A stretch of 64,000 bases of DNA from Sphingomonas sp. AOB5 (GTDB lineage: Bacteria > Pseudomonadota > Alphaproteobacteria > Sphingomonadales > Sphingomonadaceae), in the NCBI RefSeq assembly GCF_029433115.1, contig NZ_JARNTV010000007.1, forward strand, positions 1-64,000. Reading direction: 5' to 3'. Of the stretch, positions 1 through 64,000 are shown one piece after another. The stretch's first letter is position 1; every line of letters begins with the position of its first letter. The notes under the pieces were generated by a model. The model did not search any database. It was given only the letters and a program-made list of their open reading frames with translations, and was not told the origin of the DNA. Made by a program: the position numbers and the translations under genes.

Positions 1-928
1 TGCCGTCGCCGCTTCGGGCGACCGCGTGAAGGCCAGCCCGCTCGCCAAGCGCATCGCTGCCGAGAAGGGCGTCGATCTCTCGGGCGTTGCCGGTTCGGGT
101 CCGAACGGCCGCATCGTCAAGGCGGATATCGAGGGCGCCAAGCCCGGCGCGGCACCGGCCGCTGCCGCATCGGCTCCGGCAGCAGCCGCTCCTGCCGCTG
201 CCCCGGCCGAAGCGAAGGCCGTCTGGTTCGACGACACCATCCCGCACGAAGCGGAGAAGCTGTCGAACATCCGCAAGACCATCGCGCGCCGCCTGACCGA
301 ATCGAAGCAGACGGTTCCGCATATCTATCTGACCGTCGATGTCCGCCTCGACGCGCTGCTCAAGCTGCGTGGCGAGCTGAACAAGGCGCTCGACGCGCGC
401 GGCGTGAAGCTGTCGGTCAACGATCTGCTGATCAAGGCGCTTGGCGTGGCGCTGATCCAGGCGCCCAAGTGCAACGTCACCTACACCGGTACCGAGCTGA
501 TCAAGTATAGCCGCGCCGATGTGTCGGTCGCGGTCTCGACGCCGACCGGCCTGATCACCCCGATCATCAAGGATGCGGCGAACAAGAGCGTCTCGGCGAT
601 CTCGACCGAGATGAAGGACCTTGCGGGCCGCGCCAAGGAAGGCAAGCTGAAGCCGGAAGAGTATCAGGGCGGCACCGCCAGCCTGTCCAACATGGGCATG
701 TTCGGCATCAAGCAGTTCGACGCGGTCATCAATCCGCCTCAGGGCATGATCCTGGCGGTCGGCGCGGGCGAGAAGCGTCCGTACATCGTCGACGACGCGC
801 TGGGCGTGGCGACGGTGATGTCGATCACCGGCAGCTTCGATCACCGCGCGATTGACGGGGCCGACGGCGCCGAGATGATGAAGATCCTGAAGGAACTGAT
901 CGAAGCGCCGATGGGCATGATCGCCTGA
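1..928 (+). CDS. pdhC: Dihydrolipoamide acetyltransferase, E2 of pyruvate dehydrogenase (5' partial)
   Basis: This is the 3' part of the E2 core of the pyruvate dehydrogenase complex, which moves acetyl groups from lipoyl-lysine to CoA in the cytosol. The frame is open from base 2, so the lipoyl domain and true start lie upstream of the window. What remains begins with the peripheral E3/E1-binding domain (ASPLAKRIAAEKGVDLSGV), then an Ala/Pro-rich linker, then the catalytic trimer-forming domain. The catalytic DHRAIDG motif sits about 20 residues before the C-terminus. The lpdA gene for the E3 partner follows about 1 kb downstream in the same unit, which supports a pdh E2 over a 2-oxoglutarate E2. 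That choice between E2 types is context-based. Confidence 0.93.
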   Translation, partial: AVAASGDRVKASPLAKRIAAEKGVDLSGVAGSGPNGRIVKADIEGAKPGAAPAAAASAPAAAAPAAAPAEAKAVWFDDTIPHEAEKLSNIRKTIARRLTESKQTVPHIYLTVDVRLDALLKLRGELNKALDARGVKLSVNDLLIKALGVALIQAPKCNVTYTGTELIKYSRADVSVAVSTPTGLITPIIKDAANKSVSAISTEMKDLAGRAKEGKLKPEEYQGGTASLSNMGMFGIKQFDAVINPPQGMILAVGAGEKRPYIVDDALGVATVMSITGSFDHRAIDGADGAEMMKILKELIEAPMGMIA

Positions 929-953
929 TCGGACCGGACAGGGGACAGAGCCA

Positions 954-1184
954 ATGCGCGTCCTGATCGAAGCGATCCATATCATTGTCGGCCTGTTCGC
1001 CGCGCTGCTGATCGCTGCGCTGTCGTCCTGGGCCTATCCGCTGGGCCGCGACGATATCTGGCTGGTCACCTATGTCGCGATGGCGGCGGTGGTGGTGATG
1101 GGAATAGGACCGCTGCGCCGCGCGCTGGCCGAGGATCGCGCGACGCTTGCCAATTCGAAGGGTGGGACCGACAGCGATGGGTGA
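954..1184 (+). CDS. Small membrane protein between pdhC and lpdA, unknown function
   Basis: A 76-residue protein with two predicted transmembrane segments (about residues 5-27 and 38-52) and a charged C-terminal tail. I recognise no domain. It starts 25 nt after pdhC, and its last 8 nt overlap the start of the thioesterase gene, so it is very likely co-translated with the pdh unit. The role is unknown. A membrane or metabolic link to pyruvate dehydrogenase is only an inference from position. Confidence 0.7.
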   Translation: MRVLIEAIHIIVGLFAALLIAALSSWAYPLGRDDIWLVTYVAMAAVVVMGIGPLRRALAEDRATLANSKGGTDSDG

Positions 1185-1587
1185 CCTGCCCGAGGCTTCG
1201 GCGCCTCCCGGCGCGCCGACGGTGCGCGTCATCGCGATGCCGGCCGATGCCAATCCCTATGGCGACATTTTCGGTGGCTGGCTGATGAGCCAGATGGATC
1301 TTGCCGCCGGCTCGATCGCCTCGCGCCATTCGCATGGCCGTGCGGTGACCATTGCGGTGGAGGGGATGCAATTCCATCTGCCGGTTTCGGTCGGCGACGA
1401 GGTGTCGGTCTATGCCGAACTGGTCCATGTCGGGCGCACCTCGATGCGGATCGATGTGGAGGCGTGGCGGCGCCACCGTCATGAGGAAGCGATGCACAAA
1501 GTGACCCAGGCCTGTTTCACCTTCGTCGCGATCGACGAAGACCGTAATCCGCGCCGCGTGCCCGATCTGGAGGGCGAGCGCGCATGA
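1177..1587 (+). CDS. Acyl-CoA thioesterase, hotdog fold (YciA-like)
   Basis: A 136-residue single-hotdog protein. The NPYGDIFGGWLMSQMD segment near residue 25 is the typical helix-entry motif of YciA/acyl-CoA hydrolase proteins, which hydrolyse acyl-CoA to free acid and CoA. I place the start at the ATG at 1177 because it overlaps the previous stop by 8 nt (ATGGGTGA). An upstream TTG in frame would give an unsupported 10-residue extension. It lies between pdhC and lpdA, so it may act on acetyl-CoA or a related CoA ester made by the complex. That substrate assignment is inference. Confidence 0.85.
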   Translation: MGDLPEASAPPGAPTVRVIAMPADANPYGDIFGGWLMSQMDLAAGSIASRHSHGRAVTIAVEGMQFHLPVSVGDEVSVYAELVHVGRTSMRIDVEAWRRHRHEEAMHKVTQACFTFVAIDEDRNPRRVPDLEGERA

Positions 1588-2009
1588 TCGGCTATCCGAC
1601 AATGTCGTTCGTGGCGCTGCAGGGGCTGCTGGTCGCGCTGCTGATGCTGACGCCGTGGCTCGCGCTGGCGTTCGGCGGCCGGCTGAAGGTGACCGGCACC
1701 GATGTGGCGCTGTTCGTGCCCATCTACCCGGCCTTCGCGATCGTTACCGTGGCGATCTTCCTGCCGTTCGAGGGCAATTGGGCGGACATGGCGTTCCGTC
1801 CGATCATCGCCTTCCGCCCGATCATCATCGGCAGCGCGGCGGTGGTGCTGGGCACGGTGCTGACCCAGTGGCGCAGCATGTCGAGCCGGGGGACCGGCGA
1901 AGTGCTGCACCGGCTGGGTGCCGCTTTTCTGATCGGCGCGCTGTGGGGCGCGGCATGGGGTGTTTCGGGCTGGGCCCTTCAAACAATGGGAATCGCAGGC
2001 AATGGCTGA
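1584..2009 (+). CDS. Membrane protein between thioesterase gene and lpdA, unknown function
   Basis: A 141-residue hydrophobic protein with four likely transmembrane helices (about residues 8-28, 42-62, 72-92 and 110-134). It overlaps the thioesterase gene by 4 nt (ATGA) and lpdA by 8 nt (ATGGCTGA), so it belongs to the same translationally coupled unit. No family is recognised. The tight coupling suggests a conserved accessory to the pdh locus, but the sequence does not show a function. Confidence 0.72.
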   Translation: MIGYPTMSFVALQGLLVALLMLTPWLALAFGGRLKVTGTDVALFVPIYPAFAIVTVAIFLPFEGNWADMAFRPIIAFRPIIIGSAAVVLGTVLTQWRSMSSRGTGEVLHRLGAAFLIGALWGAAWGVSGWALQTMGIAGNG

Positions 2010-3399
2010 ATCGTATGACGTGATCGTGCTGGGATCGGGACCGGGGGGCTATGTCGCGGCGATCCGCGCGAGCCAGCTGGGCCTGAAGACCGCGATCGTC
2101 GAGCGCGAGCTGCTGGGCGGCATTTGCCTCAACTGGGGCTGCATCCCGACCAAGGCGCTGCTGCGTTCGGCCGAGATCTTCCATTACATGCAGCACGCCA
2201 AGGATTACGGCCTGGCCGCGGAGAAGATCACCGCTGATCTGGACGCGGTGGTGAAGCGTTCGCGCGGCGTCGCCAAGCAGCTCAATCAGGGCGTCACGCA
2301 CCTGATGAAGAAGAACAAGATCGCCGTGCACATGGGCACCGGCAAGCTGACCGGAAAAGGCAAGCTGACCGTCACCGGCGCGGACGGCAAGGCGACCGAG
2401 CTGACCGCGAAGAACATCATCGTCGCCACCGGCGCCCGCGCCCGCGACCTGCCCTTCGCCAAGGCCGACGGCAAGCGCGTCTGGACCTATCGCCATGCGA
2501 TGACGCCGAGCGAAATGCCGTCGAAGCTGCTCGTCATCGGATCGGGCGCGATCGGGATCGAGTTCGCCAGCTTCTATAACGACATGGGCAGCGAAGTGAC
2601 GGTCGTCGAGATGCTCGACCGCATCGTGCCGGTCGAGGATGCCGATATCTCCGCGCACCTGGAAAAGGCGCTGAAGAAGCAGGGCATGACGATCCTGACC
2701 AAGGCGGGTGTCGATAAGCTCGAGGTTGGCGCCAATGGCGTGAAGGCCGCGATCAAGGACAAGGACGGCAAGGTCACCACCAGCGAGTTCAGCCATGTGA
2801 TCGTCGCCATCGGCATCGTGCCGAACACCGAGGATCTGGGCCTGGAAGCGCTGGGCGTGAAGACCGAGCGCGGCCACATCGTCACCGATGGCGCGTGCAA
2901 GACCAATGTCGACGGCCTCTATGCCATCGGCGACGTGACCCAGCCGCCCTGGCTGGCGCACAAGGCGAGCCATGAAGGCGTGATCGCGGTCGAAGCGATC
3001 GCCGGCAAGCATCCGCACGCGATGGACCCGCGCAACATCCCGGGCTGCACCTATTGCCATCCGCAGATCGCCAGCGTCGGCCTGACCGAAGCCAAGGCGA
3101 AGGAAGCGGGCTACGAAGTGAAGGTCGGCAATTTCCCCTTCATCGGCAACGGCAAGGCGATCGCGCTGGGCGAGCCGGAGGGCTTCGTGAAGACCGTGTT
3201 CGACGCCAAGACCGGCGAGCTGCTGGGCGCGCACATGATCGGCGCGGAAGTGACCGAGCTGATCCAGGGCTACACCATCGGCAAGACGCTGGAGACCACC
3301 GAGGCCGAGTTGATGGAAACGGTGTTCCCGCACCCGACGATCAGCGAGACGATGCACGAAGCAGTGCTCGCCGCGTACGGACGCGTGCTGCACATCTGA
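2002..3399 (+). CDS. lpdA: Dihydrolipoyl dehydrogenase, E3 component
   Basis: A 465-residue flavoprotein disulfide reductase that reoxidises dihydrolipoamide on E2 and reduces NAD+. Visible features are the FAD-binding GSGPGG at residues 11-16, the redox disulfide Cys42/Cys47 in GGICLNWGCIPTK, the NAD-binding GSGAIGIE segment near residue 180, the second FAD motif YAIGDV, and the C-terminal HPT motif with His444 and Glu449 of the catalytic dyad. The length is normal for the family. The start is the ATG at 2002, which overlaps the previous gene by 8 nt. An in-frame GTG at 1960 would add 14 residues inside the upstream gene and is less likely. Confidence 0.96.
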   Translation: MAESYDVIVLGSGPGGYVAAIRASQLGLKTAIVERELLGGICLNWGCIPTKALLRSAEIFHYMQHAKDYGLAAEKITADLDAVVKRSRGVAKQLNQGVTHLMKKNKIAVHMGTGKLTGKGKLTVTGADGKATELTAKNIIVATGARARDLPFAKADGKRVWTYRHAMTPSEMPSKLLVIGSGAIGIEFASFYNDMGSEVTVVEMLDRIVPVEDADISAHLEKALKKQGMTILTKAGVDKLEVGANGVKAAIKDKDGKVTTSEFSHVIVAIGIVPNTEDLGLEALGVKTERGHIVTDGACKTNVDGLYAIGDVTQPPWLAHKASHEGVIAVEAIAGKHPHAMDPRNIPGCTYCHPQIASVGLTEAKAKEAGYEVKVGNFPFIGNGKAIALGEPEGFVKTVFDAKTGELLGAHMIGAEVTELIQGYTIGKTLETTEAELMETVFPHPTISETMHEAVLAAYGRVLHI

Positions 3400-3492
3400 T
3401 CCGGGCGGGAGGGCGCGTGCCCTCCCGAACCCCGTGCCTTTCCTCCTGTTGCGGCCGCGCTATGATCGGCGGGAACAAGGGGGAGGCTTGCC

Positions 3493-3921
3493 ATGCAGTT
3501 CACCGGTATCTTGTGGCCGACATTCGCGCTGGTCGCGCTGATTTATGGCGTGTGGTTCGTGCTCTACGTCCAGCGGTTCGCGCTGATGAGGCGCACACCG
3601 CCGACCGCGGAAAGCTTCGCCAGCGGCGAGGCGGCGAAACGCTATTTCCAGCCCGCGGAAATGCCCGCGAACAACTTCATCAACCTGTTCGAGATCCCGG
3701 TGCTGTTCTTCGCGCTGGTGCCGCTGCTGATGATCACCCATCACGCGAACCATGTGCAGGTGGCGCTGGCCTGGGCCTTTGTCGTGCTGCGCGCGCTGCA
3801 CAGCTATATCCAGATCGCGGTCGGCAAGATCCCGCCGCGCTTCATCGTCTATCTGGCGTCGTGCGCGGTGCTTTCGGCAATGTGGATCGGTTTCGCAGTG
3901 GATATCGCGTTGGCGGGATAG
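3493..3921 (+). CDS. MAPEG-family integral membrane protein
   Basis: A 142-residue membrane protein with four predicted helices (about residues 5-27, 56-78, 82-100 and 115-138). The segment NNFINLFEIPVLFFALVPL matches the conserved loop-helix of MAPEG proteins (membrane-associated proteins in eicosanoid and glutathione metabolism), where the Asn and Glu are characteristic. A GGGAGG ribosome-binding site precedes the ATG. Bacterial members are usually uncharacterised and some have glutathione transferase or peroxidase activity. The substrate here is unknown. Confidence 0.8.
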   Translation: MQFTGILWPTFALVALIYGVWFVLYVQRFALMRRTPPTAESFASGEAAKRYFQPAEMPANNFINLFEIPVLFFALVPLLMITHHANHVQVALAWAFVVLRALHSYIQIAVGKIPPRFIVYLASCAVLSAMWIGFAVDIALAG

Positions 3922-3939
3922 AGCTTCCGGGGGGATGGC

Positions 3940-4836
3940 ATGATCGCAGGGTTTTCCGATTTCATATCGCGGGTGGTTTCTCACCTGAAGGAGCTTGGTG
4001 GCGCCAGGGCGGCGGCACTGGCGGTCGGGCTGGCGGGGCTCGCCTATGCGACCGACAAGCTGGTGAGCGACAAGGATTCGCTGCTGGCGAAAACCACCGG
4101 CCTCGATCGCGACTGGCTGCTGATCGGACTGTTCCTGCTCTCGGTGATGCTGGTGACGTGGATCATCATCGTCGAGTGGCCGAGCGTCCGGCGCATCGAA
4201 GGGCTGCACACGCCCGGTGAAATGGTGGATGCGAAAAGCGACGATCTCGAAGAGAAACGGGAACGCTCGCCTGCACTCACCGAAGCGGTGCTGACGCAAT
4301 TGATCCCGACGCTGTTCCCGTCGGCCGAGGCGCCTGAAGAAGGCATCACCATGCCGGGGGACGATGTTCGCGCTGCCGGCGAGAAGAACCGCTACATGCT
4401 GGTCGGCCTCTATAGCCGGAAGGAGGCGCGCTTCGTCGGCTATGCTTCGTTCTGGCCGGTGCGCGACGAAATCGGGGAGAAGCTGATCAAGGGCGAAATG
4501 ACCGACAGCGATTTGCGGGCCGAGCACGTGCTCGGGGAGGATGAGCGCCATCTGTGCAACTATGCGATCGTCCCGGGGATCGGCGTGATCGGCAAGACCA
4601 CCAAGTTGCGGAATCATCGCGGGATCCGGCTCGTCCGCACGCTGAAGAAGATGATCGCCGCCGAATATCTCAACACGCCGGGCCGCAAGATCACGATGAT
4701 CGCGATCGGCTATTCGGACCCCGGGCGCGCCTGGTGCAAATTGCTGGAAATGAAGCAGGAAAGCGAAGTCACGTACGGCGACGGGAAATACTTCCCGGTC
4801 TTCGCCAGGGCGATGACCGTGGACGACCTGCTGTGA
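3940..4836 (+). CDS. Two-helix membrane protein with a possible GNAT-like cytosolic domain, unknown function
   Basis: A 298-residue protein. Hydrophobic segments lie near residues 25-40 and 63-84 (the second, LIGLFLLSVMLVTWIIIV, is clear). An acidic linker follows and then a roughly 170-residue soluble domain. That domain has a strand-rich pattern (VGLYSRKEARFVGYASFWPV, then LCNYAIVPGIGVIGKTT, then a basic helix) that loosely resembles GNAT acyltransferase folds. This is a shape-level impression only, because the acyl-CoA-binding glycine loop is not clear. A GGGGGGAT ribosome-binding site precedes the start. It is separated by 18 nt from the MAPEG gene and may be co-transcribed with it. Confidence 0.7.
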   Translation: MIAGFSDFISRVVSHLKELGGARAAALAVGLAGLAYATDKLVSDKDSLLAKTTGLDRDWLLIGLFLLSVMLVTWIIIVEWPSVRRIEGLHTPGEMVDAKSDDLEEKRERSPALTEAVLTQLIPTLFPSAEAPEEGITMPGDDVRAAGEKNRYMLVGLYSRKEARFVGYASFWPVRDEIGEKLIKGEMTDSDLRAEHVLGEDERHLCNYAIVPGIGVIGKTTKLRNHRGIRLVRTLKKMIAAEYLNTPGRKITMIAIGYSDPGRAWCKLLEMKQESEVTYGDGKYFPVFARAMTVDDLL

Positions 4837-4918
4837 GGATGGCGCGGCTCGGGCTTTAACGCCTCCTTAGCCCGGCTGTCGCATCCTCTACCCGCAAAAT
4901 GCTGTGGGGGTGCGGTCC

Positions 4919-5575
4919 ATGGAAACGCTGCGATACAGTTCGAAGAAGCTGCTGACGACGACGATCCTGTGCGGCGTGGGCGCCGCGATCTTCCTCTGGC
5001 TGTTCCTCAATCCCGACAGCGTGGCCCATATCCGGCGCCTGAGGCTGTTCGCGACCGGGTTCGGCCATGTGTTCCTGGCGCCTGCACTGGTGCTGCTGTG
5101 CCTGGGCGTCGCATGGCGCGGCGCGCTGATCATGGTCGGCGACCGGAAGGCAGTCGAGGCGCTCGACGATCATCTGGTGATCACCACCTGGTGGCGTTCG
5201 CGGCGGATCGCATGGGCCGATTTCGGCAATGCGGAGATCCGCCTGGCCGGATGGGGCAAGCACAAGGCGTGGGAACTCGCCATCCTCTATCGTTCCGGAG
5301 ACATGTTCGGCAGCTCGACCGCCAAGCTGGCGCTGGGGACCACCGAATTGCACGAAGCGCGCTATCAGGATTTCGTCGATGCGCTGAACGCCATCGGCAG
5401 CCGCTCTGCCAGCGGACGCCCGCAGCGCAGCGTGATCGAGAGCGAGGCGCTGGCGCCATCCTCGTTCGATCCCGATGCGGCGCTGGCCCGTTACATGGCG
5501 CGCAAGGCCGAGGCGCAGGCTGCGGCGCCGGTTGTGCCTGCGGCAAGGCCGACCTTCGGCCGCAAAGGGCTTTAG
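4919..5575 (+). CDS. Membrane-anchored protein with a PH-like domain pattern, unknown function
   Basis: A 218-residue protein. It has two N-terminal transmembrane helices (about residues 12-30 and 46-68), then a predicted beta-rich segment (ALDDHLVITTWWRSRRIAWADF and following) of the kind seen in bacterial PH-like domains, then an Ala/Pro-rich tail. A GTG at 4904 in the same frame would add five residues (VGVRS). I prefer the ATG because the GTG lacks a clear ribosome-binding site, but this is uncertain. It ends just before the hairpin array and terminator that separate it from the convergent bactofilin gene. Confidence 0.68.
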   Translation: METLRYSSKKLLTTTILCGVGAAIFLWLFLNPDSVAHIRRLRLFATGFGHVFLAPALVLLCLGVAWRGALIMVGDRKAVEALDDHLVITTWWRSRRIAWADFGNAEIRLAGWGKHKAWELAILYRSGDMFGSSTAKLALGTTELHEARYQDFVDALNAIGSRSASGRPQRSVIESEALAPSSFDPDAALARYMARKAEAQAAAPVVPAARPTFGRKGL

Positions 5576-5581
5576 AGTCTG

Positions 5582-5676
5582 ATCCACTGATGTGGATGCG
5601 GCACCGGCCCGCTCCCCCACCCGGCCTCCCACAGAATATGCTGCATGGGAGGCCGGGCGATTCAGCAGGGCTGAAT
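5582..5676 (+). repeat. Array of three perfect stem-loops with an extragenic repeat motif
   Basis: Three perfect inverted repeats follow one another: 5582-5587/5592-5597 (ATCCAC/GTGGAT), 5620-5631/5646-5657 (CCCGGCCTCCCA/TGGGAGGCCGGG) and 5660-5666/5670-5676 (ATTCAGC/GCTGAAT). Between the first two lies the 19-mer CGGCACCGGCCCGCTCCCC at 5599-5617, found again near 49.7 kb within a 20 bp palindrome. The array lies in the 3' region between convergent genes and is followed by a terminator, so it is probably part of an mRNA 3' end or an extragenic palindromic repeat. Confidence 0.7.
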
Positions 5677-5691
5677 CCGACGCCAGAAACG

Positions 5692-5730
5692 AAAGCGGGG
5701 CGCGGTTCTCTCGAACCGCGCCCCGCTTTT
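5692..5730. terminator. Bidirectional intrinsic terminator
   Basis: Perfect 17 bp stem (5692-5708 with 5713-5729) around a TCTC loop. It has T-rich ends on both strands because the stem itself starts with AAA and ends with TTT. It sits between the convergent gene at 4919-5575 and the bactofilin gene, as expected for a shared terminator. Confidence 0.88.
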
Positions 5731-5748
5731 CCGGTCCGGAGCGGAAGC

Positions 5749-6252
5749 TCAGGCGGCCTGTTCGTTCGCCGGGGCGCCGAAGGGCGAGGTGGTTGCGGCC
5801 GGAGCCACTTCCACCGGGCGCGGCGCCGGAGCGGCCTGTGCCTGGATCATGCTCATATGCTTCAGGCGGCCGTCGATATTGCCGCCATTCTCGATCGTGA
5901 TGTTCTCATATTCGACATCGCCGGTGATCTTGGCGCTGCGCTCGACGGTCAGCTGCTTGACGCGGACGGTGCCTTCGATCGCACCCGCGATGCGGGCCGC
6001 CTCGGCGGTGACGCTGCCGAAGATCTGGCTTTCTGCGCCCTGTGCCAGCGAACCGCAGTTCACATCGCCTTCGACGCGGCCGTCGATGTGCAGATCGGCA
6101 GTGGCAGTGATGTTGCCCGCGACGATCACGTCGGGACCGATCACCGAGAACATACCGCGCTTCGCGCTGCTGTTGCCGCCGCTGCTGCTCTGCTGCGGCG
6201 GTGCCGGCGGCATTGCCGGGCGTTCGTCGCGACCACGATTATTGTTGAACAT
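5749..6252 (-). CDS. Bactofilin, polymer-forming cytoskeletal protein
   Basis: A 167-residue bactofilin. An N-terminal flexible Asn/Arg/Pro-rich segment is followed by the right-handed beta-helix core (from VIGPDVIVAGNITATADLHI to about residue 130). The core has the repeating hydrophobic/Gly pattern in which each turn places ADLHIDGRVEGDV-like residues. A Pro/Ala-rich tail closes the protein. Bactofilins polymerise without nucleotide and scaffold cell-wall or polar machinery at the membrane. I chose the ATG at 6252 because GGGGAG lies 7 nt upstream. The GTG at 6300 would give an atypical extension. No M23 peptidase, a common neighbour, is visible here. Confidence 0.92.
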   Translation of the reverse strand: MFNNNRGRDERPAMPPAPPQQSSSGGNSSAKRGMFSVIGPDVIVAGNITATADLHIDGRVEGDVNCGSLAQGAESQIFGSVTAEAARIAGAIEGTVRVKQLTVERSAKITGDVEYENITIENGGNIDGRLKHMSMIQAQAAPAPRPVEVAPAATTSPFGAPANEQAA

Positions 6253-6877
6253 TCGATACTCCCCACTTCCCCGGAATCGAGTCTGTTGCCTTGATATCAC
6301 ACGCAGGCGCTACCCACAGGGGGTAAATGGACGGGTTTCGTTCCATAGAGGGATTGTCATTTGCAGCCCCCGACAGGGACTTAGCAGCGAAAAACCACGC
6401 GATTCCAAGCGCCGTTACGGTTAACGAACAAGCGAATTCGGGGTTAACCATGTCCGGTATCATCGCCGACAGCGCGCCGCACTGCACCATAAGCGCGACA
6501 AGGCGTTGCTCGCGATGCCGCCAGCCTACCCACAACGAGAGAATCGCGGGCAGAATCAGCGCATTCAGGCCCATTCCGGGGGCAAGCGTCGCCACGGTCA
6601 GCGCGGCAATCAGCGCGGCGATAGCCGGATCGGCCAGCGGCAGAATGGTGAGTCGCGCAAAATGCCAGGCGAGCGCGCCGAGTCCGGCAATCGCCATCAG
6701 GCCCGTCAGCACGATCGATCCGAAGCCGGGCAGGGGTGTCGTGCCGGACAATCCCAGCGCCGCGGTGCCCGCAAGCCCGCCGATCGCGCCCAGGATTGCG
6801 CCGTGCCGCACGAACAGGCGGCGTGCCACCATCAGGCGGCTGGCGGGGGTCTGGATCGAGAGCGAGCAGTAAACCAT
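6239..6877 (-). CDS. Polytopic membrane protein upstream of the bactofilin gene, unknown function
   Basis: A 212-residue protein with about five hydrophobic helices between residues 25 and 175, rich in Ala/Gly/Leu, and a polar C-terminal tail. The coding region overlaps the bactofilin start by 14 nt, so the two are probably translationally coupled. The start is ambiguous. The ATG at 6877 has an AAGG about 12 nt upstream, and an ATG at 6832 (MVARRLFV) is an alternative without a clear ribosome-binding site. No domain is recognised. Confidence 0.65.
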   Translation of the reverse strand: MVYCSLSIQTPASRLMVARRLFVRHGAILGAIGGLAGTAALGLSGTTPLPGFGSIVLTGLMAIAGLGALAWHFARLTILPLADPAIAALIAALTVATLAPGMGLNALILPAILSLWVGWRHREQRLVALMVQCGALSAMIPDMVNPEFACSLTVTALGIAWFFAAKSLSGAANDNPSMERNPSIYPLWVAPACDIKATDSIPGKWGVSNVQQ

Positions 6878-6957
6878 CGCGCCAGCCTTAGCGGGCAGGT
6901 ATTGCCAGTCCCTTGATGGGTGCCGGATTTCGGGGCGGCAGGGCACCTCCGGCCCCA

Positions 6958-6986
6958 TTGACCACCTACCCCGCCATCGGTATAGG
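6958..6986 (+). promoter_or_regulatory. Promoter of the str operon (rpsL-rpsG-fusA-tuf)
   Basis: TTGACC at 6958-6963, a 17 nt spacer, then TATAGG at 6981-6986. The -35 box matches the housekeeping sigma consensus at 5 of 6 positions, and TATAGG is a frequent -10 form in this group. The leader to the rpsL start is about 175 nt, long enough for regulation. Confidence 0.72.
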
Positions 6987-7064
6987 CCCCGCGTCCCGCG
7001 ACAGGTCCGGATTCCCGGCACCCGATTCTCGTGGGGCAAGAGCTGAACGTTGCTGGAGACGCAA

Positions 7065-7098
7065 TGGCCCGGGGGGTCGAGGACACCCGGGGCCTTTT
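7065..7098 (+). terminator. Terminator-like hairpin in the rpsL leader (possible attenuator)
   Basis: A GC-rich imperfect hairpin (GGCCCGGGGGGT near 7066-7077 with ACCCGGGGCC at 7085-7094) is followed by TTTT. It lies about 70-105 nt downstream of the predicted transcription start and 70 nt before rpsL. No gene ends here on the plus strand, so its likely role is attenuation of the str operon. Confidence 0.55.
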
Positions 7099-7168
7099 CG
7101 TATTCTCAAACAAGGGTTCCAGCAAAGTAACCGCCGGCCATGCCGGTAACGAAAAGGTGAAGGGCTTC

Positions 7169-7540
7169 ATGCCGACGATCAACCAGCTGGTCCGCAAGGG
7201 CCGCGAACCGCAGAAGGCCAAGTCGAAGGTCCCTGCGATGGAGCAGAACCCGCAGAAGCGCGGCGTCTGCACCCGCGTCTACACGACGACTCCGAAGAAG
7301 CCGAACTCGGCGCTCCGCAAGGTTGCCAAGGTCCGCCTGACCAACCAGCGCGAAGTCATCAGCTACATCCCGGGTGAAGGCCACAACCTTCAGGAACACT
7401 CGGTCGTGCTGATCCGCGGCGGCCGCGTTCGCGATCTTCCCGGCGTTCGCTACCACGTCCTGCGCGGCGTGCTCGATACGCAGGGTGTCAAGGATCGCCG
7501 CCAGTCGCGTTCGAAGTACGGCGCCAAGCGTCCGAAGTAA
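7169..7540 (+). CDS. rpsL: 30S ribosomal protein S12
   Basis: 123 residues, the standard length. It forms part of the decoding centre of the 30S subunit. The sequence starts [12 protein letters not shown] and has the conserved [19 protein letters not shown] loop whose Lys residues are the known streptomycin-resistance positions; both lysines are wild-type. The ATG at 7169 is chosen because an AAGGTGAAGGG ribosome-binding region lies just upstream. The open frame reaching back to 7031 is leader sequence. It is the first gene of the str operon. Confidence 0.98.
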
Positions 7541-7598
7541 GCCAAAGTAAGCCCCGGACAGGTTCCGGATACGCTGAAGTTTTAGAAGGAATTCAAAG

Positions 7599-8069
7599 AT
7601 GGCACGTCGTCGTCGCCCCGAAAAGCGGGAAATCCTGCCTGATCCCGTTTACGGTGATGAGGTTCTGTCGAAGTTCATGAATTCGGTGATGCTGGACGGC
7701 AAGAAGTCCGTCGCCGAAGCGATCGTCTATTCGGCGCTCGAAACCGTCGAGCAGCGCGCCAAGCGCGAGCCGATCGGCGTGTTCCATGACGCACTCAACA
7801 ACATCAAGCCGGGCATCGAAGTCCGCAGCCGCCGTGTCGGTGGCGCCACCTACCAGGTTCCGGTCGAGGTTCGTCCGGAGCGTGCACAGGCGCTCGCCAT
7901 CCGCTGGCTGATCACTTCGGCGCGCAACCGCAGCGAGCACACCATGTCGGCCCGCCTTTCGGGCGAGCTGCTGGACGCTTCGAACAACCGCGGCAACGCG
8001 GTTAAGAAGCGCGAAGACACGCACCGTATGGCGGAAGCCAACCGCGCGTTCAGCCACTACCGCTGGTAA
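7599..8069 (+). CDS. rpsG: 30S ribosomal protein S7
   Basis: 156 residues, full length ([21 protein letters not shown]). It binds the 3' major domain of 16S rRNA and in many bacteria represses its own str operon. AGAAGGA lies upstream of the ATG. It is the second gene of the operon, 58 nt after rpsL. Confidence 0.98.
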
Positions 8070-8115
8070 GTGCTGGTTGCCGGTCTTTCACCGGTAACAA
8101 TCGTACCTATATTCC

Positions 8116-8140
8116 GGGGAGTCGCTTCTGGCGGCTCCCC
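8116..8140 (+). other. Stem-loop in the rpsG-fusA spacer
   Basis: A 10 bp stem (8116-8125 with 8131-8140, one G-U pair) around TTCTG, 22 nt before the fusA start. There is no T tract, so it is not a terminator. CGTACCTATAT just before it (8102-8112) resembles the secY -10 region, but no good -35 box is seen. It may control fusA translation, stabilise mRNA or mark a processing site. Confidence 0.5.
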
Positions 8141-8162
8141 ATACCCTTAAGGAACCACGATC

Positions 8163-10256
<2,094 letters not shown>

Positions 10257-10265
10257 TCCGGTTCG

Positions 10266-10285
10266 GGAGCGGCTTTGGCCGCTCC
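10266..10285 (+). other. Stem-loop in the fusA-tuf spacer
   Basis: A perfect 8 bp stem GGAGCGGC/GCCGCTCC (10266-10273 with 10278-10285) around TTTG, nine nt after the fusA stop. It lacks a T tract, so it is more likely an mRNA processing or stability element than a terminator. Confidence 0.5.
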
Positions 10286-10373
10286 GGGCTGGCGTAACTT
10301 GAAATCAGTCGCTATGGGGCCGCGTTCGCGATTCCCCTCAGCGGCGCGGAATTGATCCAGAAGGTAGGAAATC

Positions 10374-11570
10374 ATGGCAAAAGCAAAGTTCGAGCGGAAC
10401 AAGCCGCACCTCAACATCGGCACCATCGGTCACGTCGACCATGGCAAGACGTCGCTGACGGCCGCCATCACCAAGATCCTGGCAGAGAACGTTGCGGGCA
10501 ACGCAGCGGTCGACTTCGCCAACATCGACAAGGCTCCGGAAGAGCGCGAGCGCGGCATCACCATCTCGACCGCACACGTCGAGTATGAGACCGATTCGCG
10601 TCACTATGCGCACGTCGATTGCCCGGGCCACGCCGACTATGTGAAGAACATGATCACCGGCGCTGCTCAGATGGACGGCGCGATCCTCGTGGTCGCCGCC
10701 ACCGACGGCCCGATGCCGCAGACCAAGGAGCACATCCTGCTCGCCCGTCAGGTCGGCGTGCCGACCATGGTCGTCTTCCTGAACAAGGTCGACCTGGTGG
10801 ACGACGAGGAAATCCTCGAGCTGGTCGAAATGGAAATCCGTGAAGAGCTCAGCAAGCGCGAGTTCGACGGCGACAACATTCCGATCATCCGTGGTTCGGC
10901 GACCGCAGCCCTGTCGGGTTCGGACGACAAGCTCGGCAAGGACGCGATCCTCGCGCTCATGGCCGCTGTCGACCAGTCGATCCCGCAGCCGGAGCGTCCG
11001 CTGGACAAGCCGTTCATGATGCCGATCGAAGACGTGTTCTCGATCTCGGGCCGCGGCACCGTGGTGACCGGCCGCGTCGAGACCGGCATCGTCAAGGTTG
11101 GCGAGGAAGTCGAAATCGTCGGCATCCAGGAAGCCGTCCGCAAGACCACCGTCACGGGCGTCGAAATGTTCCGCAAGCTGCTCGACGAAGGTCGTGCAGG
11201 CGACAACATCGGCGCGCTGATCCGCGGCGTGGGCCGTGAAGAAGTCGAGCGTGGCCAGGTTCTGGCCAAGCCGGGTTCGATCAAGCCGCACACCGACTTC
11301 AAGTCGGAAGTGTACGTGCTGTCGAAGGACGAAGGTGGCCGTCACACGCCGTTCTTCGCCAACTATCGTCCGCAGTTCTACTTCCGCACGACCGACGTGA
11401 CCGGCACCATCGAGCTGCCGGAAGGCACCGAAATGGTCATGCCGGGCGACAACGTCGCGCTGGGTATCAAGCTCATCGCGCCGATCGCCATGGACGTCGG
11501 TCAGCGCTTCACGATCCGCGAAGGCGGCCGCACCGTCGGCGCCGGCGTCGTCGCGACGATCGAAAAGTAA
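10374..11570 (+). CDS. tuf: Elongation factor Tu
   Basis: 398 residues. It delivers aminoacyl-tRNA to the ribosome. GHVDHGKT at residues 19-26 is the P-loop, [12 protein letters not shown] the G3 region and NKVD the G4 motif. Domains II and III are complete. An AGAAGG ribosome-binding site lies upstream. It is the last gene of the str operon. Only one copy is present in this window. Confidence 0.98.
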
Positions 11571-11597
11571 GCTCTGCCCGCAAGGGCTGACAAAAAG

Positions 11598-11628
11598 GCC
11601 CGGTCTCCCTTGGGAGGCCGGGCTTTTT
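11598..11628 (+). terminator. Intrinsic terminator of the str operon
   Basis: Stem GCCCGGTCTCCC (11598-11609) with GGGAGGCCGGGC (11612-11623), one G-U pair, followed by TTTTT. It lies 28 nt after tuf. Confidence 0.9.
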
Positions 11629-11703
11629 GTTTGTCGTCAACGCGGGCTCTTTGGAAACTCGCGCGCCGCGACAAGCGGGGGCGGGGGTTTGGGCCCGCGA
11701 AAC

Positions 11704-12096
11704 CTATTGCGCGCGGAGCTCGGCCTTGCCGTGGCCGGCATCGATCGCCTTGTCCAACTGCTCCCGAAAGCGGTCTATTTCACCGTAGCTGGTGAGGAAT
11801 TGCGACTGGCAGCTGTTCCAGTTGCCGTCGAACTCTCTTAGCGAGACGCGGACCGCCAGATGCCCGAACGAGTCAATCGGCTCGATCCGCAAGCTGATAC
11901 AGTTCCAGCACCATTGCATGTCGAGCGGAGCATCTTTGCGGATCGGGAAGGCCCGCAGCGCGATGCTGAGGTCTTCAAACTCCCTTGGTGGACACCAATA
12001 GTGACACCGGGCCTTGAAATCGCCGGTGTCGAACGAGGCGAACAAGGACGCTTCGTCATCGCCGTCAGGCTCGAAGTCGAGGGAGAAGTGGGCCAT
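11704..12096 (-). CDS. Hypothetical protein downstream of the PstS-like gene
   Basis: A 130-residue soluble protein, no signal peptide, acidic N-terminus (MAHFSLDFEPDGDDEASLF), with several Trp and Cys residues and predicted mixed alpha/beta character. No family is recognised. Codon use is less GC-extreme than in its neighbours. It is on the minus strand, downstream of and in the same direction as the PstS-like gene, with a 94 nt gap. It is one of two reverse genes that separate tuf from rpsJ. Confidence 0.62.
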   Translation of the reverse strand: MAHFSLDFEPDGDDEASLFASFDTGDFKARCHYWCPPREFEDLSIALRAFPIRKDAPLDMQWCWNCISLRIEPIDSFGHLAVRVSLREFDGNWNSCQSQFLTSYGEIDRFREQLDKAIDAGHGKAELRAQ

Positions 12097-12190
12097 GCGT
12101 CCAGCCTAGGCGGCAAACGGGTTCGCGCAAGCACCGGCGGTCAAGGACCATGGTGCTTGCACTTGCCATCTCCTTATCCGGCGGTCGCCC

Positions 12191-13219
12191 TCAGGACAGG
12201 TCGAGCGCGCTCAGCGGATACTCGTTCTCGATCGTCTCCGCGGAACTCTTGCGCGACGATTCCGACATGGCGATCAGTCCGATCTTCACCAGCGGGCCAC
12301 CCGCGGCCGCCATCTCGATATAGAGCCGCAGAAAATCCTTCAGCCCCGGCGTGAACTTCAGGCTCGACTTCTTCACATAGAGGTACAGCGGGCGGCAGGC
12401 GGCATATTTGCCCGTTGCGATCGTCTCCGCGGTAGGCGCGATGCCATCGATCGGCGCGGCGCGCAGCTTGGTCGGGTTCTGCTCCAGATAGGAGTAGCCG
12501 ATCAGACCCAGTGCCTTGGGGCTCTTCTCCAGCGCGGCGACGATCTCGGCGTGGTTCTCGCCCACTTCGACATAGGGGCCGTCGGCGCGGATGCGCAGGC
12601 AGGCGGCCTCGAACTGCGCCGGATCGCTGTTCTTCAGCAGCTCCTCCGCTTCGGGCATCGCCGCGATACAGCCGCTGCGCATGATCAGCGAAGCGAACAT
12701 GTCACGCGTGCCGCTGGAGCGCGGCGGGCCGAGTACCTGGATCGGGATGGCGGGGAGCGAAGGGTTCACGTCGCTCCAGTTCTTCGCGGTGTTGGGCTTG
12801 CCGCGCGGGTTCGCCGCCAGCGCCAGGTATAGGTCCTTGCTGGTCAGCGAGAGCTTGGGGCCGTCGGTCGATTCGGCCAGGGCGATCCCGTCCAGTCCGA
12901 TGCGGACCTCGATGATGTCGCCCACGCCATTGGCCTTGCACTCGTTGAACTCGGCGCGGGTCATGCGCCGCGACGAATCGAGAATGTCGCGGGGGGCCTC
13001 CGCATCCTTCTTGCAAAAGGCGTGGACGCCGTTGCCGGTGCCGGTCGATTCGATCGCGGGCGCCACGTGCTTGGCGTCCTTCTGGACGAAGGCGGCGGCG
13101 ACGGACTTGGTGAACGGATAGACGGTCGAAGAGCCGGTCACGCGGATCGGTTCCGGGTTCTCGCTGCAGGCCGCGAGCGCGAGCATCGCGAGCGACAGGA
13201 CGGATGTACGCCAGAGCAT
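12191..13219 (-). CDS. PstS-like phosphate-binding lipoprotein
   Basis: A 342-residue periplasmic substrate-binding protein. The signal ends in the lipobox LAAC (Cys18). The mature start IRVTGSSTVYPFT is the PstS phosphate-binding signature, and a second ligand loop, PPRSSGTRDMF, is also present. These proteins bind phosphate for the PstCAB transporter. No transporter genes are nearby, so this may be a stand-alone binding or secreted phosphate protein. The ATG at 13219 has a strong AAGGAGGGG ribosome-binding site; longer upstream open frame is not coding. I saw no clear Pho box. I give no symbol because several PstS-type paralogues exist in such genomes. Confidence 0.88.
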   Translation of the reverse strand: MLWRTSVLSLAMLALAACSENPEPIRVTGSSTVYPFTKSVAAAFVQKDAKHVAPAIESTGTGNGVHAFCKKDAEAPRDILDSSRRMTRAEFNECKANGVGDIIEVRIGLDGIALAESTDGPKLSLTSKDLYLALAANPRGKPNTAKNWSDVNPSLPAIPIQVLGPPRSSGTRDMFASLIMRSGCIAAMPEAEELLKNSDPAQFEAACLRIRADGPYVEVGENHAEIVAALEKSPKALGLIGYSYLEQNPTKLRAAPIDGIAPTAETIATGKYAACRPLYLYVKKSSLKFTPGLKDFLRLYIEMAAAGGPLVKIGLIAMSESSRKSSAETIENEYPLSALDLS

Positions 13220-13358
13220 GTCATTCCCCTCCTTGAACAAAGGGGGCGCCGGGCACGCGCGCCCGGCCTTATCCTTGCCCCGGCGCGTTACCGGGTCATG
13301 ACGTCGCGCGAATGCGACGGATAGCGGCGGGCGCCGGAAAATTCCCGCAGGGCAGGGG

Positions 13359-13388
13359 TTGCTTTTCACCCCCGCTTGCGCGTAGAGG
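13359..13388 (+). promoter_or_regulatory. Possible rpsJ promoter
   Basis: TTGCTT at 13359-13364 and TAGAGG at 13383-13388 with an 18 nt spacer, about 70 nt before rpsJ. The match is moderate. A promoter is needed here because the genes upstream run in the opposite direction. Confidence 0.42.
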
Positions 13389-13459
13389 CGCGCCTTCGTT
13401 TGAACAGTAACAGCAAGAGTCCCGGCAACGGGGCCCGCTCTTTCGCATTGGCAGGACCC

Positions 13460-13771
13460 ATGGAAACGCAGAATATCCGTATTCGCCTGAAGGCGTTCGA
13501 TCATCGAGTGCTCGACCAGGCTGCCGGCGACATCGCCGACACCGCGCGCCGCACCGGCGCTCTGATCCGTGGTCCCATCCCCCTCCCGACCCATGTCGAC
13601 AAGTTCACGGTCAACCGTGGCCCGCACATCGACAAGAAGTCGCGCGAGCAGTTCGAAACCCGCACTTACAAGCGCATGCTCGACATCGTTCAGCCGACTC
13701 CGCAGACCGTGGACGCGCTCATGAAGCTCGACCTTGCTGCCGGTGTCGACGTCGAGATCAAGCTGGCCTGA
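13460..13771 (+). CDS. rpsJ: 30S ribosomal protein S10
   Basis: 103 residues ([19 protein letters not shown]), full length. It is part of the 30S head and, as NusE, of the NusB antitermination complex. The true start is the ATG at 13460; the open frame continues upstream to 13376 but that part is leader. Unusually, a 316 nt structured gap separates it from rplC. Confidence 0.98.
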
Positions 13772-13809
13772 GCCAGTTCGTCGCATCCCTCCTGCAGAGG
13801 GGTGGACAG

Positions 13810-14053
13810 GGAGGCGTGTCTGACGTAAAGGCGCGCCTCCACGAGATTCGGCAGGTCTCGACAGGGTGCGAATCGCATCCGACGCAAGATCGCCACTGAG
13901 GACGTCTTCGGACGAACTCATCGACAGATAGGGATACCGCCGGGGCTTGCCCCGGGTCTGCGTCCCCCGTCGTCTCCGCTTTCGAGCGGGGTCAGCCCGG
14001 ACGGGGGCACGCACTATATTTTTGGGCTGTAGGCACGCCCCCGCGGGGCTTTT
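13810..14053 (+). other. Structured RNA-like region between rpsJ and rplC
   Basis: The 316 nt rpsJ-rplC gap has no convincing ORF but several stems: 13810-13816/13834-13840 (GGAGGCG/CGCCTCC); 13940-13945/13950-13955 (CCGGGG/CCCCGG); an outer 13964-13971/14000-14007 (CCCCCGTC/GACGGGGG) enclosing 13974-13980/13985-13991 with a TTCG tetraloop; and GCCCC/GGGGC (14037-14041/14045-14049) followed by TTTT. TATATT at 14015-14020 could be a -10 box, but no good -35 is seen. The arrangement looks like a leader or attenuator controlling the rest of the S10 operon. Confidence 0.6.
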
Positions 14054-14087
14054 CTCGCGTGGGCCTCTGTTAGAGGAGTGATTGGTC

Positions 14088-14846
14088 ATGCGCACTGGCG
14101 TGATCGCGAAGAAAATGGGGATGACCCGACTGTTCCAGGACGACGGCCGCCATGTGCCGGTTACCGTTCTGAGCCTCGAGGGCGTCCAGGTTGTCGGCCA
14201 GAAGACTGAAGACCGCGACGGTTACGTCGCCGTCCAGCTCGGCGCCGGCACCGCCAAGGCGAAGAATGTCGCCAAGCCGCAGCGCGGCGTTTTCGGCAAG
14301 GCTGAAGTCGAGCCCAAGGCAGTCGTCGCGGAATTCCGCGTCGAGGCCGATGGCCTGCTCGAAATCGGTGCCGAAATCTCGGCCGACCACTATGTCGCCG
14401 GCCAGTTCGTCGATATCCAGGGCAAGACCCAGGGTAAGGGCTTCCAGGGCGGTATGAAGCGTTGGGGCTTCGGCGGTCTGCGCGCCACCCACGGCGTCTC
14501 GGTCTCGCACCGCTCGCTCGGTTCGACCGGTCAGCGCCAGGATCCGGGCAAGGTCTTCAAAAACAAGAAGATGGCCGGTCACATGGGCGACAAGAACCGC
14601 ACCCAGCAGAATCTCGAAATCGTCGGCACCGACGTCGAGCGCGGCCTGATCTTCGTCAAGGGTTCGGTCCCTGGCTCGAAGGGCGGCTGGTTGTTCGTCA
14701 AGGACGCCGTGAAGGTCGACCGCCATGCGGACGCGCCGTTCCCCGCCGGTCTGAAGACCGTCGCCAACAACAACGACACCGCTCCCGCGGAAACCCCGGC
14801 CGATACGGTCGAGGCTCCGGAAGCGACCGAAGGCCAGGAGGGCTGA
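14088..14846 (+). CDS. rplC: 50S ribosomal protein L3
   Basis: 252 residues. It starts [16 protein letters not shown] with GAGGAG upstream of the ATG. The Gln-containing loop ([20 protein letters not shown]) that is the target of PrmB methylation is present. It is longer than the roughly 210-residue E. coli protein because of an acidic Thr/Glu/Ala-rich C-terminal tail of about 30 residues. It is an early 50S assembly protein near the peptidyl-transferase centre. Confidence 0.97.
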
Positions 14847-14848
14847 AC

Positions 14849-15475
14849 GTGAAGGTCAAGGTTCAAACCCTCGACGGCAAGGCGGCCAAGGGCGCCGAGC
14901 TCGAGCTCAACGACGAAGTTTTCGCCGTCGAGCCCCGCGCGGACATCCTGCACCGCGTCGTCACCTGGCAGCTCGAAAAGCGTCGTGCGACTGCGCGCGG
15001 CACTCGCGAGCGCGCCGATGTCGCTCGTACGGGCAAGAAGTTCGGTCGCCAGAAGGGCGGCGGTACGGCACGTCACGGCGATCGCCGCGCTCCGGTGTTC
15101 ATCGGCGGTGGTAAGGCTCACGGCGCCCGCGTCCGTGACTTCAACCCGGGCCTGAACAAGAAGGTTCGTGCACTCGGTCTGCGCATGGCGCTGTCGAGCC
15201 ACGCCAAGGCCGGTTCGCTGATCGTCCTGGACAACCTGGCGATCGACGCGAAGACCAAGGCGCTGACCGAGAGCTTCACCAAGCTCGGCGTCGGCAAGAC
15301 CCTGGTGATCGACGGCGATGCAGTCGAGACCAACTTCGCGCTGGCCGCCGGCAACCTGCACACGGTCAACGTGCTGCCGGCCATCGGTGCCAACGTCTAT
15401 GACATCCTGAAGCACGACACGCTGGTCCTGACCCGCGCTGCCGTCGAAAAGCTGGAGGCGCGCTTCAATGGCTAA
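14849..15475 (+). CDS. rplD: 50S ribosomal protein L4
   Basis: 208 residues, starting at a GTG ([10 protein letters not shown]) with AGGAGGG upstream, 2 nt after the rplC stop. It contains the exit-tunnel loop ([23 protein letters not shown]). In gammaproteobacteria L4 represses its own S10 operon, which is relevant to the structured gap upstream of rplC. It overlaps rplW by 8 nt. Confidence 0.97.
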
Positions 15476-15788
15476 GAAGCAGGCAGCCGCGATCGACAAC
15501 CGTCACTATGACGTGATTGTCGCGCCGCACATCACCGAGAAGTCGACCATGGTTTCGGAGCACAACGCGGTTGTGTTCCGGGTCGCTGGCGACGCCACCA
15601 AGCCCGAGATCAAGGCTGCCGTAGAGGCGCTGTTCTCGGTCAAGGTCACCGGCGTCAACACGATCGTCCAGAAGGGCAAGACCAAGAAGTGGAAGGGCAA
15701 GCCCTACACCCGGTCTGACATCAAGAAGGCTATCGTGACGCTCGCCGACGGCGACCAGATCGACGTTACCGCGGGGGTCAACGCGTAA
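15468..15788 (+). CDS. rplW: 50S ribosomal protein L23
   Basis: 106 residues ([17 protein letters not shown] is the conserved N-terminal signature). It sits at the tunnel exit and docks trigger factor and SRP. It overlaps rplD by 8 nt (ATGGCTAA) and rplB by 1 nt. Confidence 0.97.
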
Positions 15789-16639
15789 TGGCACTCAAGA
15801 ATTACAACCCGACGTCGCCGTCGCGTCGTGCGCTCATCCTGATCGACCGTTCCGGTCTTCACAAGGGTGGCCCGATCAAGGCGCTGACCGAAGGCAAGCG
15901 CAAGACCGGCGGCCGCAACAACAAGGGTCATGTGACCTCGCGCGGCATCGCTGGCGGTCACAAGCAGCGCTATCGCATCATCGACTTCAAGCGTCGCCTG
16001 TGGGACGTCGAAGGCACCGTGGAGCGGATCGAGTACGATCCCAACCGCACCGCCTTCATCGCGCTCATCAACTATGGTGACACGCCGGAAGGCAAGGCCA
16101 ACGTCGCGTACATCATCGCGCCGCAGCGCCTCGCCGTCGGCGACAAGGTGATCGCCGGCAAGAAGACCGACGTGAAGCCGGGCAACGCCATGGAGCTGGG
16201 CCAGATGCCGGTCGGCACCATCGTCCACAACGTGGAGATGAAGCCGGGCAAGGGCGGTCAGATCGCACGTTCGGCCGGCACCTATGTGCAGGTCGTCGGT
16301 CGTGATCGCGGCATGGTGATCGTCCGCCTGAACTCGGGCGAACAGCGCTACATCCACTCGAACTGCATGGGCACCGTCGGTGCGGTTTCGAACCCGGACA
16401 ACCAGAACACCAATCTGGGCAAGGCAGGCCGCAATCGTTGGAAGGGCATCCGCCCGCTGACGCGCGGTGTTGCGAAGAACCCGGTCGACCATCCGCACGG
16501 CGGTGGTGAAGGCCGGACCTCGGGCGGCCGTCATCCGGTCACCCCGTGGGGCAAGCCGACCAAGGGTGCGCGCACCCGCCACAACAAGGCGACGGACAAG
16601 ATGATCATCCGTTCGCGTCACGCCAAGAAGAAGGGCTAA
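15788..16639 (+). CDS. rplB: 50S ribosomal protein L2
   Basis: 283 residues with the conserved [12 protein letters not shown] loop near the peptidyl-transferase centre (including the essential His) and GGHKQRYR in the N-terminal domain. The start overlaps the rplW stop (TAATG). Confidence 0.98.
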
Positions 16640-16645
16640 CCGCTC

Positions 16646-16921
16646 ATGGCTCGTTCCGTCTGGAAGGGTCCGTTCGTGGACCTCCACCTGCTGAAGAAGG
16701 CGCAGACCGCGCAGGAAACCAACGCGCGTGCGCCGATCAAGACCTGGTCGCGCCGCTCGACGATCCTGCCCGACTTCGTCGGCCTGACCTTCAGCGTCTA
16801 TAATGGCCGCAAGTTCGTGCCGGTTTCGGTCAACGAGGACATGGTCGGCATGAAGCTCGGCGAATTCGCGCCGACCCGCTTCTTCCCGGGCCACGCCGCC
16901 GACAAGAAGGGCAAGCGCTAA
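16646..16921 (+). CDS. rpsS: 30S ribosomal protein S19
   Basis: 91 residues ([19 protein letters not shown]), full length. It binds the 16S 3' domain with S13. It ends at the rplV start (TAATG). Confidence 0.98.
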
Positions 16922-17301
16922 TGTCGAAGCAGGCAGCTCCGCGCCGCGTGGGCGACAAGGAAGCGCTGGCAGTCGCCACGCAGATCCGCGGCTCCGCACA
17001 GAAGCTCAACCTCGTGGCTGCGCTGATCCGCAACCGCAAGGTGGGTGACGCGATGAACATCCTCGCCTTCTCAAAGAAGGCGATGGCGGTTGACGCTCGC
17101 AAGGTGCTCGCTTCGGCGATCGCCAACGCGGAAAACAATCACAACCTCGACGTCGACGCGCTCGTCGTCGCCGAGGCGTCGGTCGGCAAGTCGATCACGA
17201 TGAAGCGCTTCGCGACCCGCGGCCGTGGCAAGTCCACCCGCATCCTGAAGCCGTTCTCGCGCCTTCGCATCGTCGTTCGCGAGCAGGAAGAAGAGGCTTA
17301 A
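16921..17301 (+). CDS. rplV: 50S ribosomal protein L22
   Basis: 126 residues with the core [19 protein letters not shown] and the tunnel-lining beta-hairpin ([19 protein letters not shown]), the site of macrolide-resistance changes in other bacteria; no deletion is visible. One-nt overlap with rpsS. Confidence 0.98.
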
Positions 17302-17302
17302 G

Positions 17303-18010
<708 letters not shown>

Positions 18011-18022
18011 GGGACCAGAACA

Positions 18023-18454
18023 ATGTTGCAGCCGAAGCGCACTAAGTTCCGCAAGGCCTTCAAGGGCCGCATCCATGGCGATGCCAAGGGTGGCACCTCG
18101 CTCAACTTCGGGTCCTATGGCCTGAAGGCGATGGAGCCGGAGCGGATCACCGCACGCCAGATCGAAGCGGCCCGCCGCGCGATCACGCGTCACATCAAGC
18201 GTCAGGGACGTTTGTGGATCCGCATCTTCCCGGATCTGCCGATCTCGTCGAAGCCGGCCGAAGTCCGCATGGGCTCGGGCAAGGGTTCGCCGGAATATTG
18301 GGCCGCTCGCGTCAAGCCGGGCCGCATCCTGTTCGAGCTGGACGGCGTTCCCGGCCCGCTCGCCGCGGAAGCGTTCTCGCGCGCAGCGATGAAGCTGCCG
18401 ATCAAGGTGAAGGTCGTTGCCCGTCTCGGCGACACCTCGCACCTGGAGGGTTGA
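18023..18454 (+). CDS. rplP: 50S ribosomal protein L16
   Basis: 143 residues starting [16 protein letters not shown]. It is an A-site tRNA-proximal protein. The conserved [16 protein letters not shown] and [11 protein letters not shown] segments are present. It lies 12 nt after rpsC. Confidence 0.98.
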
Positions 18455-18459
18455 TAGAA

Positions 18460-18663
18460 ATGACCAAGGCTACCGACTTTCGGGCGAAGACCGAAGACCA
18501 GCTGACCGAGGAACTCGGCAACCTGAAGCGCGAGGCGTTCAACCTCCGTTTCCAGGCTGCGACGAGCCAGCTCGAGAAGCCGAGCCGCGTGCGCGAAGTG
18601 CGCCGCGACATCGCCCGTATCAAGACGCTGCAGAACGAGCGCTCGCGCTCGTCGGCGAAGTAA
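18460..18663 (+). CDS. rpmC: 50S ribosomal protein L29
   Basis: 67 residues ([20 protein letters not shown]) with the two-helix L29 pattern ([25 protein letters not shown]). GGAGGG upstream supports the ATG at 18460. A longer in-frame upstream extension overlaps rplP and is not coding. Confidence 0.97.
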
Positions 18664-18673
18664 GGAAATCGAC

Positions 18674-18940
18674 ATGCCGAAGCGCGTGCTGACCGGGAAC
18701 GTGGTTTCCGACAAGGGCGACAAGACGGTCGTGGTTCTCGTGGAGCGCAAGGTGAAGCACCCGCTCTACGGCAAGATCATCCGTCGCTCGAAGAAGTATC
18801 ATGCCCATGACGAGGGCAACGAATACAAGGCCGGCGAGACCGTGCGCATCGAAGAGACTGCGCCGATGTCGAAGCTGAAGACCTGGAAGGTGATCGAGCG
18901 GGTCAACACCCACGCGACGCCCGCCAAGGCCGACGCCTGA
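18674..18940 (+). CDS. rpsQ: 30S ribosomal protein S17
   Basis: 88 residues with the OB-fold signature ([20 protein letters not shown]). It is an early 30S assembly protein. It is the last gene before the S10/spc junction. Confidence 0.98.
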
Positions 18941-18947
18941 AGCCATC

Positions 18948-18970
18948 CGGTCCCTCGGGACCGTGTTTTA
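18948..18970 (+). terminator. Weak terminator-like hairpin at the S10/spc junction
   Basis: CGGTCC (18948-18953), loop CTCG, GGACCG (18958-18963), then TGTTTTA. It lies in the 86 nt rpsQ-rplN gap, the classical border of the S10 and spc operons. It may reduce read-through or mark separate regulation. Confidence 0.5.
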
Positions 18971-19026
18971 GTGGAACCCCCGGGCCAGACTGGTCCCGGT
19001 AGGCCAAGAGAGAAGGAACCGGATCG

Positions 19027-19395
19027 ATGATCCAGATGCAGTCCAATCTCGACGTCGCAGACAACAGCGGCGCGAAGCGGGTGCAGTGCATCAAGGTGCT
19101 GGGCGGCTCGAAGCGTCGCACGGCCGGTGTTGGCGACATCATCGTCGTCAGCATCAAGGAAGCACAGCCCCGCGGCAAGGTGAAGAAGGGTGACGTGCAT
19201 CGCGCGGTCATCGTGCGCACCGCCAAGGACATCCGCCGCGCCGATGGCTCGGTCATCCGCTTCGACGGCAACGCCGCGGTGCTGGTCAACAAGAACGAGG
19301 AGCCGATCGGCACCCGTATCTTCGGGCCGGTCGTTCGCGAGCTGCGCAACAAGGGCTTCATGAAGATCATCTCGCTCGCGCCGGAGGTGCTGTAA
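19027..19395 (+). CDS. rplN: 50S ribosomal protein L14
   Basis: 122 residues ([19 protein letters not shown]), full length. It contacts 16S rRNA at an intersubunit bridge. An AGAAGGA ribosome-binding site lies upstream. It is the first gene of the spc-type group. Confidence 0.98.
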
Positions 19396-19396
19396 A

Positions 19397-19714
19397 ATGG
19401 CAACCGCCAAGATCAAGAAGGGTGACCGCGTGATCGTCCTGTCCGGCAAGGACAAGGGCCGCACCGGCGACGTGATCCAGGCCCTGCCGAAGGAAGGCAA
19501 GGTCGTGGTCGAGGGCATCAATGTCCACGTCCGTCACACCAAGCCGAGCCAGGGTGACCCGCAGGGTGGCCTGAAGCGCTCGCCCGCGCCGATGCATGTC
19601 TCGAAGGTCGCGCACGTGACCGCCGACGGCAAGGCGACGCGCGTCCGTTTCGAGACCCGCGACGGCAAGAAGGTTCGTGTCGCCGTGAAGACCGGGGAGG
19701 CCATCAATGGCTGA
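19397..19714 (+). CDS. rplX: 50S ribosomal protein L24
   Basis: 105 residues with the KOW motif ([21 protein letters not shown]). It is a 50S assembly initiator. It starts 2 nt after rplN and overlaps rplE by 8 nt. Confidence 0.98.
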
Positions 19715-20288
19715 CGCTTATACGCCGCGCATGCGGAAGATGTACGACGAGAAGATCGCCAAGGCGATGACCGAGAAGTTCGGCTACAAGAACGTCATGG
19801 AGATCCCGAAAATCTCCAAGATCGTGCTGAACATGGGCGTCGGCGAAGCCACCCAGGACAAGAAGAAGGTCGAGCAGGCAGCCCAGGAAATGGAGCTGAT
19901 CGCCGGCCAGAAGCCTGTCATCACCAAGGCGAAGAAGTCGATCGCGCAGTTCAAGCTGCGTGAAGGCATGCCGATCGGTTGCAAGGTGACCCTTCGCCGT
20001 GAGCGCATGTACGAATTCCTGGATCGCCTGATCACCATCGCGATGCCCCGCATCCGCGATTTCCGTGGCGTGAACCCGGATTCGTTCGATGGCCGTGGCA
20101 ACTATGCCATGGGCGTCAAGGAGCAGATCGTGTTCCCGGAGATCAACTATGACCGCATCGAGAAGGTGCGCGGCATGGATATCATCGTGACCACCACCGC
20201 AAAGACCGACGAGGAAGCCCGTGAGCTTCTCCGTCTCTTCGGCTTCCCGTTCCCGCTTGCGGACGGTGAGCAGAAGCAGGCCGCGTAA
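19707..20288 (+). CDS. rplE: 50S ribosomal protein L5
   Basis: 193 residues. It binds 5S rRNA and the P-site tRNA. It has the conserved [18 protein letters not shown] and [12 protein letters not shown] segments. The short N-terminal extension is common in alphaproteobacteria. It overlaps rplX by 8 nt (ATGGCTGA). Confidence 0.98.
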
Positions 20289-20306
20289 CAAAGAGAGCTT
20301 AAGTCC

Positions 20307-20612
20307 ATGGCGAAACTGAGTTCGATCAACAAGAATGAGCGTCGCAAGAAGCTGGTGAAGAAGTATGCCGGCCGTTATGCGAAGCTGAAGGCAATCGCGA
20401 AGGATCAGTCGCTCGACGAGACCGAACGTCTCATCGCGCGTCTGAAGATGGCCGAGATTCCCCGCAACGGTAATCCGACCCGCATTCGCAACCGGTGCGA
20501 GCTGACTGGCCGCCCGCGCGGTTACTACCGCAAGTTCCGCCTCGCCCGCGTGATGCTGCGCGATCTGTCCAACAAGGGACTGATCCCCGGCGTCACCAAG
20601 TCGAGCTGGTAA
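20307..20612 (+). CDS. rpsN: 30S ribosomal protein S14, zinc-free long form
   Basis: 101 residues. It has the C-terminal [16 protein letters not shown] signature but lacks the paired CxxC zinc motifs, so it is the long cysteine-poor form. It assembles late in the 30S head. Confidence 0.98.
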
Positions 20613-20622
20613 GGACTACGAG

Positions 20623-21018
20623 ATGGCATTGACCGATCCCCTGGGTGATATGCTCACCCGCATCCGTAACGGCCAGCGCGCCCGGAAGGACTCCGTCCTG
20701 ACCCCGGCGTCGAAGCTTCGTGCGCGGGTGCTCGATGTCCTCCAGCGTGAGGGCTATATCCGTGGCTATAGCGACGAGCAGATGGGCCCCGCGGCCGGCA
20801 TCCGCATCGAGCTGAAGTATTTCGAGGGTCAGCCGGCGATCAAGCACGTCGCGCGCATCTCGAAGCCCGGCCGTCGCGTGTACAGCGGTTCGCAGGAACT
20901 GCCGCGCGTTCGCAACGGCCTCGGCATCACGATCGTCTCGACGCCGAAGGGCGTTCTGTCCGACGCGGAAGCGCGCGAGCAGAATGTCGGCGGCGAAGTG
21001 CTGGCGGAGGTGTTCTGA
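20623..21018 (+). CDS. rpsH: 30S ribosomal protein S8
   Basis: 131 residues ([20 protein letters not shown]). It binds 16S helix 21 and represses the spc operon in E. coli. One-nt overlap with rplF. Confidence 0.98.
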
Positions 21019-21551
21019 TGAGCCGCATTGGCAAGAAGCCGGTTTCGATCCCGAGCGGCGTGACCGCGACGATCGACGGCGGCGTGCTGAACGTGAAGGG
21101 GCCGAAGGGCACCCTCTCGCTCACGCTGCGCGACGAGATCAGCTACACGCTGGACGATGGCGGCATCCTGGTGAAGCCGGCCAACGACAGCAAGTCGGCG
21201 CGTGCCTTCTGGGGCATGCAGCGCACGCTGGTTCAGAACCTGGTGACGGGCGTGACCGAGGGCTTCACCAAGAAGCTCCTGATCACCGGCGTCGGCTACC
21301 GCGCGAACTCGCAGGGCAAGAAGCTGAAGCTTCAGCTCGGCTATTCGCACGACGTCGACATCGACGTGCCGGAAGGCATCGAGATCAAGACCCCGGATCA
21401 GACCACGGTCGAGATCTCCGGTATCGATAAGCAGAAGGTCGGCCAGATCGCGGCCGAGATTCGCCGTTGGCGCAAGCCCGAGCCTTACAAGGGCAAGGGT
21501 ATCAAGTACGACGGCGAGTATATCTTCCGCAAGGAAGGGAAGAAGAAGTAA
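21018..21551 (+). CDS. rplF: 50S ribosomal protein L6
   Basis: 177 residues, two-domain protein starting [15 protein letters not shown] and ending with the conserved [13 protein letters not shown] region near the factor-binding site. One-nt overlaps with both neighbours. Confidence 0.98.
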
Positions 21552-21910
21552 TGACCAAGGGTCTCTCTCTCTTCGAGAAGCGGCGCCGCCGCAACCGTAC
21601 CGCGCTGCGTGCGCGTGCTGGTGGCCGTGCGCGCCTCTCGGTCCATCGTTCGGGCAAGCACATCTATGCCCAGGTGATCGACGACGCCGAAGGCAAGACG
21701 CTCGCGTCGGCCTCGACGATCGACAAGGACGTCAAGGGCAAGGCGACCGGCGCGACCATCGCGGCGGCGCAGGAAGTCGGCAAGCGCGTGGCGGAAGCCG
21801 CGAAGAAGGCCGGCGTCACCCAGGTCGTCTTCGATCGCGGTGGCTTCCTCTATCATGGCCGCGTCAAGGCGCTGGCCGATGCCGCTCGCGAGAGCGGACT
21901 GGAGTTCTAA
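21551..21910 (+). CDS. rplR: 50S ribosomal protein L18
   Basis: 119 residues. It is a 5S rRNA-binding protein with [16 protein letters not shown] and the C-terminal [20 protein letters not shown] signature. The start at 21551 overlaps the rplF stop by one nt. The open frame extending to 21467 lies inside rplF. Confidence 0.98.
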
Positions 21911-21913
21911 GAC

Positions 21914-22630
21914 ATGGCCGATGAAATCAACACGACCGACGCACCGGTCGAGGCGCAGGACGCCGGCCAGCCGAACGAGGGCCGTGGCCCGCGCGGCGGT
22001 CGTGGTGGCGGCGGCCCCGGCGGCGGCAACAACCGTGGCGGCCGTGACGGCAACCGTGGCCGTCGCGACGATCGTCGTGGCCAGGGTGCCGAGGACGGCG
22101 GCGAAGAGCTGATCGAGAAGCTGGTTCACATCAACCGCGTCTCGAAGACGGTGAAGGGCGGCAAGCGCTTCGGCTTCGCGGCGCTGGTCGTCGTGGGCGA
22201 CGGCAAGGGCCGTGTCGGCTTCGGTCATGGCAAGGCGCGCGAAGTGCCGGAAGCCATCTCGAAGGCGACGGCTGCTGCCAAGAAGGCAATGGTTCGCGTT
22301 CCGCTCAAGGAAGGCCGTACGCTGCATCATGACGGCAATGGCCACTTCGGTGCCGGCCGCGTGACGCTGCGCACCGCACCGGCTGGTACCGGCATCATCG
22401 CCGGCGGCCCGATGCGCGCTGTCTTCGAATCGCTCGGCGTTGCCGATGTGGTGACCAAGTCGGTCGGCACGTCGAACCCGTACAACATGATCCGCGCCAC
22501 CTTCGAAGCGCTTGGCGAGCAGACCTCGCCGAAGAGCGTTGCGCAGCGTCGCGGCAAGAAGATTGCCGACCTGCTCGGCCGCGGTGGTTCGCAGACCGCC
22601 GAGGCTGATGCCGCGGCTATCGCGGAGTAA
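21914..22630 (+). CDS. rpsE: 30S ribosomal protein S5 with a Gly/Arg-rich N-terminal extension
   Basis: 238 residues, about 70 longer than E. coli S5. The conserved core begins near residue 67 ([21 protein letters not shown]) and runs through the double-stranded RNA-binding fold ([22 protein letters not shown]). The extra N-terminus (residues 1-66) is acidic at first and then rich in RGG/RGR repeats, resembling disordered RNA-binding tails. S5 acts at the mRNA entry site and in decoding accuracy. Extensions of this kind occur in alphaproteobacteria; the effect here is unknown. Confidence 0.97.
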
Positions 22631-22635
22631 GCGAC

Positions 22636-22812
22636 ATGGCGAAGATCAAGATCAAGCAGACCGGTTCGCCGATCCGCCGCACCAAGGACCAGCGCGCGAC
22701 GCTGATCGGCCTTGGCCTGAACAAGATGCACCGCGTGTCGGAGCTCGAGGATACCCCCGAGGTTCGCGGCATGATCCGCAAGGTGCAGCACATGGTCGAG
22801 GTTCAGGGCTAA
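22636..22812 (+). CDS. rpmD: 50S ribosomal protein L30
   Basis: A 58-residue protein ([20 protein letters not shown] and onward, ending HMVEVQG), the normal short bacterial L30. It starts 5 nt after rpsE. Confidence 0.96.
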
Positions 22813-22841
22813 GCCCTTACCGAAACCAGGTGACAGACTAA

Positions 22842-22869
22842 GGGGAGGGGGCTAAGCGGCCCCCTTTCC
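22842..22869 (+). other. Long hairpin between rpmD and rplO
   Basis: A 12 bp stem with G-U pairs (22842-22853 with 22858-22869) around AAGC, lying in the 98 nt gap before rplO. The short T run is inside the stem, so termination would be weak. It may be an attenuator or processing site. Confidence 0.45.
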
Positions 22870-22910
22870 AATTTCCATCAGCGCGACAAAAGCGAAAGCG
22901 AGTGCAACAC

Positions 22911-23453
22911 ATGAAACTGAACGACATCCGCGACAACCAGGGTGCCCGCAAGAGCCGATTCCGTGTCGGCCGTGGCATCGGTTCGGGCGCCGGCAAGACC
23001 GGCGGCCGCGGCGTCAAGGGTCAGAAGAGCCGCGAAGGCGTCTCGATCAACGGGTTCGAGGGCGGCCAGATGCCGCTCCACATGCGTATCCCGAAGCGCG
23101 GCTTCAACAACATCTTCGCCAAGGACTATGCCGAGGTGAACCTGGGCGCGATCCAGAAGGCGATCGACAGCGGCAAGCTGACCGCCACCGAGATCACCCA
23201 GGCCGAACTGAACGCAGCGGGCCTGACCCGCGGCGGCAAGGACGGCGTGCGCCTGCTCGGCAAGGGCGAGCTGAAGGCGAAGCTGAGCTTCACCGTCGCC
23301 GGCGCGTCGAAGTCGGCGATCGAAGCGGTCGAGAAGGCCGGCGGTTCGGTGACCATCCCCGTGATTGTTCCGGCTGCCGAGAAGGCCAAGGCCAAGCACC
23401 GTACGGTGCAGAAGGTCATTGCCGCCAAGAAGGCTGCCGGCAAGAAGGCGTAA
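22911..23453 (+). CDS. rplO: 50S ribosomal protein L15
   Basis: 180 residues with the glycine-rich N-terminal region ([20 protein letters not shown]) and the core [20 protein letters not shown]. It is a late 50S assembly protein. The ATG at 22911 gives the conserved MKLNDIRDN start. The C-terminus is a Lys/Ala-rich tail somewhat longer than usual. Confidence 0.97.
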
Positions 23454-23464
23454 GCCTGGCTGTT

Positions 23465-23482
23465 CCCCGGCTTCGGCCGGGG
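23465..23482 (+). other. TTCG-tetraloop hairpin after rplO
   Basis: CCCCGGC-TTCG-GCCGGGG, a perfect 7 bp stem with a very stable loop, 11 nt after rplO and before the secY promoter. No T tract follows. It could protect the 3' end of the ribosomal mRNA or pause polymerase. Confidence 0.5.
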
Positions 23483-23544
23483 CCAGCTTCGGGCCGCTCG
23501 CAGCTGGGTCCGGCACTTGTCCGGGCGACAATTCGCTTCCGAGG

Positions 23545-23573
23545 TTAGACAAGCTCGAAAGCGTACCTATATG
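23545..23573 (+). promoter_or_regulatory. Promoter of secY-adk
   Basis: TTAGAC at 23545-23550, 17 nt spacer, TATATG at 23568-23573. The secY start is about 60 nt downstream. The -10 context (CCTATATGAGCG) recurs upstream of thiSG, which supports it as a real promoter form in this genome. Confidence 0.65.
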
Positions 23574-23632
23574 AGCGGCGGGGGGCGATTTTCAGCGCTC
23601 GCCGCCGTTTCTGTTTCGGGACGAATACGCAC

Positions 23633-24979
23633 ATGGCATCCGCAGCCGACCAACTCGCATCCAGCATCAGCCTGTCCAAGTTCGGGCAGGCGACCGACCT
23701 CAAGAAGCGCCTGTGGTTCACCCTCGGCGCGCTGATCGTTTTCCGGTTGCTCAGCTACGTCCCGATTCCGGGTATCGATCCCACCCAGCTCGATCTGCTG
23801 ACCCAGCAGATGCAGGGCGGCGTGCTCGATTTCTTCAACAACTTCACCGGCGGCGCGCTCAATCGCGCGTCGGTCGTGGCGCTCGGCGTGATGCCTTACA
23901 TCACCGCTTCGATCGTCGTGCAGCTCGCGACCTCGCTGTCGCCGACGCTGTCCGCGATCAAGAAGGAAGGCGAGAGCGGCCGCAAGCGCCTGAACCAGTA
24001 TACCCGTTACGGCACCGTGGGCCTCACCGTGGTCCAGGGCTGGTTCATTGCCACGGGCCTCGAATCCGCGGGCTCGGCCGTGATCGATCCGGGCATCATG
24101 TTCCGCGTCGGCGCGGTGATCAGCCTTGTCGGTGGCACGCTGTTCCTGATGTGGCTGGGTGAGCAGATCACCAGCCGCGGCATCGGCAACGGCATCTCGC
24201 TGATCATCATGGCCGGCATCGTCGCGCGTCTGCCGCAGACGATGATCCAGCTGTTCGAACAGGGCCGCACCGGCTCGATCGACGCGCTGGTGCTGCTGAT
24301 CATCATCCTCGGCGTTGCGGGCACCGTGCTGTTCATCTGCTTCATGGAGCGCGCCCAGCGCCGCATCCTGATCCAGTATCCCAAGCGCCAGACTGCGCGC
24401 GGGGTGCAGGCGGAGCGCAGCCATCTGCCGCTCAAGCTCAACACCGCCGGCGTGATCCCGCCGATCTTTGCCTCGTCGCTGCTGCTGCTGCCGCTGACGA
24501 TCACGCAGTTCGCCGGTCAGACGACCAACACCGAGACGCTGTGGGGCGAGACGCTGGTCTGGCTCAACGCCAATCTGCGCCACGGTTCGCCGATCTACAT
24601 GGCGCTGTACGGCTTCGGCATCATCTTCTTCTCGTTCTTCTACACCGCCGTGGTGTTCAATCCGGAAGAGACCGCCGACAATCTCAAGCGCTATGGCGGG
24701 TTCATCCCCGGCATCCGTCCGGGCAAGAACACCGAAGCCTATTTCGATTATGTGCTCACGCGCATCACCGTGATCGGCGCGCTGTATCTGACCGCGATCT
24801 GCCTCATTCCCGAATGGGCGTTCGCCGAGGCGGGCATTCCGTTCCTGATGGGCGGCACTAGCCTTCTCATCGTCGTGAACGTAACCATGGACACGGTGAC
24901 GCAGATCCAGTCGCACCTGCTGGCGCACCAGTATGGCGATCTGATCAAGAAGGCGAAGCTGAAGGGCCGCCAGCGCTAA
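23633..24979 (+). CDS. secY: Protein translocase subunit SecY
   Basis: 448 residues with ten predicted transmembrane helices. It is the pore-forming subunit of the SecYEG channel in the inner membrane. The first signature LNQYTRYGTVGLTVVQG and the cytosolic C5 loop region are present. The usual N-terminal plug region follows helix 1. It stands at the end of the spc group with its own promoter, as is typical. Confidence 0.97.
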   Translation: MASAADQLASSISLSKFGQATDLKKRLWFTLGALIVFRLLSYVPIPGIDPTQLDLLTQQMQGGVLDFFNNFTGGALNRASVVALGVMPYITASIVVQLATSLSPTLSAIKKEGESGRKRLNQYTRYGTVGLTVVQGWFIATGLESAGSAVIDPGIMFRVGAVISLVGGTLFLMWLGEQITSRGIGNGISLIIMAGIVARLPQTMIQLFEQGRTGSIDALVLLIIILGVAGTVLFICFMERAQRRILIQYPKRQTARGVQAERSHLPLKLNTAGVIPPIFASSLLLLPLTITQFAGQTTNTETLWGETLVWLNANLRHGSPIYMALYGFGIIFFSFFYTAVVFNPEETADNLKRYGGFIPGIRPGKNTEAYFDYVLTRITVIGALYLTAICLIPEWAFAEAGIPFLMGGTSLLIVVNVTMDTVTQIQSHLLAHQYGDLIKKAKLKGRQR

Positions 24980-25005
24980 TGGGCGTGGCGTAAGGGGAGA
25001 GTCAG

Positions 25006-25659
25006 TTGAACATCATCCTGTTGGGGCCTCCTGGGGCAGGCAAGGGCACCCAGGCAAGCCGTCTGGAAGCGGACCGGGGCATGGTCCAGCTTTCCACTGG
25101 CGACATGCTGCGCGCAGCGGTCAAGGCCGGCACGCCTACGGGCATGAAGGCCAAGGCGGTGATGGAAGCCGGGGAGCTGGTCTCGGACGAGATCGTCTCC
25201 GGCATCATCGATGATCGCATGGGCGAGCTGTCGGCCGATCAGGGCACGATCTTCGACGGCTATCCGCGCACTGCACCCCAGGCTGAGTCGCTCGACGCGA
25301 TCCTCGACAAGCATGGCCGCTCGCTCGACCATGTGATCGAGCTGGCAGTGGACGAGGATGCGCTGGTCGAGCGCATCACCGGCCGCTTCAGCTGCGCGAA
25401 TTGCGGCGCCAACTATCACGACAAGTTCAAGCAGCCCAAGGTTGCCGACACGTGCGACGTGTGCGGCCAGCACGAGTTCAAGCGCCGCCCGGACGATAAT
25501 GAGGAAACCGTGCGCACGCGCATGGCCGAATATCGCGCGAAGACCGCGCCGATCCTGCCGATCTACGAAGCCCGCGGCATCGTGTCGCGCGTCGACGGCA
25601 TGGCGGACATCGAGCATGTCACCGCCGCGATCGAAGCGATCCTCGACGGCAAGAGCTGA
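25006..25659 (+). CDS. adk: Adenylate kinase, zinc-type LID
   Basis: 217 residues starting at a TTG (MNIILLGPPGAGKGTQ) with AGGGGAGA upstream. It converts ATP and AMP to two ADP. The P-loop GPPGAGKGT is at residues 7-15. The LID carries four cysteines (Cys130, Cys133, Cys150, Cys153) in a CxxC-x16-CxxC pattern, so it is the zinc-binding form rather than the H-bonded LID of E. coli. The DGYPRT motif is present. It follows secY by 26 nt. Confidence 0.97.
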   Translation: MNIILLGPPGAGKGTQASRLEADRGMVQLSTGDMLRAAVKAGTPTGMKAKAVMEAGELVSDEIVSGIIDDRMGELSADQGTIFDGYPRTAPQAESLDAILDKHGRSLDHVIELAVDEDALVERITGRFSCANCGANYHDKFKQPKVADTCDVCGQHEFKRRPDDNEETVRTRMAEYRAKTAPILPIYEARGIVSRVDGMADIEHVTAAIEAILDGKS

Positions 25660-25714
25660 TCGCGGCGCTCCGGCGCTAACGCTCGCTTAAGTCCGGCATG
25701 CGAGGGTCGCCTCC

Positions 25715-26731
25715 ATGCCGGCCAAGCACGCCCTTCTCACCGCTGCCCGCGTCTCGGGCCTGTCCGCGCTCGCCCGCGCGGCGACGGCGAAGCAGTTGCG
25801 CATCCTGTGCTATCATGGCCTCTGGATCACGCCGGGTCCCGGCTTCGGCACCTGCCTGTTCATGGATCCCGCCCCATTCGAGGATCGCATGCGCCGTCTC
25901 AAGCGCTCGGGCCGCCCGGTGCTCGGCCTCGACGAAGCCGTCGCCCGGCTCGAAGCGAACGACCTGCCGCCTGCGTCCGTGGTCATCACCATCGACGATG
26001 GCTGGGTCTCGACCCTCACGCACATGCTGCCGGTGCTCGAACGCTACGAACTACCGGCGACGCTCTACGCGACCACCTGGTATTCCAGCCGCGATCTGCC
26101 GGTGATCAATGTCGCGGTCGCCTATCTGCTCGCGATGACCAGCCGCCGCGACATCGCGCTGGCACCCACCATCAGCCGCATCGAGGCGCTGCCCGAGGAC
26201 CAGCGGCTCGATGCGCTGCGCGATCTCGGCCGCGAACTGGGCGTGAGCGAGGCCTGGCTCGACCAGCGCCAGTTCCATTTGCTGCGCGAGCATGAACTGG
26301 TCGAGGCGCATGCCCGCGGCCTCGACCTGCAGCTCCACACCCATCGCCATATCGACGTCTCCGGCCGCATCGGCCTCCTGACCGGCGAGATCGACGAGAA
26401 CCGGGCCTTTCTGGAGCGCATCACCGGCGAGCGGGCCACGCATTTCTGCTACCCCAGCGGCACCTATCACCATTCTGCGCCGGCCTTGCTCGCCGAAAGC
26501 GGCGTGCGCTCCGCAACGCTCGTCAGCGAGGGCCTCAACGCGCCCGGCACCAATGCCTATGCGCTGCGCCGCTTCGTCGATGGCCGCAATGTCGCTCCGG
26601 TCGAGTTCGACGCCTATCTCTCCGGCACGCTCCATTATCTGAGCGAAGCGCGCACGCTGGCTCGCGACATCCGCATCCAGGCGCCCCGCCGCGCCGCTGC
26701 CGCATCGAGCATGCTGATCTGCGCAATCTGA
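25715..26731 (+). CDS. Polysaccharide deacetylase family protein
   Basis: 338 residues with the NodB-homology fold: LRILCYHG at residues 28-35, the ITIDDGW motif with Asp94/Asp95, a later LHTHRH metal-site candidate (His208 and His210) and CYPSG, matching the usual Asp/His/His metal triad in order. There is no signal peptide, so it is probably cytosolic or membrane-associated. It may remove N- or O-acetyl groups from a glycan or glycolipid, but the substrate is unknown. It lies between adk and the two-component genes, not in a polysaccharide cluster. Confidence 0.85.
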   Translation: MPAKHALLTAARVSGLSALARAATAKQLRILCYHGLWITPGPGFGTCLFMDPAPFEDRMRRLKRSGRPVLGLDEAVARLEANDLPPASVVITIDDGWVSTLTHMLPVLERYELPATLYATTWYSSRDLPVINVAVAYLLAMTSRRDIALAPTISRIEALPEDQRLDALRDLGRELGVSEAWLDQRQFHLLREHELVEAHARGLDLQLHTHRHIDVSGRIGLLTGEIDENRAFLERITGERATHFCYPSGTYHHSAPALLAESGVRSATLVSEGLNAPGTNAYALRRFVDGRNVAPVEFDAYLSGTLHYLSEARTLARDIRIQAPRRAAAASSMLICAI

Positions 26732-26849
26732 GCGGCGCCCGCCCGCATGACAAAGATTTCATGATCCCGTCACCGAATCGCGGGGGTAGGGCGGCCTAGA
26801 AGCATCTCAACGGACCGACGCACTTGCCGGCCGTTACGGAGATCGCATC

Positions 26850-27014
26850 ATGAAGGTTCGTTTCCTCGCTCCCGCTCTCGCCGCCGCCGCGATGATCGCT
26901 GCCCCGGCGATGGCCGCCACCGCGACCACGCATCACGCCAAGACCGCGAAGGTGCACAAGGCCAAGGCGCCGAAGCCGGCCAAGGCTTCGAAGACCGAGA
27001 AGAAGGGCGAATAA
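26850..27014 (+). CDS. Small secreted Lys/Ala-rich peptide
   Basis: A 54-residue peptide. A clear signal sequence (MKVRFLAPALAAAAMIAAP) with an AMA-type cleavage site near residue 22 is followed by a strongly basic mature part of about 32 residues with repeated Lys-Ala/Lys-Pro units. GGAGATCGC precedes the ATG and a strong terminator follows, so it is a single transcription unit. Short basic Ala/Lys/Pro periplasmic peptides of this type are common and mostly uncharacterised. The neighbouring two-component genes may respond to an envelope signal, but no link is shown. Confidence 0.72.
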   Translation: MKVRFLAPALAAAAMIAAPAMAATATTHHAKTAKVHKAKAPKPAKASKTEKKGE

Positions 27015-27058
27015 GTCTCAACCTCCCAGCATCTCCCTCCTCTGCCCCGGGGAGATGT

Positions 27059-27093
27059 GCGGCCGGCGGGATCCCCTTCCCGCCGGCCGCTTT
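27059..27093 (+). terminator. Intrinsic terminator after the small secreted peptide gene
   Basis: Perfect 12 bp stem GCGGCCGGCGGG (27059-27070) with CCCGCCGGCCGC (27079-27090), loop of 8 nt, then TTT. It separates the peptide gene from the response-regulator gene. Confidence 0.82.
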
Positions 27094-27133
27094 GCGTCGT
27101 ATTTGGCACCGCCTCCAGCGAAGCTGACAAGAT

Positions 27134-27826
27134 ATGACCCGCAAGATCCTGATCGTCGAAGATGACGCCGCAGCCGCGGCCTATCTCGCCAAAGGGCTGA
27201 GCGAGGCTGGGTTCGCGGTGGAGACCGCCGCCAATGGCCGCGACGGGCTGTTCCTGGCCAGCGAAGGCATTTTCGATGCGATGATCGTCGACCGGATGCT
27301 GCCCGGGCTGGACGGCCTCTCGATGATCGGCGCAGTCCGCGCGGCAGGACTGCGCACCCCCGCGATCATCCTGTCCGCACTCGGCACGGTCGACGATCGC
27401 GTGGACGGCCTCCATGCCGGGGGCGACGATTATCTGGTGAAGCCCTTTTCCTTCGCCGAACTGCTCGCGCGGATCGAAGCGCTGCTGCGCCGTGAGGAGC
27501 GCGCCGCGGCCGAAGTGCAGACCACGAAGCTGGTCGTCGGCGATCTCGAAATCGATCTGCTCGGCCGCACCGTCAGCCGCCAGGGCCGCGCCATTCCGCT
27601 GGGCACCCGCGAGTTCAACCTGCTCGAATTCCTCGCGCGCAATGCGGGTCAGGTGATCACCCGCACGATGATGATCGAGAAGATCTGGAACTATCATTTC
27701 GATCCCGGATCGAATGTGGTCGACGTTCACATGAGCCGCCTGCGTCGCAAGATTGAAGAGGGCTTCGCCACGCCGATCCTCCACACGGTGCGCGGCGCGG
27801 GCTATAAATTGTCGCCCGATCCCTGA
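27134..27826 (+). CDS. OmpR-family response regulator
   Basis: 230 residues. The receiver domain has an acidic pocket (ED-D at residues 9-11), phosphoacceptor Asp53 in IVDRMLPGLDG, Ser81 and Lys103. A winged-helix DNA-binding domain (about residues 130-228) contains LGTREFNLLEFLARNAGQVITR and the recognition-helix region VDVHMSRLRRKIE. It is translationally coupled to the kinase gene (1 nt overlap, TGATG). Targets are unknown; the deacetylase and small peptide genes just upstream are candidates by position only. Confidence 0.93.
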   Translation: MTRKILIVEDDAAAAAYLAKGLSEAGFAVETAANGRDGLFLASEGIFDAMIVDRMLPGLDGLSMIGAVRAAGLRTPAIILSALGTVDDRVDGLHAGGDDYLVKPFSFAELLARIEALLRREERAAAEVQTTKLVVGDLEIDLLGRTVSRQGRAIPLGTREFNLLEFLARNAGQVITRTMMIEKIWNYHFDPGSNVVDVHMSRLRRKIEEGFATPILHTVRGAGYKLSPDP

Positions 27827-29166
27827 TGCGCATCTCGTTCACCGCGCGGATCGCGCTGCTGGCGATCGGGCTGGCGCTGGTCTCGTCGCTGGCGCTTGCC
27901 GGGCTGGTCTGGCTGCAGACGCATGACGATGCGGTCGAGGCACTGCGCCGCGATACGGTGGAGGAATCGAACGAGCTGGTCGCGGTCTGGCGCTCGGGCG
28001 GGATCGTCGCGCTCGAGCGCGCCATCGCCGATGCGCGCAGCGGCGACGATGCGCTGGTCGCCGAGATTGTCGATGCGTCGGGTACGCGGATCGGTGGGGC
28101 AGGGCCGGACCGGCTGTCGTTCGCGCCGCCGCCCGGCCGCTCCGAATTCCGCATCGCCCAGATTTCGGCCCAGGGCGATTTCGCCGGGCAGGATGTCGGC
28201 TTCGTCACCAGCCAGATCGGGCAGCACTGGATCGTCACCGGCCGCCTGCTCGACGATTGGGAGCGCGCCCAGCATGCGATCGAGCGTGCGCTGATCCTCG
28301 CGGTGTTGCTCGCCATCATCCTCGGAGTCGCGGGCGGCCTCGTCCTTGCCCGCTATGTCTCCCGCCGGCTCGATCATATCGCGGGCACCGTCGATGCGGT
28401 GGCGGCAGGCGACCTCACCCGCCGCGTGCCCGCATCGGGGGGTGACGCGTTCGACCGGCTGGCGCTGCGCATCAACGAGATGCTCAACCGGATCGACCGG
28501 CTGATGGGCGAACTGCGCATCGTCACCGACAGTATCGCCCACGATCTGCGCTCGCCCATCGCCCGGCTGCGGGTGCGGGCCGAAACTGCGGCGACCGCCA
28601 ACGATCCCGCCCAGCGCGAGGCAGCGCTTGCCGGGCTGGTCACCGAAACCGATCTGGTCACGCGCATGCTGTCGGTCCTGCTCGAGATCAGCCGTACCGA
28701 AGCCTCCAATCGCGAGGCGCTGGTCCCGCTCGATCCCGCCACGCTGATCGAGGCGCTGGCCGATCTGTACGAGCCGGTGGCGGAGGAAGCCGGGATCGAG
28801 CTGGAGACGTCGGTCGCGCCACTACCGCCGGTGCCACTGCATCGCGAATTGCTGTCCCAGGCCATCGCCAACCTGATCGACAACGCCCTGCGCCACGCAT
28901 CGTCCGGCGGTCATATCTCGCTCAGCCTCACCAGTGCGGACGGCGCGATGCGGATCGCGGTGGCGGATCGGGGACCGGGCATCGCCGAGGCGGATCGTGC
29001 CGAAGCGCTGCGCCGGTTCGGCCGACTCGATTCGGCGCGCAGCCTGCCGGGGGCGGGACTCGGCCTTGCGCTGGTCGATGCCGTCGCGCATCTGCATGGC
29101 GGGCGTCTGGAACTGGGCGACAATGCGCCGGGGCTGATCGCCACGCTGGTGCTGCCGCTACCCTGA
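27826..29166 (+). CDS. Sensor histidine kinase
   Basis: 446 residues. Transmembrane helix 1 is about residues 8-30, a periplasmic sensor of about 120 residues follows, transmembrane helix 2 is about 154-176, then a HAMP domain and a dimerisation/phosphoacceptor domain with His239 (SIAHDLRSPIARL). The C-terminal HATPase has the N box NLIDNALRHA and G boxes DRGPGIAEAD and GAGLGLAL. It forms an EnvZ/CusS-like pair with the preceding regulator. The periplasmic domain is not recognised, so the signal is unknown. Confidence 0.93.
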   Translation: MRISFTARIALLAIGLALVSSLALAGLVWLQTHDDAVEALRRDTVEESNELVAVWRSGGIVALERAIADARSGDDALVAEIVDASGTRIGGAGPDRLSFAPPPGRSEFRIAQISAQGDFAGQDVGFVTSQIGQHWIVTGRLLDDWERAQHAIERALILAVLLAIILGVAGGLVLARYVSRRLDHIAGTVDAVAAGDLTRRVPASGGDAFDRLALRINEMLNRIDRLMGELRIVTDSIAHDLRSPIARLRVRAETAATANDPAQREAALAGLVTETDLVTRMLSVLLEISRTEASNREALVPLDPATLIEALADLYEPVAEEAGIELETSVAPLPPVPLHRELLSQAIANLIDNALRHASSGGHISLSLTSADGAMRIAVADRGPGIAEADRAEALRRFGRLDSARSLPGAGLGLALVDAVAHLHGGRLELGDNAPGLIATLVLPLP

Positions 29167-29280
29167 TCTGCCGTAACGGAAACCGCGCATTTCGCCCGAT
29201 TCCGGGACCAAACATCGCCTTGGCCTTCGGGTGATATTGGAGTATGGTCCGCCTTCGACATAATCTTCCCGCTCGGGCGC

Positions 29281-29309
29281 TTGACAGTGCCGGTGCGGCT
29301 GCATATGTC
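29281..29309 (+). promoter_or_regulatory. Promoter of the alpha operon (rpsM-rpsK-rpoA)
   Basis: A perfect TTGACA at 29281-29286, 17 nt spacer, TATGTC at 29304-29309. It is about 130 nt before rpsM, after the kinase gene end. A separate promoter is expected because adk and rpsM are no longer adjacent. Confidence 0.62.
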
Positions 29310-29441
29310 GCCCTTCTTCCGAACCCTCGGTATCCGGCGGCGCAGTTTACGCGCTCGCCGCTGTCGTGCGTTTCGGATCAACGCTATGAGATGGGGGGCG
29401 GGCAGCCATGCGGTCCCTCGTGGAGCTGGGAGAATAATTCC

Positions 29442-29810
29442 ATGGCACGTATTGCGGGTGTAAACATCCCGACCAACAAGCGCGTGATCATCGCGCTTCA
29501 GTATATCCACGGTATCGGCCCGGCCAAGGCCAAGCAGATCACCGACAAGCTGGGTATCGCTTCCGAACGCCGCGTGCAGGACCTGAGCGATCAGGAAGTG
29601 CTGCAGATCCGTGAGACCATCGACGCCAACTTCACCGTGGAAGGCGATCTTCGCCGCGAAACCTCGATGAACATCAAGCGCCTGATGGATCTGGCCTGCT
29701 ATCGCGGCCTCCGCCATCGCAAGGGCCTCCCGGTCCGTGGCCAGCGCACGCACACCAATGCGCGCACCCGCAAGGGCAAGGCCAAGCCGATCGCCGGCAA
29801 GAAGAAGTAA
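29442..29810 (+). CDS. rpsM: 30S ribosomal protein S13
   Basis: 122 residues ([20 protein letters not shown]) with the helix-two-turn-helix and the C-terminal basic tail ([17 protein letters not shown]). It bridges the subunits and contacts the P-site tRNA. The start is at the ATG 29442, with GGAG and GGGAG upstream. A longer open frame to 29244 covers the leader and promoter. Confidence 0.98.
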
Positions 29811-29824
29811 GGGAGCGCTGACCA

Positions 29825-30214
29825 ATGGCACGTGAACCGCAGCGCATTAAGCGCCGTGAACGCAAGAACATCACCGCTGGCGTCGCCCATGTGAATGCTT
29901 CTTTCAACAACACCATGATCACGATCACCGATGCCCAGGGCAACGCGATCTCGTGGTCGTCGGCTGGCATGATGGGCTTCAAGGGCTCGCGCAAGTCGAC
30001 CCCGTATGCGGCCCAGGTCGCAGCGGAAGACGCGGGCAAGAAGGCCGCCGAGCATGGCGTCCGTACGCTCGAAGTCGAAGTGAAGGGTCCGGGTTCGGGC
30101 CGTGAGTCGGCGCTTCGCGCGCTGCAGGCGGTCGGCTTCCAGATCACCTCGATCCGCGACGTCACGCCGATCCCGCACAACGGCGTTCGTCCGTCGAAGC
30201 GCCGTCGCGTCTGA
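29825..30214 (+). CDS. rpsK: 30S ribosomal protein S11
   Basis: 129 residues with [15 protein letters not shown] and the C-terminal [18 protein letters not shown] signature. It forms the platform of the 30S subunit. It starts 14 nt after rpsM. Confidence 0.98.
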
Positions 30215-30317
30215 TCGCCTTTCCGTAACGGGTACGGACTCGGGAGCGAGTCCGGCCCGTTTCGGCTGATTTTTCGGTGGAGTAGCTCCAACTCCACCCA
30301 ACGAGAGGGAAAGCCCA

Positions 30318-31385
30318 GTGTCCGTCAATTCCAAGAACTGGCAGGAACTCAAGAAGCCCAACGGCCTCGAAAAGAAGCCCGGCGGCGATCCCAAGCGCAA
30401 GTCGACCTTCGTGGCAGAGCCGCTCGAGCGCGGTTTCGGCCTGACGCTCGGCAACGCGCTGCGCCGCGTGCTGCTGTCGTCGCTTCAGGGCGCTGCCGTC
30501 ACGTCGATCAAGATCGAAAACGTGCTGCACGAATTCTCGTCGCTGGCCGGTGTGCGTGAAGACGTCACCGACATCGTCCTGAACGTGAAGCAGATCGCGC
30601 TCAAGATGCAGGGCGAAGGCCCGAAGCGTCTTCAGCTCTCGGCCACCGGCCCCGCCGAAGTGAAGGCTGGCGACATCGCCGTCTCGGGTGACATCGAAGT
30701 GATGAACCCCGATCTGGTGCTGTGCCACCTCGACGATGGCGCGACGCTCAACATGGAGCTGACCGCCGATACCGGTAAGGGCTATGTCCCCGCCGCGTCG
30801 AACCGTCCGGCGGACGCTCCGATCGGCCTGATCCCGGTCGACGCCCTGTACAGCCCGGTCCGCCAGGTTTCGTACAAGGTCGAGAACACCCGCGTCGGTC
30901 AGGAACTCGATTACGACAAGCTGACGCTCTCGGTCGAAACCGACGGCACCATCACCCCGGAAGACGCGATCGCCTATGCGGCCCGCATCCTCCAGGACCA
31001 GCTGGCACTGTTCGTTCACTTCGACGATTCGGCGATCACCCGTTCGGCTCCGATCGGCATGGCGGCTCCGGCTGCTCCGGCCGAGGGCGCCGTGGGCGAC
31101 ACCGCACAGATCAACCGTTACCTTCTCAAGAAGGTCGACGAGCTGGAACTGTCGGTGCGTTCGGCCAACTGCCTCAAGAACGACAACATCATCTATATCG
31201 GCGACCTGGTCCAGAAGACCGAAGCCGAGATGCTGCGCACGCCGAACTTCGGCCGCAAGTCGCTCAACGAGATCAAGGAAGTCCTGTCGTCGATGGGTCT
31301 CCGTCTCGGCATGGAAATCCCGGGCTGGCCGCCTGAGAACATCGAAGAGATGGCCAAGAAGCTCGAGCAGGAAATTATGGGGTAA
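30318..31385 (+). CDS. rpoA: RNA polymerase alpha subunit
   Basis: 355 residues, starting at a GTG ([16 protein letters not shown]) with GAGAGGGA upstream. The assembly domain carries [19 protein letters not shown]. An Ala-rich linker leads to the C-terminal domain (about residues 270-340; [16 protein letters not shown]), which binds UP elements and activators. The distal rplQ gene of this operon is displaced by 800 nt (see findings). Confidence 0.98.
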
Positions 31386-31429
31386 TCGCAGTGGATTAGC
31401 GCAAGCTAATCCGCGTCACGGCGATTACC
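31381..31429 (+). other. Nested stem-loops at the rpoA 3' end
   Basis: An outer perfect 9 bp stem, GGTAATCGC (31381-31389) with GCGATTACC (31421-31429), encloses an inner perfect 8 bp stem, GGATTAGC-GCAA-GCTAATCC (31393-31412), with a GNRA tetraloop. The outer left arm includes the rpoA stop codon. This is unlikely to be chance and suggests a 3' regulatory or mRNA-stability structure. Confidence 0.65.
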
Positions 31430-31496
31430 TCGGCCGGCGGGTCAGTTTCGACCGACCCGACCGACGACGCGGCTTTGCCGCGGCGCTACCAAACAG

Positions 31497-31526
31497 AAAA
31501 GGCCTCGCAGCGATGCGGGGCCTTTT
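31497..31526. terminator. Intrinsic terminator downstream of rpoA
   Basis: 13 bp stem (31497-31509 with 31514-31526, one G-U pair) around GCGA, with AAAA and TTTT ends. It ends the alpha-operon transcript before rplQ, which is unusual. Confidence 0.88.
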
Positions 31527-31586
31527 CCTGTTTGGGCACTTTAGAAGAGTTCTTGCCCACGGTGGACGATTTGTTACCTTAGAAAC

Positions 31587-32060
31587 ATGCGTGGGCTACT
31601 GTTCCTTTTGGCGCTTGTTATCGTCATTGTCGGATGCGAGACGCTTTACCGTTGGTATTACGATCTGGAAATTACGAGAGACTGGCTAATCTATCGCGCA
31701 GTTGCCCTTACGGTCGTGTGCGTGGTGCAAGTGATCCTATCTCGCCGTGATCAAAAGCGCCGACGGAGATATGGTAACCCGAACGAAAACGGTGTGGTCG
31801 TTCCAATTTTCCTGACGGCGTTTGGCGGCATCGGGTTCGGCATGTGGATTTGGCAGGTCATTGCCGCATTTCTGACCGGGCAGATTTTGGTTTCGACGAT
31901 ACCGGACACTTATACCGCATGGTCAGCCGATCCGGCCGGATTTGTAGTGGCCGTGGTGCTCAACCTTGCCGGTGCAATGTTCTTCTTTGTTATGTTCGCC
32001 TGTGGGGTGCTGATGATATGGAATCATATCCGAGCGCGAAAAGGCCCTGCTTGGCCTTGA
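31587..32060 (+). CDS. Membrane protein inserted between rpoA and rplQ, unknown function
   Basis: 157 residues. The N-terminal hydrophobic segment (MRGLLFLLALVIVIVGCETL) resembles a lipobox, but three or four more transmembrane helices follow (about residues 38-52, 72-95, 118-146), so it is probably a polytopic protein. No family is recognised. Base composition is visibly less GC-rich than the flanking ribosomal genes and it uses AT-ending codons (tta, ata, gat) freely, which suggests later acquisition. It is bounded by the rpoA terminator and the rplQ leader. Confidence 0.68.
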   Translation: MRGLLFLLALVIVIVGCETLYRWYYDLEITRDWLIYRAVALTVVCVVQVILSRRDQKRRRRYGNPNENGVVVPIFLTAFGGIGFGMWIWQVIAAFLTGQILVSTIPDTYTAWSADPAGFVVAVVLNLAGAMFFFVMFACGVLMIWNHIRARKGPAWP

Positions 32061-32189
32061 CGAATCGCCAGATTTCCGCTCTTAGGCGCGGCTTCACGCA
32101 ATCGTGAGACAGGTTTTTGGCGGCGACCTTAAACACCGCCTGGTCTGGGGTTCCGTCAGACGGCCCCTTAACGAACGAAGGAAGAAGAC

Positions 32190-32612
32190 ATGCGTCATAA
32201 GGTTGGCGGCCGTAAGCTTCAGCGCACCTCGGCTCACCGTATCGCCCTGTTCCGTAACCTGAGCGCCGCGCTCATCAAGCACGAACAGATCACCACCACC
32301 CTCGCCAAGGCGAAGGAGCTGCGTCCTTACGTCGAGAAGCTGATCACGCTGGCGAAGAAGGGCGGCCTTTCGAACCGCCGTCTGGCCCATGCCCGTCTGC
32401 TCGACGATGCGCAGCTGGTGAAGCTGTTCGACGTGCTGGCGTCGCGCTACGCCGATCGCGCCGGTGGTTACACCCGCATCGTCAAGGCTGGCCCGCGCGC
32501 TTCGGACTCGGCTGAGATGGCGATCATCGAATTCGTCGACCGCGACGTCTCGGCCAAGGGCCAGGATTCGGGCCCGGTCCTGAACGACGAGGATTTCGAC
32601 GAAGCCGCATAA
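32190..32612 (+). CDS. rplQ: 50S ribosomal protein L17
   Basis: 140 residues ([21 protein letters not shown]), with the helix pair [32 protein letters not shown] ribosome-binding region precedes the ATG. It normally follows rpoA directly; here it must have its own promoter or depend on read-through past the rpoA terminator. Confidence 0.98.
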
Positions 32613-32635
32613 GCGCTTCGCCGATCCGGCTTTCG

Positions 32636-32670
32636 AAAAGGCGGTCGCACCCCGGTGCGGCCGCCTTTTT
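32636..32670. terminator. Intrinsic terminator after rplQ
   Basis: 16 bp stem with one G-U pair (32636-32651 with 32654-32669), with an AAAA start and TTTTT end, 23 nt after rplQ. Confidence 0.9.
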
Positions 32671-32733
32671 CGTGCGCAAGCCCCATGTTCAGGGGGATTG
32701 CCCGAGCGACCCGTCGTCGCGACGCTTCCGGCC

Positions 32734-33204
32734 ATGGCCCAAGCCGAAGACGATGCCCCCGAAGGCGCGGAATGGCGCAACGCCCGCGAAGGCGATGCCT
32801 ATTCGACCGTGCTGCGCTGCCCCTCCACCGATTTCGAAGAGATCGGCAAGTGCATCACCGCCGCGACCGCGCGGCTGGCGCGGATGACCACCGATCTGGG
32901 CGCACCGGTGCCCGGCGCCCTGCTGGTCGAGGTCGACGCCACCAATGGCCATCTCATGCTAACTTGGCACGACGACGATGCCGAGACGCTGTTCGTCTAT
33001 GTCGAGCTCAAGCATCTGTGGTGGGAATCGCTCGAACATCCCGAAGGCGCAGCGCACTTCGATCGCTACGCCCATCTGGCCATCTGCTCGGCGACCGAGA
33101 ATTTCAACTACGAGGCCGATGGCGAATGGCGCGGCGACGACAATGCGCGCTACGACGTCTTCGAACTGTACCAGTGGGGCGATGCGCAAGAGGTGCGGGT
33201 TTAG
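32734..33204 (+). CDS. Hypothetical acidic cytosolic protein
   Basis: 156 residues if started at the ATG 32734 (MAQAEDDAPEGAEW); an in-frame TTG at 32698 is a weaker alternative. It is acidic, Trp-rich, without a signal or membrane segment, and probably a mixed alpha/beta domain (ALLVEVDATNGHLMLTWHDDD). No family is recognised and no operon partner is evident. The +35 kb region around it holds several similar orphan proteins. Confidence 0.62.
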   Translation: MAQAEDDAPEGAEWRNAREGDAYSTVLRCPSTDFEEIGKCITAATARLARMTTDLGAPVPGALLVEVDATNGHLMLTWHDDDAETLFVYVELKHLWWESLEHPEGAAHFDRYAHLAICSATENFNYEADGEWRGDDNARYDVFELYQWGDAQEVRV

Positions 33205-33380
33205 CGGCCGCCTAATCCTTGTTTCGGGTCCGAAAGATTTCCTGATCCTTGGTACGCCACACCAATCCCCATCTATCTCCCTGAGCAGGAAGCCACGCTT
33301 TTCCGCCAATTCCGGCAAGTGGCACGATCCCTGCGAACAGTTGCGCGCCGGCAAACTGGCCGGTCGCAGGGAGAATGAAG

Positions 33381-33539
33381 ATGAAGACCCGCTCGTCCGC
33401 GCTGTATCAGCGGACCGTCCATTACCAGCGCCGCCCGGCCACGCCGCTGCTCGGTGCCGTGACCGCGATCGGCTTCGCGCTGTTGCCGCTCGCCGTGCTG
33501 CTCTGGGCTGTGCCGCAGACCGGTATCGGGATCGCCTGA
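33381..33539 (+). CDS. 52-residue single-pass membrane protein
   Basis: A short basic N-terminus (MKTRSSALYQRTVHYQRR) followed by one hydrophobic helix (about residues 23-43) and a short tail. AGGGAGA lies 7 nt before this ATG; an ATG two codons earlier lies too close to that site. Codon usage agrees with the genome. The size fits small membrane proteins that often modulate larger partners. No homology is recognised. Confidence 0.55.
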   Translation: MKTRSSALYQRTVHYQRRPATPLLGAVTAIGFALLPLAVLLWAVPQTGIGIA

Positions 33540-33566
33540 TCGCCCCGGCTGCGCTAGACCCACCTC

Positions 33567-33986
33567 ATGGAAGCGCCGCCTCTATATGAAGGTCGCCAGC
33601 CGCTCGGTGGCGGCTGGTGGGTCGTTCCGCCCTATCCGATGGCCATCCGCGAAGAGGATGGCTCGACCGTCATCTGGCATTCGCCGCGTGGGCTGAGCCT
33701 GTGGATCAGCGTCTATGGCGCGGATCCGGGCACGACCGCGGCGGATACGCTGGAGTGGGTCCTGTCCGGCCGTTCCGAAGATGCGTGGGACGAGATCGAG
33801 GAGCAGGGGCCGGTGCTGCTGCGCTATGGCTATCGGCTCGACGACAGCGATGCGGCTTGCCCGACCTTCTATGGCGCCGCGATCGCGCCCGATGGCGGCT
33901 ATGCGCTGCTCGGCGCCTATTTCGAGGACGAAGCATCGCTGGCGGACGCGATGGCCACGTGGCGCAGCTTCGAGTGGAAGCCGTAA
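33567..33986 (+). CDS. Hypothetical small protein
   Basis: 139 residues, acidic, with no signal peptide. The N-terminal half (QPLGGGWWVVPPYPMAIREEDG) and the strands around LSLWISVYG suggest a compact beta-rich fold. It lies 27 nt after the 52-residue membrane protein gene and could be co-transcribed. No family is recognised. Confidence 0.62.
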   Translation: MEAPPLYEGRQPLGGGWWVVPPYPMAIREEDGSTVIWHSPRGLSLWISVYGADPGTTAADTLEWVLSGRSEDAWDEIEEQGPVLLRYGYRLDDSDAACPTFYGAAIAPDGGYALLGAYFEDEASLADAMATWRSFEWKP

Positions 33987-34050
33987 AAGGGGCGTTGAGT
34001 AAGCGCGCCGAGCTTCCTACGGTGCGGCCATTCCCAAATCGGAGGCCCTG

Positions 34051-36207
34051 ATGCGCCGCGTATCCACGCTGTTCCCGCTGCTACTCGCCACGACTACCCC
34101 CGCAATTGCCCAGACCGCTCCGGAGACCACCGCCAGCATGCCCAAGATCGCCTATCCGCAGACCCGCCGCGTCGATGTGGTCGAGGAGCAGTTCGGGGTG
34201 AAGGTGGCCGATCCCTATCGCTGGCTCGAGAATGACGTGCGCAACGATCCCGAGGTCGCCGCCTGGGTCGCTGCCGAGAACAAGGTGACCGACGCCTATC
34301 TCGACACGCTGCCCGGCCGCGATGTGTTCGCCGCGCGTATCCGCCAACTGTTCGACTATGAGCGGTTCGGCGCGCCGACCAAGAAGGGCGGCCGTTATTT
34401 CTACATGCACAATTCGGGGCTGCAGAATCAGGCCGTGCTGTGGGTCCGCGACACGCTGACCGGCCCGGGCCGCATCCTGATCGATCCGAACGGCTGGGCC
34501 AAGGACGGCGCGACCGCGCTCGCCGAATGGCTGCCCTCCGACGATGGCAAGTATCTGATCTACTCGATTCAGGACGGCGGCACCGACTGGCGCACGGTCA
34601 AGGTGATCGACGTCGCCACCGGCAAGGAAACCGGTGACGAGGTCAGCTGGGCCAAGTACACGATGGGCGCGAGCTGGGCCAAGGACGGCTCCGGCTTCTT
34701 CTATTCGCGTTACCCCGAGCCGCCCGCCGACGCGAAATATACCGCGCTCAACGAGAATCACCGCGTCTATTTCCACAAGCTCGGCACGCCGCAGAGCGAG
34801 GACCGGCTGGTCTATGCGACGCCGGACAAGCCCAAGCTGGGCCATTATGCGGGCATCACCGATGACGGCCGCTATCTGGTGATCGGCACCAGCGAGGGGA
34901 CCGACAACAAGAATATGGTCCATATCATCGACCTGAGCGATCCCGAGTGGAAGCCCAAGGCGATCATCCCCGAACTGAAGAACGACTGGTCGGCGATCGG
35001 CAATGAAGGTTCGGTCTTCTATTTCTCGACCGATGCCGGCGCCCCGCGCCAGCGGATCGTGTCGGTCGACATCGCCTCCGCCGATCTGACTCCGAAGGAG
35101 ATCGTTCCGCAGAGCGATGCCACGCTGGGCGGCGCGACGATCGTCGGCGGGTGGCTGGTCCTGTCCTATCTCGTCGACGCGAAGACCGAAGTCCGCCGCT
35201 ACACGCTGGACGGCAAGGCCGATGGCAAGGTCGCGCTGCCGGGCATCGGCACCGCAAGCGGCTTTGGCGGCGATCAGAAGGACACGGAGACTTTCTTCGC
35301 CTTCACCAGCTTCAACGCGCCGACCACCATCTATCGCTATGACGTGGCCACTGGAAAGGCGACGCCCTGGGCCCAGCCCAAGGTGGCGTTCAATCCCGCC
35401 GACTATGTGGTCGAGCAGCGCTTCTTCGCGTCGAAGGACGGCACGAAGGTTCCGATGTTCGTCGTCCGCCACAAGGATACCAAGGGCCCGGCACCGACGT
35501 TGCTCTGGGCCTATGGCGGGTTCAACATCGCCTACACCCCGGCCTTCTCGGCCTCGCGCATCGCGTGGATGGAGCAGGGCGGCGTGTTCGTCCTCGCCAA
35601 CATCCGCGGCGGCGGCGAATATGGCAAGGCGTGGCACGATGGCGGCCGTCTGCAGAACAAGCAGAATGTGTTCGACGACTTCATCGGCGCAGGCGAGTAT
35701 CTGATCCGCGAAGGCATCACCGGCAAGGACCAGTTGGCGATCCAGGGCGGCTCGAACGGCGGCCTGCTGGTCGGCGCGGTGGTCAATCAGCGGCCCGATC
35801 TGTTCGCCGCGGCGCTGCCCGCGGTAGGCGTGATGGACATGCTCCGCTTCGATCGCTGGACCGCCGGCCGCTATTGGGTCGACGATTATGGCTATCCGAA
35901 CAAGGAAGCCGATTTCCGCACGCTGTGGAGCTATTCGCCCTATCACAACATCAGGGGCGGCCGGAGTTACCCGGCGATCCTGGCGACCACCGCGGATACC
36001 GATGATCGCGTGGTGCCGGGGCACACCTTCAAATATGCCGCCGCACTCCAGGCTGCCGATATCGGCGACAAGCCCCACCTCGTCCGGATCGAGACTCGCG
36101 CCGGCCATGGTTCGGGCAAGCCGACCGACAAGGTTATCGAGGAGGCATCGGACCTGTGGGCCTTCGCGGCGCGCTGGACCGGGCTGGAAGTCAAACCGCG
36201 GAAGTAA
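34051..36207 (+). CDS. Prolyl oligopeptidase, S9A family, periplasmic
   Basis: 718 residues. A signal peptide (MRRVSTLFPLLLATTTPAIAQ) directs it to the periplasm. An N-terminal alpha/beta segment (QFGVKVADPYRWLEND) and a seven-bladed propeller precede the alpha/beta-hydrolase domain. The catalytic triad is Ser568 in GGSNGGLL, Asp at 651 or 652 in TADTDDRVVP and His686 in RAGHGSGKP. It cleaves short peptides after proline. A GGAGG ribosome-binding site lies upstream. It appears monocistronic. Confidence 0.95.
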   Translation: MRRVSTLFPLLLATTTPAIAQTAPETTASMPKIAYPQTRRVDVVEEQFGVKVADPYRWLENDVRNDPEVAAWVAAENKVTDAYLDTLPGRDVFAARIRQLFDYERFGAPTKKGGRYFYMHNSGLQNQAVLWVRDTLTGPGRILIDPNGWAKDGATALAEWLPSDDGKYLIYSIQDGGTDWRTVKVIDVATGKETGDEVSWAKYTMGASWAKDGSGFFYSRYPEPPADAKYTALNENHRVYFHKLGTPQSEDRLVYATPDKPKLGHYAGITDDGRYLVIGTSEGTDNKNMVHIIDLSDPEWKPKAIIPELKNDWSAIGNEGSVFYFSTDAGAPRQRIVSVDIASADLTPKEIVPQSDATLGGATIVGGWLVLSYLVDAKTEVRRYTLDGKADGKVALPGIGTASGFGGDQKDTETFFAFTSFNAPTTIYRYDVATGKATPWAQPKVAFNPADYVVEQRFFASKDGTKVPMFVVRHKDTKGPAPTLLWAYGGFNIAYTPAFSASRIAWMEQGGVFVLANIRGGGEYGKAWHDGGRLQNKQNVFDDFIGAGEYLIREGITGKDQLAIQGGSNGGLLVGAVVNQRPDLFAAALPAVGVMDMLRFDRWTAGRYWVDDYGYPNKEADFRTLWSYSPYHNIRGGRSYPAILATTADTDDRVVPGHTFKYAAALQAADIGDKPHLVRIETRAGHGSGKPTDKVIEEASDLWAFAARWTGLEVKPRK

Positions 36208-36349
36208 CGACCTGATTCGAGGACGATCTCACCGGCACCCAAGCGGGTCGGTCGAGATCGGCCTCGATTATTTCGAAATAGTGCGCGGACCCCTTCGAAA
36301 GTTGGAAATCCTGTGACAGGCTCCCTGCAGAGATTCTGTGGGGGAAATC

Positions 36350-37318
36350 ATGAGAGCTATTGTCGGATCCGTCGCAGCGCTTTCGCTGCTGAGCACCACC
36401 AGCTGCACCGCGATCCTGAAGGAAGTGCGCTATCCGGGCGGTTATCCCGCCTATGTGCTCGACAAAAGGACGTTCAATGCCTCGGGGTCGAAGCAGATGA
36501 TTCTGCTTCGCGCGACGCTGATCCTCGGCCTGGCCGCAGAAATGAGCCGCGTCACGGTGAACGGCGAGGATGCCGATGCGTTCGCCAAGCACCTCAAGAA
36601 CGCGACCGACGAGATCAACTATGCCGCGGCCGACGTCTACAGCGTCGGCGACCGCGCACCCTGCAGTACCACCGACGACAGCATCGGCCCGGACAATGAC
36701 TGCAAGGGCTTTTACGAGAATTTCGACGCGAACCTTCCGCTGATCGAAGGACGCCTGATCCGCGTTATGCTGGCGGTGCTGCCGACCGATCAGGCGCGCA
36801 AATTCCTCGACGACGCCAGCAAAGGCAACATTCTCGGCGCGGCGCTGAACGCGTTCCGGACGGTGATGAAGGCCGCAGGCGGGCTGCATGTCGGCGCGGC
36901 GCGCTACCGCACCGGGCTCGAGGTTGTGGCGGGCCAGATGGGCGACAAATGCTATTCGGGTAGGGCCTTCGAAGCGGGCAACCTGACGACCGTGATCGAG
37001 GCCGCGGCATGCATCGGCCTGTCACAGGACAATATCTTCGCGAAGAGCCCGCCGGATCAGCGCAGCAAGCTTGCTGTCCCGGTGCTGCCAGCAGCCTTCA
37101 TTATGCTGATGCGCGGGGTTGCCGCCGCCTGCGTCGCGCTGCCCTATGGCGGCAGCGAGAAGGCGGTCAACGACAGCCGCAAGGTTCGTGAGGAGGCATG
37201 CGGCGCGATCAGGTTCAACCCGACAGGCCGGCCGACGACGATGGAAGAGCAGGAGGATGGCGATCCGGATCCGACGGCGACTCCCACCCCGACGCCAACC
37301 CCGCCACCGACCACCTGA
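36350..37318 (+). CDS. Putative outer-membrane lipoprotein, unknown function
   Basis: 322 residues. A hydrophobic signal (MRAIVGSVAALSLLSTTSC) ends in a lipobox-like TTSC (Cys19), a weaker than usual lipobox. The mature part is mostly helical (AFAKHLKNATDEINYAAADVY), contains several further cysteines, and ends in a Thr-Pro repeat tail (TPTPTPTPPPTT) typical of wall- or surface-exposed linkers. No family is recognised. GTG at 36338 is an alternative start. Confidence 0.68.
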   Translation: MRAIVGSVAALSLLSTTSCTAILKEVRYPGGYPAYVLDKRTFNASGSKQMILLRATLILGLAAEMSRVTVNGEDADAFAKHLKNATDEINYAAADVYSVGDRAPCSTTDDSIGPDNDCKGFYENFDANLPLIEGRLIRVMLAVLPTDQARKFLDDASKGNILGAALNAFRTVMKAAGGLHVGAARYRTGLEVVAGQMGDKCYSGRAFEAGNLTTVIEAAACIGLSQDNIFAKSPPDQRSKLAVPVLPAAFIMLMRGVAAACVALPYGGSEKAVNDSRKVREEACGAIRFNPTGRPTTMEEQEDGDPDPTATPTPTPTPPPTT

Positions 37319-37393
37319 TCGGCAGATCAAAGTCGTGTCGAAGGGCCTCAACAGCCCTTCCCCTCGCGGCTTCATCTGCTATGCGCGTCGGGC

Positions 37394-38950
37394 ATGAACC
37401 ATCATGCCGATTCCATCCTCATCGTCGATTTTGGCAGCCAGGTCACCCAGCTGATCGCGCGCCGCGTGCGCGAAGCTGGCGTGTACAGCGAGATCGCGCC
37501 CTTCAACACCGCTGCCGAAGCCTTTGCGCGGATGCAGCCCAAGGGGATCATCCTCTCCGGCTCGCCGGCGTCGGTGCTGGAGGATGGCAGCCCGCGCGTG
37601 CCGCAGGAGATTTTCGATAGCGGCCTGCCGGTTCTGGGCATCTGCTATGGCCAGCAGGTGATGATGCACCAGCTGGGCGGCACCGTCCGGCTGGGCGACA
37701 GCGGCGAATTCGGCAGCGCCTTTATCGAGATCCAGGACGAATGCGTGCTGTTCGACGGCCTGTGGCAGACCGGCGAGACGCATCAGGTGTGGATGAGCCA
37801 TGGCGACAAGGTGACCGAGCTGGCGCCGGGCTTCCGCCCCGTCGCGACCAGCCCCGGATCGCCCTTCGCGGTCGTGGCAGACGATGCGCGGCGCTACTAT
37901 GCGACGCAGTTCCACCCCGAGGTGGTCCACACGCCGGACGGCGCGCGCTTCCTCGCCAACTTCGTCCGTCACGTCTGCGGCCTGAGCGGCGAATGGACCA
38001 TGGCCGAGTTCCGCGCCGCCAAGATCAAGGAAATCCGCGATCAGGTGGGCGATGGCCGGGTGATCTGCGGCCTTTCGGGCGGCGTCGATAGCGCAGTCGC
38101 GGCGGTGCTGATCCATGAAGCGATCGGCAGCCAGCTGACCTGTGTGTTCGTCGATCACGGCCTGATGCGTTCGGGCGAGGCCGATCAGGTCGTCAGCCTG
38201 TTCCGCGGCCATTACAACATCCCGCTGGTCCATGTGAACGCAGAGACGCTGTTCATGTCCGGCCTGATGGGCGTCACCGATCCCGAGGCGAAGCGCAAGT
38301 TCATCGGCAAGACCTTCATCGAAGTGTTCGAGGAGGAAGCGAAGAAGATCGGCGGCGCCGATTTCCTGGCGCAGGGCACGCTCTATCCCGACGTGATCGA
38401 GAGCGTCAGCTTCACCGGCGGGCCTTCGGTGACGATCAAGAGCCACCACAATGTCGGCGGCCTTCCCGAGCGGATGAACATGAAGCTGGTCGAGCCGCTG
38501 CGCGAACTGTTCAAGGATGAGGTCCGCGCGCTTGGTCGCGAACTGGGCCTGCCGGACATTTTCGTCGGCCGCCACCCGTTCCCCGGACCCGGCCTCGCGA
38601 TCCGCATTCCGGGCGAAGTGACCAAGGAACGCTGCGACATCCTCCGCAAGGCCGACGCGATCTATCTCGAGGAGATCCGCAATGCGGGTCTCTACGACGC
38701 GATCTGGCAGGCCTTCGCGGTGCTGCTGCCGGTGCGCAGCGTCGGCGTGATGGGTGACGGACGGACCTATGACTCGGTGCTGGCGCTGCGTGCGGTAACG
38801 TCGACCGACGGGATGACCGCCGTGGCATTCGAATTCCCCGGCGGCTTCCTCGCCCGCTGCACGACGCGGATCATCAACGAGGTGCGCGGGATCAACCGGG
38901 TGACCTACGACTATACGTCGAAGCCGCCCGGGACGATCGAATGGGAGTGA
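37394..38950 (+). CDS. guaA: GMP synthase (glutamine-hydrolysing)
   Basis: 518 residues. It converts XMP to GMP with ATP and glutamine. The class I glutaminase domain has Cys84 in GICYGQQ and FHPE for the His/Glu pair. The ATP-pyrophosphatase P-loop GLSGGVDSA is near residues 225-233, and the C-terminal dimerisation domain ends TIEWE. Complete. guaA 3' ends are known integration sites for genomic islands in other bacteria, but no integrase is present here. Confidence 0.97.
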
Positions 38951-39104
38951 GGGGTATTGTGGCATCCCGCAGGGCAGTTTGGCGTGGTGTTAGCCGGACC
39001 CGCTAACGCACCTACTGCCACCTGCTCATCTCTCAATTCTGCCTCCGAACTTCGTGAATTCCGTCGGAGCTAACGTGAAGCCAAATCGGCGATGTGGGTC
39101 TATT

Positions 39105-39935
39105 TCAAACGACCAACCAATCCGCTGTGATTTCGCCCCTGTGCCCTTCCGGCGCCAGCGCGGCGCGGAGGGCTTCCAGCAGAGGCGGCAGCGCTTGTAT
39201 GAAGGCGTAGGGCGGGTTGACGATGAAAAGACCCGCGCCATTATAGATGCCGGGTTGATCTCTATCGTACAGCCAATGCTCCACGCTCATAAACTTCGGG
39301 ATGCCGAGTTTGCTTAACTGCTCCCTCCACCGCCAATGCGTGGCGCGGTCCTTCAGTGGATACCAGATCACCGTTACGCCATGCGCCCATTTGCGGTAGG
39401 CGGCGGCTAGCGTGGCGGTGATCCGGTCGCGTTCGTCTGTCTGCTCGTAGGGCGGATCGACCACCACCACGCCGCGCCCGGTGCGGGTCGGGAGCATCGC
39501 CAGCCAAAGCTCGTAGGCGTCGCGCTCATGCACGGCAGCGAGTGTGTCGCGCATCGCGCCGCGCAGGACACGGGCGTCCTCGGGATGTTTTTCATTGAGG
39601 ATCAGGAGGTCCTGTAAGCGCAGAAGCTGCGCTAGAATGCGCGGCGAACCGGGATAGAGGTGCGGCTCGCTCCCGACATTCACCGCCTGTACGGCGGCGC
39701 GGTAGTCGTTCAGCAAAGGGTTTGAGTCGGCAAGGGTCCGCAGCACGCCACCCGCGGCTTCGCCGGTGCGCTGGGCCTGATCGCCGTCAAGGTCGTAGAG
39801 CCCGCAGCCGGAATGGGTGTCGATCAGGGTCAGCGCGCCCGGTTTGAGCTGCAAGGCCCGCACAAGCGCGATCAGCAGGCTGTGCTTCACTACATCGGCG
39901 CTGTTGCCGGCATGGAAGGAATGGCGATAGTTCAT
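39105..39935 (-). CDS. rlmJ: 23S rRNA (adenine-2030-N6)-methyltransferase
   Basis: 276 residues. The SAM-binding region LTLIDTHSGCGLYDL and the catalytic D160-PPY motif (VVVDPPYEQTDERD) identify the RlmJ family, which methylates A2030 in 23S rRNA. MNYRHSFHAGNSADVVKH is the family N-terminus. It is convergent with guaA. Codon usage is moderately less GC-rich than nearby genes. Confidence 0.92.
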   Translation of the reverse strand: MNYRHSFHAGNSADVVKHSLLIALVRALQLKPGALTLIDTHSGCGLYDLDGDQAQRTGEAAGGVLRTLADSNPLLNDYRAAVQAVNVGSEPHLYPGSPRILAQLLRLQDLLILNEKHPEDARVLRGAMRDTLAAVHERDAYELWLAMLPTRTGRGVVVVDPPYEQTDERDRITATLAAAYRKWAHGVTVIWYPLKDRATHWRWREQLSKLGIPKFMSVEHWLYDRDQPGIYNGAGLFIVNPPYAFIQALPPLLEALRAALAPEGHRGEITADWLVV

Positions 39936-40242
39936 TGCAATTCAAAATCCTGACGGTCTGCCTTCGTACGAGCTGCTGGGCGCGGAAGCCGAGCGGTAGG
40001 CGATTGAAGCAACCAATCCGGCGCTCGTACCCAGTCGGGCGGAAAGCTTCAAAGCCCTTCTGTGCGAAGCCTCAAATCCACTTTAGCGGTCGGCGACAAC
40101 TGACGGCAGCTACGGCTTTGATCCGCAAGGCACGGCTTAGCGCGCCGCGATCGGACCGGTCTTAAGCGCTGGGTATCGCCTGCGCGTTGGGAATGAACCC
40201 GCACCTGTGCTTCGGCACGGCTGGCGTGCTAAAGCCGACGAT
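39936..40242. other. Gene-free stretch, nothing recognised
   Basis: This region, just upstream of rlmJ on its own strand, presumably contains the rlmJ promoter. No convincing ORF, tRNA or repeat was seen. Its lower GC and the frameshifted gene that follows suggest non-essential, decaying sequence. Confidence 0.5.
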
Positions 40243-40562
40243 ATGTCGAACTCCCGAGGCAATTCCGGCACCGTAAATGTCGATGGGGTGTCGTATGATT
40301 GGCACCTTCAGCGCGAACCGCATCTGTCGGATGACGAAGGGTGGAAGGGAATGACGATTTCCATTCTCCGCAGGATGCCAAGCGCGAAGCGTTGCTGGAG
40401 TTTCCGCCACCCAAGCGGCTGTTGAAGGGGATGCCGCGCGGTCGTCTTCAACTCGATGACGCCACGATCTCGCGGTGCGTGCGCGCCGCTATGTCGGCCG
40501 GTTGGGAGCCGATGTCGCGGGGGAGGCCGATGGTGTTCATGGTCGACGCCGATGGCAATTGA
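40243..40562 (+). pseudogene. Frameshifted small hypothetical gene
   Basis: Two overlapping frames make one protein when joined: 40243 to about 40370 (MSNSRGNSGTVNVDGVSYDW through GMTISI) and from about 40371 in the next frame (QDAKREALLEFPPPKRLLKG through VFMVDADGN, stop at 40562). One missing base near 40371 would restore a single frame of about 107 residues. The combined sequence looks like a short conserved protein of sphingomonads, recalled from memory and not searched. Either a real disabling mutation or a sequencing error would explain it. Confidence 0.7.
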
Positions 40563-40683
40563 GACGCTCGCCGCGAATGCCAGGGCGCGCCACTCGGCGC
40601 GGCAACGCGCCGCCGCGCGCTGAGCCGATTGCATCGCACCGTCGAAGGTGAGACTGTGCCGCCGGGCAATCGGGGATCGGACC

Positions 40684-41316
40684 ATGGGCAGGTTTCACCA
40701 CTTCGCGGGCATCGCGGCACTGGCATTGCTGGCATCGTGCGGCAGCGAGACCGAGACCAATGTCACCACCACGGTCCAGACCGACAATGGTAGCGAGATC
40801 ATCGTGCCGCAGTCGAATGTGGCGGCGGGCAATGATGCCGTCTCGAACAGCGTCGAGGGTGTGGCTCCGGTCGTGAACATCGCGCCGGACGGCCTTTCGC
40901 TGGTCGGTGAGAGCGGTTCGACGCGGCACCTGACCTTCGGCATGACGCGTGAGGCGGTTGTGGCCGCGGTCGGCACTGCGCTGGGCACTCCGACGGGCAC
41001 GGCGCGGAACGAGGAATGCGGGCAGGGGCCGGTCGACACCACCGACTTCAAGGGCGGGCTGAGCCTCTCGTTCCAGCAGGGCAAGTTCGTCGGCTGGGAT
41101 TTGGACGGGCGCGACAAGCCGCCCTTCACCACGGCTGCGGGGATCGGCACCGGATCGACGCTGCGCCAGCTGCGCGACGTGATGAAGGTTACGGTCGAGG
41201 AAAGCACGCTGGGGACCGAGTTCGCCGCGGGCGAGCTTGGCGGGCTGTTGAGCGCCGATGCGCCGGACGGCAAGATCGAGCATATGTGGGCAGGATCGGT
41301 CTGCCAGTTCCGGTGA
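40684..41316 (+). CDS. Lipoprotein, unknown function
   Basis: 210 residues. The signal ends in a clear lipobox LASC (Cys19, MGRFHHFAGIAALALLASC). A low-complexity Thr/Asn-rich linker follows. The C-terminal domain begins STRHLTFGMTREAVVAAV, a pattern loosely like SmpA/OmlA-type lipoproteins of the outer-membrane assembly system; this is a weak resemblance. It ends with a 4 nt GTGA overlap with the acetyltransferase gene, forming a unit with it and the YffB-like gene. Confidence 0.7.
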   Translation: MGRFHHFAGIAALALLASCGSETETNVTTTVQTDNGSEIIVPQSNVAAGNDAVSNSVEGVAPVVNIAPDGLSLVGESGSTRHLTFGMTREAVVAAVGTALGTPTGTARNEECGQGPVDTTDFKGGLSLSFQQGKFVGWDLDGRDKPPFTTAAGIGTGSTLRQLRDVMKVTVEESTLGTEFAAGELGGLLSADAPDGKIEHMWAGSVCQFR

Positions 41317-41732
41317 TCGTCGAGGCGGCTGCGGACGATCGCAGCGCGGTGATCGCGCTGTGGGAGGCGTGCGGGCTGACGCGGCCGTGGAACGATCCCG
41401 CCAGCGACTATGCCCTCGCGCTGTCCGGCGCGACATCGGCCGTGCTGGTCGCGCGCGATGGCGAGGGGTTGGCGGGCAGCGTCATGACCGGTTTCGACGG
41501 GCATCGCGGCTGGGTCTATTACCTTGCCGTCGCGCCGGACCGGCAGCGCGGGGGCGTCGGCCGGGCGCTGATGGCGGCGGCGGAAGCTTGGCTGCGCGAG
41601 CGCGGGGCGCCGAAGATCCAGCTGATGGTGCGCGAGGATAATGACGCGGCACTCGGTTTCTACGAGGCGCTGGGGATGGAGCGGCAAAAGGTGGTGACGC
41701 TAGGCCGGTTTCTCGGCAAGGAAGACGCATGA
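41313..41732 (+). CDS. GNAT-family acetyltransferase, YpeA-like
   Basis: 139 residues starting at GTG (MIVEAAADDRSAVIALWEACGL). Strong similarity in pattern to YpeA: LWEACGLTRPWNDP near the N-terminus, GFDGHRGWVYYLAVAPDRQRGGVGRALM as the acetyl-CoA-binding loop and EDNDAALGFYEALGM at the end. The substrate is unknown. It overlaps the upstream lipoprotein gene by 4 nt and the YffB-like gene by 4 nt. Confidence 0.83.
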   Translation: MIVEAAADDRSAVIALWEACGLTRPWNDPASDYALALSGATSAVLVARDGEGLAGSVMTGFDGHRGWVYYLAVAPDRQRGGVGRALMAAAEAWLRERGAPKIQLMVREDNDAALGFYEALGMERQKVVTLGRFLGKEDA

Positions 41733-42073
41733 TCGCGATCCATGGCATCAAGAACTGCGACACGATGAAGAAGGCCTTCGTCTGGCTGGACGAGCATCGC
41801 ATCGCCTACACCTTCCACGACTATAAGAAGGAAGGCGCCGACCGCGCCCGGCTGCTGCGCTGGATCGAGGCTGCGGGCTGGGAGACGGTGCTGAACCGCG
41901 CCGGCACCACCTTCAGGAAGCTGCCCGACGACGTCCGCGCCGGGGTGGATCAGGACAAGGCGGTCGAGCTGATGCTGGAGCAGCCCTCGATGATCAAGCG
42001 GCCGGTGCTGGAGTTCCCCGGCGGGGTGCTGATCGGCTTCAAGCCTGAAATCTACGCCCGGGCATTGCTCTGA
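41729..42073 (+). CDS. ArsC/Spx-family protein, YffB-like
   Basis: 114 residues with a thioredoxin-like fold. Cys10 in GIKNCDTMKKA is the redox-type cysteine, and the C-terminal RPVLEFPGGVLIGFKPE is the signature of the YffB/Spx-like subgroup. It resembles arsenate reductase but its physiological role is unclear; a glutathione- or thiol-linked role is possible. It closes the three-gene unit. Confidence 0.83.
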   Translation: MIAIHGIKNCDTMKKAFVWLDEHRIAYTFHDYKKEGADRARLLRWIEAAGWETVLNRAGTTFRKLPDDVRAGVDQDKAVELMLEQPSMIKRPVLEFPGGVLIGFKPEIYARALL

Positions 42074-42110
42074 GACAGGACTCTGAGGCAGGCGCCCGGC
42101 CGCGGGCAGA

Positions 42111-42569
42111 TTACCGGTTGTTGCGGAAATAGGCGGTGAGCGTGTCGAACGGGTTGGCGATCGGCTGCGTGGCATAATCGCGCTTGCCGCAGGCGGTGAG
42201 CAACACGCCCCAGATCGCCGAACCCTCATTCGCGGTCAGCATCTGGCCAGGATTGTCGTTGCTCGAAAGTAGGGTGCCATTGGCGTAATAATTGTCCGAC
42301 AGGATCTGGTGCTGCATCGTCCGGCAATTGCCGCGGCGGCGGATTTCCGAAAGGTTGAAGTCGCGCACATCGCCCATCGTCTCGTAGATCGACTGGGTGC
42401 GGAACTCGATGATGTCGCCGCGCAGCACCACCGTCGAAGCATCGATCACATAGGCGGTGCGATCCGGCGATTGCCCGGCGATCGAGGCCACGCGCCAGCT
42501 TTGCGCCGAGGCACAGCCAGCCCAGCCGAGAGTGATCGCCACCAGAAAATAACGTGCGATTCTGGTCAT
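42111..42569 (-). CDS. Secreted hypothetical protein
   Basis: 152 residues. A signal peptide (MTRIARYFLVAITLGWAGCASAQ) is followed by a beta-rich domain (AYVIDASTVVLRGDIIEFRTQSI) that resembles short surface or adhesin-E-like domains. The assignment is weak. GAAGGGGG lies upstream of the ATG. It is convergent with the YffB-like gene. Confidence 0.68.
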   Translation of the reverse strand: MTRIARYFLVAITLGWAGCASAQSWRVASIAGQSPDRTAYVIDASTVVLRGDIIEFRTQSIYETMGDVRDFNLSEIRRRGNCRTMQHQILSDNYYANGTLLSSNDNPGQMLTANEGSAIWGVLLTACGKRDYATQPIANPFDTLTAYFRNNR

Positions 42570-42664
42570 TCGAGGCCCCCTTCTGAGATATCTGCGGGAT
42601 AATGCAGAACCGGCGCGGAAGGAAGCGTCTTGCGCGGGCGCGGAGACAATCTAGGTGAGGCGGA

Positions 42665-43312
42665 ATGAGCGCTACGCCGACCGATTTCGACAAGATCCGC
42701 GTCCGCGCTGCGCAGCATGGGCTGTTCGAAACGGTGATCCTGCATGGCCAGCTGTCCGAGGCCGAGCCGATGACCGCGGCATTGGAAGCGGCGATCCGGA
42801 CGAAAGCGTCGGGCGACAGTGGCATCGCCCGGTCCAATGTCGGCGGCTGGCATTCGAAGACCGACATGCTCGACTGGGGCGGCCCGGCGGCGGCGAAGCT
42901 GGCGGACATCGCGGTGAAGATGGCCAGGCGCATGTCGCGGTTCGACGGGGCGGAGCCGGAATGGTCGGTGCGGATGTGGGCCAATGTCTCCCCGCCCGGC
43001 GCGCTCAACATGAGCCATGCTCATCCCGGCGTGCTGTGGGCCGCGGTCTATTATGTCGCGACCGGCGAGGCGGGGCAGGGGGGCGAGCTGTACCTCGAGG
43101 ACCCGCGCTTCCCGCTGCCGCAAATGACCTGGCCCGGCTTCCGTGCGATCGGCGCCGATGGCGTGCCGCAGGATACCGAGCACCGCATCGCCCCGCAGCG
43201 CGGCGATCTGGTGCTGTTCCCCGCCTGGATGCGGCACGGTGTGCGGCCCTATCAGGGCAGCGGCGAGCGGATTTCGATCGCGATGAACCTGTATGTCGGG
43301 CCGCGGGGCTGA
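42665..43312 (+). CDS. 2-oxoglutarate/Fe(II)-dependent oxygenase, TIGR02466-like
   Basis: 215 residues with a double-stranded beta-helix pattern. Metal and cosubstrate candidates: an HxH (His118/His120) in NMSHAHPGVLW, His191 in FPAWMRHGVRP and Arg202 in SGERISIAMNLY. The family hydroxylates proteins or small molecules; the substrate is unknown. An AGGTGAGG ribosome-binding region lies upstream. It is convergent with the XRE unit that follows. Confidence 0.8.
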   Translation: MSATPTDFDKIRVRAAQHGLFETVILHGQLSEAEPMTAALEAAIRTKASGDSGIARSNVGGWHSKTDMLDWGGPAAAKLADIAVKMARRMSRFDGAEPEWSVRMWANVSPPGALNMSHAHPGVLWAAVYYVATGEAGQGGELYLEDPRFPLPQMTWPGFRAIGADGVPQDTEHRIAPQRGDLVLFPAWMRHGVRPYQGSGERISIAMNLYVGPRG

Positions 43313-43322
43313 GCGGGACGCT

Positions 43323-43538
43323 TTACCCCTCCTCCCACTGGAACACTTCGTCGAGCGGCTTGCCGAAGACCATCGCGATGCGGAAGGCGGCTTCGAGCGT
43401 GGGGGAATATTTGCCCTGCTCGATCGCCGCGACCGTCTGGCGGGTGAGGCCGATCCGCTCGCCCAGTTCGGCCTGGGTCATTTCCCCGGCCATGAAGCGC
43501 AGCGTGCGGATCTGGTTGGCGATGTGGCCCTTAGCCAT
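43323..43538 (-). CDS. XRE-family transcriptional regulator
   Basis: 71 residues, a compact helix-turn-helix (MTQAELGERIGLTRQTVAAIEQG) with little else. GGAGGGG lies before the ATG at 43538. It is the last of a three-gene minus-strand unit with two membrane proteins and overlaps the upstream gene by 8 nt (ATGGCTAA). It probably binds the inverted repeat in the unit's promoter at 44452-44485. Confidence 0.9.
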   Translation of the reverse strand: MAKGHIANQIRTLRFMAGEMTQAELGERIGLTRQTVAAIEQGKYSPTLEAAFRIAMVFGKPLDEVFQWEEG

Positions 43539-43962
43539 GCCAGCCCCTCCGGTAGCTGGTGACGGTGACGGCCAGCCGGACCAGTTCGGCGATGACGATC
43601 GCGGCAAGCGCCGAATTGGCGACCTTCCACCCGCTTTCCACCAGCGGCAGGACCACGCCGACCCACAGCATCAGGACCATCAGCGTATAATAAGCGGCGG
43701 TCGCGCCGCGGCGGCCGATGTCGCGGTCGCGCTCGTCGGGTTTGGCGCGGGTCTCGGCCGCGGACTGGATGCGCAGGGTCAGCCAGCCGCCGCCCAGCAC
43801 CAGCAGCCGCACCACGGTGGCCGCGCCGAACAGGCCGACATAGGTGAGGGTGGTATCGCGCACGCCGACGGGCTCCACGATCCCCACCGCGACGAAATAG
43901 GCGCCATAGGCCAGGGTCATGCCGATCAGTTCGATCCAGGCGAGCTTTTCACGATAGGCCAT
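43531..43962 (-). CDS. Four-helix membrane protein, paralogue of its neighbour
   Basis: 143 residues with four predicted helices (about residues 9-30, 36-58, 85-106, 112-132). It begins MAYREKLAWIELIGM, close to the neighbour's MTFREKILLSSMAIT, and has a similar overall plan with an internal DERDRDIGRRGA loop against DDREKAYAIAA, so the two look like tandem paralogues. The function is unknown. It lies 2 nt after the first gene of the unit and overlaps the XRE gene. Confidence 0.78.
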   Translation of the reverse strand: MAYREKLAWIELIGMTLAYGAYFVAVGIVEPVGVRDTTLTYVGLFGAATVVRLLVLGGGWLTLRIQSAAETRAKPDERDRDIGRRGATAAYYTLMVLMLWVGVVLPLVESGWKVANSALAAIVIAELVRLAVTVTSYRRGWHG

Positions 43963-43964
43963 GT

Positions 43965-44423
43965 TCAACCTCCGATCCGGAAACGGACGAGCTGGAAGCC
44001 CGAATGGACCAGCTCGGCCAGTACGAGCGCGGCGAGCATCGCATTGCCCAGCACGACCGGCGCGAGTTCGGGATCCAGCTTCATCTCGCCGGCGATCCGC
44101 AGCAGCACCGGGCCGGCGAGCATGGTCGTGACCACCGCGGCGGACAGAATGAAATAGGCGGGGCGATAGGCGGCAATCGCATAGGCCTTCTCGCGGTCGT
44201 CGGCCGGGGCATTGGCCGATTTGGGCGAGAAGATCGCGACCAAAGTCGCCATGACGATGTGGATCACCGTCAACACGATCACGGCGAGGACGAAATCGCC
44301 CGTCGCTTCGCCCTGATCGATTCGCCCCGCCTTCAAGGCGCCGATGAAGCCGGTGAAATACCAGCCCCAGATCACCAATGTGATCGCCATCGACGACAAG
44401 AGGATTTTCTCCCTGAACGTCAT
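43965..44423 (-). CDS. Four-helix membrane protein, first gene of the XRE unit
   Basis: 152 residues with four predicted helices (about residues 8-28, 44-66, 92-112, 122-142). It has an N-terminal REK motif like its downstream paralogue. A GGAG ribosome-binding site precedes the ATG. The promoter and operator lie about 30 nt upstream, giving a short leader. The role is unknown; membrane proteins paired with a small XRE regulator often belong to regulatory or defence-like modules, but nothing here proves that. Confidence 0.78.
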   Translation of the reverse strand: MTFREKILLSSMAITLVIWGWYFTGFIGALKAGRIDQGEATGDFVLAVIVLTVIHIVMATLVAIFSPKSANAPADDREKAYAIAAYRPAYFILSAAVVTTMLAGPVLLRIAGEMKLDPELAPVVLGNAMLAALVLAELVHSGFQLVRFRIGG

Positions 44424-44451
44424 CTTTATCGAACTCCATGTTCTCGATTCG

Positions 44452-44486
44452 TGACTCTATGTAAAAAATATCTGACATTGAGTCAA
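44452..44486 (-). promoter_or_regulatory. Promoter with XRE-type operator for the membrane-pair/XRE unit
   Basis: On the minus strand, TTGACT (44481-44486) and TACATA (44458-44463) are 17 nt apart. An inverted repeat, TGACTCTATGT (44452-44462) and ACATTGAGTCA (44475-44485), matches in 10 of 11 positions and covers both promoter boxes with a 12 nt spacer. The geometry is that of a repressor operator, and the last gene of the unit is an XRE regulator. Confidence 0.72.
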
Positions 44487-44550
44487 ATGCACTTGGCGCG
44501 ACTGGCGACTCTGCTGGTGCGCGCTGCTGCGCCGGGCTAGGGAACGCGCC

Positions 44551-45408
44551 ATGTCTCACGTCACCCTCGACACCTCGACCAGCCGGGCCAATCCGACCCC
44601 CAGCCCCCAGAAGCGCGTGACTATCCCCGCGCTGCGCAACCGCAAGGGCAAGGACCCGATCGTGATGCTGACCGCGTACACCACGCGGATGGCGCAGTTG
44701 CTCGATCCGCATTGCGATATCCTGCTGGTCGGCGACAGCCTGGGGCAGGTGATCTACGGCCTGCCGTCCACCCTGCCGGTGACGCTGGACATGATGATCG
44801 CGCACGGCGCGGCAGTGGTACGCGGCAGCTATCGCTCGGCGGTGATCGTCGACATGCCGTTCGGCAGCTATGAAGCCAGCCCCGAGCGCGCGTTCGAAAG
44901 CGCGGCGCGGGTGATGGCCGAGACCGGTGCGGCTGGCGTGAAGCTGGAAGGCGGCGCGCCGATGGCGCCGGTGGTGCAGTTCCTCACCGGGCGCGGCATT
45001 CCGGTGATGGGCCATATCGGGCTGACCCCGCAATCGGTGAACGCGCTGGGCGGCTATGGCGCGCGGGGCCGCAGCAATGCCGAACATGCGCAGATCCTGG
45101 ACGATGCCCGCGCGATCTCCGATGCGGGCGCGTTCGGGATCGTGGCCGAAGGCGTGGTCGAGAATCTGGCCAACGAGATCACCGCCGCGGTGCCGGTGCC
45201 GGTGATCGGGATCGGCGCATCGAACCAGTGCGACGGCCAGGTGCTGGTGATCGACGACATGCTGGGCATGTTCGAGCGCACGGCGCGGTTCGTGAAGCGC
45301 TATGACGACATGGCTGGCCGCATTTCCGCCGCGGTTGAAACCTATGCGGCGGATGTCAGGTCGCGGTCGTTTCCGGGACCCGATCAAGTCTATGCGGCAC
45401 GCGATTGA
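44551..45408 (+). CDS. panB: 3-methyl-2-oxobutanoate hydroxymethyltransferase
   Basis: 285 residues. It adds the methylene from 5,10-methylene-THF to 3-methyl-2-oxobutanoate, first step of pantothenate synthesis. Conserved segments [33 protein letters not shown] and [11 protein letters not shown] are present. It has a short extra N-terminus relative to the usual start. No panC adjacent. Confidence 0.96.
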
Positions 45409-45471
45409 CGGGCTATCAGCGGCGTTCCGCGCGGCTGGGCCGTGATTGCGATGCCACCCATGGAGTAAGTT

Positions 45472-46182
45472 TTGGCGCTTCCCCCCAATGATTCGACCAA
45501 CGATGCCTTTGTCCGCGAAGTGGACGAAGAGTATCGCCGCGAGCAGCTTTTGTCGCTGTGGCGCAAATGGGGCCGCAGCGGGCTGATCGTGCTTGGCGTC
45601 GCGCTCGCGGCGCTGGCGGCCTATCTCTATTTCAATTCGCGTACCGACCAGCAGGCCGGCAAGCAGGGCGAGCAGTTCAGCGCGCTGCTGGAAGAAGTGA
45701 AGACCGGGCAGGCCGCAAAGGCCGGTCCCGAGCTGCGCAAGCTGGCGACCGATGGGCGCCCGGGCTATCGCGTGATGGCGCTGTTCACCGAAGCCGATCT
45801 GCTGCTGGCCAAGGGCGACCTGAAGGGCGCCGCGTCACGCTATGCATCGGTTGCGAACGACAGCTCGGTCGCGCAGCCGTTCCGCGATCTGGCGCTGATC
45901 CAGCAGACCCGCGCGGAGTTCGATTCGATCAATCCGCAGGTGGTGATGGATCGGCTGAAGGGTCTGGCCACGCCGGATTCGCCCTGGCTGGGCACCGCCG
46001 GCGAGACCATCGCGGCAGCCTATATCAAGCAGGGCAAGCGCGCCGAGGCGGGCAAGATGTTCGCCACGATCGCCCAGTCCAAGGGCTATGTTCCCGACAA
46101 TATGCGTCAACGTGCGCTCGAGATGGCCGGTGCCTATGGTGTCGACGCTTCCGGTGCGGCTGAGGAAAAGAAGGCTCAATGA
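45472..46182 (+). CDS. YfgM-like TPR membrane protein upstream of bamB
   Basis: 236 residues starting at TTG with GGAG 7 nt upstream. It has a single N-terminal transmembrane helix (about residues 34-54, SGLIVLGVALAALAAYLYF) and a periplasmic TPR-like region, as in the YfgM ancillary SecYEG-associated proteins. It overlaps bamB by 4 nt (ATGA), the order found in many proteobacteria, and probably helps deliver outer-membrane proteins. Confidence 0.85.
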   Translation: MALPPNDSTNDAFVREVDEEYRREQLLSLWRKWGRSGLIVLGVALAALAAYLYFNSRTDQQAGKQGEQFSALLEEVKTGQAAKAGPELRKLATDGRPGYRVMALFTEADLLLAKGDLKGAASRYASVANDSSVAQPFRDLALIQQTRAEFDSINPQVVMDRLKGLATPDSPWLGTAGETIAAAYIKQGKRAEAGKMFATIAQSKGYVPDNMRQRALEMAGAYGVDASGAAEEKKAQ

Positions 46183-47504
46183 AGAACTGGGTGAGGATGA
46201 CGGCCGCCGCTGCGGCGCTGCTGGCGCTGGGCGGATGCGGTGTGTTCAAGGGTGGCACCGGCAATCGTACGCCGGTCGTTGGCCAGCGTATTCCGATCCT
46301 GCCGTCGGAAAGCGAGAGCGCGGCCGATGCGGCGCAATCGGGCCTCGAAGTGCTGGTGCCTGCGGCTGCGGCGAACCCGAGCTGGACCCAGCCGGGCGGC
46401 AACGCGTCGAAGTCGATGGGCCATCTGGAGCTGGGCGGCACGCTGACCAAGGCGTGGAGCGTGCAGATCGCGGGCGGCAACAAGCGCGAGCGGCTCGCCG
46501 CCTCGCCGGTGGTCGACGAGAACCGCCTGTTCGTGGTCGATGTCGAAGGCACGGTCACGGCCTTTGCCGCGGATAGCGGATCGAAGCTGTGGGCGGTCTC
46601 GACCGTCAAGGACACCGAGAACAAGAGCGCCCGCTTCGGCGGTGGCGCCAGTGTCGAGGCGGGCCGCGTCTATGCCAGCAACGGGCTGGGCGATGTGGTT
46701 GCGCTCGATGCGACCAACGGCAACGAAGTGTGGCGCAAGCGCCCGGGCGGCCCGCTGCGCGGTTCGCCGACCGTGGCGAACGGCCAGGTCTATGTGGTGA
46801 CGCAGGACAACCAGCTGATCGCGCTGAACCAGGAAGACGGCGCGGTCGTGTGGACCGTTTCGGCCAGCCTCGAGACGCAGGGCGTGTTCGGCGTGGCAGC
46901 CCCCGCGGTGGCGCAGGGCACGGTCGTCGCCGGCTTCTCTTCGGGCGAACTGAACGCCTATCGCTACGAGAACGGCCTGTCGCTGTGGACCGACGTGCTT
47001 TCTCGTTCGAGCATCTCGACCTCGGTGTCGTCGCTGTCGGATATCGATGCCGAGCCGGTGATGGATCGCGGCCGCGTCTATGCCGTGGGCCAGGGCGGCC
47101 GCATGGTCGCGATGGACGTCACCAGCGGCACGCGCCTGTGGGAACAGAATGTCGCCGGTATCTCGACGCCATGGGTTGCGGGTGAGTGGATCTTCATCGT
47201 CACCGACGATGCGCGCCTGCTGTGCCTGTCGCGCGGCAGCGGCAAGATCCGCTGGATCTCGCAGCTCAAGCACTATCGCAACGAGAAGAAGAAGACGAAC
47301 CCGATCAGCTGGACCGGGCCGATCCTGGCGGGCAACCGCCTGGTGCTGGTCAACAGCCGCGGCGAGATCGTCTCCGCTTCGCTCGCCGATGGCAGCGTGA
47401 CCTCGACTCTGGAAACCAAGAGCGAAGTGACGCTGTCGCCGATCGTGGCGAACAACATGCTCTATGTGCTCGACGACAAGGGCCGCCTGACGGCCTATCG
47501 CTGA
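46179..47504 (+). CDS. bamB: Outer membrane protein assembly factor BamB
   Basis: 441 residues. The lipobox is LGGC with Cys20 (MKNWVRMTAAAAALLALGGC). The rest is an eight-bladed propeller with PQQ-like repeats (LFVVDVEGTVTAFAADSGSKLW and similar units). As part of the BAM complex it helps insert beta-barrel proteins into the outer membrane. The name rests on the repeat pattern, lipobox and the yfgM-bamB-der neighbourhood. Confidence 0.92.
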   Translation: MKNWVRMTAAAAALLALGGCGVFKGGTGNRTPVVGQRIPILPSESESAADAAQSGLEVLVPAAAANPSWTQPGGNASKSMGHLELGGTLTKAWSVQIAGGNKRERLAASPVVDENRLFVVDVEGTVTAFAADSGSKLWAVSTVKDTENKSARFGGGASVEAGRVYASNGLGDVVALDATNGNEVWRKRPGGPLRGSPTVANGQVYVVTQDNQLIALNQEDGAVVWTVSASLETQGVFGVAAPAVAQGTVVAGFSSGELNAYRYENGLSLWTDVLSRSSISTSVSSLSDIDAEPVMDRGRVYAVGQGGRMVAMDVTSGTRLWEQNVAGISTPWVAGEWIFIVTDDARLLCLSRGSGKIRWISQLKHYRNEKKKTNPISWTGPILAGNRLVLVNSRGEIVSASLADGSVTSTLETKSEVTLSPIVANNMLYVLDDKGRLTAYR

Positions 47505-47535
47505 GCCCTTCCCCCGGCGGGGAGGCCAAGGATCG

Positions 47536-47570
47536 GCGGCGGCGGGGCAAACTCCCCGCCGCCGCTTTTT
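47536..47570 (+). terminator. Intrinsic terminator after bamB
   Basis: Perfect 12 bp stem (47536-47547 with 47554-47565), GCGGCGGCGGGG/CCCCGCCGCCGC, loop CAAACT, then TTTTT. It ends the yfgM-bamB unit before der. Confidence 0.88.
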
Positions 47571-47613
47571 CGTTGGCATTCCCTTCCGCAACCATGAACC
47601 CTAGAAGCAGATC

Positions 47614-48981
47614 ATGTCCCTACCCATCGTCGCCATCATCGGCCGCCCGAATGTCGGCAAATCCACGCTGTTCAACCGGCTGGTCGGCAAGCGCCTTGCG
47701 CTGGTCGACGACCAGCCCGGCGTGACGCGCGACCGCCGCGAAGGCGATGCGAACCTGCTGGGGCTGGAATTCCGTATCATCGATACTGCCGGGTTCGAGG
47801 ATGAGGACGCACAGACCCTGCCGGGGCGGATGCGCATCCAGACCCAGGCGGCGGTGAACGAAGCCGATGTCGCGCTGTTCGTGGTGGATTCCCGCGCCGG
47901 GGTGACTCCGCTGGACGAGGAGATCGGCCGCTGGCTGCGCTCGTCCGATACGCCGGTGGTGGTGCTGGCCAACAAGGCCGAGGGCAAGGCGGGCGAGACC
48001 GGCGTGATCGAGGCGATGGCGCTGGGCTTTGGCGATCCGATCCCGTTCTCGGCCGAGCATGGCGAGGGTATGGCCGATCTGTTCTCCGCACTGCTGCCGC
48101 ATATCGAGCGCGAGGAGATCGAGGTCGAGGAGGAGGATCCCGATGCTCCCGGCGCGCCGCTGAAATTCGCGGTGGTGGGGCGGCCGAATGCGGGCAAGTC
48201 CACTTTGGTCAACAAGCTGCTGGGCGAGGACCGGATGATCACCGGTCCGGAAGCCGGGATCACCCGCGATTCGATTTCGGTCGACTGGGAGTGGGAAAGT
48301 CCGGAAGGGCCGCTTCCCGTGCGCCTGATCGACACGGCCGGGCTGCGCAAGAAGGCGCGGGTCGAAGAGAAATTGGAGAAGCTGTCGGTCGCCGACACGC
48401 TGCGCTCGATCGACTTTGCCGAAGTGGTGGTGCTGCTGCTCGATGCGACGCGCGGGCTGGAAGTGCAGGACCTCAAGATCGCCGATCGCGTGCTGCAGGA
48501 AGGCCGCGCGCTGATCATCGCGGTGAATAAGTGGGACGTGGCCGAAAATGCCTCCAGCCTGTTCAACGGGATCAAGGGCGCGCTGGAGGAAGGACTGTCT
48601 CAGGCCAAGGGCATTCCGGTGCTGACCGTGTCGGCGGCGACCGGCAAGGGTCTGGACGTGCTGATGAAGGTGGCGTTCGAGACGCGTGAGGCATGGTCGC
48701 GGCGCATTTCGACCGGCCAGCTCAACCGCTGGTTCGAACGTGCGATCGAAGCCAATCCGCCGCCCGCGCCGGGGGGCAAGCGGATCAAGCCGCGCTACGT
48801 CACCCAGATCAAGTCGCGCCCGCCCAGCTTCGTGTTGTTCGGCACGCGCGTCGATCTGCTGCCGACCAGCTATCAGCGCTATCTGGTCAACAGCCTGCGC
48901 CGGGAGTTCGATTTCGGCGCGGTGCCGGTGCGGTTCACGATGCGGGCGCCGAAGAATCCGTTCGACCACGACAAGAACTGA
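47614..48981 (+). CDS. der: Ribosome biogenesis GTPase Der
   Basis: 455 residues with two tandem GTPase domains: GRPNVGKST near residue 10 and GRPNAGKST near residue 189, each with a DTAG motif (IIDTAGFEDE and LIDTAGLRKK). A KH-like C-terminal domain follows. It is needed for 50S assembly. It overlaps the TusA-like gene by one nt. Confidence 0.97.
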   Translation: MSLPIVAIIGRPNVGKSTLFNRLVGKRLALVDDQPGVTRDRREGDANLLGLEFRIIDTAGFEDEDAQTLPGRMRIQTQAAVNEADVALFVVDSRAGVTPLDEEIGRWLRSSDTPVVVLANKAEGKAGETGVIEAMALGFGDPIPFSAEHGEGMADLFSALLPHIEREEIEVEEEDPDAPGAPLKFAVVGRPNAGKSTLVNKLLGEDRMITGPEAGITRDSISVDWEWESPEGPLPVRLIDTAGLRKKARVEEKLEKLSVADTLRSIDFAEVVVLLLDATRGLEVQDLKIADRVLQEGRALIIAVNKWDVAENASSLFNGIKGALEEGLSQAKGIPVLTVSAATGKGLDVLMKVAFETREAWSRRISTGQLNRWFERAIEANPPPAPGGKRIKPRYVTQIKSRPPSFVLFGTRVDLLPTSYQRYLVNSLRREFDFGAVPVRFTMRAPKNPFDHDKN

Positions 48982-49190
48982 TGATCGAGATCGATGCCCG
49001 CGGCATGCGCTGTCCTTGGCCGGCGATCCGCCTGGCCAAGGCGCTGCGAGAACATCCGGGCAGGGCGATCGAGATATTGGCCGACGATCCTGCCGCACCG
49101 CGAGAACTTGCGCTGATTGCAGAAAATGCAGGTGTAAGGCTGCAAGATGCTGAAGGCGACGGAAACCATCGTTTCCGCGTCATCCCCTAG
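48981..49190 (+). CDS. TusA-family sulfur carrier-like protein
   Basis: 69 residues. The motif DARGMRCPWPAIRLAKAL carries the catalytic Cys11 in the CPxP context of the TusA/SirA family. E. coli TusA relays sulfur to TusBCD for tRNA 2-thiolation. This member has only the short domain and may deliver sulfur elsewhere. It starts at the der stop codon, suggesting co-translation. Confidence 0.87.
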   Translation: MIEIDARGMRCPWPAIRLAKALREHPGRAIEILADDPAAPRELALIAENAGVRLQDAEGDGNHRFRVIP

Positions 49191-49265
49191 ATCTACATCA
49201 ACTTGCTGTTTACTTACGCAGCCTAAAGCTCGGCTGTACCTTCGGTGGTGCGGAGTGAGTATAGC

Positions 49266-49679
49266 ATGTCGAGTGCGAGTGATCCGCTGGTGAACTGGGA
49301 CGCGTTTTCAAATGCGCGTGCGGAGCTTGGCGCCAATTTCGTGCGTATTCTCGGTTACTTCCGGGAAGACGGCGTGAAATCGGTCTCGCAGATCGAAGAC
49401 GCGATGCGTTCGCAGAACGCCGCCGCGATGGTGCTTCCCGCACATACGCTGAAGGGCGAATCACGCCAGTTCGGCGCCGATCCGCTGGCCGAAATCGCCG
49501 AAATGATCGAAGCGATCGCGCGCGACTGCGTGGAGAGCCGCGACACGCCCAGCCCGGCACTGGAACATGTCGTGCAACTGCGTCCGCTGTTCGAATCCAC
49601 GCTGGCGCTGCTCGAGCGCGAAGCGAACCCGCTGGTGGCACGCAAGCCCACCGCATTCGGACGCCGCCCGGCCTTCTAA
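49266..49679 (+). CDS. Stand-alone Hpt domain phosphotransfer protein
   Basis: 137 residues forming a four-helix bundle with the phosphorylatable His60 in PAHTLKGESRQFGA, the signature of histidine phosphotransfer domains. It has no receiver or kinase domain. Such proteins shuttle phosphate between a kinase and response regulator. The ATG at 49266 is preferred to a GTG at 49245. Its partners are not adjacent. Confidence 0.85.
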   Translation: MSSASDPLVNWDAFSNARAELGANFVRILGYFREDGVKSVSQIEDAMRSQNAAAMVLPAHTLKGESRQFGADPLAEIAEMIEAIARDCVESRDTPSPALEHVVQLRPLFESTLALLEREANPLVARKPTAFGRRPAF

Positions 49680-49705
49680 TTTCGGTTCAACAGAGCTGAA
49701 ACAGC

Positions 49706-49750
49706 ACGGCACCGGCCCGCTCCCCTATCCGGGGAGCGGGCCGGTGCCGT
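49706..49750. repeat. Perfect 20 bp palindrome, copy of an extragenic repeat
   Basis: ACGGCACCGGCCCGCTCCCC (49706-49725) pairs perfectly with 49731-49750 around TATCC. The first arm shares 19 nt with the repeat at 5599-5617. It lies between the convergent Hpt and bfr genes, so it could act as a bidirectional terminator or RNA-stabilising element, but no T tract follows. Confidence 0.75.
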
Positions 49751-49774
49751 ATCGGCGAAGCTGCAGGGAAAGGC

Positions 49775-50260
49775 TTACGCCTCTTCCTCGACCGACCGGC
49801 TGTTGAGCTGGACGTAATTCTCGATCCCCATGCGCTCGATCATCTCGAACTGGGTTTCCAGCGTGTCGATATGCTCTTCCTCGCTGTCGAGGATCTGGCG
49901 GAACAGGTCGCGGCTGACATAGTCGCGCACCTTCTCCGAATGCTCGATCGCGTCCTTCAGGACGGCGACGGCTTCATATTCGAGATCCAGATCGGCCTTG
50001 AGCACTTCGGCGACGGTCTCGCCGATGCGCAGGCGGCCGAGCAGCTGGAAATTGGGCAGGCCGTCGAGGAACAGGATGCGCTCGGCAACCTGGTCGGCAT
50101 GCTTCATCTCGTCGATCGATTCGTGACGCTCGAACGCGGCGAGCTTCTTCACGCCCCAGTGATCGTACATGCGGTAATGCAGCCAATACTGGTTGATCGC
50201 GGTGAGCTCGTTCTTGAGCACCTCGTTCAGAAATTCGAGGACCTTCGGATCGCCCTTCAT
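49775..50260 (-). CDS. bfr: Bacterioferritin
   Basis: 161 residues, a four-helix ferritin. Ferroxidase ligands are all present: Glu18, Glu51, His54, Glu94, Glu127, His130, and Met52 supplies the axial haem ligand. It stores iron as a 24-mer cage. bfd, for its electron-donor ferredoxin, lies just upstream on the same strand, and a palindrome sits between them. Confidence 0.96.
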   Translation of the reverse strand: MKGDPKVLEFLNEVLKNELTAINQYWLHYRMYDHWGVKKLAAFERHESIDEMKHADQVAERILFLDGLPNFQLLGRLRIGETVAEVLKADLDLEYEAVAVLKDAIEHSEKVRDYVSRDLFRQILDSEEEHIDTLETQFEMIERMGIENYVQLNSRSVEEEA

Positions 50261-50299
50261 GACGCTGTTTCCCTGCTTGTTACAGGCAGGTGTTTAGCC

Positions 50300-50320
50300 C
50301 TGTTCGGGAGTTCCGAACAG
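50300..50320 (-). promoter_or_regulatory. Palindrome in the bfd-bfr spacer (possible operator)
   Basis: A perfect inverted repeat CTGTTCGG-N5-CCGAACAG, 40 nt before the bfr start. On the minus strand TTGACT precedes it directly, but no good -10 is found at 17 nt. It could be an operator, or an mRNA hairpin controlling bfr relative to bfd. Confidence 0.5.
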
Positions 50321-50363
50321 TCAAAAAATGGCGGATTTCCGTGGGTTTCGCTAGTTGCGAGTG

Positions 50364-50534
50364 TTACGCAGCAGCACGTTCGGAATTGATAATCTCTCGC
50401 GCGAACGGGACGCACTGGCCGCATTTCGGCTGGAGGCCAAGGGCGCGATAGGCCTGGCAAGCGCTGCGCGCGCCGTCACGTGCGGCCGCGCGCACATCGC
50501 GTTCCTTGATTGCATTGCAAACGCAAACGACCAT
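50364..50534 (-). CDS. bfd: Bacterioferritin-associated ferredoxin
   Basis: 56 residues, a [2Fe-2S] protein with ligands Cys4, Cys6, Cys38 and Cys41 (CVC near the N-terminus, CGQC later). It donates electrons to bacterioferritin to release iron. The GAGGGT ribosome-binding site supports the ATG at 50534, with a longer in-frame ATG at 50558 less likely. It is co-directional with bfr. Confidence 0.92.
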   Translation of the reverse strand: MVVCVCNAIKERDVRAAARDGARSACQAYRALGLQPKCGQCVPFAREIINSERAAA

Positions 50535-50560
50535 CAGACCCTCGAACTCTCGCTGCACCC

Positions 50561-50612
50561 ACTATGGGGATATTGAGACTGATTCGCAACGGCTATTGCG
50601 TATCGCTCGCAA
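50561..50612 (-). promoter_or_regulatory. bfd promoter with Fur-box-like sites
   Basis: Minus-strand TTGCGA (50584-50589) and CATAGT (50561-50566) are 17 nt apart. Over the -35 box lies TATTGAGACTGATTCGCAA (50571-50589, plus strand), which resembles the alphaproteobacterial Fur site. A second, partly matching copy lies at 50594-50612 (13 of 19 identities). Iron repression of bfd is expected in many bacteria, so this is a plausible Fur site. Confidence 0.6.
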
Positions 50613-50651
50613 GAGATGAAGAATCGGTTCGTCGCAAAAATTTGCCCGGAA

Positions 50652-51914
50652 TCAGTCGCTCGCAGCCGCCGCGCCGCGAATCGGCTGGAAGCTGAGCCGT
50701 GACAGGCTCCGCCACAGCCATTCGAGCGGGCCATAGCGGAAATGGGCCAGCCACGGCTTCGACCAGAGCAGCATCAGCGTCCACACCGCGAACACCACCA
50801 GATAGAGCTGCGCGCGGCCGAGATAGCCGAACCAGCCCAGTCCATAGCCATAGAAGAAGGTGGTGCAGATCAGGCTGGTGGTCAGATAGTTGGTGAAGGC
50901 CATCCGTCCCGTCGCTGCGATGCGGCTGGTGAGGGCGCCGCCCGGCCGCGCCAGCAGGATGATGAGGCTGGCCCAGCCAACGATCATGAAGGGCCGGAAG
51001 ATGCTGGTCAGCGTCATCGATCCCAGCACGACCGAGAACAGGCTGAAATCGGCATTCAACTGATAGGCAGCCAGTGCGGCATAGGCAGGGATACCGATGC
51101 CGAAGCCCAGCCATAGTGCTTTGCGATAGCCGGCGCGGGTCCATTCCCCGCGCAACAGCCCGCTCTTCAGCCCGGCCATGCCGAACAGCATATAGGCGAG
51201 GGTCTCGAAGCCCACGAACATCGTTTGCGCCAGCGGCCCCAGCGGATTCTCGCGCAGCCGCTCCGCCACGATTCCTGCATAGTTGCCGCGATAGATCGCC
51301 AGTTCCTTCGCGATCTCCGCAGCGGTGGGGATGCCGAACGTACGGTTGAACCCGGCCAGGTTCTTGGCGGCCTCCGCTGCGTCCTTGCCTTCGCCCGCAG
51401 CTGCGATCTGGAGGAAATGGATGCCGACCGGCAGCATCGCCATCACCAGCAACTGGACGACCAGCAGCAGCACGCCCAGGACGATCAGCCTGCTGGGCCG
51501 CATCCGGCGGCAGAAAAAGGCGATCATGCCGACCAGCGCGTAATGGCCCAATATGTCGCCGAACCAGACCAGCCACAGATGGGCCAGGCCGAACAGCAGC
51601 AGCCAGATCATTCGCATGTAATGGACCCTGGCCGGGCTCTCGCCCTTGGCTTCGGCCCGCTCGATCACCAGCAGGATCGACGCGCCGAACAGGAACGAGA
51701 ACAGGCCGCGCATTTTGCCGTCGAACAGCACGAAATTGGTAAGATAGACGGCCAGATCGATCCCCTCCGCACCGCCATAGGCGCGCGGATTGAAATAGGC
51801 GGCGATCGGCATGCCGAACGCCACGATGTTGAGCAGCAATATGCCCATCACGGCGACGCCGCGAACGGTGTCGAGCGATTGCAGGCGGGCGATGGGGGCT
51901 GCGGTGTCGCTCAT
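50652..51914 (-). CDS. DUF418 family membrane protein
   Basis: 420 residues with about ten transmembrane helices. The segment RLQSLDTVRGVAVMGILLLN near the N-terminus and the C-terminal DUF418 helix block (about residues 240-420, GRMAFTNYLTTSLICT) mark the YeiB-like family of unknown function. The ATG at 51914 overlaps the stop of the upstream gene by 4 nt, so the two are coupled. Confidence 0.85.
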   Translation of the reverse strand: MSDTAAPIARLQSLDTVRGVAVMGILLLNIVAFGMPIAAYFNPRAYGGAEGIDLAVYLTNFVLFDGKMRGLFSFLFGASILLVIERAEAKGESPARVHYMRMIWLLLFGLAHLWLVWFGDILGHYALVGMIAFFCRRMRPSRLIVLGVLLLVVQLLVMAMLPVGIHFLQIAAAGEGKDAAEAAKNLAGFNRTFGIPTAAEIAKELAIYRGNYAGIVAERLRENPLGPLAQTMFVGFETLAYMLFGMAGLKSGLLRGEWTRAGYRKALWLGFGIGIPAYAALAAYQLNADFSLFSVVLGSMTLTSIFRPFMIVGWASLIILLARPGGALTSRIAATGRMAFTNYLTTSLICTTFFYGYGLGWFGYLGRAQLYLVVFAVWTLMLLWSKPWLAHFRYGPLEWLWRSLSRLSFQPIRGAAAASD

Positions 51915-52360
51915 GCTTTGCGCGCCACCCACGCGATCGGCAGGCCGACAAGGAGGAGGTGGCACAGAAGCTGCGGCACGATCTGGACCGGCGTCGACGG
52001 CAACGGCATGCCGAAGCGCGCGGGCACCACGATCAGGTTCATCACCACATAGGTGCCCAGACCATAGAGCAGGCCCCAGAGCAGCCATTGCCGCTTGAGC
52101 GCCGGAATACGGTCCGCCGCGAGGACGAAGATCGCGGCCATGATCGCCATCAGCGTAAAGTGGACGGCGAGGCCGAGCGACGCGCCCTGCGCGCCCCATT
52201 TGGTGGCGCCGGGAAAGGGACCGGACGCGACGAAGCGCAGCATCGCCTCGACATCGCGGCCCTTGTTGAGCGTCATGCCGATCGCCGCGAGGATATCGAG
52301 TGTCCCCGCGATCAGCGTGGATACGATGATCCGCCGCCCCGTGCTCCAGCCACCCGCCAT
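51911..52360 (-). CDS. Four-helix membrane protein upstream of the DUF418 gene
   Basis: 149 residues with four predicted helices (about residues 10-30, 65-82, 93-112, 128-146). No family is recognised. It is coupled to the DUF418 gene (ATGA) and is probably a partner or a small membrane accessory. Confidence 0.72.
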   Translation of the reverse strand: MAGGWSTGRRIIVSTLIAGTLDILAAIGMTLNKGRDVEAMLRFVASGPFPGATKWGAQGASLGLAVHFTLMAIMAAIFVLAADRIPALKRQWLLWGLLYGLGTYVVMNLIVVPARFGMPLPSTPVQIVPQLLCHLLLVGLPIAWVARKA

Positions 52361-52391
52361 GCCTGCCCCCTCGCGTATTTCGCGGGCGAAG

Positions 52392-53066
52392 CTACAGCCA
52401 GCTTGCGATCTGCTCCAGCGACTTCTTTTTCAGCGCATGCGCGGGGACGGTCGCGTCCTCTGCGGCATGACCGGTGACGATGATCATCATCGGCTTTTCA
52501 TGCGCGGGCCGCTGGCAGATGCGGTTGAGGAACTTCATCGGATTGGGCGTGTGGGTCAGCGTGGCGAGACCCGCCTCGTGCAGCGCGGTCAGCAGCATGC
52601 CGCAGGCGATCCCGACACTTTCGGGAACATAATAGTTCTGCATGTCGGTCACCGCGTCGATCCCGCCGCGGCGCTGCGCGAACACCACGATCAGCCAGGG
52701 TGCGGTTTCGAGATAGGGCTTGTCCGCATTGGTGCCGAGCGGACCGATAGCGTCGAGCCATTCCTTGCTCGCGCGGCCGCCATAGAAGCTGCGTTCCTCC
52801 TCCTCGGCGGCGACGCGTATCGCCAGCTTGGCGCCGGGCGAGGAGATCGCGGCGAAATGCCAGGGCTGGTGATTGGCGCCGCTGGGTGCGGTGCCCGCGG
52901 TGAGGATCGCGGCTTCGATCACTTCGCGCGGCACGTCCCTGTCGCTGAAGCTGCGGCAACTGTGCCGGGTACGCATCGTCTCCAGAAAGGCCTCGGCCCG
53001 CGCAAGCCGCTCCATGTCAGTGCACTCCGGATATGGGCGCCAGGGTAAAGCGTCGGGATCGGGCAT
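52392..53066 (-). CDS. Nitroreductase family FMN oxidoreductase
   Basis: 224 residues with the nitroreductase pattern: TMRTRHSCRSFSDRDVPREVI at the N-terminus (FMN-binding Arg), TAPSGANHQPWHF and the later GIACGMLLTALHEAGL helix. These enzymes reduce nitro, quinone or related acceptors with NAD(P)H; related members act on pyrimidine or iodotyrosine substrates. The true substrate is unknown. It appears to be a single gene between two unrelated ones. Confidence 0.87.
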   Translation of the reverse strand: MPDPDALPWRPYPECTDMERLARAEAFLETMRTRHSCRSFSDRDVPREVIEAAILTAGTAPSGANHQPWHFAAISSPGAKLAIRVAAEEEERSFYGGRASKEWLDAIGPLGTNADKPYLETAPWLIVVFAQRRGGIDAVTDMQNYYVPESVGIACGMLLTALHEAGLATLTHTPNPMKFLNRICQRPAHEKPMMIIVTGHAAEDATVPAHALKKKSLEQIASWL

Positions 53067-53098
53067 GGTTCCGATGTAAAATCTTTTTCCTTAACAAC

Positions 53099-53506
53099 CT
53101 AGCGGTGGCTTTTGCGGAGGACGAGTTTCAACCCCGACCAGACCGCATCGACCGCACAAACCTTCACATCGACCAACCCGGTCGGCAGCACGACCTCGCG
53201 GATCACATCCTCGGTGATGTCGGTGGGGACCTTCGACGCCTTTTTGGGCCAGGAGACCCAGATGAAGCCATCCGGCGCGATCAGCACGCGCAGTGCGGCG
53301 ATCAGCCGCTCGAGCTCGGTGCGCTCCTTGACGAAGATATGCGCGGCCTGGGTGCCGTCCGAGGCGACCGCGAGTTCCTCGATGCCGATCTCCTGCGGAT
53401 CGATCTCGGCGCGGACGCTGTCGGGCAGGTCGTGGAACCAGATGCGAAGGCCGGGGACCAGCCCCAGCTTCTTGGCGAGCGGCGTACCGGAATAGCCTTC
53501 GGGCAT
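53099..53506 (-). CDS. DUF3052 family protein
   Basis: 135 residues starting MPEGYSGTPLAKKLGLVPG, the family hallmark, with predicted alpha/beta character and IWVSWPKK in the second half. The family has no known function. GGAGGAGG upstream gives a strong start. It lies 52 nt downstream of purL on the same strand and may be co-transcribed with it. Confidence 0.85.
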   Translation of the reverse strand: MPEGYSGTPLAKKLGLVPGLRIWFHDLPDSVRAEIDPQEIGIEELAVASDGTQAAHIFVKERTELERLIAALRVLIAPDGFIWVSWPKKASKVPTDITEDVIREVVLPTGLVDVKVCAVDAVWSGLKLVLRKSHR

Positions 53507-53558
53507 CGGAATCCTCCTCCCGACACCCTATCCCCTCCGCCATCCCGGCGAAAGGGCA

Positions 53559-55778
53559 TCAAGCCAGCGCGGCGTCGTCGCCCATCAGCGCGGGGAAGAA
53601 GCCTTCGTGCGCGGCCCGCAGGTCGGCGATCGACACCGTCCAGTCGCCTTCGTCCAGCTCGAAGATCAGCCGGTCCTTGATGACGCGGCCCAGCGGATCG
53701 GCGGGGACGTCGGCGGCATGCGCGGCGGCCATGAAGTCCGCCAGGCAGGTGTCGCACACCGTGACGACGTACAGGCCCTGATCCTCGCCGAAGAAGCTGC
53801 CCGCCACGCCGAACGGCTGCGGCTCGTTGACCAGCACGCCAAGGTTCGACGCCAGCGCCATTTCGGCCAGCGTCACCGCGAGGCCACCGTCCGACACGTC
53901 GTGGCAGGCGGTGATCGAGCCGTTCTGGATCATCTTGCGGATGAAGTCGCCGGTGCGGCGCTCGGCGGCGAGATCGACCGGGGGCGGGGGGCCATCCTCG
54001 CGCCCATGGACTTCGCGCAGCCAGATCGATTGGCCGAGGTCGCCGCCGCGCTCGCCGATGGCGAGGACGGTGTCGCCCGGGTTCTTGAAGGCGATGGTCG
54101 CGGACTTGGTATAGTCCGCCATCAGACCGAGGCCGCCGATTGCCGGGGTGGGCAGGATCGCGGAGCCGCCGCCAGTGGCCTTCGACTCATTGTAGAGCGA
54201 GACGTTGCCCGACACGATCGGGAAGTCGAGCGCGATGCACGCCTGCGACATGCCATCGAGGCAGCCGACGATCTGGCCCATGATCTCCGGGCGCTGCGGG
54301 TTGGCGAAGTTGAGGCAGTTGGTCACCGCGAGCGGCGTCGCGCCGACACTGGTGAGGTTGCGCCATGCTTCGGCCACCGCCTGCTTCCCGCCCTCGACCG
54401 GATCGGCGAAGCAGTAGCGCGGCGTGCAATCGGTGGTGATCGCGAGGCCCTTTTGCGTGTCGTGCACGCGGACCACTGCGGCGTCGCCGCCTGGGCGCTG
54501 GACGGTGTCGGCGCCGACCATGTGGTCATATTGCTCCCAGATCCAGCGGCGGCTGGCGATGTCGGGCGAACCCATCAGCTTGACCAGATCGCCGCTCAGG
54601 TCGGTCGTCTCGGGCACATCGGTCAGCTCCGCGCGCTTGGGCGTGGGCACATGCGGGCGGTCGTAGAGCGGCGCTTCGTCGGCGAGCGGGGCGAGGGGGA
54701 TATCGGCGACAGTATCGCCCTTCCACTTCAGCACCATTCGGCCGGTATCGGTGACATGGCCGATCACCGCGAAATCCAGTTCCCACTTCTCGAAGATCGC
54801 CTTGGCGAAAGCCTCGCGGCCGGGCTTGAGCACCATGAGCATGCGCTCCTGGCTCTCGCTCAGCATCATCTCGTAGGGCGTCATGCCGGTTTCGCGCTGG
54901 GGCACGTCGTCCATGATCAGCTCGATGCCGACACCGCCCTTGCTGGCCATCTCGACCGACGAGCTGGTGAGGCCAGCGGCGCCCATGTCCTGGATCGCGA
55001 CGATGGCGTCGGAGGACATGAGTTCGAGGCAGGCTTCGATCAGCAGCTTCTCGGTGAAGGGGTCGCCGACCTGGACGGTGGGGCGCTTCTCCTCCGAATC
55101 CTCGCCGAAGTCCGCGCTCGCCATCGTGGCGCCATGGATGCCGTCGCGGCCGGTCTTGGAGCCGACATAGACGATCGGGTTCCCCACGCCGCTCGCGGCC
55201 GAATAGAAGATCTTGTCGGTATCGGCGACGCCGACGGTCATCGCGTTGACCAGAATGTTGCCGTCATAGGCGGGGTGGAAATTCACCTCGCCGCCCACGG
55301 TCGGCACGCCGACGCAATTGCCATAGCCGCCGATGCCATGGACCACGCCCGCGATCAGATGGCGCATCTTGGGATGATCGGGCCGGCCGAAGCGTAGCGC
55401 ATTCATGTTCGCCACCGGGCGCGCGCCCATGGTGAACACGTCGCGCAGGATGCCGCCCACCCCGGTCGCTGCGCCCTGATAGGGCTCGATGTACGACGGG
55501 TGGTTGTGGCTCTCCATCTTGAAGATCGCCGCCTGACCGTCGCCGATATCGACCACGCCGGCATTCTCGCCCGGGCCGCAGATGACCTGCGGGCCGGTGG
55601 TCGGCAGCTTCTTCAGGTGGATGCGGCTCGACTTGTAGCTGCAATGCTCGGACCACATGACCGAGAAGATGCCGAGTTCGGTCAGGTTCGGCTCGCGCCC
55701 CATGGCGTGCAGGACGCGCTCATATTCCTCGGGGGACAGGCCGTGTTCGGCGACGATCTCGGGCGTGATCTGGCTCAT
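53559..55778 (-). CDS. purL: Phosphoribosylformylglycinamidine synthase, PurL subunit
   Basis: 739 residues. It is the small (PurSQL-type) form without the glutaminase domain, so purS and purQ must lie elsewhere. The active-site segments [12 protein letters not shown] (His45) and SHNHPS (91-95) are present, with the ATP-binding regions of both repeated halves ([26 protein letters not shown]). It acts in step four of purine synthesis, downstream in the same pathway as guaA. Confidence 0.97.
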
Positions 55779-55866
55779 GTCCGGTGCCCTTAGCGAGGGC
55801 CGCGGCGTTCGTCACCCCGTCTGGGCGATAACCGGTCGTTAACGACGCGAGAGGCAGTAGAGCGGC

Positions 55867-56289
55867 ATGGGAATGTCGCTGCCTCGCAACCTGAACATTG
55901 CCACGCCGCGCTGGATCGCGCCCGGGCACGACGACCTGCCCGATCTTCCCGCCGGGCTGGCTTCGGCCTGGCGATGCGACCTATCCGACGAAAGCCTGAC
56001 CTGGAGCGCCGGCGTGTTCGACCTGTTCGGCATTCCGCAGGGCGCGAAGGTCGATCGGCGCGAAGCGGTGGCGATGTATTGCGAGGAATCGCGCGGGCTG
56101 CTCGGGCGGCTTCGCTCTCACGCCATCGCGACGTGCGGCAGCTTCACCTTCGAGGCGCAGATCCGGCGGCTGAACGGCGAACTGCGGTGGATGCGCGTGA
56201 CTGCGGACGTCGCCCTCAGCAATGGCCGCGCGCGCCACCTCTACGGCACGAAGCAGGACATCACCGCGGAGATGACCGCGGCCGGGTGA
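55867..56289 (+). CDS. PAS-domain protein
   Basis: 140 residues, essentially one PAS fold (about residues 30-135). The core pattern WRCDLSDESLTWSAGVFDLFGIP and the FEAQIRRLNGELRWMRVTADVAL strand set match the PAS_3 type. No output domain is present, so it may act by protein interaction. ATG 55867 or 55873 are both possible. It is divergent from purL and overlaps or abuts the next gene. Confidence 0.8.
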   Translation: MGMSLPRNLNIATPRWIAPGHDDLPDLPAGLASAWRCDLSDESLTWSAGVFDLFGIPQGAKVDRREAVAMYCEESRGLLGRLRSHAIATCGSFTFEAQIRRLNGELRWMRVTADVALSNGRARHLYGTKQDITAEMTAAG

Positions 56290-56342
56290 CGGTCTTGGAA
56301 CCCCGCCCCTCGGGTGTTAGCCTCGTTGTGGAGGCGATGCGG

Positions 56343-56864
56343 ATGGGGTGGATCGAGGACAGGTTCCGGCGAAAGTTCGAACGACGCCCTGAGGGCTATC
56401 TGTATCGCCAGTCCGACCGCGAAGTGATCTTGACCCGCGAAGAGGTGGAGGATTTGGTCGCCGAGTGGCGGCGCTATTGGCACAGCCCGATCCTGTGGGG
56501 CGGCTGGATGTTGTTCGGTATCGTGTTGCCGTTCATCGCGATCACAGCCGATCTGGAACATCGCGATCTGGCGATCATCGCCGGCGGGTTGGCGAACGTC
56601 GTGCCGGTGGTGATGCTGGCCTATGCCTGGCGCGGGCCGACCGAACTGGCGTTCACGCGCCCGTCTGTCGGACCCGGGCGCGGTGCGACGGGGGTGATCA
56701 CTGAGATAATCGGGTTCATGTTCGGATTGCTGCAGCTTGGCATGGTCGATGAGCGATCAGGCCTCTACCCATTACCGTATCTGACGTGGGGTCTTCTTTC
56801 GGCTTATACGGGGTTCCTCCTGCTCAAGCGGTTCATCCGGTGGCGGAAAGCGCGTGCGGCCTAG
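56343..56864 (+). CDS. Membrane protein, unknown function
   Basis: 173 residues. A basic N-terminal segment (GWIEDRFRRKFERRPEGYLYR) is followed by about four hydrophobic helices (near residues 50-70, 74-92, 112-130, 138-158). Starts upstream at GTG 56286 (GTGA overlap with the PAS gene), GTG 56328 and ATG 56337 are possible. I prefer ATG 56343 because GGAGG lies 8 nt before it. No family is recognised. Confidence 0.63.
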   Translation: MGWIEDRFRRKFERRPEGYLYRQSDREVILTREEVEDLVAEWRRYWHSPILWGGWMLFGIVLPFIAITADLEHRDLAIIAGGLANVVPVVMLAYAWRGPTELAFTRPSVGPGRGATGVITEIIGFMFGLLQLGMVDERSGLYPLPYLTWGLLSAYTGFLLLKRFIRWRKARAA

Positions 56865-57834
56865 CCTGGCCAGCTTGCTGGCGCTCGGCCTGCTGGTGCT
56901 GGCATCGTGCCACGGCGGCGCAGCGACCGAGGCGCAACCCTCCCGATGGACCCGACTGACCGAGGCGGCGCCCTATCCGGGGTCCTATAATTTCCCGGTG
57001 CATGTCGCGGCGGATGGGCGCTTCGTGGCGCTTCATCCCGAAGGAAGCTGGTCGTCGCGTGACGGCGTGAACTGGACGCGGGAGGCGCTGGCGCCGGTTC
57101 CGGTCAACACCGCCTATATGCCGCTGATCCAGCATAAGGGCGCGGCATGGGCGCTGGGCGCGCATCGCGGCAATTATCAGGGCTTCACTATCGATCCGGT
57201 GATCCGGCGTACCAGCGGGGACTATCGCGCATGGGAGACGGTCGGGCGCTCGCCGACCTTGCCGAAGCTGGTGTTCATGGGCGCGGCAAGCTTCGACGGA
57301 TCGATCTGGCTGCTGGGCGGGTTCGACGGCAAGGCCGAGAGTAACGCCGTGTGGCGCTCGGCCGACGGGATCGCTTGGGAGCGGGTTGCCGAACATGCGC
57401 CCTGGTCGCCGCGCGCAAAGCCTTCGGTGGTGGTGTTCCGCGACCGGCTCTGGGTGCTGGGCGGCGGCGCGATCGATGGGGCTCAGGCCAACGACGCCTG
57501 GTCGAGCGCGGACGGCGTGAACTGGACGCGCGAGACCGCGAGCATCGTCACCCCCGCGCCGACCGGTTTCACCGCGCAGGTGTTCGATCGCCGGCTCTGG
57601 CTGGTCGGCGCGAACCGCTCTGGCGAGTTCCGCAGCGAGATGCTGGTATCGGCGGACGGGCGGACATGGACCGCAGTCTCCGCACCATGGACCCCGCGCG
57701 GCGGCGTGGCGACATGGACCGATGGCAAGCGCATGTACCTGACCGGCGGGAAATATTCCTACCCGGTGAATGGCGAACCGAAATTCGTCTATTCCAACGA
57801 TGTGTGGGCGATGGACGCCGGGGGCGAGCGATGA
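56854..57834 (+). CDS. Lipoprotein with kelch-like or sialidase-like repeats
   Basis: 326 residues, GTG start overlapping the previous gene by 11 nt. The lipobox is LASC (Cys19). The mature part has repeated SADGxxWTR/WExV units (SSRDGVNWTREAL, RSADGIAWERVAEH, SSADGVNWTRETA, VSADGRTWTAVSAP) with interspersed WLLGG/WVLGG strands, indicating a beta-propeller. These occur in extracellular binding or glycan-related proteins. The ligand is unknown. Confidence 0.78.
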   Translation: MRPSLASLLALGLLVLASCHGGAATEAQPSRWTRLTEAAPYPGSYNFPVHVAADGRFVALHPEGSWSSRDGVNWTREALAPVPVNTAYMPLIQHKGAAWALGAHRGNYQGFTIDPVIRRTSGDYRAWETVGRSPTLPKLVFMGAASFDGSIWLLGGFDGKAESNAVWRSADGIAWERVAEHAPWSPRAKPSVVVFRDRLWVLGGGAIDGAQANDAWSSADGVNWTRETASIVTPAPTGFTAQVFDRRLWLVGANRSGEFRSEMLVSADGRTWTAVSAPWTPRGGVATWTDGKRMYLTGGKYSYPVNGEPKFVYSNDVWAMDAGGER

Positions 57835-57865
57835 CGGGCTGCCCCGCCATCGCCGCCGGTTCGTG

Positions 57866-58180
57866 TCAGGCGCAGTAGCCGAAGCCGATGCGTTCGTTCC
57901 CTTCGAACACCTCGCAATAATTATATTCGTACCAGGTATAGTCGCGGCCGGAGATCACGACCGGGTGCCACCGGTTCGGGCACACGCCGGCATAGGCGGC
58001 TTCGATACATTCGGCTTCGCTCACCAGACCGTAACTCTGCCAATTGGCATGGCAGTCTGTCGCTGCAGTGGCGAAGTAGCTGTCGCAGAAGGTTGATTCC
58101 TGCGCCAAGGCGGGTGCCGCGTTGGCCAGCGTCGCGGCGACGCCGAGGGTAGCGAAAACACTCTTCAGAATTTTAGCCAT
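57866..58180 (-). CDS. Cysteine-rich secreted protein
   Basis: 104 residues. A signal peptide (MAKILKSVFATLGVAATLANAAPALAQ, with cleavage near residue 27) is followed by a mature part with six cysteines (STFCDSY, TDCHANW, ECIEAAY, VCPNRW, YCEVFEG, GYCA), a pattern suggesting disulfides. GGAGAGG precedes the chosen ATG at 58180. An upstream ATG at 58192 overlaps that ribosome-binding site. Unknown function. Confidence 0.72.
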   Translation of the reverse strand: MAKILKSVFATLGVAATLANAAPALAQESTFCDSYFATAATDCHANWQSYGLVSEAECIEAAYAGVCPNRWHPVVISGRDYTWYEYNYCEVFEGNERIGFGYCA

Positions 58181-58306
58181 TATCCTCTCCATTCGGGGCT
58201 GAATGCCCCGGCGGAGACCATCTCACAAATCGGCGCGCAAAAGCGTTGAGCAACCGAAATGGATCAAAAACAGTTGGTTAGGGATGCGGCAAGGACGTTG
58301 CGGGCG

Positions 58307-58645
58307 TCAGAGGATCTCGCGCACCTTCTCGGGCGGGCGACCCAGCCGGACGCCCTTTCCGGTCTCGACCAGCGGGCGTTCGATCAGGATCGGATCGGCG
58401 ATCATCGCGTCGAGGATCGCATCGTCGCTGGCGTCCTTCAGCGCCTTCGCACCGTCCTCCGCCTTGCGCAGCCCGTCGCGCGGGGTCATGCCCGCACGGG
58501 CGTACAGATCGGCCAGTTTGGCGCGGGTCGGCGGGGTCTTCAGATATTCGACCACCTCGACCTCGAGACCCGGCGTATCGTTCAGGATCGCGAGCGTCTC
58601 GCGGCTCTTGGAGCAGCGCGGATTGTGCCAGATCGTCGCTTTCAT
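58307..58645 (-). CDS. arsC: Arsenate reductase, glutaredoxin-dependent
   Basis: 112 residues. Cys11 in WHNPRCSKSR is the catalytic cysteine, and the family signature IADPILIERPLVETG and a C-terminal Arg-rich GRPPEKVREIL follow. It reduces arsenate to arsenite with glutathione/glutaredoxin. No arsenite pump or arsR is adjacent, so arsenic function is likely but not proven. Confidence 0.88.
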   Translation of the reverse strand: MKATIWHNPRCSKSRETLAILNDTPGLEVEVVEYLKTPPTRAKLADLYARAGMTPRDGLRKAEDGAKALKDASDDAILDAMIADPILIERPLVETGKGVRLGRPPEKVREIL

Positions 58646-58648
58646 CGG

Positions 58649-59149
58649 TTACGCCTTCGGAACATAGCTGGCGGGAATTTTCGCCGGTTTGCAGGTGAGC
58701 GTGCCGTGGAACAGCGCGGTCATGGTCGTCGTGCCGATCATGTCGAATTTGGTGTCGAGCTTGCCCGTGCCGCGGTCCCAGTCGAACAGGGAAACACGGC
58801 GCCAGGTGGTTGCTTGCTCGCCTGTGCCGGTACGGGTGATCTCACCTGAGACGGTGATGCGGGTCGCGGAAAAGTCGCGCGTGCATCCGGCATCGATCCG
58901 GCAGACGTCCTCGAACTTCACCCCATCCAGGCCCATCCGCTCGACTGTCTTCGCGCCCTCGTCGATCACGTAAAGGACGCCGCTGGCCCTCGAGCTTGTC
59001 ACCTGCGCGGGTGAGCCGGGCCGCTGCACCGTGGCAGTGTTGGTGCCGCTGCATGAAATCGCGAAGCGGCCCGCCTGTTGGACGGCCTGAGCGGAGGCGG
59101 GGCCTGCGATCACGCTGCCAAGCGCCAGTCCCAACACAGACTTTCGCAT
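58649..59149 (-). CDS. Secreted hypothetical protein
   Basis: 166 residues. The signal peptide is MRKSVLGLALGSVIAGPASA with cleavage near residue 20. The mature part contains four cysteines and a beta-rich pattern. It starts at the ATG 59149 with GGGAG upstream; a GTG at 59152 is also possible. It lies 3 nt before arsC on the same strand. Confidence 0.68.
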   Translation of the reverse strand: MRKSVLGLALGSVIAGPASAQAVQQAGRFAISCSGTNTATVQRPGSPAQVTSSRASGVLYVIDEGAKTVERMGLDGVKFEDVCRIDAGCTRDFSATRITVSGEITRTGTGEQATTWRRVSLFDWDRGTGKLDTKFDMIGTTTMTALFHGTLTCKPAKIPASYVPKA

Positions 59150-59167
59150 CACCCGCTCCCCCTTAGT

Positions 59168-60520
59168 TCAGCCTTCCTGCTTGGCCAGCCATTCCTCGAG
59201 CCACTTGATCGTATACGCGCCCTGCTGGAACTCGGGATCGTCGAGCAGTGCCTGATGCAGCGGGATGGTCGTCTTCATCCCCTCGATCACGAACTCCTCC
59301 AGGCTGCGGCGCAGGCGGCGCAGCGCGCCCTGACGCGTGGTGCCGTAAACGATCAGCTTGGCGATCATCGAGTCGTAGTAGGGAGGCACGCGATAGCCGG
59401 CATAGAGGCCGCTATCGACGCGGACGTTCATGCCGCCGGGGGCGTGATACTGTTTCACCGTGCCGGGCGAGGGGGCGAAGGTGCGCGGGTCCTCGGCATT
59501 GATGCGGCATTCGATGGCGTGGCCGCGGAACTGCACGTCCTGCTGGCGCAGCGTCAGGCCGTGCCCCTCGGCAACGCGGATCTGCTCGCGGACCAGGTCG
59601 AGGCCGGTGATCGCTTCGGTCACCGGATGCTCCACCTGCAGGCGGGTGTTCATCTCGATGAAGTAGAACTCGCCATCCTCCCACAGGAACTCGATCGTGC
59701 CCGCGCCGCGATAGCCCATATCGGCCATCGCCTTGGCGCAGATGCCGCCGATGCGCTCGCGCTCCTCGGCCGACAGGATCGGCGAGGGGGCTTCCTCCAG
59801 CACCTTCTGGTGGCGCCGCTGCAGCGAGCAGTCGCGCTCGCCCAGATGGATCGCATTGCCTTCGCCGTCGCCGAAGACCTGGATCTCGATATGGCGCGGA
59901 TTGCCGAGATATTTTTCGAGATAGACGGTGGCGTCGCCGAAGGCCGCTTTGGCTTCGGAGCCCGCCTGCAGCATCTGGGTCTCGAGCTCGGCGGGGTCAT
60001 GGACCACCTTCATGCCGCGCCCGCCGCCGCCCGATGCGGCCTTGATGATCACCGGATAGCCGGCCTTCTCGGCGATCGCCTTGGCTTCGTCGACATCGCT
60101 GATCGCGCCGTCCGAACCGGGGACCAGCGGCAGGCCGAGTGCGCCAGCGGTGCGCTTCGCCTCGATCTTGTCGCCCATGGTGCGGATATGCTCGGGCTTC
60201 GGCCCGACGAAGATGATGCCGTGCGCCTCGACGATCTCGGCGAACTTGGCGTTCTCGCTCAGGAAGCCGTAACCCGGATGGATCGCATCCGCGCCCGAGA
60301 TTTCGGCAGCGGAAATGATCGCGGGGATGTTGAGATAGCTGTCGGTCGCGCTGGGCGGCCCGATGCAGATCGCTTCGTCGGCCAGACGGACATGCATCGC
60401 CTCGGTATCGGCGGTGGAGTGCACCGCGACGGTCTTGATGCCCATTTCGTGACATGCACGATGGATGCGCAGCGCGATCTCGCCGCGATTGGCGATCAGC
60501 AGCTTCTCGATCTTTTTCAT
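59168..60520 (-). CDS. accC: Biotin carboxylase of acetyl-CoA carboxylase
   Basis: 450 residues starting [22 protein letters not shown]. It has the ATP-grasp domain with the glycine loop [12 protein letters not shown], the catalytic [12 protein letters not shown] segment and [14 protein letters not shown]. It carboxylates the biotin on AccB at the start of fatty-acid synthesis. It follows accB by 4 nt. The ATG at 60520 gives the family start; the upstream frame belongs to accB. Confidence 0.97.
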
Positions 60521-60524
60521 GGGG

Positions 60525-61013
60525 TTACTCGACCACCACGAGTGGCTGGTCATACTCGACCGGCTGCTTGTCCTGAACCAGGATCGCGGTGACCGTGCCG
60601 GCGGCAGGGGCGGTGATCGGGTTCATCGTCTTCATCGCTTCGATGATCAGCAGCGTGTCGCCGGCCTTCACCTTCTGGCCCACGCTGACGAATGCCGGGG
60701 CTTCCGGATTCGCAGCGAGATAGGCGGTGCCGACCATCGGCGACTTGACCGCGTTCGCGGCGCTGGGCGCAGCGGCAGGCGCTTCGGCCGGAGCAGCAGC
60801 GGCGGGTGCTGCAACCGCAACCGGCGCGGGCGCGGCGGCGACCGGTGCGGCGGCCTGAACCACCTGCTGCGCGGCCTTGCGTGCGACCCGGATGCGGCGT
60901 TCGCCGTCCTCGACTTCGATTTCGGTCAGCTGGGTCTCGTCGAGCACGGCAGCCAACTGGCGCACGATTTCGATATCGACCTGCATCGCGCCCGTATTGT
61001 TCTTATCGGTCAT
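60525..61013 (-). CDS. accB: Biotin carboxyl carrier protein of acetyl-CoA carboxylase
   Basis: 162 residues. An N-terminal helical part, an Ala/Pro-rich linker (about residues 53-85), and the C-terminal biotinyl domain with Lys128 in EAMKTMN. It carries carboxybiotin between AccC and the carboxyltransferase. It is the middle gene of aroQ-accB-accC. Confidence 0.96.
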
Positions 61014-61047
61014 TTCGACTCTTCTTTCGATGAAACCGCGCCCTCTG

Positions 61048-61482
61048 TCAGAGTCCTGCGGCTGCTTCAAGCGCAAGCATGTAGGATAGCGCCCCGAAAC
61101 CCGCGATGGTTCCCTTGGCGGCCATGCCGACATAGCTATGGTGGCGGAATTCCTCCCGCGTGTGCGGGTTGGAAAGGTGGACTTCGATAACGGGCGTCCT
61201 GATCGCCCGGATCGCATCGTAGAGCGCGACGCTGGTATGGGTGAACGCGCCGGCATTGAGCAGGATCGCCTTGGCCTCACGCGCCTGCGCCTCGTGCATC
61301 CAGTCGATCAGATGCCCTTCGTGATTCGACTGGCGCAGGTCGATTTCCAGACCGAGCTGCTTCGCCCGGTCTTCCATCCGCCCGGCAATGTCGTCGAGCG
61401 TGTCGTGGCCGTAAATCTCCGGCTCGCGCAGGCCCAGCAGATTCAGGTTCGGGCCGTTGAGCACGTAGATCAGGCCGGCCAT
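61048..61482 (-). CDS. aroQ: 3-dehydroquinate dehydratase, type II
   Basis: 144 residues. Tyr24 is in LREPEIYG, the NHEGHLIDW segment carries the second catalytic residue and [13 protein letters not shown] is present. It dehydrates 3-dehydroquinate in the shikimate pathway. It is the first gene of the accB-accC unit, an arrangement seen in many proteobacteria. Confidence 0.96.
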
Positions 61483-61519
61483 TGTTCCCCTTTCCGGTTG
61501 CGATGGGCGCGCCTTTCGG

Positions 61520-61549
61520 TTGCGGCGTGCGCGTGCGCCTCCCTATATG
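61520..61549 (+). promoter_or_regulatory. Promoter of thiSG
   Basis: TTGCGG at 61520-61525, 18 nt spacer, TATATG at 61544-61549, in the same CCTATATGAGCG context as the secY promoter. It lies upstream of the GTG at 61583, and this argues against an ATG start at 61547 inside the -10 box. Confidence 0.55.
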
Positions 61550-61582
61550 AGCGCGTCCCAGCGATCAAATCGGATTCCCCTA

Positions 61583-62584
61583 GTGCACACTGACGGCACC
61601 GTCTCCATCACCGTAAATGGCGAGCACAAGCGCGTCACCGCGGGCCTCAACCTGCTTCAGCTTGCCGAAGAGCTGGGCCTCGTCCCCGAAAAGCTGGCGG
61701 TGGAGCGCAACCTCGAAGTGGTGCCGCGCTCGACGCTGGGCGATGTGATCGTCGAGGATGGCGACGAGCTTGAGATCGTGCACTTTGTCGGCGGCGGCGA
61801 TCACGGCAAGGTCGATGACGACAGCTGGAGCGTGGCAGGCAAGACCTTCCGCTCGCGCCTGATCGTCGGCACCGGCAAGTACAAGGATTTCGAACAGAAC
61901 GCCGCCGCGGTCGCGGCTTCGGGCGCGGAGATCGTGACCGTCGCGGTGCGCCGGGTGAACGTCAGCGATCCGAACGCGCCGATGCTGACCGACTATATCG
62001 ATCCCAAGAAGATCACTTACCTACCCAACACCGCGGGCTGCTTCGATGCCGAGTCGGCGATCCGCACCCTGCGCCTCGCGCGCGAGGCGGGGGGCTGGGA
62101 GCTGGTGAAGCTCGAAGTGCTGGGCGAAGCGCGGACGCTGTATCCCGATATGGTCGAGACGCTGCGCGCGACCGAGATTCTGGCCAAGGAGGGTTTCCTC
62201 CCCATGGTCTATTGCGTCGACGATCCCATCGCGGCGAAGCGGCTGGAGGATGTCGGTGCGGTGGCGATCATGCCGCTGGGTGCGCCCATCGGATCCGGCC
62301 TTGGCATCCAGAACCAGGTGACGATCCGCCTGATCGTCGAGGGCGCGAAAGTGCCGGTGCTGGTCGATGCCGGTGTCGGCAGCGCGAGCGACGCGGCGGT
62401 GGCGATGGAGCTGGGCTGCGACGGCGTGCTGATGAACACCGCGATCGCCGAAGCCAAGGACCCGATCCTGATGGCCGCGGCGATGAAGGCGGCGGTCGAG
62501 GCCGGGCGGCTTTCCTATCGCGCGGGCCGGATGGGCAAGCGCCGCTATGCCGATCCCAGCAGCCCGCTGGCCGGGCTGATCTGA
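61583..62584 (+). CDS. thiSG: Fused sulfur carrier ThiS-thiazole synthase ThiG
   Basis: 333 residues if started at GTG 61583. Residues 1-72 are a ThiS-like ubiquitin fold ([21 protein letters not shown], ending VGGG at 69-72) joined by a short linker to ThiG (from [20 protein letters not shown]; Schiff-base Lys176 in [22 protein letters not shown] and [19 protein letters not shown]). ThiG makes the thiazole of thiamine. In a fusion the ThiS C-terminal Gly is internal, which needs explanation. Confidence 0.9.
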
Positions 62585-63348
62585 TGCGGGGGCTGGCGCT
62601 GTTGCTGGGCGCAGCACTTGCGCTGGGCGGCTGCGGCGGCGCGGTGAAACAACCGGCCAAGGCGGAGGCCGATGTCCGGCTGGAGACGCTGCAGCTCAAG
62701 GCGGCGGACGGCGTCGCGGTGTATGGCACCTATGTCGAGCCGGCCGATCCGCATGCGGTGATCCTGCTGTTCCATCAGGCGGGATCGGGGCAGGGCGAAT
62801 ATGCCACCATCGTGCCGCGGCTGACGGCCGAGGGCTATGCGGTGCTCACCATCGACCAGCGTTCGGGCGGCGACATGTTCGGCGGCAACTGGACGGTAAA
62901 GGCGCTGGGGCGCGAAGCGGGCTATCTCGACGCGCGCAAGGATCTGGAAGCGGCGCTCGCCTGGGCACAGGCGAAGAAGCGACCGGTGATCCTGTGGGGC
63001 AGCAGCTATTCGGCGTCGCTGGCCTTTCTGGTCGCGGCGGACCATCCGGGGCAGGTCGCGGGTTTGCTGGCCTTCTCGCCGGACGAATATTTCGAGGGCA
63101 AGCCGAGTGTCGGCGATGCCGCGAAGAAGCTGACCATCCCCGTCTTCGTCACCTCGTCGCAGGAGCCGGATGAGATCGCGGCGGCCAAGGCGCTGATCGA
63201 CGCGGTGCCATCGCCGGCCAAACGCCAGTTCATGCCGACACAGGGCGGCGTCCATGGCTCGTCGATCCTGATCGCGAAGCGCAATCCGCAGGGCGCGGAC
63301 GCAGCCTGGGCGGCGGTGATGCCCTTCCTGCGAGGGATCGCGCGGTAG
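62584..63348 (+). CDS. Alpha/beta-hydrolase lipoprotein
   Basis: 254 residues. The lipobox is LGGC (Cys17). The hydrolase core shows VILLFHQAGSGQ, the nucleophile Ser141 in GSSYSAS, and His224 in GGVHGSS; the acid is probably around residues 194-196. It is likely a membrane-anchored periplasmic esterase or peptidase. It starts at the thiSG stop (TGATG), so it is translationally coupled to it, a surprising partner. Confidence 0.82.
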   Translation: MRGLALLLGAALALGGCGGAVKQPAKAEADVRLETLQLKAADGVAVYGTYVEPADPHAVILLFHQAGSGQGEYATIVPRLTAEGYAVLTIDQRSGGDMFGGNWTVKALGREAGYLDARKDLEAALAWAQAKKRPVILWGSSYSASLAFLVAADHPGQVAGLLAFSPDEYFEGKPSVGDAAKKLTIPVFVTSSQEPDEIAAAKALIDAVPSPAKRQFMPTQGGVHGSSILIAKRNPQGADAAWAAVMPFLRGIAR

Positions 63349-63357
63349 CCTATTTAA

Positions 63358-63477
63358 TCCTCCCCCGGGAGGGGGAGGGGGACCGCGAAGCGGTGGAGGG
63401 GGCTGCCGCAGGCGATATCGCTTGGGGCGCTCCCCCTCCGTCAGGCTGCGCCTGCCACCTCCCCCTCCGGGGGAGGA
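63358..63477. repeat. 120 bp extragenic palindromic repeat
   Basis: Left arm TCCTCCCCCGGGAGGGGGAG (63358-63377) and an imperfect inverted copy ending at 63477 (CCTCCCCCTCCGGGGGAGGA). An inner CCGC-GAA-GCGG hairpin and a second CT-rich segment lie between. Imperfect GC-rich extragenic elements of this general look are common in alphaproteobacteria. This lies between convergent genes. The following 63478-63683 has no recognised gene. Confidence 0.7.
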
Positions 63478-63683
63478 GTTGGCATGCTTGCAATGTAGGA
63501 TTTCCGCTGCTGCACTCCGCGTGCCGGGGCCACCGTCCGGCCGCTCTTTGACATGCCGCAGCCTCGGGCAAAAATTCACCCAGGAAGGGTAAAATCCAAC
63601 AGCGAAACCGCCGCGCTCGCGAAACGCTATGGCAGTGTGACTCTTGTGACTCTTGCTACCCCGATGGGGTAATCGCGAAAGCC

Positions 63684-64000
63684 TCAGGCGAACTTGCGCA
63701 CCAGCCAGACGGTGCGGCCGCCGGTCGCGGTGTCCTCCGGCTTGTGCGCCACCACGGTCATCCCGTTCGCTTCGAGCAGGCGGAGATATTCCAGCGGGTC
63801 GAGGCTGGCGTGATAGAGTTCCTCGCCGAATTGCTCGCCGATCGCGGTGCCGTGCTCCGGGCCCGAGTTGAACAGGAACATGCCCTTCGGTTCGAGCCAG
63901 CGGCCGACCTTCTCGATCATCTCGGCCTGGCTCTGATGATCGAGGTGGAACAGGCTGTCCCAGGCGAGGATGCCGGCAAATTGCCGTCCCAGCGCAACCT
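63684..64000 (-). CDS. SAM-dependent methyltransferase, C-terminal part (5' end beyond window)
   Basis: The open frame continues past the window end. About 105 residues are visible. LAWDSLFHLDHQSQAEMIEK is the region after the SAM-binding motifs of small class I methyltransferases, and it continues with WLEPKGMFLFNSGPEHG. The substrate is unknown. The SAM-binding glycine loop would lie further upstream. Confidence 0.75.
   Translation of the reverse strand, partial: VALGRQFAGILAWDSLFHLDHQSQAEMIEKVGRWLEPKGMFLFNSGPEHGTAIGEQFGEELYHASLDPLEYLRLLEANGMTVVAHKPEDTATGGRTVWLVRKFA

Follow-up and report, generated by a model that had tools for sequence, protein, structure and literature searches.

The 316-nt gap between rpsJ and rplC in the 64-kb stretch of Sphingomonas DNA analyzed here (the window) appears to comprise a promoter and a pseudoknotted, autogenous ribosomal-protein leader of the rplC transcription unit, a reading in which we place fair, though by no means full, confidence. 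Its position, covarying pseudoknots, promoter-like sites and, in some relatives, terminator-like hairpins point to a cis-regulatory leader of this unit. The features considered are collected in Table 1.

Table 1. Genes, promoter-like elements and predicted RNA features in and around the rpsJ–rplC gap, in window coordinates.
Feature	Position	Strand	Remarks
rpsJ (S10)	13460–13771	+	
-35 element TGGACA (predicted rplC promoter; spacer of 17 nt)	13803–13808	+	single match in 64 kb; kindred sites in long-gap relatives
-10 element TAAAGG, then GC-rich CGCGCC	13826–13831	+	sequence pattern
Variable 5' part of predicted leader	13839–13930	+	widely different among relatives; predicted start ~7–9 nt after the -10
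P1 5' strand GGGA, then invariant UACC	13931–13934	+	pairs with 13963–13966
P1c hairpin	13940–13955	+	13940–13945 with 13950–13955; 91.5% of cells paired; both-side changes at 6/6 pairs (alignment A1)
P5 5' strand UGCG	13959–13962	+	pairs with 14010–14013; crosses P1
P1 3' strand UCCC	13963–13966	+	7 and 5 compensatory events at two middle pairs
P2 5' strand CCGUC	13967–13971	+	pairs with 14000–14004; 9 compensatory events, three pairs
P3 hairpin within P2 loop	13974–13991	+	sequence variable
PK 5' strand CAGCCC	13993–13998	+	pairs with GGGCUG 14024–14029; crosses P2 and P5
P2 3' strand GACGG	14000–14004	+	
P5 3' strand CGCA	14010–14013	+	
PK 3' strand GGGCUG	14024–14029	+	
P4 hairpin	14037–14064	+	outer stem 14037–14040 with 14061–14064; covariation
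CCUCUG motif	14064–14069	+	directly before the Shine-Dalgarno sequence
rplC Shine-Dalgarno GGAG	14075–14078	+	weak pairing with CUCU possible
rplC (L3)	14088–14846	+	first gene of the presumed regulated unit rplC-rplD-rplW-rplB-rpsS-rplV-rpsC-rplP-...

The rpsJ–rplC gap is long and strongly structured

The gap runs from the end of rpsJ (13771) to the start of rplC (14088), with tuf located upstream of rpsJ (10374–11570). The gap strand folds at -168.2 kcal/mol, compared with -140.7 ± 5.4 kcal/mol in 100 dinucleotide shuffles, all of which it surpasses (z = -5.12), and both the length and the strong structure that an earlier note had ascribed to this region on the basis of its sequence are borne out. 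The same note stated that the remaining spacers of the S10 group are under 15 nt; this holds for those checked from rplC to rplP (rplC, rplD, rplW, rplB, rpsS, rplV, rpsC, rplP), which are overlaps or 1–12 nt. Its view that the gap contains no convincing ORF agrees, as judged by look, with the list of ORFs touching the gap, which consists of frames of 30–68 aa, that of rplC, and two antisense frames, 218 and 634 aa long, lying mostly over neighboring genes. The 634-aa frame, open from 12191 to 14095 on the minus strand and spanning rpsJ and the gap, is probably an effect of high GC content. A conserved leader peptide is unlikely given how much relatives vary in the length and sequence of the gap's 5' part. 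The TTCG-capped hairpin that had been described inside a second stem was found at about 13898–13919. Several relatives (L007, L018, L075, L077 and others) carry short GC-rich palindromes (GCCGGC...GCCGGCATGACG type), similar to dispersed repeats, in the 5' half of the gap, which is variable. Comparison with relatives places the conserved portions of the gap at 13931–14029 and, for P4/CCUCUG, at 14037–14069.

A conserved RNA precedes rplC across one family

A search with L3 yielded 80 named loci, mostly from Sphingomonas, plus Stakelama, Sphingobium, Sphingopyxis and others, and by these names the window's own family is taken to be the Sphingomonadaceae. The gap measures 154–387 nt in 78 of the 80 loci; the other two have gaps of 62 nt (L089) and 102 nt (L094) and lack ATACCG, which was found in 92 distinct cores drawn from named loci and further relatives. 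Across the family, a conserved RNA of approximately 100 nt is followed by the P4 hairpin, a near-invariant CCUCUG and the rplC ribosome-binding site, and the element thus has one general trait of ribosomal-protein leaders (r-leaders), a conserved structured RNA directly upstream of ribosomal-protein genes. Loci repeating others (L001, L019–L021) and one with neither gene (L013) were dropped.

A covariance model (R1) built from 63 sequences was searched in 296 sampled genomes of the order and matched, once per genome, in 199 of them, comprising 199 of the 213 genomes of the family versus none of the 83 others; 77 non-matching genomes of this sample were available only as a sum, in a listing ordered by kinship. 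With laxer filters, one further genome of the family matched (E = 2.2e-9), bringing the total to 200, and 15 other weak matches were obtained (E 0.017–1), of which the 11 that became loci have no rplC nearby. In a class-level sample, matches were restricted to 4 of 289 genomes, all from the same family. The match lay within the rpsJ–rplC gap in all 71 match loci examined among the 200 genomes with a match, and in 22 loci from other families of the order this gap spans 2–11 nt. Nine short-gap loci (seven from genomes of the family and two named loci) carry no core and show only CCUCUG, with or without P4; hence, the core is dispensable in some loci. One locus titled Bacillus sp. 2B10 (L095, RPSH01000020.1) has a sphingomonad-like S10 block with the element, and either its name or its assembly looks wrong.

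Covariation points to a pseudoknotted core

Pairing was evaluated on a sequence-only alignment of 63 sequences (A1), from which one mis-cut locus (L061) had been dropped. RNAalifold, run on A1 with no structure supplied, recovers P1, P1c and PK. The fraction of paired cells in A1 is 98.8% for P1, 91.5% for P1c, 97.9% for PK, 83.3% for P5 and 66.3% for P2, which is misaligned. Cells changed on both sides number 178; shuffles give 63 ± 6, and sliding the partners gives 11–67. Two cruder measures barely rise above the shuffles: pairs with a both-side change number 14 against 12.2 (a value reached in 53 of 500 shuffles), and further pair types 41 against 37.5 (reached in 44 of 500).

Because MAFFT misaligns P2 in A1, P2 was counted with anchors, which were used to read the helix strands in 159 of the 160 distinct long gaps (L206 was not parsed). 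Under this reading, in which the anchors pick the first fitting motif and so introduce a mild bias, the P1, P2 and PK shuffles retain the parsed letters and the P5 null repeats the best-offset choice, full P1 complementarity is observed in 148 of 159 loci (maximum of 119 in 1,000 shuffles), the inner triple of P2 is complementary in 156 (maximum 131 in 1,000), the outer triple of PK in 146 (maximum 141 in 1,000) and P5 over its full length in 128 (maximum 90 in 500). The strands of each helix take several complementary forms across the 159 loci: GGGA/UCCC (102), GAGA/UCUC (38) and GGAA/UUCC (8) for P1; GUC/GAC (128), GAC/GUC (9) and GCC/GGC (8) for P2; CAG/CUG (89), CAG/UUG (33), CGG/CCG (4), CAA/UUG (3) and others for PK; and, for P5, UGCG/CGCA (56), AGCG/CGCU (35) and a single UGAG/CUCA.

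Compensatory events, defined as changes of both sides of a pair on the same branch of a tree inferred from rpsJ and partial rplC, were then counted for individual pairs, giving 7 and 5 in P1; 1, 6 and 2 in P2; 7 and 1 in PK; and 6 and 1 in P5. A change on the 3' side is accompanied by one on the 5' side, within the same branch, in 7/7 and 5/5 cases at two P1 pairs and in 7/11 at the second PK pair, where random placement is expected to yield fewer than one each (p = 0.001), and the first P5 pair shows 6 same-branch events against 1.9 expected (p = 0.006). On this tree, there is no significant same-branch excess at P1 pair 1, P5 pairs 2–4 or PK pairs 1 and 3. By the criterion of compensatory change on the gene tree, displayed by each of P1, P2, PK and the P1-crossing P5, the core is pseudoknotted. 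A pairing used in model R1 (P1b, 13938–13940 with 13960–13962) was replaced by P1c and P5, which RNAalifold and covariation favor. The earlier note had proposed a structured leader before rplC and had named a lack of covarying pairs in relatives with the same gap length as one of two findings that together would speak against it; in relatives with a similar gap, pairs do covary, and P1, P2, PK, P5 and P4 all lend support to the proposal.

P1 crosses P5 with zero nucleotides between them and P2 crosses PK with one, an ordinary H-type geometry in both cases, in which the helices of each pair could coexist. Folded alone, the core is only modestly better than shuffles (z = -1.9), and the nested minimum-energy fold merges P5 and P2 into one 13-pair hairpin (z = -3.6). 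Since this fold leaves P1 open, it allows for a two-state switch, in which positions 13959–13971 would pair either in P1, P5 and P2 of the pseudoknot or in a long extended P2 hairpin (13959–13971 with 14000–14013), and which may respond to a small molecule or to a signal of ribosome assembly instead of a ribosomal protein. The conflict between a minimum-energy fold lacking P1 and the covariation that backs P1 and P5 is what such a switch would explain. It is nonetheless an unlikely alternative, given that P1 and P5 could form together as an H-type pseudoknot, that covariation does not separately support the central part of the extended helix, and that the gene context consists of ribosomal proteins.

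Two promoter-like sites alternate among relatives

The pattern T[TGA]GAC[AG]-N17-TANNSS occurs exactly once in the window, both strands counted, at 13803–13831 within the gap; among 93,254 control positions, taken from rplC and the sequence after it, none carried this in-gap pattern. A second pattern, T(T/G/A)GA(C/T)G-N17-TAA, lies across the end of rpsJ, so that the TAA stop codon is itself the -10 box; the bases following this TAA are most often GGG, TGG or AGG. The loci in which the two sites can be compared are the 105 of 160 distinct long gaps in which the seventh residue from the rpsJ C terminus is Asp. Among these, 81 present the overlap site only, 22, including the window, the in-gap site only, 2 neither and none both (Fisher test, 1.1e-20), the overlap pattern being the looser of the two (any TAA stop, the Asp codon given, the Val codon not GTC) and partly fixed by rpsJ coding. 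Because the two sites alternate in this manner, rplC and the genes that follow probably have their own mRNA with a structured leader.

GTT encodes the Val preceding this Asp in 70 of the 81 overlap loci, and GTC does so in 21 of the 22 in-gap loci. Overall, this rpsJ codon is GTT in 72 of the 105 loci, and other Val codons of rpsJ and rplC are GTT in 12–14% of instances (loci with GTT and TAA). A TAA stop codon of rpsJ, which is part of the definition of the 81 overlap loci, is also seen in 5 of the 22 in-gap loci; the rplC stop codon is TGA in 61 of 70 loci with GTT and TAA. The overlap site is absent in the window because the rpsJ Val codon is GTC and the stop codon TGA. In 55 of the 160 loci, mostly with Asn at the promoter codon, the promoter patterns were not recognized, and the promoter claim is therefore restricted to the Asp loci.

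An internal promoter had been suggested in the earlier note, with TATATT as its -10 box. Comparison supports a promoter-like site, located at 13803–13831, but not that box: TATATT is present at 14015–14020, in a variable linker, and was rejected as not conserved (judged by eye). A promoter-like site is also seen before rpsJ (13359–13388), consisting of TTGCTT, 18 nt and TAGAGG, followed by the same CGCGCC as the in-gap -10 element; from their sequences, the two may be promoters of one type.

The region next to the rplC start codon and terminator-like hairpins

Counted with fixed anchors (L081, not anchored, was left out), P4 shows 40 compensatory events over four of its six pairs (13, 4, 15 and 8), and all six pairs form in 117 of 158 loci versus at most 49 in shuffles. 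The P4 stretch folded alone is no better than shuffles (z = -0.55), and neither is the CUCU/GGAG hairpin. In all 169 loci (the 160 distinct long gaps and the nine short ones), CCT[CA]T[GA] precedes the rplC ATG by 19–27 nt; it takes the exact form CCTCTG in 160 and is followed in each by a purine-rich Shine-Dalgarno sequence, the P4 pairs in this survey having been taken by best match. This motif, mostly together with P4, is also present in loci without the core, as might be expected of a passive element that has no ligand and acts as a processing or stability structure, setting the S10-to-L3 ratio or guarding the 5' end. We deem this less probable still than a two-state switch, since conserved loops (UACC and others), two crossing helices and, in some lineages, terminator-like hairpins exceed the needs of a simple stabilizer.

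A terminator-like hairpin of 8–14 pairs with a U-run, credible as a terminator, lies between PK and P4 in 18 of 159 relatives, which is suggestive of a cis-regulatory site. These 18 were counted by eye from 36 calls, the remaining 18 being left out as located within aptamer helices or as poor hairpins; in one of those counted (L099), the best-scoring hairpin takes in the PK 3' strand. The window has no terminator-like hairpin between the PK 3' strand and P4. The GCCCCCGCGGGGC+TTTT at 14037–14053, in which an attenuator had been seen earlier, represents an alternative local pairing within P4 and is not retained in relatives (judged by eye); it was discarded in that role. Attenuation is thus plausible only in the terminator-bearing relatives. 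An independent small RNA acting in trans could start at a promoter of its own within the gap and end at such a hairpin, but this is very improbable, as 141 of 159 loci lack the terminator and would read on into rplC, and the location before rplC is constant in 71 of the 71 match loci examined.

Comparison with known leaders

The S4 alpha-operon leader is a pseudoknotted r-leader with crossing helices upstream of ribosomal-protein genes; compared by description, the element before rplC is alike in its crossing helices and differs in genes and lineage. The E. coli S10 leader acts by termination plus translation. This gammaproteobacterial leader precedes rpsJ and has L4 as its ligand, according to passages of PMC2704228; it too is a leader of the same gene block, bound there by a ribosomal protein, but it is set apart by location, since the window's element lies after rpsJ, not 5' of it, and would exclude rpsJ. 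Among 20 candidate ribosomal leaders from one paper (Eckert and Weinberg 2020, PMC7247131), as described in passages of it, is an alphaproteobacterial L2 r-leader predicted inside the S10 gene block, like the element described here; it sits before rplB, from where it regulates rplB onward, and not before rplC, and the window offers no intergenic room for it because rplW and rplB overlap at 15788. The rpsJ motif RLC-47-1, in passages of PMC11109978, is likewise a candidate ribosomal leader in the S10 block, but belongs to the 5'-UTR of rpsJ in Peptostreptococcaceae.

Rfam 15 gives no match at or above gathering score in the window, the best one overlapping the gap being CC3552 (20.3 bits vs. 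50). The element is not described in the open-license full-text literature, among the matches listed, and goes unmentioned in passages of PMC7247131, PMC11109978, PMC2704228 and PMC5770649, in line with the earlier remark that no described element was known at this position. Ribosomal leaders are known as a kind; the rplC element differs by its position, its promoter and a fold outside the Rfam families.

Proposed mechanism and origin

For the favored reading of an autogenous leader, we infer the transcription start, the ligand, the direction of control and the translational mechanism as follows. The promoter and a 5' leader RNA of ~250 nt would separate rplC and the following genes from rpsJ. 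The leader would fold into a compact pseudoknotted domain (P1/P1c, P2/P3, P5, PK), followed by P4 and CCUCUG beside the rplC ribosome-binding site. A ribosomal protein encoded downstream, when in excess over rRNA, would bind the pseudoknotted domain; L4, favored on precedent only, would be the first choice, with L3, L2 or L23 possible. Binding would stabilize a conformation whose P4/CCUCUG/Shine-Dalgarno region does not permit translation to start; where a lineage has a terminator-like hairpin ahead of P4, transcription would be halted too. Such a feedback loop is most likely, being the economical reading of the leader. Imitation of the L2 site in 23S rRNA helix 66 was also considered, prompted by GAUACC and GGCUGC, both of which we take to occur in E. 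coli helix 66; it was rejected, as the helix 66 region of a Sphingomonas 23S rRNA (same-genus genome L176), located by eye, does not contain GAUACC. Similarities to the L4-binding portion of domain I, viewed by eye, form no part of the proposal.

A wider tree, from which L089 was left out, was rooted on a single locus from another family; the other families are not monophyletic in it. Of eight short-gap loci, seven diverge close to the base of the group (supports 0.2–0.98), and the eighth, L150, sits among long-gap loci. This branching order suggests that P4/CCUCUG is the older part and the pseudoknot domain the younger, and that a loss followed at least once. L150 keeps CCUCUG in a gap of only 37 nt; L189, with which it groups (support 0.92), contains the full element, and L150 may be a case of such a loss. 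A more far-reaching interpretation, which we advance tentatively and at somewhat less than even confidence, is that a new class of RNA, in which two H-type pseudoknots (P1/P5 and P2/PK) interleave and which works as a conformational switch, took control of the S10 block from rpsJ in the Sphingomonadaceae, with a promoter built in many species from the rpsJ stop codon, and that its stepwise origin may still show, from no gap through P4 with CCUCUG to the full pseudoknot domain.

The S10 block is a very large ribosomal-protein cluster, and beyond the best-studied groups it is, to our knowledge, unclear how most bacteria balance it. An RNA that spans a family, has firm covariation behind it and shows both a defined distribution boundary and possible intermediates provides a directly testable regulator, as well as an example of how a regulator may arise within an ancient operon, and the two alternating promoter-like sites, one with a stop codon as its -10 box, constitute a natural experiment on the overlap of coding and promoter sequences. 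Most likely, the leader lets sphingomonads tune their production of ribosomal proteins.
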